Origin: an uncultured Verrucomicrobiota bacterium
GTDB lineage: Bacteria > Verrucomicrobiota > Verrucomicrobiia > Limisphaerales > JAJXZI01
Assembly (NCBI GenBank): GCA_903847485.1
Contig: CAINDV010000926.1
Location: forward strand, 1-33,296
Length of the DNA: 33,296 nt
Direction of reading: 5' to 3'
Under the pieces are notes generated by a model. It did not search any database and had not been told where the DNA came from. It worked only from the letters and a program-made list of their open reading frames with translations. Made by a program: the position numbers and the translations under genes. Numbering within the stretch: position 1 is the first letter of the stretch; every line of letters begins with the position of its first letter. This document shows, in pieces, positions 1-33,296 of this stretch.

Positions 1-60
1 GATCGGCTGCGATTGCGGGGTGATGCGGCGGTTGAATTGACCAGCGTAGTTGATGGCCAT
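1..60 (-). CDS. rsr: N-terminus of a probable TROVE-domain / Ro60 ortholog (Rsr), truncated by the window edge
   Basis: Minus strand ATG at 60-58 reads MAINYAGQFNRRITPQSQPI, resembling the start of bacterial TROVE proteins (N..N.R.TPQSQPI). Strong RBS AAAGGAGG 5-12 nt upstream. Only 20 codons are visible; the adjacent Y RNA-like locus supports the call. Confidence 0.7.
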   Translation of the reverse strand, partial: MAINYAGQFNRRITPQSQPI

Positions 61-123
61 GGTGGCCTCCTTTCAGGTGATGCGTGCCGCCAACTCGCGG
101 CACGGTTTGTTTCTGAAACTGTG

Positions 124-155
124 GCGGCCGGGTGCGCTTGGCGCAACCCAGCCGC
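124..155 (-). terminator. GC-rich hairpin between the Y RNA-like gene and rsr (possible terminator/processing element)
   Basis: gcggccgggt-gcgc-ttg-gcgc-a-acccagccgc, near-perfect stem; no clear U-tract. Confidence 0.4.
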
Positions 156-171
156 GCTCTGAACAAGCAAA

Positions 172-307
172 CCGATGGGCAAGGGACTGCCGTGGAATTA
201 GTACTCCTTGCGGAGGTTGCTCTACCACTGAGCTACGCCGGCCTTTGGAGCCGGCGAACGGACTTGAACCGTCGACAAACGATAACCCACGAACTTCGGC
301 CCATCGG
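172..307 (-). ncRNA. yrlA: Bacterial Y RNA (YrlA-type) with permuted tRNA-like module
   Basis: Ends pair through a perfect 9-bp inverted repeat (172-180 ccgatgggc / 299-307 gcccatcgg). An inner helix CGUGGGUUA/UAAUUCCACG follows. Interior: T-arm GACGG-TTCAAGT-CCGTT, acceptor CGCCGGC-T-CCA (246-256), AAG linker, then acceptor GCCGGCG and D-arm GCTC-AGTGGTA-GAGC (219-242). The 5' strand GGGCCGAAGUUCGUGGGUUAUC resembles the Ro-binding strand of vertebrate Y RNAs. Lies just upstream of the Rsr-like start. Confidence 0.85.
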
Positions 308-418
308 AAAGATCTTCTGCCGCGGCGACGTGCTGCCCGCCGACCGCCAATTACTGATAACGTGCAAAGCATACCACTCTGGAAACTGGTGCGCAAGCCA
401 CTAAAACCACTGAACTGA

Positions 419-575
419 TAAGCAGCTTCCGCCAGGCGCACAGGAACGTCTCCTCCGCCAGGTCGTCCGCCAGCGCCGCGGCGCGGCGCGTTAGCTGGCA
501 GAGGAAGGCGCGAAGTGGCGACTGGTAGCGCTGCAGCAGTTCGCCGAAGGTGTTGGCGTCTCCGACTGGTCGAGT
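419..575 (-). pseudogene. Fragment of ECF sigma-70 factor (region 2)
   Basis: Minus-strand reading DANTFGELLQRYQSPLRAFLCQLTRRAAALADDLAEETFLCAWRKLL matches the ECF region 2 pattern; no full gene present. Confidence 0.55.
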
Positions 576-603
576 GGACCGGAGGCGCGACCGGTTTAGA
601 CCT

Positions 604-1014
604 ATGATCCATCATCGCCAGCGCCTGCCGTTCCGCCTCAAACCGCGCCAGCACCTCCTTGGTGTCCATGCCCAGCTTGATGATCTTGAGCGCCACGCGG
701 CGGCGCACCGGTTCCTCCTGCTCCGCCATCCACACCACGCCGAAGCCGCCTTCGCCGATTTGCTCCAGCAGTTTGTAGCGTCCGATGCGATCGCCGGCTT
801 TTTCCGTCGGCGGCCGTGGGACACTCGCCGCTTGGACGGCCATGAAGTCGCCCGCCTGATCATGCGCAGCGAGCAGTGAATCCACTTGGCGGCGCAGCCC
901 GTCATCGCTGCCGCAAATCCGGTCCAGGTAGGCCGCTCGTTCCGCGGCGGGTAACTCGGACGCCGCGCTGAAGATCTCATCCAGAAGGTGTTGCGGTTCG
1001 GCGGGTATGGTGGC
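604..1014 (-). pseudogene. Truncated N-terminal Ser/Thr protein kinase fragment
   Basis: ATIPAEPQHLLDEIFSAASELPAAERAAYLDRICG...GDRIGRYKLLEQIGEGGFGVVWMAEQEEPVRRRVALKIIKLGMDTKEVLARFEAERQALAMMDH, then homology ends abruptly. Gly-loop and VALK present, catalytic loop absent. Confidence 0.8.
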
Positions 1015-1051
1015 GAATCTGGGGTTTCTTTCCGGCTGATACGTCCTCTGC

Positions 1052-1843
1052 CTACGGGAATTCCAGCAGTCGGTAGAACCGACTTGCGGTGCCGGTCGAG
1101 ATCGGTTCACAGGCGCTCTGGCGGGTCCCAGTTCCGCGGATTGGGCTGCCCAAGTCGGTCCAATCGCTTGCAGACAGATCGGCGCACGACTGGAATTGGT
1201 AGAGGCGGTTGGTATGAGAATTCCAGGACAGTTCCACCCCCGGAACTCCACCAAACAATCCTCGAATCGTGAGTGGAGTTGTGCCCGGCGCTTCGGCAGC
1301 GCTGATGCAAATGCGGGCCGAGGTCAGAGATGCCGTGACCAAGGTATATCCCCAGGACTCCGGAGTTTCTGGCACGTAGGTGACGCTGGGAGTCCCGGCA
1401 AACGTCGCCAGGAGGATAAAGCGACCCGCGTGTCCGGCCACTTCCATCTCAAGATGGCCAGAGTAGGGGTTGGAGGACGGACCTCCGGGGTTTCGCAACT
1501 TAACCAGGAGGGAGGGGAGGTTGATTTCAAAGCTGAGATTGGTATCGCTCGACGAATACCAAGAAGTGCCCGGGACATTGGCGAGAGAGAGTTGGGCACC
1601 ACGATATTGCAGGATCCAATCCCACTGGCCGGTGCCATCCGCCCACGCTGGGCTGAAGCCAAAACCCGAAATCGCGTAGGTCACTCCGTCGCCCAACTCG
1701 AAGTATCGATCTCCGCCGTCGGACAGGTAACTGGACCAGGAACCCGGCGGGGTGAGGTCCGCACAGCCCGGAGTGGGTGCGGCGTTGCCGAAGAACGACG
1801 CAGCGAACAGGGTGCAGGTGATGAGGAGGAGTGGTCTTTTCAT
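1052..1843 (-). CDS. Secreted hypothetical protein, 263 aa, with a C-terminal verrucomicrobial-type YQFQSC.DLS.SDWTDLG...FYRLLEFP tail
   Basis: Signal peptide MKRPLLLITCTLFAASFFGNAA and an intact ORF. Confidence 0.75.
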   Translation of the reverse strand: MKRPLLLITCTLFAASFFGNAAPTPGCADLTPPGSWSSYLSDGGDRYFELGDGVTYAISGFGFSPAWADGTGQWDWILQYRGAQLSLANVPGTSWYSSSDTNLSFEINLPSLLVKLRNPGGPSSNPYSGHLEMEVAGHAGRFILLATFAGTPSVTYVPETPESWGYTLVTASLTSARICISAAEAPGTTPLTIRGLFGGVPGVELSWNSHTNRLYQFQSCADLSASDWTDLGSPIRGTGTRQSACEPISTGTASRFYRLLEFP

Positions 1844-3159
1844 GGCAGCCTTTCAACCTGGCACACACGGCCTTGCAAGGACACATAGCGAGGCGTGAAG
1901 TGATTCTCCACAGGAGTGTGTCCCGCGGTATGCATCAGCATGTAGTTTGCGCCTCCAAAGCAGCGCAGTGAATCCGGGTTCATCGGCTCCACGGGCACCC
2001 AGCCGAGGCCATTCAAGTACACCTCCACCCAGCCGTGCCCCAGCGCGATCTCGCCCTTGGCTTCGGGCAGCACGTTGCCGTGGGCGATCACCGCTGGCAC
2101 GCCAGCCGCCCGGCACAGGCTCGTCATGATCTGCACATGGTGGTGGCACAAGCCATGGCGGTTGGTCAGAATCGCGCTGAGCGTGTCAGGTCCATAAGGT
2201 GGTTCACGGATCATATTCACCTTCAGCCAATTCAAGATGTTCTGGACCGTCTCGGCGCTGGTGCGGCCCCGAAGCGGCCGGGCCACCGCCAGGCAATCCG
2301 GTTGCGACGGGTCAAGCCGGGGGCCATTGTGAAAAGGCCCGAGCAGGGTTTGGAGCGAACTGGGCGCAGGACCTGGCGGAACCTGGGCCAGACGCTTGGG
2401 CCCAATGCAGATGGGTTGCAGCGTCACCGTCCCGATGATTCGGAATGGCTTGTCAGGCCGGGGCGTCACCTCGAGCAGAGAATCCCGGCCCTCCGTGAAT
2501 ACCCGCCATGTCTTCGCATCGATGACGGTCACGGCGAAGGTCTGGCGCGAGGCTCGGAGGGCGGGCAGGAGGTAACGCAGGGGAGCGGTGGTGGACTTGT
2601 CGTCCACGACATAGGTGAGCCGGTACCTGCGCGGCGCGGTGACGCCCTCCAACTGCCGCCAGTATTCAGTGAAGTCCACATCCTGTCGCAGCGGTGGCGC
2701 CAGATGATCTGCCTGTTTGAGGGTAGCGCGAGCCAGATCCATGTCGCCCGCCACCATTGCCGAATCGAAGAGCTGCTGTAAGGGCCAGCCGCATTCACCG
2801 TGGCGCCGGAGGTTTTCCCTCGCGTGCTCGAGGGAAGGCTGCCACTTGCCCTGCCGGGCCTCCGCCCACGCGAGCGAGCGCCACGTGTATTCGTCGCCAG
2901 GACCCAGGGCGTGCGCATGGGTGAGAGCTTTCTCCATAGCCGCAAAGTCGCCCCTGGTTTTGGCAAGATTCGCTTTCTGAAGCCAGGATTGGAACGTCTC
3001 CTGGGCATCGAGCGGGCCGGCAAGGAGGGTTAGCCACAGCGCCCAAAGGCAGCCTCTGGCAGTCAAATGAATAATCGCAAGACGGCGAGACTTGCGCCGC
3101 ACACGGGTTCTTCTTTCTGTCGTTTGCGCCAGCGATATTGCGTTCATAATCCTGTTCAT
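1840..3159 (-). CDS. TPR-like plus transglutaminase-like domain protein
   Basis: Transglutaminase core pattern NRHGLCHHHVQIMTSLCRAAGVPAVIAHGN...GHGWVEVYLNGLGWVPVEPMNP; upstream helical repeat region. ATG overlaps the downstream ORF. Confidence 0.8.
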   Translation of the reverse strand: MNRIMNAISLAQTTERRTRVRRKSRRLAIIHLTARGCLWALWLTLLAGPLDAQETFQSWLQKANLAKTRGDFAAMEKALTHAHALGPGDEYTWRSLAWAEARQGKWQPSLEHARENLRRHGECGWPLQQLFDSAMVAGDMDLARATLKQADHLAPPLRQDVDFTEYWRQLEGVTAPRRYRLTYVVDDKSTTAPLRYLLPALRASRQTFAVTVIDAKTWRVFTEGRDSLLEVTPRPDKPFRIIGTVTLQPICIGPKRLAQVPPGPAPSSLQTLLGPFHNGPRLDPSQPDCLAVARPLRGRTSAETVQNILNWLKVNMIREPPYGPDTLSAILTNRHGLCHHHVQIMTSLCRAAGVPAVIAHGNVLPEAKGEIALGHGWVEVYLNGLGWVPVEPMNPDSLRCFGGANYMLMHTAGHTPVENHFTPRYVSLQGRVCQVERLP

Positions 3160-3779
3160 GGCTTTTGCGACCGATCAATTCGCGCCACCCGGATCAAATT
3201 GGCCAATTCGAAACAGCACCGAATACTGCGGCTGGAACTGCTGCTGGTGAAACAGGGAAACACGCTCGGCGCACCTCGCCTCACCAGTCCCATCACGAAA
3301 TAGGGCCGGCCCGTGTCGGTGGCACCGCCGTCGAAGACGCTGGCGATGTTCGGGTGTTCCATCATCGCCAGCGCCTGCCGCTCGGCCTCGAACCGCGCCA
3401 ACACCTCCTTGGTGTCCATGCCCAGCTTGATAATCTTGAGCGCCACGCGGCGGCGAACCGGTTCCTCCTGCTCAGCCATCCACACGACGCCGAAGCCGCC
3501 CTCGCCGATTTGCCCGAGCAACTTATAGCGCCCGATACGGTCGCCGCACTTCTCCACCAGCAGGCTGTGCGGAGCAACCGGCACAGCCTGAGCGCTCATG
3601 AAGCCGTTCGCCTTGTCATCCGCGGCCACAAGCGACTGGACTTTTTGCCGCAGTTCCGGCTCGCTCGCACAAGCCTGCATCAAGAACGACCTGCGCTCCT
3701 CCGGCGATGGTTTCTCCAACGCCTGGGCGAAGATTTCGCTGACTCGTTCCTGGTTCACACGGGCACGACGCTGTTTCAC
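3156..3779 (-). pseudogene. Second truncated N-terminal Ser/Thr protein kinase fragment
   Basis: NQERVSEIFAQALEKPSPEERRSFLMQACASEPELRQKVQSL...GDRIGRYKLLGQIGEGGFGVVWMAEQEEPVRRRVALKIIKLGMDTKEVLARFEAERQALAMMEHPNIASVFDGGATDTGRPYFVMGLVR, then unrelated sequence. GTG start overlaps the upstream stop. Confidence 0.8.
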
Positions 3780-5281
3780 TTTGCTGTGGTTGATCTGCCA
3801 TCGGTTTGGATTTCCACCTCGACGCGGACGATTTCCTCTTCAAGCTTCTCGTCCAGCCGGGTCGCGATAAACCGCACCGTCCGGTCGTTGGCAAATACGC
3901 GCCGGCTCAGAATCCGCTCGTAGCCTTTGGTTTCGACCCCATCCACCACCAGGTAAGTCTTTTGATCGCGCCGAGCGCAATACGCCATATGCCGGCTGTC
4001 GGGACTGAAGTAACTGGACAGGTATTCCGAAGGTGATGGCTGCTGTTTCAAATTGGTCTCCTCCTTGCCGGCCGCCGGCGGGTTGGGGTCACCGCCAACG
4101 ACGGATTCGTATTCCCGGCTTTCCACCCCATCCACGACCATGTGCCAGCCGTTTCCCCGAAGGGCCACATAAGCCAGGCGTTTGCTGTCCGGGCTGAATT
4201 CAATCGGGCCCATTGACAATCCATCGTATTGGGCTCCCTCCTGACCGTCGGCCACCACAATTGAACGCTGGCCCCGCACGGCACAGTAAGCCATGCGGCG
4301 ACTGTACCGGCTGAAAACTGGGTCGGAGCTGATTCCGTCGTACGCTTTGCCCAGTTTCCCATCGGCCAGCATGTGCCAGGTGGTGCCGCGTTGGACGGCA
4401 AACGCCAAGTGCCGGCCGTCGGGGCTGAACCGGGGCATGATGCAACTCTTGCTAGCTGGAACCTCCCGCTCGTCTCCATCAATTACGACGTACGACTTGC
4501 CGTCACGCTGGCCGTTGTAGCTAAAGTGGCGGCTGTCCGGACTGAATTCGTAGGTGGCGCTGTCGATGAGATCGTATTCGCGGCTTTCCTTTCCATCCAC
4601 GATCATGACGTAGCGGTTGGCCCGTCTCCCGGAATAGGCGTAACGCTGGCTGTCCGGACTGAAGAAACCCAGGCTGCGCCCGCCCACTCCCTCGTAGGCT
4701 TTGCCCTCCTGCCCATCCACCACCACCACCCACTTGCCGTCTCGGACGGCACCGTGAGCAAAGCGTTTTGAATCCGGGCTGAAGATCGTTAGCTCCAGGA
4801 GTTTATCGTAGGCTGGCCCCTGCCGGCCATCCAGAGCCATGAACCAGTTGGTTCCGAGTCGCGAACCGTAGGCAAGGCGCTGGCTGTTAGGACTGAAGAC
4901 AGCCTTGGTGGCGTCATCCTCAGCGGGTATTTCCCGTCCGTCCACGACCATGAACAGTCGTTCGTCGCGGTTTGCCACAAACGCCAACCGCTTGCCGTTG
5001 GGGCTGAACACGGGCAATCGGGCATCCTTGTAGGGCGTCGTCTCGGTTCCGTCCACCCAGATCGTCCACTTCAATCCGTGCCTGACTGAAAAGGCCAGGT
5101 GCTGACCATCGAGACTGGTCGCCCTGGTCTCCTCCGCCAGGCTGGCCATCAGCGGGAGCTTGCCCAACAGGACTTCCTTGGTGACGAGCTTGATGCCGCT
5201 GCCTTCACGGGTGTCGGCGGGGAGCGCAGCGGCCTGCGCAAGGACGATGACGGCACAAGTGGTCAGAGAGAGATGTTTCAT
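3776..5281 (-). CDS. Secreted beta-propeller-like (WD40-like/PD40-type) repeat protein, 501 aa
   Basis: About ten tandem units of the pattern FSPDS.R.AY...R......VVDG.E...YD; N-terminal signal peptide. Confidence 0.75.
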   Translation of the reverse strand: MKHLSLTTCAVIVLAQAAALPADTREGSGIKLVTKEVLLGKLPLMASLAEETRATSLDGQHLAFSVRHGLKWTIWVDGTETTPYKDARLPVFSPNGKRLAFVANRDERLFMVVDGREIPAEDDATKAVFSPNSQRLAYGSRLGTNWFMALDGRQGPAYDKLLELTIFSPDSKRFAHGAVRDGKWVVVVDGQEGKAYEGVGGRSLGFFSPDSQRYAYSGRRANRYVMIVDGKESREYDLIDSATYEFSPDSRHFSYNGQRDGKSYVVIDGDEREVPASKSCIMPRFSPDGRHLAFAVQRGTTWHMLADGKLGKAYDGISSDPVFSRYSRRMAYCAVRGQRSIVVADGQEGAQYDGLSMGPIEFSPDSKRLAYVALRGNGWHMVVDGVESREYESVVGGDPNPPAAGKEETNLKQQPSPSEYLSSYFSPDSRHMAYCARRDQKTYLVVDGVETKGYERILSRRVFANDRTVRFIATRLDEKLEEEIVRVEVEIQTDGRSTTAK

Positions 5282-5332
5282 AGTTGTTCTCGGGCGTCGC
5301 CAGCGGCGATTTGCTGAAGTGTAATGATTTCG

Positions 5333-6067
5333 TTATCCCCTGGCGAGTCCCGGAGAGAAAACTCCAAGGCCAAATTGTACGCCGGTTAGCAAGCAGATCA
5401 GCCCGGGCAGTTGCACCAAATGGAAGACGCCGTTGTGGTCAAAGGTCACGCCGAGCCGGAACGATACGGGCGTCGCCTGCAGCACCGCCGCGAGGATCGT
5501 GATCCCCACGCCCGCGACCATCCAACCCGCGCCCGGCAGACGGCGTTGGCCGGCTCGCCCCGTGGGAGAACATTGGGCCGGTCCACTCATGGCGGATGCA
5601 CCCACTCTCTCCCACGGCACCAGCGTCAGATAGACCGCGAGGCAGAACAGCATGGCCACACTTTCGTAAACGATGAAGGGCAGGAAGGTCTTGGACACGA
5701 AGGTGGCGTAGCTGAAGAAGCCGGCGCTGAGCGCCAGCAAGCCCGGCGCAACTCGCCAGGTGGTGTCCGCCCCCCAGCGATCGAACACCGCCCCGGCAAC
5801 AAAGCAGGCCACCGTGAGGGCGAGCGCAGCCTTGATGACGTGCCAGATGAGTTTTGAAGTCTCTGGTTCCAGTTCAAACCCATGCACGAAGATAGCCAGG
5901 TCGCTGGCGACCATGAGGCACCCGAACATGCCGGCCCAGATCGTAGCCTTGAGCGGTTGCAGCGGCCGCCAGTTCCAGAGACGAATCGTGGCGAACATGG
6001 CGATGAGGCCGAGCGGGATGTTCGTGAGGGCGGTGACTTGTTCGACGGTGACCGGATTGAGTGGCAT
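5333..6067 (-). CDS. Integral membrane protein, multiple TM helices, 244 aa
   Basis: Repeated hydrophobic segments across an intact ORF. Confidence 0.65.
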   Translation of the reverse strand: MPLNPVTVEQVTALTNIPLGLIAMFATIRLWNWRPLQPLKATIWAGMFGCLMVASDLAIFVHGFELEPETSKLIWHVIKAALALTVACFVAGAVFDRWGADTTWRVAPGLLALSAGFFSYATFVSKTFLPFIVYESVAMLFCLAVYLTLVPWERVGASAMSGPAQCSPTGRAGQRRLPGAGWMVAGVGITILAAVLQATPVSFRLGVTFDHNGVFHLVQLPGLICLLTGVQFGLGVFSPGLARG

Positions 6068-6091
6068 AAGTGTGGTGGCGGCGCGAGGTTT

Positions 6092-7402
6092 CTAACGTGG
6101 TGGCGCTGGCGGCGCGGCTTTTTGGTCGGGTGCGACGATCACAGCGGACGGAAAAACTTCCCCGCCCTCAAGCCCTGCCGCCAGTTCGCCCGGCGTTTGC
6201 CCCTGCTGGAAGCGCTGGATCAAATTCGCGCACCGTTGCGGATCTTCGGTCGCCAGGCTATGGCCTCGCCGGGGAAGCTTCACCAGCACCGCGCCGGGGA
6301 TTTGGTCCTTGATCTGATGGCCCATGGCGGACGCTAGGGTTTCGTCCCGGGCACCATGCACGATCAGCACCGGGACGCGGATGTTTTTGTATTCCGCGAC
6401 GAGTGGCTCAATGCCCGGCCAGACTGGCCGCAGCGTCTTGGGATCGAAAGGCGTGAACTGCCGCAGCATGGCCTGGGCGGCGGCGCGGTGACGCCCATCC
6501 TTCAGAATATGGGCGAAGTGTCGCTGCCGTTCGATCGTGGCACACTCGGTAACTTGATAGCTCGCCTTAGTCAACTCACGGACCTTGCCGTCGAGCACGC
6601 CGAGGCCGTTACCCACACTCAACATCCAACCCTTCAGCCCTAGCAGTGTCAGGAAGCTGGGCGGCACGGCGTTGATGGCCAGATCGGCCGGCGCGAACAG
6701 CACCGCGCGGTCAATGCGCCGCAGTTCGGCGGCGTAGCGCACCTGTAAGTCAGGGGTGCCCAACATGCGGATAGCCACGGTGCCGCCCAAGGAATGGGCT
6801 ACCAAAGTGACCGGGCGCGGCGCGGCCCCGGCTTCGACGGCGAAGCACTGTTGCAGCGCCTGCCAGACCCGCTCGCCCATTGCCGTGGGACTGTAGCCGT
6901 CAGGTTCGAGGGTGGACGGCTTGGGGATGTCACTGTCGCCGCAGCCGGGCAGGTCCACGAGCCAGAGTTCATAGTCAGCGGCCAAGGTGGCGGCGACGTA
7001 TTCCCAAGTCAGGTAATCGGATAAGACGCCGTGGATGAACACCAGCACCGGCTTGCCCGGAGCTGGGCGGATGACATGAACGGCGAGGTTGACCGTATGG
7101 TTGCTGCGGACGGTGGGATAGCGCAGCAATTCAGGCGAGAGGCGCTGCCACGCCGCGGCCAGCGGCGCGAGCACCGGGCTGTTCGTCTCGGAGGGCAGGC
7201 GCTCCGGCGCTGGTCGGTCCATCAGCCGAGTGGCACCCTTCTCGTCCGGATCGGTGGGCCGCGGCGGGGCGGCGGCGGCGGTGCCAAGGGCAAGGCCCAA
7301 CGCTGCCAGCGCGCTGACCAGCGCCCGACCACTCTTCTCACTTCCAATGTATTGCTTCCAAGTGCTCATAGTTAGTTCTCCAAGGCTGTCATTGGCCTTC
7401 AT
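6092..7402 (-). CDS. Alpha/beta hydrolase (probably starting at 7369)
   Basis: VLVFIHGVLSDYLTWEYVAATLAADYELWLVDLPGCGDSD, nucleophile elbow AHSLGG, late acid/His region VPVLIVHGARDETL..GHSLATEDPQ. Confidence 0.9.
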   Translation of the reverse strand: MKANDSLGELTMSTWKQYIGSEKSGRALVSALAALGLALGTAAAAPPRPTDPDEKGATRLMDRPAPERLPSETNSPVLAPLAAAWQRLSPELLRYPTVRSNHTVNLAVHVIRPAPGKPVLVFIHGVLSDYLTWEYVAATLAADYELWLVDLPGCGDSDIPKPSTLEPDGYSPTAMGERVWQALQQCFAVEAGAAPRPVTLVAHSLGGTVAIRMLGTPDLQVRYAAELRRIDRAVLFAPADLAINAVPPSFLTLLGLKGWMLSVGNGLGVLDGKVRELTKASYQVTECATIERQRHFAHILKDGRHRAAAQAMLRQFTPFDPKTLRPVWPGIEPLVAEYKNIRVPVLIVHGARDETLASAMGHQIKDQIPGAVLVKLPRRGHSLATEDPQRCANLIQRFQQGQTPGELAAGLEGGEVFPSAVIVAPDQKAAPPAPPR

Positions 7403-7443
7403 TTGTTAATGCGGAATTTTTGAAAAAAAGGGGCCATTTAACC

Positions 7444-7617
7444 GAAATGACGAATGACGAATGACGAATCGTCGCCTACGGCGGTTAGGTTCTGTGCCAA
7501 GTCTCGCGCCCGGTCCAACCAATAGCTCAGCCTGCCTATGCGGGGCACGCAGACAGGCAGGTTTCGGGCTTCGAACTTCGTCATTCTTTCGTCATTCGTC
7601 ATTCATTCGCCATTCGC
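7444..7617. repeat. MITE-like intergenic element with ATGACGAAT inverted termini and internal hairpin
   Basis: 7447-7470 atgacgaatgacgaatgacgaatc versus 7576-7616 cttcgtcattctttcgtcattcgtcattcattcgcc; internal cctgcct...aggcagg (7531-7561). Confidence 0.65.
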
Positions 7618-7633
7618 GCTTCGGAATTCGGGT

Positions 7634-8224
7634 TTAATTTGCGCCTCCTGAATCGGGATGGTCCCGGCGGCGGGTGATCTCGCGGTAGAGCCAGGCGCGG
7701 GCGTAGGCCCAGTCGCGCTTGGCCGTGCGCTCGGAAAGGTCCAGCGCCGCCGCCGTCTCTTCGAGCGTCAAGCCGGCGAAGTACCGCAGCTTCACCAGTT
7801 CGGCTTTGCGGGCGTCGTGTGCCGCCAGCGCATCCAGCGCTTCGTGAACCGCCAGCAACTCCTCGTCCGGTGCCCCGCCGGCGATCGGCAGGTGATCTGG
7901 TTCCAGGTCCGTGCGTCGGAGTCCGCCACCGTGGCGGACGGCTTGTTTCCGTCGGGCGTTATCAATCAGGATGCGCCGCATGGCCTCCGCCGCCGCCACG
8001 AAGAAATGTCGCCGTCCCTGCCACCGGAGATCTTCGTTCCCGACCAGCCGCAGATACGCTTCATGCACCAGGGCCGTTGCCTGCAAGGTCTGCCCCGGCC
8101 GCTCTTGGGCCAGGCGCCACGCCGCCAGACGGCGCAACTCCGCATAGACCAGCGGCAGTAACTCCGCCGTCGCCTGGCTCTGGCCCTGCTCTATTGCCGC
8201 GAGAATCTTTGTTACCTCAGACAT
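7634..8224 (-). CDS. ECF-type sigma-70 factor (SigSAC/PF07638-like)
   Basis: LLPLVYAELRRLAAWRLAQERPGQTLQATALVHEAYLRLV...FFVAAAEAMRRILIDNARRK...LVKLRYFAGLTLEETAAALDLSERTAKRDWAYARAWL. Confidence 0.93.
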   Translation of the reverse strand: MSEVTKILAAIEQGQSQATAELLPLVYAELRRLAAWRLAQERPGQTLQATALVHEAYLRLVGNEDLRWQGRRHFFVAAAEAMRRILIDNARRKQAVRHGGGLRRTDLEPDHLPIAGGAPDEELLAVHEALDALAAHDARKAELVKLRYFAGLTLEETAAALDLSERTAKRDWAYARAWLYREITRRRDHPDSGGAN

Positions 8225-8845
8225 AAACTGACTTCAGCCTGAATCTCCGCCCTCACCACCGGGCACCGCATCCCCGGCGCGACCCGATTAAGCCCCCATC
8301 TGCCCGGGGCTTCAAGCCTGAAATACGATGTCCGTCTCAAGCGGGGTGAGTGGCCGCAAAGTAACCTGGGGCCAGGCGGCCACCTCCTCCTTCAACGAGG
8401 CCCGCCAACATTTGCCCCTGGAACCCTTCCAGATGACCCTCCGCCACACCGCCGCCCGGATCGCCGCCAACGTCCAGAGCGCGCTCTCTGGAGCGGAAAG
8501 ATAAGTCGGAGCTTGCTGTCGGCGGGGCGTTTGGGGTACAAACCCAGTCAGGCGGTGCCCTTGGCCACGAGCATTTCTCCGGCAGCGAGAGGATGCGCTG
8601 GTGGAACTGGCCCACGCCGACAGTGGTGGCCGGGCTTTGCGAACGCCAGACCGTGAGGATGGATGAGCCTGGCAACCGGACGTAGCAGATCAGATGTCAC
8701 GACCGATCAAGTTGGGAAGCGTGGCCGTTTCCGCGGCCAAGGGCGGCAGCTTTGTTTGAGAGAATGCCCCGCGCCACTGGGCTTCGGGCGACGCGGGGTG
8801 TGGTGACCGAAACGAGTCGAGAGCAAGAATTAAAGGAAATCTAAA

Positions 8846-9874
8846 ATGAATACACCTGTACGAGTCGGAGTGGTGGGCTGTGGTTACTGGGGTCCCAACT
8901 TAATCCGCAACCTGCGCAGCTTGCCTGACTGCGAGATGCGGATGATGTGTGATGTGCAGCCGGGGCGCCTGGCGCATTTGAAAACTGTTTACCCGGAAGT
9001 TCAGGACACTGTGGACTTCCCCGCCATGCTGGCGGAGGGCGGCTTGGACGCGGTCGCCATCGCCACTCCGGTGGGCCGGCATTACGAAATGGCCAAAGCC
9101 AGTCTCCTGGCGGGCAAGCACACCTTCATCGAGAAGCCGATGGCCCGTTCCTCCGCCGAGTGCGAGGAACTCATTGAGTTGGCGCGCAGCCGGGGCTTAG
9201 TCCTCATGGTCGGGCACACCTTCCTTTACTCAGCGCCAGTCCGGCGCATCAAAGAGATCATAGATGCCGGAGACATAGGGCCGGTGCGCTACTTGAATTG
9301 CCGCCGACTCAACCTAGGTTTGTTCCAAAAGGACATCAATGTCACCTGGGATCTGGCACCACACGATATCTCCATCATTCTCCATCTTATGGGCGAGCCT
9401 CCGCTGGCGGTGAACTGCCAGGGCATTGCCAACGTCACGCCCGGCGTGGAAGACGTCACGAGTCTGTGTCTGAGTTTCCCGCGCGGCCGGTTTGCCATTG
9501 TGCAAAGTAGTTGGCTGGACCCACGGAAGGTGCGCGAGATCACCATCGTCGGCGCGCGCCGGATGATCGTTTACGACGATCTTCAAACCCAGGAGAAGTT
9601 GAAGATTTTCGACATGCGGGTCGAGTGCCCCCCGCATTACGACACGTTTGCCGAGTTCCACTATGCCTACCACTACGGCGACATCTACACGCCCTTCATC
9701 AAACAGGAGGAACCGCTCAAGGTCATGTGCCAGCACTTCCTGGACTGTATCCGCAAAGGCCAAGCTCCGTTGAGCGATGGGCGTCAGGGTCTGCAATTAG
9801 TCCGCATCCTGGAGGCCGCCTCGCAGTCGTTGCGGGAGCAAGGTGCGGCGGTAAGTCTCGCGCCGCCGGCGTGA
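8846..9874 (+). CDS. Gfo/Idh/MocA oxidoreductase (WbpB/WlbA-like)
   Basis: VRVGVVGCGYWGPNLIRNLRSLPDCEM...AVAIATPVGRHYEMAKASLLAGKHTFIEKPMA; RBS AAAGGAAA upstream. Confidence 0.93.
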   Translation: MNTPVRVGVVGCGYWGPNLIRNLRSLPDCEMRMMCDVQPGRLAHLKTVYPEVQDTVDFPAMLAEGGLDAVAIATPVGRHYEMAKASLLAGKHTFIEKPMARSSAECEELIELARSRGLVLMVGHTFLYSAPVRRIKEIIDAGDIGPVRYLNCRRLNLGLFQKDINVTWDLAPHDISIILHLMGEPPLAVNCQGIANVTPGVEDVTSLCLSFPRGRFAIVQSSWLDPRKVREITIVGARRMIVYDDLQTQEKLKIFDMRVECPPHYDTFAEFHYAYHYGDIYTPFIKQEEPLKVMCQHFLDCIRKGQAPLSDGRQGLQLVRILEAASQSLREQGAAVSLAPPA

Positions 9875-9902
9875 GCCACTGCCATTGGTCGCAGTAAGCC
9901 CG

Positions 9903-10538
9903 ATGGCTAACCAGAACCTCTGTCCGTCCCCCATGAACACCCTTCCCGACGCGCCCCAGTCCATCGCCCCCGATGTCAAACTGGGCAAGGGCGTCCGCCT
10001 CTACGGCTTCGTGAACCTATACGGTTGCGCCATTGGCGATGACACCAAGATTGGCACTTTCGTCGAGATCCAGAAACATGCTAAGATTGGCCGGCGCTGC
10101 AAGATTTCCAGCCACACTTTCATCTGCGAAGGCGTGACCATCGAGGACGAGGTATTTGTGGGGCATGGAGTTACCTTTGTCAACGATCTCTATCCGCGCG
10201 CCGTCACCGCCGAAGGTAGTCTCCAAACCGACGCCGATTGGGTGTGTGTGAAGACGTGGGTCCGGCGCGGCGCGGCGATCGGTTCGGGGGCGACCATCCT
10301 ATGTGGGATCACCATCGGCCAACACGCCATCATCGGGGCCGGGAGTGTAGTGACACGGAACGTCCCCGCTCATGCGGTAGTAGCCGGGAACCCGGCGCGT
10401 GTCCTGCGTTACACTTCTGAGAAACCGGCGAGCCGCCCCGCTCCCCAGAAGACGGTGGGCCGCAAAGCTGCGGTTGACAAGCTGGCCGGCGGTCGCGGAG
10501 TATTTTCCAAAGACAGTCCTGCTCGGCGAAAGTCATGA
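9903..10538 (+). CDS. Left-handed beta-helix (hexapeptide) acyltransferase (WbpD/WlbB-like)
   Basis: Hexapeptide repeats: IGDDTKIGTFVEIQKHAKIGRRCKISSHTFICEGVTIEDEVFVGHGVTFVND...IGSGATILCGITIGQHAIIGAGSVVTRNVPAHAVVAGNPARV. Confidence 0.9.
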   Translation: MANQNLCPSPMNTLPDAPQSIAPDVKLGKGVRLYGFVNLYGCAIGDDTKIGTFVEIQKHAKIGRRCKISSHTFICEGVTIEDEVFVGHGVTFVNDLYPRAVTAEGSLQTDADWVCVKTWVRRGAAIGSGATILCGITIGQHAIIGAGSVVTRNVPAHAVVAGNPARVLRYTSEKPASRPAPQKTVGRKAAVDKLAGGRGVFSKDSPARRKS

Positions 10539-10622
10539 TTGTCCCTTTGGCCTACTGGTTATCCGACTGTCTCAAGTCCAGCACTAACTCCTCCGTTAAA
10601 CCGACTAACCTCGTTACCCTTT

Positions 10623-11744
10623 ATGCAAATACCCTTCCTTGACCTGAAAGCTCATCACGCCCCGCTCCGCGACGAACTTAATGCCGCCATCCAGGAGGTG
10701 GTGGATGCCAATGCCTTTGCCGGCGGGCCGTTTGTGACTCGGTTTGAAGAGTCGTTCGCCGCCTACTGCGGGGCACGCGCCTGCATCGGCGTCGGCAATG
10801 GCACCGATGCGCTGTGGATGGCTCTTCTCGGACTCGGGATTGGCCGCGGCGATGAAGTTATCACCGTGCCCAGCACGTTTATGGCGACGGCGGAAGCCAT
10901 CACTTACTCCGGCGCCACGCCGGTGTTTGTGGACATTGACGAGCGCACCTATAACATGGACCCGGCGCTGGTAGAACGTGCCATCACGCCCCGGACCAAG
11001 GCGATCATTCCGGTGCATCTCTTCGGCCAATCGGCGGACATGGACCCGATCTTAGCCATCGCGAAGGCGCACGGACTCTATGTGGTTGAGGATGCCTGCC
11101 AGGCCCACGGCGCAGAGTATAAGGGCCGCAAGGCGGGCACTCTTGGTGACGCGGGCTGCTTCAGCTTCTATCCGGGGAAAAATCTTGGTGCCTTTGGCGA
11201 AGCCGGCGCTGTCGTTACCAATCGGGACGACCTGAAAGAGAAGATTCAGATGTTCCGGGACCACGGGCAGGCTAAGAAATACTTCCATCGCTACATCGGT
11301 TGGAACGGTCGGATGGACGGCATCCAAGGCGCGGTCCTCAAGGTGAAGCTCAAGCACTTGGACCGCAGCAACGCCGCCCGCCGCGCCTTGGCGCAGCAGT
11401 ACGGTCGCGAGTTGCAGGCGGTGAAAGCGGTGACGCTGCCAGTCGAAGCGACCTACGCCAAACACGTCTATCACATCTACGCGGTGCGGGTCGCCAACCG
11501 GGACCAAGTGCTGGCGGCGATGGCGGCGAAAGGCGTCTCCTGCGGCATCCACTATCCGGTGCCGGTGCATCTGCAAGAAGCCTATAGCGGCTTGGGTCTG
11601 GTGCGCGGAGCGTTTCCGGTGGCCGAAGCTTGCGCGGATACATTCCTCTCCCTGCCGATGTTCCCGGAACTAACTCCGGCCCAAGTCTCAGCGGTGACCC
11701 AGGCATTGGTCGAGGTGCTCGCAGCAACGCCGGCTGGGCGGTGA
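10623..11744 (+). CDS. DegT/DnrJ/EryC1/StrS aminotransferase (WbpE/WlbC-like)
   Basis: MQIPFLDLKAHHAPLRDEL...GVGNGTDALWMAL...EDACQAHGAEYKGRKAGTLGDAGCFSFYPGKNLGAFGEAGAVVT, with PLP-lysine in the FYPGKNLGA motif. Confidence 0.95.
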   Translation: MQIPFLDLKAHHAPLRDELNAAIQEVVDANAFAGGPFVTRFEESFAAYCGARACIGVGNGTDALWMALLGLGIGRGDEVITVPSTFMATAEAITYSGATPVFVDIDERTYNMDPALVERAITPRTKAIIPVHLFGQSADMDPILAIAKAHGLYVVEDACQAHGAEYKGRKAGTLGDAGCFSFYPGKNLGAFGEAGAVVTNRDDLKEKIQMFRDHGQAKKYFHRYIGWNGRMDGIQGAVLKVKLKHLDRSNAARRALAQQYGRELQAVKAVTLPVEATYAKHVYHIYAVRVANRDQVLAAMAAKGVSCGIHYPVPVHLQEAYSGLGLVRGAFPVAEACADTFLSLPMFPELTPAQVSAVTQALVEVLAATPAGR

Positions 11745-11756
11745 ACTGGTTTGACC

Positions 11757-11861
11757 GTAGTGGGACAGGCAGCCTGCCTGTCAGGTTGCGCGTTCAGCCA
11801 CGCAGCAGGTTTTTTTCCGTCGGCGAACTGCAACTGACCGGCTGGAAGCCGGTCCCACTAC
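11757..11861. repeat. MITE-like palindromic element with two internal hairpins
   Basis: Termini gtagtgggac (11757-11766) / gtcccactac (11852-11861); internal acaggcag-c-ctgcctgt and gaccggct-gga-agccggtc. Confidence 0.8.
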
Positions 11862-11936
11862 TCGGAGCCATTCCACTTCGGAATTCGGGTTGAACGCAGA
11901 GACGCGAAGCCCGCAGAGGTTCGCGGAGCAGCTTCT

Positions 11937-11961
11937 GCAGGAGCGTCGCCCTACCGGCTCC
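11937..11961 (-). repeat. Dispersed repeat, GTAGGGCGAsGCTCCTGC family, copy 1
   Basis: gcaggagcgtcgccctaccggctcc; related copies near 20295, 20424 and 33236. Confidence 0.7.
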
Positions 11962-12017
11962 GGCGTTTGGGAAGAGGCTCCGTAGATTTCAGATTTCAGA
12001 TTTGAGATTCGGTAGAA

Positions 12018-13204
12018 TGAGCGTTGTTTCGCACGGGTTGAAAGAGGCTGGGCGGGATTGTGGTAGCGAACCGGCACCGACGGTTCAGTTACTTAATCCA
12101 CTTACCACTCCGTCCTGGGATGAGATAGTTCAGGCTTGGTCAGACTACACCTTCTTTCATGGCCAAGCCTGGGCGCGGGTTCTACACCGCACCTACGGAC
12201 ACCGCCCCTGCTACGCCCTGCTTGATGGTGCCGTAAGCGAGGCGGCACCAAAGTCGGCTGACTTTGCTCCGGGCGAAGGCGGGGCAGGCGAGCAGAATCT
12301 TCGGACTAAGTCGCAGGTTCTGGTTCCGCTGATGGAAGTCCGCAGCTTTCTAACAGGCTGCCGTGGTGTTGGTTTGCCTTTCACAGATCAATGTTCACCG
12401 CTCGGAGGCGGGGTGCTTATCCCTCCTACTTCCTCCTACCTCCTTGCCCCTGCGTCGCCATTGCTCGACTTAGCCCGCAAGCGTGGCTGGCGCTTTGTCG
12501 AGTTTCGTGGCGGCTCGCCGCCGGAACCTGGAGCAACCCCTTCGCTGAACTTCTTTGGGCATCGTCTGCGCTTCGCGGGCCGTAGCCCTGAGGTGCTGCT
12601 CCAGGACTGCGAGTCGTCCGTCCGCCGCGCCACCCGCAAGGCGCAGCAGTCCGGCCTCCGGGTAGAGTTAAGCCAAACCTTGGATGTAGTGCATGACTTC
12701 TACGCCCTGCATGTCCAAACCCGGCGCAAGCATGGCGTGCCGCCACAGCCCTTCTCATTCTTCTGCAACATCCGTGAGGAAATCATGGCCAAAGGGCAAG
12801 GGTTTGTGGCCATCGCCCGCTTAGATAGTCGGGCGGTGGCGGCCTCAGTCTTTTTCCACTTAGGCAAGCGAGCCATCTATAAGTTCGGCGCTTCGGACGA
12901 ACGCCAGCAACACTTGCGCGCCAATAACCTGGTCATGTGGGAGGCGATTTCCTGGTTTGCCCGCCAGGGTTTTGAGTCGCTGCACTTCGGGCGAACCTCG
13001 CTCAGCAATGCCGGCCTCCGTCGCTTCAAGCTCGGCTGGGGCACCGAGGAAGAAACTCTCTCTTATTACCGCTTCGATCTCCGCCGCCACCGTTGGCTGA
13101 CCGGCACCGACCGGGCGTCCGGCTGGCACAATCACTTTTTCCGTCACCTCCCCGCGTGGCCCAATCGTGTCTTGGGCGCGCTGCTTTATCCGCACTTAGA
13201 TTAA
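12018..13204 (+). CDS. FemAB/GNAT-like (BioF2-type) acyltransferase of EPS clusters
   Basis: FFHGQAWARVLHRTYGHRP...LVPLMEVRSFLTG...GLPFTDQCSPL...LHVQTRRKHGVPPQPFSFF...ASVFFHLGKRAIYKFGASDERQQHLRANNLVMWEAISWFARQGFESLHFGRT. Confidence 0.85.
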
Positions 13205-13252
13205 CCCGGCCCAGCCGCGCCCAAGGCGGCTGGCCTAGCCCCATTAAGTCCC

Positions 13253-15478
13253 ATGCCTGACCCCAGAGGTACCTCCCGCTCACCAACCGTGCAGCTTCAG
13301 GATATCATCTTCATCCTGTTGCGCCACAAATGGAAAATCCTGACCTGCTCCGCACTGGGTCTGGCTGCCGCTGCTGCGCTTTTTCTCGTGGTCAAGCCAG
13401 ACTACCAATCTACGGCCAAGCTCCTCGTCCGCTACGTCATGGACTCCGGCGGGGTGGACGCGATGGGCGCGGATCGCCGGATTCAGACGCCCGATGCGCG
13501 GGGCGAAAACATCATCAACTCGGAGATCGAAATTCTGACCAGTTGGGATCTCGGCCTTGCTGTGGCGGACGTGATCGGTCCCGCGAAGATCGTGCCGCCG
13601 AAGGTTCCGGGAGAAACCAACCGCAACGCGGCAGCGGCCCAAATCATCAAGAACCTCGAAGTAGGCGTGCCCAAGCGCAGCAGTGTGATCGTCGTTACTT
13701 ACCGCCATCCTGACCCTGAGATGGCGCGCAAAGTCCTCGCCGAGGTGGTGGAACGCTATCTGGAACGGCATCTTGAAGTCCATCGCGGGATAGGCAGCTT
13801 CGACCTACTAACCCGGCAGACTGACCAACTCCGAAGTGAACTCAACGCCTCCGAAACTCAGTTGCAAGAGCTTAAACACAAAGCCGGCGTGGTCACATTG
13901 CTCGAAGGCCGGCAGCGCGTAGCCGCCGACATCAACCGCCTGGAGCAATCCATCTTGGACAGCGAGGCGGACCTAGCCGGTCGCCAGGCCCACCTGGCCG
14001 AGACTGAGAAGTCGCCTAGAGGCATGGCTTCCCCACCTATGTCCGCTTCCACCAATGCGGTCGAGCAAGTGGACCCCGCGGTGCTGGAGGAATACCGCGC
14101 TTTGGCGGAAAAGCTCTCTTTCTTGAAATCCAACCTGTCCGCACTGCTCATCCATTACAAGGACGGGCATCCGGAGGTGCAACTCCTTCAGCGACAGACC
14201 GCGGAGACGGAAGCGCTGAGGAAAAGTCTCGAAGTGAAGCATCCGGACCTGTTGTCCACTCCGCTGGGGATGACTGCGACAACATCGGCGACCGGGCGCG
14301 AATTGGCGCTGGATCCCCGCACCGAGCGTGCGCAACTGGCTGGGCTGGAGGCCCGCCTCAAGATTCTCAAAGCCGGACTTGAAAAATGCCGCCAAGAAGC
14401 CGCCACCATTGACGCCGAGGAATCCCAAATCACCCAGATCGAGCGCAAGAAGGAGCAACTAGTGACTAACTATCGTTACTTCTCTGAAAGCTTGGAGAAG
14501 GCGCGGGTGGACGCGCAAGTAGATCCAACGAAGATGCCCAATATCAGCAAGGTCCAGGAGCCTTCCCTGCCGGTGCGAGTCGCGAGCAAACTCCTTAAAG
14601 TCGTCGCGGCGCTGGCGCTGGGGGGCCTGGCTTTCGGCGTCGCCTGGGCGCTACTGTTGGATCTGGTCATAGATCAGAAGATCCGGCGGCCAATCGAGAT
14701 AGAGTCTCGTCTGCGGATACCGCTCCTGCTTTCTATTCCTTTTGTGGCGCAGGAGGGTTTAGCCCGACTTCTACAGGCTCCGGAGGCGAACCAGCCGCCA
14801 TCCGAAATGCTGGCGGTCACCGGACCAGTCCCAGAGCGGTCTCCGTGGGAGTTGATTCAGTTCGTCCGGCCCTTCTGCGAGGCCCTGCGTGACCGGGTCA
14901 CGCTCTACTTCCATCTCAAGAACGTGACTCGCCGGCCTAAGCTGATCGCTCTCACCGGCTGTGGTGACGGGGCGGGCGTGACGACTCTCGCCGCCGGGCT
15001 GGCCGCCGCGCTCTCGGAGATCGGGGACGGAAAAGTGCTCCTCGTGGACGCCAACTCTAGCAGTGCCGAGGGGCATCCGTTTTTCCGAGGAGGCGCGGTC
15101 CCCGACTTAGCTGCCGCCCTCCAGCCAGGGCGCGCGGGGCCGCCGGCGTTCGGAAACAACTTCTGCCTGGCCACCGCGACGAAGGTCGGTGACAAGACGC
15201 TGCCGATGGTGCCCCGCATCTACGACCTTGTGCCGAAGCTCAGATCCTGCGACTACGACTACATCATCTTCGATCTGCCGCCGATGACTCAGACTAGTGC
15301 CGCCCTGACCCTAGCCGGATTGATGGACCAAGTGTTGTTAGTGGCGGAAGCCGAGAAGACCAACCGTGACACACTCAAGTGGGCCTTTAACTCTCTCCGT
15401 CAGGCGGAGGCTAACGTCCTGGGCGTGTTCAACAAGGGCCGGAACCAGACGCCCTCCTGGCTGCGTCGGGGAACGTGA
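13253..15478 (+). CDS. Wzz/GumC-like chain-length determinant with C-terminal BY-kinase-like ATPase domain
   Basis: N-terminal TM and YQSTAKLLVRYV; coiled-coil; second TM (VVAALALGGLAFGVAWALLL); C-terminal LTGCGDGAGVTTLAAGLAAALSE...VLLVDAN...DYIIFDLPPM. Confidence 0.88.
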   Translation: MPDPRGTSRSPTVQLQDIIFILLRHKWKILTCSALGLAAAAALFLVVKPDYQSTAKLLVRYVMDSGGVDAMGADRRIQTPDARGENIINSEIEILTSWDLGLAVADVIGPAKIVPPKVPGETNRNAAAAQIIKNLEVGVPKRSSVIVVTYRHPDPEMARKVLAEVVERYLERHLEVHRGIGSFDLLTRQTDQLRSELNASETQLQELKHKAGVVTLLEGRQRVAADINRLEQSILDSEADLAGRQAHLAETEKSPRGMASPPMSASTNAVEQVDPAVLEEYRALAEKLSFLKSNLSALLIHYKDGHPEVQLLQRQTAETEALRKSLEVKHPDLLSTPLGMTATTSATGRELALDPRTERAQLAGLEARLKILKAGLEKCRQEAATIDAEESQITQIERKKEQLVTNYRYFSESLEKARVDAQVDPTKMPNISKVQEPSLPVRVASKLLKVVAALALGGLAFGVAWALLLDLVIDQKIRRPIEIESRLRIPLLLSIPFVAQEGLARLLQAPEANQPPSEMLAVTGPVPERSPWELIQFVRPFCEALRDRVTLYFHLKNVTRRPKLIALTGCGDGAGVTTLAAGLAAALSEIGDGKVLLVDANSSSAEGHPFFRGGAVPDLAAALQPGRAGPPAFGNNFCLATATKVGDKTLPMVPRIYDLVPKLRSCDYDYIIFDLPPMTQTSAALTLAGLMDQVLLVAEAEKTNRDTLKWAFNSLRQAEANVLGVFNKGRNQTPSWLRRGT

Positions 15479-15514
15479 ACTTAGCGCCGGCGGTGGCGCG
15501 AACCTACTTACCTC

Positions 15515-17812
15515 TTGTCAGCGCGACAGCCGGGCCGTTACGGCGAACTGTGCGAACTTGTGAGCCGCCTCTACTACCAGGTCAAGCCATTCGTCCCTTG
15601 GGCGATACGCATGACTGTCCGCCGCTGGTTTGCGGTGCGCAAGCGCCGTCGCCTCAACGACATCTGGCCCATCCTGCCCGGCTCGGAGCGCCATCCAGCG
15701 GGCTGGCCGGGTTGGCCGGATGGCCGCCAGTTCGCCTTCGTTCTCACCCACGACGTTGAGGGGCCGGATGGCTTGGCGCGAGTGCGGCCTTTGGCCGAAC
15801 TAGAGATGAGCCTGGGCTTCCGCTCCTCCTTCAACTTTATCCCGGAAGGTGACTACCGCGTGTCTGAGGAACTGCGCGCCTGGCTGGTTAGTTATGGCTT
15901 CGAAGTCGGCGTCCACGACTTATATCATGACGGCCGGCTGTTTGCCTCCCGGGAGCGCTTTCGGGAACATGCGCGAAAGATCAACCACTACCTCAAGGAA
16001 TGGAATGCCACTGGCTTCCGCGCTGGCTTCATGCTCCACAATCTCGCTTGGCAGCATGACCTGAATGTCCTCTACGACGCCTCCACCTTTGACACTGATC
16101 CCTTCGAGCCACAACCCGACGGCGTCGGTACCATCTTCCCCTTCTGGGTGACACAAAAGCAGAAAGCAGAAAACAGAGAGCAGAGAGAGGAAACTCCCGC
16201 CTCCGGATTTCAGCCTCAAGTCTTCAGTACTTCGCCCTCTGGCACTACGCCCTCCCCAAATTTCAGCCCTCAACCTTCAGATTTCAGTTCTCAGCTTTCT
16301 GCTTTCAGCTTTCCCCGTCCTGGATATGTGGAGCTTCCCTACACCCTGCCCCAGGACGTCAGCCTCTTTCTTCTCCTACAGGAACCATCCATTGCCATCT
16401 GGCGCACCAAGCTCGACTGGATCGCTGGCCACGGCGGCATGGCGCTGGTGAATGTGCATCCTGACTATCTCCGTTTCCTCGGTGATCCACCCTCCTCGCG
16501 AACTTTCCCGGTCGAGTTATACGCCGAGTTCCTTCAGTATGTCCGCAAGCAGCACCGGCCATCCTTCTGGCAACCGTTGCCCAAAGAAGTTGCCGCCTTC
16601 GCGGCACCGCTCCAGTTGCCGCTCCGCCCGAAACCCAAGCGCATCTGCATGGTCACACACTCGTTCTACGAGAGCGACAATCGCGTGGTCCGCTATGCCG
16701 AGGCTCTGGCCGACCGGGGCGATCAAGTGGATGTGCTCGCGCTCCAACGCACCCGCGAGACTCCGCGCGAAGAAACGATCCGGGGCGTGCATGTCGTCCG
16801 CCTGCAACCCCGGTTTGGCAAAAAGGAGCAGAACCACCTGGATTTCCTGCTCCCGATCCTCCGCTTTGGGGCTTTCTGCTGGTGGTGGATAACTCGGCAC
16901 TACTTTTTCGGACAGCGACATGACCTGTTCCACATCCATAACATTCCCGACTTCCTCGTCTTCACCGCCTGGGTTCCGCGACTGGCCGGCACGCCCGTCC
17001 TGCTCGATATTCACGACATTGTTCCGGAGTTCTATGCCAGCAAATTTGGCGCACGTAGATCGCGCCTGGTCCTGCCGCTGCTCCGCTGGATGGAGCGCTT
17101 GTCGGCCGCTTTCGCCCATCATGTCATCATCGCCAACGATCTGTGGGTCCAGAGATACGCCGACCGCACCGGGACCGGCCGGAAATGCTCCGTGTTCATC
17201 AATCACGTGGACTCAAAGCGATTCGCTCTCCGCCCGCGTACCCGGAACGACAACAAGCTCATCGTCCTCTTTCCAGGTGGACTCCAATGGCACCAGGGCC
17301 TGGACATCGCCATCCGCGCCTTCCAAAAGGTGCGCGTTGAACTCTCTAACGCCGAGTTCCACATCTACGGCGACGGCAACATGAAAGACCAGTTGATGCA
17401 ATTATCCTCGGAGCTTGGTCTCAAGGACAGTGTGCGCTTCTTCGAACCTTTGTCTGTAGGCCAGATTGCCGAAGTCATGGCCAACGCCGACCTCGGCGTG
17501 GTGCCGAAACGCGCGGACTCTTTTGGCAACGAGGCTTACAGCACCAAGATCATGGAATTCATGTCCCTGGGGATTCCTGTCGTCGTCTCCAGCACCAAAA
17601 TTGATCGCTACTACTTCAATGACTCCGTCGTCCGCTTCTTCGAATCCGGTAACATTAACGCCCTCGCCGAGGCGATGATCGAGTTACTTGGCAACCGCAC
17701 CAAGTGCCAGGAGATGGTTGCGCACGCTCGCGCTTACGCCGCGCAAAACAGTTGGGAATCCCGCAAATCCGATTACCTCAACCTCGTTGATGACCTTTGT
17801 GCCAAGAAGTAG
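15515..17812 (+). CDS. Fusion of N-terminal polysaccharide deacetylase-like domain and C-terminal GT4 glycosyltransferase
   Basis: FAFVLTHDVEGPDG...FRSSFNFIPEGDY...EVGVHDLYHDGRLF, then RICMVTHSFYESDNRVVRYAEALADRGDQVDVLALQ...HIHNIPDFLVFTAWVPRLAGTPVLLDIHDIVPEFY...GTEAYSTKIMEFMSLGIPVVVSS-type GT-B C-half. Confidence 0.88.
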   Translation: MSARQPGRYGELCELVSRLYYQVKPFVPWAIRMTVRRWFAVRKRRRLNDIWPILPGSERHPAGWPGWPDGRQFAFVLTHDVEGPDGLARVRPLAELEMSLGFRSSFNFIPEGDYRVSEELRAWLVSYGFEVGVHDLYHDGRLFASRERFREHARKINHYLKEWNATGFRAGFMLHNLAWQHDLNVLYDASTFDTDPFEPQPDGVGTIFPFWVTQKQKAENREQREETPASGFQPQVFSTSPSGTTPSPNFSPQPSDFSSQLSAFSFPRPGYVELPYTLPQDVSLFLLLQEPSIAIWRTKLDWIAGHGGMALVNVHPDYLRFLGDPPSSRTFPVELYAEFLQYVRKQHRPSFWQPLPKEVAAFAAPLQLPLRPKPKRICMVTHSFYESDNRVVRYAEALADRGDQVDVLALQRTRETPREETIRGVHVVRLQPRFGKKEQNHLDFLLPILRFGAFCWWWITRHYFFGQRHDLFHIHNIPDFLVFTAWVPRLAGTPVLLDIHDIVPEFYASKFGARRSRLVLPLLRWMERLSAAFAHHVIIANDLWVQRYADRTGTGRKCSVFINHVDSKRFALRPRTRNDNKLIVLFPGGLQWHQGLDIAIRAFQKVRVELSNAEFHIYGDGNMKDQLMQLSSELGLKDSVRFFEPLSVGQIAEVMANADLGVVPKRADSFGNEAYSTKIMEFMSLGIPVVVSSTKIDRYYFNDSVVRFFESGNINALAEAMIELLGNRTKCQEMVAHARAYAAQNSWESRKSDYLNLVDDLCAKK
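16154..16315. repeat. Inverted-repeat (MITE-like) insertion inside the deacetylase-GT CDS
   Basis: Left aaaagcagaaagcagaaaac (16154-16173), right tcagctttctgctttcagctttcc (16291-16314); low-complexity interior of TTTCAG-type motifs. Confidence 0.65.
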
Positions 17813-17973
17813 GACTGGCAAATGTAGCCGTCGAGGTTACGCGGCGGATGGATTGAGACCCTCCTTAATCCGCCTCCTGCATTATCCATGTCCGCTTTCT
17901 ACTTTTAAGTCGTTCCCGATTGACTGATTTCAGCTCTCTGTTTTCAGCTTTCGGCTTACGGCTTTCCAATTGG

Positions 17974-18960
17974 ATGCGCCTCGACCGCTTCATAACCCTC
18001 AACCTCGTCCGCCCCCTCATGGGCTTGCGCCATCTTGGACTTCGCACTTCCTCCACGCTCCCCATCTTGATGTATCACAGCATCTCGGACGATCCGGAGC
18101 CAGGCGTTCACCCCTACTATCGCGTCTGCACCTCACCCCGGCGCTTTACCGACCAAATGCAGTGGCTGAAGGATAACGGTTACCAAGGCGTCACTCTCGC
18201 CGCTGGCCTGGCCTGGCTGAACTCGCAACCCTTACCTCCTCACCTCCTCACCTCCTCAACGAAACCAGTCGCCCTCACCTTCGACGACGGCTTCCGCGAC
18301 TTCTACACCGCCGCCTTTCCGATTTTGCTCCAGCACGGCTTTCGCGCCTCAATGTTCCTGCCCACCGCCTTCGTTGGAGACGAGCGGCGCGCATTCCGTC
18401 CGCGTGGCAGTTCGCGACTCTCGACCATCCGTGATTGTCTCACTTGGTCTGAGGTCCGGGAATTGCACGCGGCTGGCATCCAGTTTGGCTCTCACACCGT
18501 CAACCACCCGAAACTGGTGGACCTCGCCTTGTCTGAGATTGAATCTGAAATCTCCAATTCCAAATCCGTAATCGAGCACCAACTCAGTGCTTCCATTACC
18601 ACCTTCGCCTATCCTTACGCCTTTCCCCAGGCCGAAAAGCATTTTGCGGAGGCTTTCTGCCAACTGCTGAAGCGGGTGGGTTATGAGTCGTGCGTAACCA
18701 CTGAAGTGGGGCGTGTGAGACCCGGCGATGACTGGTTCCGCCTTACCCGTTTGCCGGTGAACTCCGCTGACGACGACGACCTCTTGCGGAGCAAACTGGC
18801 CGGTCACTACGACTGGCTGGCCTTTCCCCAGGCCGTGGTGAAGAAGATCAAACACGCGGTTCGCCCGGCGCGGAAACAGACCGATGCACCCGTTCAAAGC
18901 ATGATCTCCGGGCCGGCAACGACTAACTCCTCTCTACCACTCGGCGACAAGCAGGCGTAA
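17974..18960 (+). CDS. Polysaccharide deacetylase (NodB-like, CE4)
   Basis: PILMYHSISDDPEPGVHPYYRVSP-like motif, VALTFDDGFRDFYTAAFPILLQHGFRASMFLPTAFVG, FGSHTVNHPKL. Confidence 0.92.
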   Translation: MRLDRFITLNLVRPLMGLRHLGLRTSSTLPILMYHSISDDPEPGVHPYYRVCTSPRRFTDQMQWLKDNGYQGVTLAAGLAWLNSQPLPPHLLTSSTKPVALTFDDGFRDFYTAAFPILLQHGFRASMFLPTAFVGDERRAFRPRGSSRLSTIRDCLTWSEVRELHAAGIQFGSHTVNHPKLVDLALSEIESEISNSKSVIEHQLSASITTFAYPYAFPQAEKHFAEAFCQLLKRVGYESCVTTEVGRVRPGDDWFRLTRLPVNSADDDDLLRSKLAGHYDWLAFPQAVVKKIKHAVRPARKQTDAPVQSMISGPATTNSSLPLGDKQA

Positions 18961-19152
18961 GTATGTGCTCTCTTCTTAATCATGCACCGTGCGCGTCGCG
19001 CGCCAGCTTCTGGACTGCGCAATTCATATTCGCTTTGTCTCTCGCCGATCACTCTTCGTCTCCCGATCCGAGTCCAAACCGTTGCTGTTGTCCGCTGTCT
19101 GCTCTCTGATTTTGAATTGTCCGCCCTCAATCTCAACACACTCCGGGCAATC

Positions 19153-20025
19153 ATGATCCAAGCCCGTTACGTTCTGGTAACTCCCGCCAAGAATGAAGAA
19201 ACTTCGATTGGGATAACTATCGAGTCCGTCGTTAATCAGACAGTCCGCCCGGCGGAGTGGGTGATTGTTAGTGACGGTTCCACCGACCGAACGGAGGAGA
19301 TCGTCCGCGCCGCCGCCGTGGCCCACCCTTGGATCCGCCTACTGCCGCTCCCGGCCCGCCCCCATCGAAGTTTTGCGGCAGTGGTGCAGGCCACCGAGGC
19401 GGGCGTTCGCGCGCTCACCGTGGATGGCTATGAGTACTTGGGCCTCTTGGATTCAGATGTTCGCTTTCAGCCCGACTACTTCGAGCAGGTGATCCGGCAA
19501 TTCGAATCCTCCGCCCGGCTCGGTTTGGCGGGAGCGGTCGTCCTGGACTTGGGCGAACCCAGAGACCGCCTTCCCAGAAATCGGGACGACGTGCCGGGTG
19601 CGGCCCAATTTTTTCGACGCCAATGCTTCGAGGATATCGGCGGGTTGCTAGCTATTCCCGAAGGCGGTTGGGATGCGCTCACTTGCGCTCGTGCCCGAAT
19701 GCTGGGATACGAAACCCGCTTATTGACGCACCTCGTTATGGATCACCTCAAGCCCCGTAACATCTCCGAAGGCAGTTTGCTTCGACGGACCTGGCAACTG
19801 GGGGTGCGCGATTATGCGCTGGGTTACCGCCCTCTGTTTGAATGCGCCAAGTGCCTCGGCCGGCTTCTTGAGTCTCCCCTGTTTGTGGGGAGCATCGCGC
19901 GGTGGGTTGGCTATTGCTGTGCCACGATCCAGCGCCGTAAGCGGATGATTCCCGGAGATTTGCTTAAATTCGTGCGCATTGAGCAGAAGAGACGACTGTG
20001 GCAGAAGCTGTTTCCTTTTAGGTGA
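19153..20025 (+). CDS. Glycosyltransferase family 2
   Basis: YVLVTPAKNEETSIGITIESVVNQTVRPAEWVIVSDGSTDRTEEIV...YLGLLDSDVRFQPDYFEQ. Confidence 0.92.
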   Translation: MIQARYVLVTPAKNEETSIGITIESVVNQTVRPAEWVIVSDGSTDRTEEIVRAAAVAHPWIRLLPLPARPHRSFAAVVQATEAGVRALTVDGYEYLGLLDSDVRFQPDYFEQVIRQFESSARLGLAGAVVLDLGEPRDRLPRNRDDVPGAAQFFRRQCFEDIGGLLAIPEGGWDALTCARARMLGYETRLLTHLVMDHLKPRNISEGSLLRRTWQLGVRDYALGYRPLFECAKCLGRLLESPLFVGSIARWVGYCCATIQRRKRMIPGDLLKFVRIEQKRRLWQKLFPFR

Positions 20026-20294
20026 AGATGTCTGTGCCGCAACAGATTGGCCCTTGGCGTTCAGGCTCAGAACCCCTGAACCGAGAAATTGGCGTGGGCC
20101 GACCGGTGAGGGTGCCGGGCCTAGAGAACCGCGCCCTTGCTGTAGGCCGGGGCCCATGACCCCGCGAACTTGGACTCCATCTCGTTTCCTCGCCGGTTGA
20201 AGATTCGTGCTCACGGCTCAGGAGTTCTGAGGCTTAACTTCCTCGCTGGCTATCGTTGGTTGGGAACTGTTGAGCCGTATCTATTCAGTAGCCA

Positions 20295-20319
20295 GGTAGG
20301 GCGACGCTCCTGCGGAGCC
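20295..20319 (+). repeat. Dispersed repeat, GTAGGGCGAsGCTCCTGC family, copy 2
   Basis: ggtagggcgacgctcctgcggagcc, embedded in gccagg...cctggc. Confidence 0.7.
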
Positions 20320-20423
20320 TGGCTGGGATGGCGAATCAGGCATCGGATCACCGCCGTTTTAGGTTCACCTTTTAGTGACCGGTGGCGACCCAAGCAAACT
20401 GCGGAGGAACCCTTGTCCAGCGC

Positions 20424-20450
20424 GGCTCGGCAGGAGCCTCGCCCTACCGG
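20424..20450 (-). repeat. Dispersed repeat, GTAGGGCGAsGCTCCTGC family, copy 3 (inverted relative to copy 2)
   Basis: ggctcggcaggagcctcgccctaccgg. Confidence 0.7.
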
Positions 20451-20555
20451 CTACTGCATCGTTACGGTTGAGAGGCTAAGGCGTAGAACTTTGGCGGATC
20501 TCAGGAATGTTTACCGTCCGCAATTCCGCCCACGGAGGGCTTTGAATGCACTGAA

Positions 20556-21866
20556 ATGAGAAATACCGCACTGCAACACCGTTCCGCGAAACTTGCCTAT
20601 CTTACAAGTGTAATCCCGGCACTTTCCGCCACCTTCATTTACCGGGAAATTCTTGAACTTGAACGACGCGGATACGCAGTTCATATCTACTCTATATGGA
20701 AACCCGAACTTGCCAGCTTGTCAGCCGAAGCTTTGCCTATGTTCGGTGTGACCCACTATTTGCAGCCGATAGGGTTCGGTCCGTTGTTGAGATCGCATTG
20801 CTACTACGTATTGCGTCGGCCTGTCCATTACCTCACGACTTTGTGTAAAATGCTAAGTCCATTCCACCATCGGTGCAAAGACCGGATGCGCTCTCTTATG
20901 CATTTCGGCGAGGGCATTGTTCTTGCCCGACAGATGGAACTTGATGGCGTCACGCACCTTCATTCGCACTATGCGTCGCAACCCACCTCGGTCGCGAGAG
21001 TCGTGCATTTGCTCACCGGCATTCCTTACAGCTTTTCCGCCCATGCGCACGACATTTGGGCCGACCGCCTCCTCCTGCGTGAAAAGCTGCGAGAAGTTCG
21101 GTTTGTGGCCTGCTGCTCGGTCTGCGGTCAAACGGAATTAATCAAGCAGGGGAATCCTGCCGACGCGCCAAAGGTCCATCTGATCTACCACGGTGTTGAT
21201 GTGAGGAGATTCATTCCCCCGCAGGGAAATGAGCGCCGCGCAGATCTGATCCTGGCAGTTGGACGGTTGGAGGATGTGAAGGGTTTCCATCACTTGGTAG
21301 AAGCCTGCCAACATCTCCGGGAACAGCAGGTTCGCTTCGAGTGTCGGATCGTCGGAGAAGGCGACCAACGGGCGCGCTTGACCGCCTTGATCGACCATTT
21401 CCAGCTTGGCGAGTGGGTTCATCTGGCCGGCGCGGTCACGCAGGAGCGCCTGCTTGCTCACTATCACGAGGCCGCACTATGCACCATGCCCTGCGTGGCA
21501 AGCGCGGACGGGCGGCACGATGGCATTCCCAATGTGTTTCTCGAAGCCATGGCAACGGCTCTTCCGGTTGTGACGACTCCAACGGGAGGCATACCTGAGC
21601 TGATCGTGAACGGGGAAAACGGATTCCTAGTGCCTCCTGCCAGTCCCAAAGAACTGGCGGAGAAACTCAAAGATTTATTGCGCGACGCTTCCCTGCGAAA
21701 GTCAGTCGGCGCGGCGGCTCGAGAAACCATCTGTGCCCGCTTCGACAACCGTGAAACCATCGGGCCGCTCATCGAGTTATTCCGCAACGAGGCAAGTCTG
21801 GAGCCATGTCCTGCTGAAGCTTCCAGTAATATTACAGTTTTGGGAATTCAGGCAGAAAGATATTGA
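20556..21866 (+). CDS. Glycosyltransferase family 4
   Basis: KLAYLTSVIPALSATFIYREILELERRGYAVHIYSI...HAHDIWA...ILAVGRLEDVKGFHHLVEACQHLREQQVRFECRIVGEGDQR...DGIPNVFLEAMATALPVVTTPTGGIPELI. Confidence 0.93.
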   Translation: MRNTALQHRSAKLAYLTSVIPALSATFIYREILELERRGYAVHIYSIWKPELASLSAEALPMFGVTHYLQPIGFGPLLRSHCYYVLRRPVHYLTTLCKMLSPFHHRCKDRMRSLMHFGEGIVLARQMELDGVTHLHSHYASQPTSVARVVHLLTGIPYSFSAHAHDIWADRLLLREKLREVRFVACCSVCGQTELIKQGNPADAPKVHLIYHGVDVRRFIPPQGNERRADLILAVGRLEDVKGFHHLVEACQHLREQQVRFECRIVGEGDQRARLTALIDHFQLGEWVHLAGAVTQERLLAHYHEAALCTMPCVASADGRHDGIPNVFLEAMATALPVVTTPTGGIPELIVNGENGFLVPPASPKELAEKLKDLLRDASLRKSVGAAARETICARFDNRETIGPLIELFRNEASLEPCPAEASSNITVLGIQAERY

Positions 21867-21910
21867 CCGTTCTCGTTTCCCCGAGGACTTCGGCAAATTA
21901 GTATCTGCGT

Positions 21911-22068
21911 CGTGCGCGCCCTGGCCCAACTGGGTCCGCTGCGCCTTGTTCCTTTCTGCCTCATTGCGCGGGGAAAGTTAAGGATGTTCTTCATTCTGGG
22001 TGCGGTAGTTACTCTGCCGATGATGACAACCTATTCAATCGTGGAAAGTAGTCACGCGGGTTGGGTAG
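21911..22068 (+). pseudogene. N-terminal fragment of an O-antigen ligase-like gene (paralog of 22716-24074)
   Basis: MRALAQLGPLRLVPFCLIARGKLRMFFILGAVVTLPMMTTYSIVESSHAGWVD aligns with MQALALFLVIAAIVFPFYGARGFKQWCLAMGMLGLPLPIYGTLFHSPHQGWAD. Confidence 0.6.
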
Positions 22069-22632
22069 ATGGATTGGCCCAGAATGGAAGACGTGAAGGG
22101 CTACCACCACCTGGTCGAGGCTTGCCGCCTGCTGAAAACTCAGGGTGTCTCGTTCCATTGCCGCATCGTGGGCGATGGTGAGGAGCGGCCTCGTTGGAAT
22201 TCGCAAATCCAGCACAGTGCCGCGAACGACGAAGTGGTCTTGGTGGGCGCGGTTTCCCATGAGCGCCTCCTTAAGTATCACCACGACGCCTCTGTGTTAG
22301 TCATTCCGTGCGTTGAGACCTCGGACGGGCGGCATGATGGAATTCCGAATGTTTTCCTTGAGGCTATAGCAACTGGGCTGCCCGTGCTACCAACCCCCAT
22401 AGGTGGCATTTCTGAGCTTGTACCGCATGGGCAGAATGGCAGCTTGGTTCCACTTCGGGATCCTGTGGAACTCGTGGCCGCTCTGAGGCGCCTAATGGAA
22501 GACTCTAACCTGCGCCAGGCGTTGGGCAACACAGGGAACAAAACTGTTAGAGCAGCATTTGATAATCTCGCAAGTCCATTAACCCCTCATCGAGCTGCTG
22601 TTGGGCAAAGCGGGGCTGACCCCCATTCCTAA
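22069..22632 (+). pseudogene. C-terminal fragment of a GT4 glycosyltransferase (paralog of 20556-21866)
   Basis: MEDVKGYHHLVEACRLLKTQGVSFHCRIVGDGEERPR...DGRHDGIPNVFLEAIATGLPVLPTPIGGISELV; N-terminal domain missing. Confidence 0.8.
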
Positions 22633-22715
22633 AAAGACTGGTCCGCTAGGCAGTTGAGAGGCCACAGAGTCCCACTTGTAATCCAAACAACCGGGCTAAC
22701 TTCCCAAAACCAAGT

Positions 22716-24074
22716 ATGCAGGCGCTCGCGCTTTTTCTCGTAATCGCCGCTATCGTGTTCCCGTTCTATGGGGCAAGGGGTTTTAAGCAGTGGTGTCTGG
22801 CGATGGGAATGCTCGGCCTTCCGTTGCCGATTTATGGAACACTTTTCCACAGCCCCCACCAGGGATGGGCCGATGTCATAAAAATCACCGCATCAAATCT
22901 GCCGCTGCTCTTACTCCTGGTCCATGTTATTATGCGGCAAGGATATCAGCGTATCGGCCGGTTAGTCGTCTTCCAAGCCGGCATGCTATTTGTAGTTGCG
23001 ATCGCCCTGTCGGCTCTGAACTCGACTATGCTTCGAGCCACCGGGCTGCAAATGATCATGGTGGCCAAGGTATTCCTGCTCTATTTTTGCGTGCCAGCTC
23101 TCGCAATCCAAAGCCGGGAGGATCTTGAATGCGCTGTGAAGTGGCTCGGCATCGTGATTGTCATAGAGGCGATTTATGGTTGTGCTCAGACCCTTGCTGG
23201 CTACCAGACTTACGTCTTTAATAGCGACGGGTTTCGACCTGAAATCCTGATCCATCCTAACGGCATGGCACGGGCCACGGGCACGCTGGGCTATCCAAAC
23301 GCGTATGGTGGATTTCTAGTGCCGCTATTCCTACTCCAGATTTGCATGTATTTGTTCGGTGGGCAGCGGGGCAAGATTCGTCTATTGAGTTTTGTCGCAG
23401 TGTTCATTGCCATCATCTGCAGCGGCTCCCGGAATGCTTGGATTTGCCTGTCCCTATCTTTGGTGTTTGTATTGGTTGACGCTGTGAGGCGGAGGGTTAT
23501 TACGTTGCGGACCATTTTGGCGATGGCATGTGTTCTCCTGATTCTGTGCGTGCCAGCCATTGGCCTAATCAGGGATAGACTCACGCGGTCTGACCATAAT
23601 GCTGCCGAGTCCCGGATTCCGCTGGCGCAATTGGCGTTGAAGGTGATCCAAGCCCACCCCATCATCGGGGTGGGAGGCAATACCTACGCAAACGTTGCCA
23701 AAGATTATATGGACAAGAATCTTGAAGGCATGTTTGTCTCGATTGTTCATAACCAGTATCTGTACGTGTTCGCCGAGTGCGGAATTATTGGACTGCTTGC
23801 GTGGTTGGCTATCATCGCCGCCGTCGGCAACGAAGCAAAGAGGTGCTATCAGGAAGTGGATAGCAACTATGCTTACGCAATGGGGAAGGGGGCACTTTTC
23901 GGTGTGGGGGCAATGCTGATGGCAATGCTCTTTGACATGTTCAAATCTGAAGCGTCATTGGGTAGTATGTTTCTGTTAGGTGCCCTTTGCCACGCGCTGC
24001 GGGAAAACGTTTATGAAACTGGGAGTCCGAATAAACTAGCGCCTATACAACTTGACTGCGCGCCTGCACGATAA
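22716..24074 (+). CDS. O-antigen ligase/polymerase family membrane protein (Wzy/WaaL-like)
   Basis: Many TM segments; RATGTLGYPNAYGGFLVPLFLL, AVFIAIICSGSRNAWICL, AHPIIGVGGNTYANV, HNQYLYVFAECGIIGLLAWL. Confidence 0.88.
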   Translation: MQALALFLVIAAIVFPFYGARGFKQWCLAMGMLGLPLPIYGTLFHSPHQGWADVIKITASNLPLLLLLVHVIMRQGYQRIGRLVVFQAGMLFVVAIALSALNSTMLRATGLQMIMVAKVFLLYFCVPALAIQSREDLECAVKWLGIVIVIEAIYGCAQTLAGYQTYVFNSDGFRPEILIHPNGMARATGTLGYPNAYGGFLVPLFLLQICMYLFGGQRGKIRLLSFVAVFIAIICSGSRNAWICLSLSLVFVLVDAVRRRVITLRTILAMACVLLILCVPAIGLIRDRLTRSDHNAAESRIPLAQLALKVIQAHPIIGVGGNTYANVAKDYMDKNLEGMFVSIVHNQYLYVFAECGIIGLLAWLAIIAAVGNEAKRCYQEVDSNYAYAMGKGALFGVGAMLMAMLFDMFKSEASLGSMFLLGALCHALRENVYETGSPNKLAPIQLDCAPAR

Positions 24075-24121
24075 ATCGTCAATGGGCATAGAGAGCAAGC
24101 CACACGCGCACTAAGTATGGT

Positions 24122-25726
24122 ATGAAAATCCAGATTCACATGGACAGCGGTTTAATTCAATCAACCGCTCATTCGGAGGACGAGCTACGACAAAGCGTCC
24201 TCCTATATGGACGAGTTGATCGCATCCGGAGTAATGGTCAAAGCATGTGGCACCCTTCCATAGGCGACTTGCAAAGAGTACTGCAAACTAAGTTCTGTCC
24301 AGAGCAGCTTTCAGAAATTGAGAATATTGAGGGCAGTTTCCTGGTTGTTTACAGAAGAGGTAGGCGCATTTACATATTCTGTGACAAATATTCGATCCAG
24401 AGGGTGTACTACGCAATCGACGCAACGCGAGTAACACTCTCCGATAAGTTACTTGAGGATTTCCAGAACCTCGCAATATCCCCACAGAATGCGACTCAGT
24501 TTGCTTTTTTACAGTTTGTTCCAGGTCGCTGCACGTTGTTCGACAAAATCTATCGGCTCATGCCGTGTGAGTGTTTAGTCTTGGATCTAGACACCAAACA
24601 ATGCGCATCAATGCTGCACTTCATTTATGGCAAGCGTAAGGTGGACGCACCCGACATTACGAGTGTTGGACAGACAACACATAATCTCTTTCGCCAGGCT
24701 GTGCAGATGCGAATCCAGAAGTATCCCACCAGCAACTTGCTGGTTCCTCTCTCCGGAGGGCTAGACTCTAGGTACATATTGGCAACGCTCATGGAATTGG
24801 TGTCGCCGAACCGTATAACGGCGGTGACCTTCGGCTCGTTAGGTACTTATGACTATGAGATCGGTGCACAGGTCGCGAAGGTGGTTGGTGTCAAACATGT
24901 GGCATATCCTCTCAGTGTTGAGGATTATAGGGATCCGGAGTTATTGCGCAACGGGCTTGATGCCGAAGGGCAAGTGAATTTCATAACTGAGGCGCCGCTA
25001 AGAGTGTTTGAAGAATTCGAAGCCCATGGAACAGTTGTCGTGTCAGGGTTTGTTGGCGACGCAATTATGGGGTCAAAAGCCTATCAGTGTGTGCAGGATC
25101 AGCGTGACGTCGTAGTAAGGGACAGCCTCGTGGATGACAGGGATTTGTGTGCACAGTTCTTGGATTCGGATACAATTGCGGACGGCTTCTACTACGAGAC
25201 AGGTGAGGATTCGAGTCTTACGACGTTTGAGCAATGGTTCTTCGTGAATCACTTCACCAAATACACCAATTACTGCGTTTTTAAGAATCGCAACCGATTG
25301 AAGTACATAAGCCCGTTTATCGATTATGAGTTGTGTGAGTTTGTTCTTAATATACCGCGCGAAATGCGCCTCAAGCGTGCGATGTATTTCCGGGAGTGTT
25401 GTAATCGATTTCCACAACTTGCTGGGTTGCCATTTAAGTCCTATATGGGCTCAGCTTTGAGCGCGTCCCTTCTAAGTAGGTTTATTGCAAGGCAATGGGA
25501 CAAGATCAATTACAGTTATTTGGGAATTGACAAGCGAGCTAATTACATCAGCTTTCACAAGCATGTTAGCAGAATAGCGGGCGGAGCGGATGTCAGAAAG
25601 GGTGGCGTGGGTTTACGACCTGAGCTGTTGAGAACCATCCTAGAAGATAAGAGGTGCGTGCTGATGCGTTATAACCTTCGATGCTTGCAGCTTCTTAGTC
25701 GGCAGTATGATATTTCCTTGCAGTGA
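24122..25726 (+). CDS. Asparagine synthase-related protein without the N-terminal glutaminase Cys
   Basis: N-terminal MKIQIHMD..., GSFLVVYRRGRRIYIFCDKYSIQRVYYA; PP-loop LLVPLSGGLDSRYILATLM; YISPFIDYELCEFVLNIPREMRLKRAMYFREC. Confidence 0.85.
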   Translation: MKIQIHMDSGLIQSTAHSEDELRQSVLLYGRVDRIRSNGQSMWHPSIGDLQRVLQTKFCPEQLSEIENIEGSFLVVYRRGRRIYIFCDKYSIQRVYYAIDATRVTLSDKLLEDFQNLAISPQNATQFAFLQFVPGRCTLFDKIYRLMPCECLVLDLDTKQCASMLHFIYGKRKVDAPDITSVGQTTHNLFRQAVQMRIQKYPTSNLLVPLSGGLDSRYILATLMELVSPNRITAVTFGSLGTYDYEIGAQVAKVVGVKHVAYPLSVEDYRDPELLRNGLDAEGQVNFITEAPLRVFEEFEAHGTVVVSGFVGDAIMGSKAYQCVQDQRDVVVRDSLVDDRDLCAQFLDSDTIADGFYYETGEDSSLTTFEQWFFVNHFTKYTNYCVFKNRNRLKYISPFIDYELCEFVLNIPREMRLKRAMYFRECCNRFPQLAGLPFKSYMGSALSASLLSRFIARQWDKINYSYLGIDKRANYISFHKHVSRIAGGADVRKGGVGLRPELLRTILEDKRCVLMRYNLRCLQLLSRQYDISLQ

Positions 25727-25829
25727 AATACGGCGGTCGGGCATCGCCAACGGGAGTGGGGGATGAGCCAGCGCCGGGCCTGCAAAGTAAGTAGGGCAAC
25801 CGCGCGACTCAGCCTATAGTGACACCTGC

Positions 25830-27296
25830 ATGATGAAACCGCGCAGCTTACTGAGAAATACAAGTTACGTGCTCCTTGCGCAGTTGCTCGTGCGTACGGT
25901 CAACTTTGTTCAATTGCCACTGCTGGTCAGGCACCTTGGCAAGGCTGAGTATGGTGTGTATAGCCTGACTCTGGCCTTCCCTGCCATGTTCTTAGTGCTC
26001 AGCGACATGGGCATCAACAGCATCATGCTGCGGAAAGTGGCACGCGATCGTGGTTCCTGCGCGGCGGTGTTGCCCACGGTCCTCTTTCTGAAAGTGGTTC
26101 TAACAGCCGTGTTTATTACCGTGCTGAGTGTCACCGTGGCGCTTTCAAACTATGGTTCCTTCGTTAAGGCATTGTTGATCGTGTCGGCTTTAGGCAGTGC
26201 GGCGTCAATCTACATCGAACTTGTGATTGCGGCGGCAAGGGGAGCCGAGAATTTCGCTCTAGAAGCATACGTGAGCGCGGGACGCGCCGTGAGTTTTCTG
26301 CTGGTTGTCATCGCGGTGGTTGCCATGAATGGCGGACTCATGGCGGTTGTTGGGGGTTGGGTTGTCACGAGCCTTCTGGCAAGCCTGTTTTGCTTAGGGT
26401 GGTGTAAGAGGCATTACGGGCTGCGAGTGCAGTGGGTCTCTGCGAAGGAAGCCTATCGCATGCTTCGCGAGTCTTGGCCGTTTGCATTGCATAACATGAT
26501 CTCGCCGCTCTTTGGGACTATTGACGTGCTGATGCTGTCTTTGCTGAGCACCTATGAATCTGTTGGCACCTATAATGCAGCGTACCGGCTCGTCATCTTT
26601 TTGCACGTCGTTCCGGAAGCTCTCAACCGCGTCCTGTTCGCGCGACTGTCGAGGCTCTTTACGACTACGCCCGGTGATTTTACTGCACAGATTAACCGAG
26701 CTTTGCTACACATGCTGATCCTGGGCCTCCCGGCATCGGTCGGGTTGATGATTGTGTCCGACAAAGTAGTCGTTACCTTGTTTTCTAGCGAATATGCGAA
26801 CAGCGGCATGATCCTTAGGATTCTTGCCGCTCCCTTGGCCTTCTACTTTGTTCGCGTGATTTTCAGTGCTGCGCTTTATGCGAGCAATCGGGAGCGGTTG
26901 GCGCTCACCTGTTTCGGCTGCGCGACCGCATTAAATGCCTTGCTGGATTTGGTGTTAATTCCACGATACGACTACATGGGGTCAGCCTATGCCTCGCTGT
27001 GTGCTGAAGTAATGCTATGTACCGCATATTGGGTTGCAGTCAAGCGCTTTTGCAGGGTATCCCTCGATGGAGCGGGCGTTCGACTCATGTGTGCTGTTGG
27101 GCTCTTGGCAGGCACGGCAATGTTCCTGATGGGGAGGCCATTGGTTGTACAGGTGACGATTTCCGCGGTGGTTTACGGTTTGGGGGTCTATTTTTTCAAA
27201 GTTCTGAACCCTGAAGAAGTGTGCCGGATCAGTGGCTTTGTGAGGAAGTTGTGGGCAAGGGGTCGGGTGATTTTCGCCACGAGAACGAGGTCGTGA
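25830..27296 (+). CDS. Oligosaccharide flippase family protein (Wzx-like)
   Basis: RNTSYVLLAQLLVRTVNFVQLPLLVRHLGKAEYGVYSLTLAFPAMFLVLSDMGINSIMLRKVARD; about 12 hydrophobic segments. Confidence 0.92.
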   Translation: MMKPRSLLRNTSYVLLAQLLVRTVNFVQLPLLVRHLGKAEYGVYSLTLAFPAMFLVLSDMGINSIMLRKVARDRGSCAAVLPTVLFLKVVLTAVFITVLSVTVALSNYGSFVKALLIVSALGSAASIYIELVIAAARGAENFALEAYVSAGRAVSFLLVVIAVVAMNGGLMAVVGGWVVTSLLASLFCLGWCKRHYGLRVQWVSAKEAYRMLRESWPFALHNMISPLFGTIDVLMLSLLSTYESVGTYNAAYRLVIFLHVVPEALNRVLFARLSRLFTTTPGDFTAQINRALLHMLILGLPASVGLMIVSDKVVVTLFSSEYANSGMILRILAAPLAFYFVRVIFSAALYASNRERLALTCFGCATALNALLDLVLIPRYDYMGSAYASLCAEVMLCTAYWVAVKRFCRVSLDGAGVRLMCAVGLLAGTAMFLMGRPLVVQVTISAVVYGLGVYFFKVLNPEEVCRISGFVRKLWARGRVIFATRTRS

Positions 27297-27506
27297 TCCG
27301 GGTATGGGCGGGTGCTGTGTCGAGTTTTGGCTACCACTCAAGCTTCTTCAATTGAGGGTGTGGCTCTTCGGCACGCCATGTGCTGATATGTCTAGCGTGC
27401 ATGCCGGCCTTAAGAAGATGGCTTAGGCGACGCATGAGGTAGGCTCCGTGGTGGACACGGGTTGTTGGCCTGGTGCTTTGGCGGTGCATGCTATGCAAAT
27501 ATCCAA

Positions 27507-29180
27507 ATGAAGACTATTGACTGGTTTGGCCCGCTCGCGGTGAGTGTCACGGCGCTTTTCCCACCGGAAACGCAAGGTAATGATGTTTACGTCGATGGCA
27601 GTTGGGGAGGGGCGCAAACCGGCACCCAGGTGCAACCGTACAGGTCAATCGCTGCCGCTTTTGGCGTGCTTCCCAAAGGCGCTGCCTCCACTGTTTTCAT
27701 CAAGGGGGGGGAGTACCACGAGCAAAACCTTTCATTGGCGGCTTCAGGATCAGGGGCCGCGAATCCCATCGTAGTCCGTCCGATTGATGGGGGTGGGGAT
27801 GTTGTTATTGACGGAGCATTCTCCGGTGCCCTGCCGAAGGCACGCTGTTTGAACATCACCGGTAGTTTCGTTACTGTCCAAAGTTCTGACACCGCCCGCC
27901 TCGTTGTTAGAAATTTTGACATGGGGGGAATCCGGAGCAGTGGCGTTTCCACGCGACTCTCCGGAATCGTTTTGGAGAACATCGCCAACTCGACCAATGG
28001 CTCTTCGGCGATTTCCTTTTACCAAGCGAAGGGTGGTACCATCGAAAGTTGCATCATATCGAACGTCGGAGTTCGGGCGATTAATCTAACTCAGTGCAAC
28101 GGGACGGAAGCTGCCGACTTCATTGTGGCCAAGAACCAAATACACGGGGTTAATATACTTCCAGGCGGAGGCTGGATTTACGGAATTGCCCTGAACTCCT
28201 GTCAATATGTGGCTGTTTCGAGCAATGTGATAACCATGACAGATCCCGGTGGCTGGGGAGCGTACGGCATAGTCATGGCGGATGGAGATTTGAAGGGAAC
28301 CAATGGCTTTTTTACGATTACCCATAATGTGCTCGAGGGGAACCCAGACCCTTATGCCCGCCGGAACTGCAGCGGGATTGTCACCAGTGCTTCGTATTGG
28401 AAGACGCTCATTTCCAACAACACGGTGTACCACTGGGGAAACTATGGGATCGATATTGGTGGGACGGGACGATTCCAAAGCCAGGACGTGATGGTAAGCG
28501 GGAACCGTTGCTACAACAATGGTAGGGGCAACTATGCCGTCGATGGTGAGTGTACCGGGGCCGATCGTCCGATCACGCTCCGAAATAATATCAGCTACCT
28601 GAATGTGCCTCCCCCTGCCGGAAACGATTACAACGGGGGCTTTGATTTCCACGGGGATGTGGATTATTGCACCGCGCGGGTAAATTGGTTCAACAACATA
28701 CATTGGACTGATCAAAGCAGCGTCTATGCATGCGGATTATGGACGGATACGCACACGGGCACCGGGACTTACCGCATACAAAATAACATTTTCGTCACCG
28801 CTGGAGGACATGCCTTGAAATGGCAGGATGGCTTCACTAATAGTCATGTGCAAATCGACGACAATGCGTTTTTCTCCTCGAACGGCCAACCGATTCGCTT
28901 CCAGTTCGGTACCGCTGCCCGCGTGTATGATAGCGCGCACGTCGTGGGGGACCAGGCGGGATACTTCAGCTACGACACGGGCAAAGGCCGTTCGACAATT
29001 GTGGCTTCCCCCAAATTAGCGGCACCCCCTAACAACGTTGGCTTTAGCTTCGACTCACCTTGCTGGCGTGCTGGTTTCTCAATCGATTTCTCCACGGCTC
29101 CAATGTTGACAACAGAAATTCCGTGCAACCTCGGGCCGCTCGTCCCAGCCCCGCAGAACCTCAGGCGCGGGAATCTTTAG
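27507..29180 (+). CDS. Right-handed parallel beta-helix (pectate-lyase-like) protein
   Basis: DVYVDGSWGGAQTGTQVQPYRSIAAAFGVL..., repetitive coils (IVLENIANSTNGSSAISFYQAKGGTIESCIISNVGVRAINL...). Start could also be TTG at 27462. Confidence 0.82.
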   Translation: MKTIDWFGPLAVSVTALFPPETQGNDVYVDGSWGGAQTGTQVQPYRSIAAAFGVLPKGAASTVFIKGGEYHEQNLSLAASGSGAANPIVVRPIDGGGDVVIDGAFSGALPKARCLNITGSFVTVQSSDTARLVVRNFDMGGIRSSGVSTRLSGIVLENIANSTNGSSAISFYQAKGGTIESCIISNVGVRAINLTQCNGTEAADFIVAKNQIHGVNILPGGGWIYGIALNSCQYVAVSSNVITMTDPGGWGAYGIVMADGDLKGTNGFFTITHNVLEGNPDPYARRNCSGIVTSASYWKTLISNNTVYHWGNYGIDIGGTGRFQSQDVMVSGNRCYNNGRGNYAVDGECTGADRPITLRNNISYLNVPPPAGNDYNGGFDFHGDVDYCTARVNWFNNIHWTDQSSVYACGLWTDTHTGTGTYRIQNNIFVTAGGHALKWQDGFTNSHVQIDDNAFFSSNGQPIRFQFGTAARVYDSAHVVGDQAGYFSYDTGKGRSTIVASPKLAAPPNNVGFSFDSPCWRAGFSIDFSTAPMLTTEIPCNLGPLVPAPQNLRRGNL

Positions 29181-29242
29181 CTGGAACGGTGGTCAACCAC
29201 CTGCCGTTCGTTACGTGCGAGCAGGCAAGTCTTGCATCACAG

Positions 29243-30547
29243 ATGAAAAAGGTTCTTTTCTGTGTCCACGATTTTCCCGGAACTGGGGGAGGTGGTTGTT
29301 TTAACCTTGTCAAGTATCTTCCGCGCTATGGCTACCTGCCGATCGTCCTCACAAACACCCACCGGCACTCCGAGGTAGAGAAGCGTTTGCTAAATAGCTT
29401 GGACGCCTCCGTGCGCATTTACGAGACGTCCTGCATTTCTCGGTCGCCCTTTCGTGTTTTCTCGAAGCTTTTCGGTTGGCCCCGTCTCGCTGGCTTTCTC
29501 GATCGGCTGGTATTCATGCCTGACATTTGCGTTACAGGTCTGGTTCCAGCGGCGGTCAGGGCCATCAGGCTGGTTCGCGCGCAGAAGGTTGAGTGTATTA
29601 TTACGTCCTCACCTCCAGAAAGTTTCCACTTGATCGGGCTTTTGACTAAGAAGCTTACAGGCTGCAAATGGGTCGGGCATTTCCGCGACTTGTGGACCAC
29701 TAAGTCTATCGCCCACCCAGCCGCAACGCCAGTTCACTCCTGGACCCAACGGAAGCTGGAGCGGTTTGTTTACCAGAGAGTAGATCATCTCGTCGCCAAC
29801 ACCTACGGCAATCGAGATGTCTACACGACGTCCTTTCAAGTGCCCGTGGAGCGGATCACGGTGATTACGAACGGCTACGACGCCACTGAGTCTCTACGTT
29901 GTGCCAGTGCTCATGCTGACATGGGAAGCAGAGTCTTTCGACTTGGCTACCTGGGCTACTTCGACAAGCCGCACTTTCCCTGGCAACAGTTTTTGGTGGC
30001 CCTTAACGGCATAGCCAAACCAGCACCGCCTGGCTCTTTAGAACTGCGCATCGCAGGCTATGTCTCCGAGACCGCGCGTGCCTTCATTGAGCGCAACGGC
30101 ATGTTTTCCTTTGTGAAGCTGTACGGAGTTTTGAGCCATTCCGAAGCGTATGCCTTAATCGCTCAATCCGACGTTAACATTGTTCTTCATTACGAAACCG
30201 GCTACAGCAAAGCTATAGTACCACACAAGCTGTACCACTATCTTGGGATGCACAAACCCATCCTCGGGATCGGCGAGGAGGACGGCGAGATGGCTTCGAT
30301 AATAAAGGAAACAAAGGTTGGGCGGACTGTGTCCATTCATAACGAAGGCGGTGTTCATCGCGAACTGCTCAGTCTTTTCAACGAGTGGCAGAAAAACGGC
30401 CAGATTGGTTACATGGGAGAGCATGAGCGAATCGAGCGTTACGAAATACAAGCGCTGACGAGGCTCCTGGCGGAAACGATCCGAGAAGCCTCAGCTACCC
30501 ACATGGCATCGGGGAAGTCGCCGTTGAGAGGCCATCCTCTGTCTTGA
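29243..30547 (+). CDS. Glycosyltransferase family 4-like
   Basis: MKKVLFCVHDFPGTGGGGCFNLVKYLPRYGYLPIVLTN...WVGHFRDLWT...VERITVITNGYD...YKAIVPHKLYHYLGMHKPILGI-type motif. Confidence 0.88.
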   Translation: MKKVLFCVHDFPGTGGGGCFNLVKYLPRYGYLPIVLTNTHRHSEVEKRLLNSLDASVRIYETSCISRSPFRVFSKLFGWPRLAGFLDRLVFMPDICVTGLVPAAVRAIRLVRAQKVECIITSSPPESFHLIGLLTKKLTGCKWVGHFRDLWTTKSIAHPAATPVHSWTQRKLERFVYQRVDHLVANTYGNRDVYTTSFQVPVERITVITNGYDATESLRCASAHADMGSRVFRLGYLGYFDKPHFPWQQFLVALNGIAKPAPPGSLELRIAGYVSETARAFIERNGMFSFVKLYGVLSHSEAYALIAQSDVNIVLHYETGYSKAIVPHKLYHYLGMHKPILGIGEEDGEMASIIKETKVGRTVSIHNEGGVHRELLSLFNEWQKNGQIGYMGEHERIERYEIQALTRLLAETIREASATHMASGKSPLRGHPLS

Positions 30548-30581
30548 GTTGAGTCGTTAGCGCCACGCTCGCCAGTCTTCT

Positions 30582-32021
30582 ATGCTGTTCAACTCGTTGG
30601 AGTTCGGTTTCTATTTTGTAGTTGTCTGCGCACTGTATTACCTGCTGCCACACCGCTTCAGGTGGTTAATGCTGCTCGTGGCTAGTTGCATCTTCTACAT
30701 GGCGTTTGTCCCCATCTACATACTCATTCTCTTTACCACCATCATCATTGATTATTTCGCCGGTCTTTATATTGCCAAATCTACCGGCCAGCGTGCCCGT
30801 GTGCTGCTGTTGGTAAGTACTTTATCGACCTGCCTGGTTTTGTTCTTTTTCAAGTATTTCAATTTTTTTGCCGTCAACTATGACGCGCTCGCCAGGGCTT
30901 TGCACTGGAATTATTCGATTGAAATCTTGAAGCTGGCTCTGCCCATTGGCCTGTCTTTCCATACGTTCCAAAGTCTGAGCTACGTCATTGAGGTCTATCG
31001 CAAGAAACAACAGCCCGAGAGGCATTTTGGCATCTACGCCCTTTATGTGATGTTCTACCCGCAACTGGTGGCGGGCCCCATTGAGCGCCCGCAAAACCTG
31101 CTGCACCAGTTTCGGGAGGTGCATGCTTTTGACCCAGAGCAGGTTAAAAGTGGTCTTTTGCTTATGGCCTGGGGCTTCTTTAAGAAGCTGGTGATCGCCG
31201 ACCGCCTCGCGCTCTACGTGAATTATGTCTTCGCAAATCCAAAGGAATTTCACGGGTTCACGCTGGCCGTCGGTCTTGTGTTCTTCGCCTACCAGATCTA
31301 TTGTGATTTCTCGGGCTACTCGGATATCGCCCGGGGCTGCGCCCGGGTTATGGGCTTTCGCTTGATGCTCAACTTTGACCGACCGTATTCGGCCCGCTCC
31401 ATTTCAGAGTTTTGGAGGCGGTGGCACATTTCTCTTTCCACCTGGTTTCGGGACTACGTGTACATTCCGCTGGGCGGCAGCCGAACAACGACCAGCAAGC
31501 TGTATCGGAATCTGCTGATCGTCTTTGGAGTGAGTGGCTTGTGGCATGGTGCGAATTGGACATTTCTGTTCTGGGGACTCCTGAACGGGATTTACTTGAT
31601 CGTGGAAATAGCCACCAAGGGACTGCGGGAGCGGCTCTACGAAAGAATGGGTTGCACCGGCCATGAGTTCTGGCTGGCCGGGCTTCAGATCGGCGTCACT
31701 TTCGGCCTCACGCTGTTCGCTTGGACCCTCTTCAGGGCCAACACCCTCTCGGACGCGTTTTATGTCTGGGGCAACCTCTGGGATGTATTCTCACGCCAAT
31801 CGGTGACCGACGGTGGGTTTCGCCGCGAGGACTGGTTCATCGCGCTGTCCGCGATCACGCTCTTGGAATCGGTTGAGTACTTGCAGCGGCGGTTGGGTCT
31901 GTCCAGCCGGTTATTTGCGATGCCTGCTGGTGCCCGCTGGGTGACCTATTACGCCCTTGCATCCGTGCTTGTCTTGTTTGGCGTTTTCAACAAGAGCACG
32001 TTTATCTACTTCCAATTCTAG
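30582..32021 (+). CDS. MBOAT family O-acyltransferase (AlgI/PatA-like)
   Basis: MLFNSLEFGFYFVVVCALYYLLPHRFRWLMLLVASCIFYM...LPIGLSFHTFQSLSYVIEVYR...ISEFWRRWHISLSTWFRDYVYIPLGGSR...LIVFGVSGLWHGANWTFLFWG. Confidence 0.96.
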   Translation: MLFNSLEFGFYFVVVCALYYLLPHRFRWLMLLVASCIFYMAFVPIYILILFTTIIIDYFAGLYIAKSTGQRARVLLLVSTLSTCLVLFFFKYFNFFAVNYDALARALHWNYSIEILKLALPIGLSFHTFQSLSYVIEVYRKKQQPERHFGIYALYVMFYPQLVAGPIERPQNLLHQFREVHAFDPEQVKSGLLLMAWGFFKKLVIADRLALYVNYVFANPKEFHGFTLAVGLVFFAYQIYCDFSGYSDIARGCARVMGFRLMLNFDRPYSARSISEFWRRWHISLSTWFRDYVYIPLGGSRTTTSKLYRNLLIVFGVSGLWHGANWTFLFWGLLNGIYLIVEIATKGLRERLYERMGCTGHEFWLAGLQIGVTFGLTLFAWTLFRANTLSDAFYVWGNLWDVFSRQSVTDGGFRREDWFIALSAITLLESVEYLQRRLGLSSRLFAMPAGARWVTYYALASVLVLFGVFNKSTFIYFQF

Positions 32022-32999
32022 GTGAAACCCATGCCCAGGCGTTTCGTGCTTAAAGCCGTGTTGTTCGTCGCCGGTTCCGCCGGACTTGCTGTGATATTGC
32101 AATGGGCGCTCGTCTTCGGCCTAAAGAATTACAACACCTCCGCTCGCGGCGTCTGGAACCGGGTTCTTCGCGGGGAGGTCAATGCGGATATCCTTGTGTG
32201 CGGATCCTCGCGGGCCTTAGTACATTACGATCCCGATGTTATTGATCGGATAGTCGGCAAGACAGTATATAACATCGGTCAGAACGGAACATTGCCGGAT
32301 CTGCAGTTGAGCGTTCTAAAAACTTACCTAAGTCATAATCGGTCCCCGCTTTGCATCGTCGTGAACATTGATAACTCGTGTTTCACGACGACGAAAGAGG
32401 TGTACGACCCTCAGCGGTACATACCATACTTGGGTGAGCCGGATCTGTACAAGACACTCGTATCGATCGACAGTAGATTCGCTCGGATGCGCAGTTTCCC
32501 GCTGGTTGGGGTAATTGAGCATCGGCTTTTCTTGACAGCTCTCGCTGGGCTGCTTGGCGTTACTGCGAAGGAGGATCACTTTCTTGGCTACAAGCCGACT
32601 GACTTGCATTGGACAGGCGAATTCGATAAGTTTAAAGCCAAGCACCCAACTGGAGTTGCCATAGAAATGGAGGAGTGCAAAGTGCCGGCTCTTGCGGAAC
32701 TGATCGAGTGCGGTTTGCGGGCAAAAGCTAGGGTTGTTTTGGTTTATTCACCCGAATACCATGGGGGACAGAAGCTTTTTCGTAATCGTTCTGAGGTACT
32801 GGCCAGAGTTCGCGAAATTGCGGACCTTTACGGCGTCGAGTTCTGGGATTTCTCTGATGATCCCAGTTGCCGTGACAAATCACTGTTCTACAATTCACAA
32901 CATCTGAACCGCCGTGGGGCAACGCTGTTTTCCCGGATAGTGGCTCATCGGCTGAACGATTTGCAGGCAACTAATCCTCTACGCCAAAGCGTTTGGTGA
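32022..32999 (+). CDS. SGNH-hydrolase-like partner of the MBOAT (probable polysaccharide O-acetylation protein)
   Basis: Single N-terminal TM; DILVCGSSRALVHYDPDVI (Ser block) and SQHLNRRGATLFSRIV (His block); abuts the MBOAT gene. Confidence 0.75.
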   Translation: MKPMPRRFVLKAVLFVAGSAGLAVILQWALVFGLKNYNTSARGVWNRVLRGEVNADILVCGSSRALVHYDPDVIDRIVGKTVYNIGQNGTLPDLQLSVLKTYLSHNRSPLCIVVNIDNSCFTTTKEVYDPQRYIPYLGEPDLYKTLVSIDSRFARMRSFPLVGVIEHRLFLTALAGLLGVTAKEDHFLGYKPTDLHWTGEFDKFKAKHPTGVAIEMEECKVPALAELIECGLRAKARVVLVYSPEYHGGQKLFRNRSEVLARVREIADLYGVEFWDFSDDPSCRDKSLFYNSQHLNRRGATLFSRIVAHRLNDLQATNPLRQSVW

Positions 33000-33003
33000 C
33001 GCG

Positions 33004-33192
33004 GTGAAGGTTGCCGGCATACCAATCGAAGATCCCGCCTTTGATGCGGCCCATTGGTGGCGTACCAGCGAAGGAGTGCGCGAGGTTCCGTTTGAGTTCC
33101 TCGCCTATCTCTACGTCCGATTCCTCTTCACCAATCCTGGTGCTGGCCTCTGTCCAGCGCCTGCCGCTGTGTGCCCTGTCGGCGGATTATGA
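33004..33192 (+). pseudogene. Possible C-terminal remnant of a YdcF/DUF218-like protein
   Basis: DPAFDAAHWWRTSEGVREVPFEFLAYLYVRF resembles the C-terminus of that family; 62 aa only, no N-terminus. Confidence 0.3.
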
Positions 33193-33235
33193 AACCATGT
33201 GCGCTGACTAAGAGTGTGTTTGAAAAGTCGCCCAG

Positions 33236-33261
33236 CGGTAGGGCGAGGCTCCTGCCGAGCC
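33236..33261 (+). repeat. Dispersed repeat, GTAGGGCGAsGCTCCTGC family, copy 4
   Basis: cggtagggcgaggctcctgccgagcc. Confidence 0.7.
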
Positions 33262-33296
33262 TTTCGGAACCAGCGCACGGCGGCTGCCGTCGAGGC

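What the first reader, a model, noticed from the sequence alone, without database searches (positions are those of the whole stretch)
172..307. YrlA-type Y RNA with a circularly permuted tRNA mimic
On the minus strand, a complete T-arm plus 3' acceptor ending in CCA (CGCCGGCTCCA) comes BEFORE the matching 5' acceptor and D-arm (GCCGGCGTAGCTCAGTGGTAGAGC), joined only by AAG. The two acceptor strands pair 7/7. There is no proper anticodon arm. The outer ends instead extend into a long stem: CCGAUGGGC/GCCCAUCGG, then an asymmetric internal loop, then CGUGGGUUA/UAAUUCCACG. The 5' strand GGGCCGAAGUUCGUGGGUUAUC closely resembles the Ro-binding strand of vertebrate Y RNAs (hY1 GGUCCGAAGGUAGUGAGUUAUC, recalled from memory). 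Bacterial YrlA RNAs are known to carry a tRNA-like module on a Ro-binding stem, so the class is established. This locus has no annotated ORF-level explanation and would be missed, or miscalled as a broken tRNA.
Basis: partly seen in the sequence, partly recalled or inferred. Interest (0 to 1): 0.88.

Follow-up and report, generated by a model that had tools for sequence, protein, structure and literature searches.

The report
Tailed Y RNA with permuted tRNA-Gly
Just upstream of a Ro60 gene, this Verrucomicrobiota genome encodes a small RNA of the known bacterial Y RNA kind; it carries a tRNA-glycine-like part with its halves in swapped order, and unusually it still holds the tRNA's CCA tail in the right place, which suggests how such tRNA mimics arose.

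Summary
Minus strand 307-172 folds as described (z = -3.78) and is conserved with compensatory changes. A full-length covariance model built without this genome finds it at 122 bits, E 8e-26 in the whole assembly. It lies about 110 nt upstream of, and on the same strand as, a Ro60 start (17 of 20 residues identical to a second, complete Ro60 in the assembly, which has four tandem Y RNAs). It is a tailed, YrlA-like Y RNA. Rfam's YrlA model sees it only below threshold (33.6 against 69 bits), so Rfam and ARAGORN miss it. Circular permutation relative to tRNA is already published for Salmonella YrlA. New here: (1) the permuted acceptor loop keeps N73-CCA in exact tRNA register, in 40 of 87 distinct modules of relatives; others have tetraloops or altered loops. 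(2) Both halves match tRNA-Gly(GCC), and the same arrangement exists at junctions of tandem tRNA-Gly genes in the phylum, a likely origin. (3) Related Ro60/Y RNA loci sit with rtcB inside arrays of extra tRNAs whose T- and D-loops mostly lack the canonical elbow bases. No transcript, binding or processing data exist here.

The parts
172..307 (-). whole Y RNA (134-136 nt)
   Evidence: leave-one-genome-out CM R2: 122.3 bits, E 7.9e-26 in the whole genome; fold z -3.78
299..307 (-). 5' strand of the basal stem, CCGATGGGC
   Evidence: pairs conserved, 2 of the 7 modelled pairs with changes on both sides
172..180 (-). 3' strand of the basal stem, GCCCATCGG
   Evidence: as above
282..298 (-). presumed Ro60-binding 5' strand, CGAAG..GTGGGTTAT
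   Evidence: nearly invariant GGGCCGAAG...GGTTATC in 21 relatives; Ro60 binding inferred from family knowledge
190..200 (-). 3' strand of the upper stem, TAATTCCACGG
   Evidence: pairs with 283-292
257..273 (-). T-arm with TTCAAGT loop
   Evidence: RF02553 sub-threshold match; CM R1
250..256 (-). 3' acceptor strand CGCCGGC
   Evidence: all 7 pairs with the 5' strand show changes on both sides in relatives
246..249 (-). U73 and CCA in tRNA register, inside the hairpin loop UCCAAAG
   Evidence: 40 of 87 distinct modules of relatives hold CCA at this offset, 0-2 at other loop offsets
236..242 (-). 5' acceptor strand GCCGGCG
219..233 (-). D-arm GCTC-AGTGGTA-GAGC
204..215 (-). CUCC-GCAA-GGAG hairpin at the junction
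   Evidence: conserved in group-W relatives, 97.9% of cells paired
1..60 (-). first 20 codons of ro60 (MAINYAGQFNRRITPQSQPI), cut by the contig end; AAAGGAGG ribosome-binding-like site just upstream
   Evidence: 17/20 identical to the complete Ro60 on contig C67, which matches human and Xenopus Ro60 at E 9e-134 and 5e-130

Best explanation
It is a tailed bacterial Y RNA of the YrlA kind. Its outer, Y-type stem binds the Ro60 protein encoded immediately downstream, and its effector end is a circularly permuted tRNA-Gly-like module in which the Ro60-binding stem replaces the anticodon arm. The module folds as a tRNA elbow plus acceptor helix, brings the Ro60 ring next to a tRNA-recognising partner (PNPase in Deinococcus, tRNA-modifying enzymes in Salmonella) and gates what Ro60 can bind. 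In this lineage the setting points to RNA repair: related loci hold rtcB and extra tRNA genes. The module most likely arose from the junction of two tandem tRNA-Gly genes, whose 3' and 5' halves it still resembles, CCA included. Shown here: structure, conservation, Ro60 linkage, tRNA-Gly resemblance and the conserved CCA register. Inferred: transcription, Ro60 binding, partner, function and origin.
For: Leave-out covariance model hit, 122.3 bits. Covariation across relatives. Ro60 start directly downstream on the same strand, and the same RNA type upstream of a complete Ro60 on contig C67. Core model R1 finds the same module upstream of Ro60 in a Gordonia phage (58.2 bits), a Mycobacterium phage (54.8), a Microbacterium phage (53.5) and a Bosea plasmid (50.7), and beside Ro60 in an Anaerolineae genome (57.6), so the fold is general to the family. 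Both halves match tRNA-Gly(GCC) best, 45 of 49 positions; the cross-isotype maximum among real tRNAs was 40. Tandem tRNA-Gly junctions in the phylum carry the same permuted arrangement and are hit by R1. YrlA tethering of Ro60 to PNPase, and its modification by DusA and TruB, are described in PMC8394870.
Against: Below the RF02553 gathering score. No expression or binding data. No sigma-70 promoter-like site was found near it, although other promoter types are not covered. The window's Ro60 gene is cut by the contig end, so its integrity is unknown. The assembly is 75.65% complete with about 5% contamination, so the two Ro60 loci could come from co-binned strains.
Confidence: 0.87

Rival explanations
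1. The CCA is used: the loop UCCA-AAG is opened in the cell by RNase P at G1 and by 3' trimming to CCA-OH, giving a two-piece Y RNA with a free, possibly aminoacylatable acceptor end, as in permuted two-piece tmRNAs.
For: CCA in exact register in 40 of 87 distinct modules. In group G, 23 of 26 keep it while positions 77-79 vary, and two members with long inserts in the loop still keep N73-CCA next to the acceptor. Acceptor stems differ among CCA members. A73 accompanies G3:U70, the tRNA-Ala identity pair, in 15 of 17 cases. The window has U73, G1:C72 and C2:G71, as in tRNA-Gly (identity rules from memory).
Against: Sister modules in the same arrays close with GCAA, GGAA, TTCG or similar short loops. 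The P group often has ACA, GCA or TCA instead of CCA. Described YrlA molecules are closed. No processing data.
Confidence: 0.12
2. The CCA is a selected feature of an uncut molecule, a bait bound by a protein that recognises the tRNA CCA or acceptor end (RNase P, tRNA nucleotidyltransferase, EF-Tu or a nuclease).
For: Same conservation pattern. The module retains the TTC T-loop and GG D-loop while the neighbouring array tRNAs mostly do not.
Against: CCA is absent from about half of the modules; a 7-nt loop may not present CCA as a free end does.
Confidence: 0.3
3. The element is a tRNA-like leader in the ro60 mRNA that regulates ro60, rather than a free RNA.
For: Same strand, about 110 nt upstream of the ro60 start, with no terminator-like site found between them on that strand.
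Against: Related loci have tandem series of several such units; the basal stem closes each unit on itself; known members are free RNAs.
Confidence: 0.08
4. A broken tRNA or the remnant of a tandem tRNA-Gly pair, without function.
For: Halves resemble tRNA-Gly(GCC).
Against: Flanks form a Y-type stem, not tRNA halves; acceptor, T and basal stems covary across about 20 relatives; linkage to Ro60.
Confidence: 0.01

Closest known systems
YrlA / tailed bacterial Y RNA (Rfam RF02553; Chen et al. 2014 and Wang et al. 2018, cited through PMC8394870 and PMC11472068)
   Same: Ro60-linked; basal stem; T-arm, acceptor-like hairpin and D-arm in circularly permuted order; TTC T-loop and GG D-loop
   Different: Below the Rfam gathering score; 7-bp acceptor with a 7-nt UCCAAAG loop where the Rfam consensus has a shorter one; extra GCAA hairpin; specific resemblance to tRNA-Gly
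Nematode stem-bulge RNA (RF01656) and vertebrate Y RNA
   Same: Ro-binding stem sequence; the untailed Y RNA beside the second Ro60 (L003:422-490) passes the RF01656 gathering score, 39.3 against 38
   Different: No tRNA-like module in those families; the window RNA reaches only 23.8 bits, E 0.02
Circularly permuted tRNA genes (red algae, some archaea) and permuted two-piece tmRNA (from memory)
   Same: 3' half with acceptor and CCA encoded before the 5' half, with a short spacer
   Different: No anticodon arm or mRNA-like part; spacer of 3 nt; no evidence of processing
rsr-yrlBA-rtcBA RNA repair operon of Salmonella (PMC7790460)
   Same: Ro60, Y RNAs and RtcB genetically linked in related loci
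   Different: In the Verrucomicrobiota loci they lie in an array of many non-canonical tRNA genes; rtcB is not in the window

Membership tests
Tailed bacterial Y RNA (YrlA kind) | Encoded next to a Ro60/Rsr gene | tested here: met
   Ro60 N-terminus at 60-1 minus, 17/20 identical to the full Ro60 on C67; PF05731 149 bits on C67
Tailed bacterial Y RNA (YrlA kind) | T-arm, acceptor-like helix, D-arm in permuted order | tested here: met
   Sequence; RF02553 alignment of 280-216, E 1.9e-5; CM R1
Tailed bacterial Y RNA (YrlA kind) | Long basal stem pairing the 5' and 3' ends with the Ro-binding strand, conserved | tested here: met
Tailed bacterial Y RNA (YrlA kind) | Transcribed, bound by Ro60 | not testable with these tools
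   No RNA or binding data
Rfam RF02553 YrlA (as a curated model) | Score at or above gathering cut-off 69 | tested here: not met
   33.6 bits; none at gathering threshold. Relatives next to Ro60, including an Anaerolineae and a Bosea one, also stay at 31-48 bits
tRNA gene | Contiguous cloverleaf with anticodon arm | tested here: not met
   ARAGORN 0 genes in the window; no RF00005 match in the window
Permuted tRNA gene (functional tRNA) | Anticodon arm formed by the outer ends | tested here: not met
   Outer ends form the Y stem instead
Vertebrate/nematode Y RNA class | Match to the Y or sbRNA covariance model | tested here: inconclusive
   RF01656 23.8 bits, E 0.02, below 38; untailed sister passes

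The most novel reading that the evidence does not exclude
These Y RNAs are processed like permuted pre-tRNAs at the retained CCA into a two-piece Y RNA with a free CCA end that can be charged (tRNA-Gly-like here, tRNA-Ala-like with A73 and G3:U70 in sisters), linking Ro60 to aminoacyl-tRNA biology inside an RtcB/tRNA-array repair locus.
Probability: 0.1. Interest if true: 0.88.

Novelty: new variant of a known kind. Interest (0 to 1): 0.6.

Why it matters
It extends Ro60-linked tRNA mimics to a lineage where Rfam and tRNA finders do not see them, and supplies a concrete, testable origin for the circular permutation: the junction of tandem tRNA-Gly genes, with CCA still in register. It raises the question whether a Y RNA can be cut and charged like a tRNA. 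The wider loci (rtcB, Ro60, Y RNAs and an additional set of tRNAs mostly without the canonical elbow bases) look like a larger RNA-repair arrangement that I did not find described.

Tried and rejected
Broken tRNA or pseudogene: rejected by covariation and the Y stem. Recent capture from a specific tRNA of a same-order genome (G148): 3'-half identities are mostly 18-24 of 28; the tRNA-Gly(GCC) resemblance stands out only with a wider set from other genomes, and no tRNA-Gly(GCC) of the window's own genome was among the tRNAs fetched. CM R1 as a clean Y RNA detector: it also hits tandem tRNA junctions, so I counted modules by Y-type upstream motifs and left out the tandem-tRNA loci; that grouping is simple and includes a few modules from outside the order. 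CCA P-values against 1/64 ignore relatedness and are descriptive only. The 19 CCA at offset 5 are the CTCCA acceptor motif, not the loop. Chen 2014 and Wang 2018 could not be read (not held), so whether they note CCA loops is unknown to me. D-loop/T-loop covariation in array tRNAs was suggestive only.

Full report
It folds with z -3.78. The order is basal stem, Ro-type strand, T-arm, 3' acceptor strand, U73, CCA, AAG, 5' acceptor strand, UA, D-arm, a CUCC-GCAA-GGAG hairpin, upper stem, basal stem. ARAGORN finds no tRNA in the window, and Rfam gives nothing at gathering thresholds. Scanned alone, the region matches YrlA RF02553 at 33.6 bits (E 1.9e-5; threshold 69) and nematode sbRNA RF01656 at 23.8 bits over its whole length.

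Setting. The window is the whole of contig C926 of a 9.0-Mb, 75.65%-complete assembly. Minus-strand 60-1 reads MAINYAGQFNRRITPQSQPI, 17 of 20 identical to the start of a complete Ro60 on contig C67, whose protein matches human Ro60, Xenopus Ro60 and Deinococcus Rsr structures at E 9e-134 to 3e-120. So the RNA lies about 110 nt upstream of a Ro60 gene cut by the contig end. C67 carries four tandem Y RNA-like units before Ro60; the third is the counterpart of the window RNA, and the fourth is an untailed one that passes the nematode sbRNA threshold. Relatives are Verrucomicrobiota, mostly Verrucomicrobia subdivision 3 / Pedosphaera-type by record titles.

Conservation. Ro60 (TROVE) occurs in 30 of 196 genomes of the order; upstream of many of them are arrays of tailed Y RNAs. 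On 41 core modules all seven acceptor pairs change on both sides, covariation 0.600 against 0.172 in shuffles and 0.145 at best in slid controls. On full-length relatives the basal, T, acceptor, D and GCAA stems are supported. Model R2, built without this genome, finds the window RNA at 122.3 bits and its C67 counterpart at 123.4. Model R1, the tRNA-like core, finds the module beside Ro60 in Gordonia, Mycobacterium and Microbacterium phages, a Bosea plasmid and an Anaerolineae genome. R1 includes the window in its training set, so its score on the window itself is not independent; R2's is.

The CCA. In 87 distinct modules with Y-type flanks, CCA stands at the tRNA offset in 40, and at 0-2 at other loop offsets; the 19 at offset 5 belong to CTCCA acceptor strands. 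It is near-constant in the array unit called group G (23 of 26), while the following loop bases vary, and two members with long loop inserts keep it. In the window's own group W it is present in 8 of 25, on seven different acceptor strands; most of the others have tetraloops or altered loops. In a third group, in the order beside a distant TROVE-like family, it is 9 of 36, often ACA or GCA instead. A73 goes with G3:U70 in 15 of 17 modules, the tRNA-Ala identity combination (identity rules from memory). The phage, Bosea and Anaerolineae modules whose loops could be read lack CCA; a low-scoring Picosynechococcus one shows it, with a long loop, and may involve tandem tRNA-like units. So the CCA is strongly non-random, but it is not universal.

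Origin. Both halves of the window module are closest to tRNA-Gly(GCC): 23 of 25 and 22 of 24, sum 45, against a maximum of 40 between different isotypes among 90 tRNAs. In the phylum, R1 also hits the junctions of tandem tRNA-Gly genes, which carry exactly T-arm, acceptor, CCA, spacer, acceptor, D-arm. A tandem pair that lost its outer halves to a Ro-binding stem would give this RNA. This is inference from resemblance; the tRNA-Gly(GCC) genes compared are from other genomes, because none from the window's genome was among the tRNAs fetched.

Wider locus. In related genomes the Y RNAs and Ro60 lie inside same-strand tRNA arrays that in many cases also hold rtcB (Pfam E 6e-74 and 2e-73; tblastn in further loci). 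Of 127 array tRNA predictions one has a TTC T-loop, against 31 of 31 tRNAs from elsewhere in one such genome; most array T-loops begin TGC, and GG was found in the D-loop region of 36 of 127 against 31 of 31. A pattern for these T-arms has at least five matches in 38 of 196 genomes and is associated with TROVE (18 shared, Fisher p 6e-8, not corrected for phylogeny). The window itself has none of these tRNAs; the array is therefore context from relatives and from C67, not a feature of the window.

Mechanism. The best-supported reading is the family one: Ro60 holds the basal stem, the tRNA-like end meets a partner that recognises tRNA. Structure, conservation and Ro60 linkage are shown; transcription, binding, partner and function are inferred. 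Whether the CCA is a relic, a bait or a processing site is open; I give the processing model 0.12.

Known and new. The YrlA class, its tRNA mimicry, its Ro60 and PNPase tethering and its DusA and TruB modification are known (PMC8394870), its circular permutation relative to tRNA is published (PMC11472068), and linkage with RtcB is known in Salmonella (PMC7790460). I found no description of CCA-bearing permuted Y RNAs or of the elbow-variant tRNA arrays in the papers searched, but the two primary Y RNA papers could not be read. I therefore call it a new variant of a known kind.

Noticed in passing
L133:8522-14668, L134:1128-2815 (G148:C67), L135, L003:2277-5467, L037, L040, L042 and others: tRNA arrays around Ro60 encode an additional set of tRNAs covering most amino acids, with anticodon arm and encoded CCA but T-loops mostly TGC/TGA/TGG/AGCG instead of TTC and mostly no GG in the D-loop; ordinary tRNAs elsewhere in G148 are canonical.
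   Followed up: partly
L133:12933-14126 (+), L135:4892-6022 (+), also L225, L227, L042, L049, L038, L048, L050, L222, L138: An rtcB RNA ligase gene lies in the same arrays as the Y RNAs and Ro60; L221 has rtcB and the array without a detected Ro60.
   Followed up: partly
L220 (G139:C41), L221 (G164:C885), L223 (G081:C25), L224 (G038:C9): The same elbow-variant tRNA arrays occur on contigs where no Ro60 was detected, so the array is a separate, wider element.
   Followed up: partly
L003:422-490, L013:1197-1266: Untailed Y RNAs just upstream of Ro60 pass the gathering score of a nematode sbRNA family (39.3 and 39.0 against 38).
   Followed up: no
L027-L033, L068, L074, L084-L086, L171-L173, L176, L194: A second Y RNA type with a different basal strand (GTGACGAATGCCG...GTCGTCAC), in several cases next to distant TROVE-like proteins; several have tRNA-Ala-like acceptors with G3:U70, A73 and NCA loops.
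   Followed up: partly
L133:18768-18840, L135:8053-8126 and 11021-11094: ARAGORN miscalls the 5' part of these Y RNAs as tRNA-Met, tRNA-Pyl and tRNA-Asn, a source of wrong annotation.
   Followed up: no
L174-L199: Tandem tRNA-Gly(GCC) pairs or triplets recur in many genomes of the phylum.
   Followed up: no
window 83-104 (+): An 8-bp inverted repeat followed by a T-rich run lies between the Y RNA and the Ro60 start, terminator-like only on the opposite strand.
   Followed up: no
window 7634-8224 (-) and 3156-3779 (-): ECF sigma factor (PF07638, E 5e-60) and a short protein-kinase-domain fragment.
   Followed up: no
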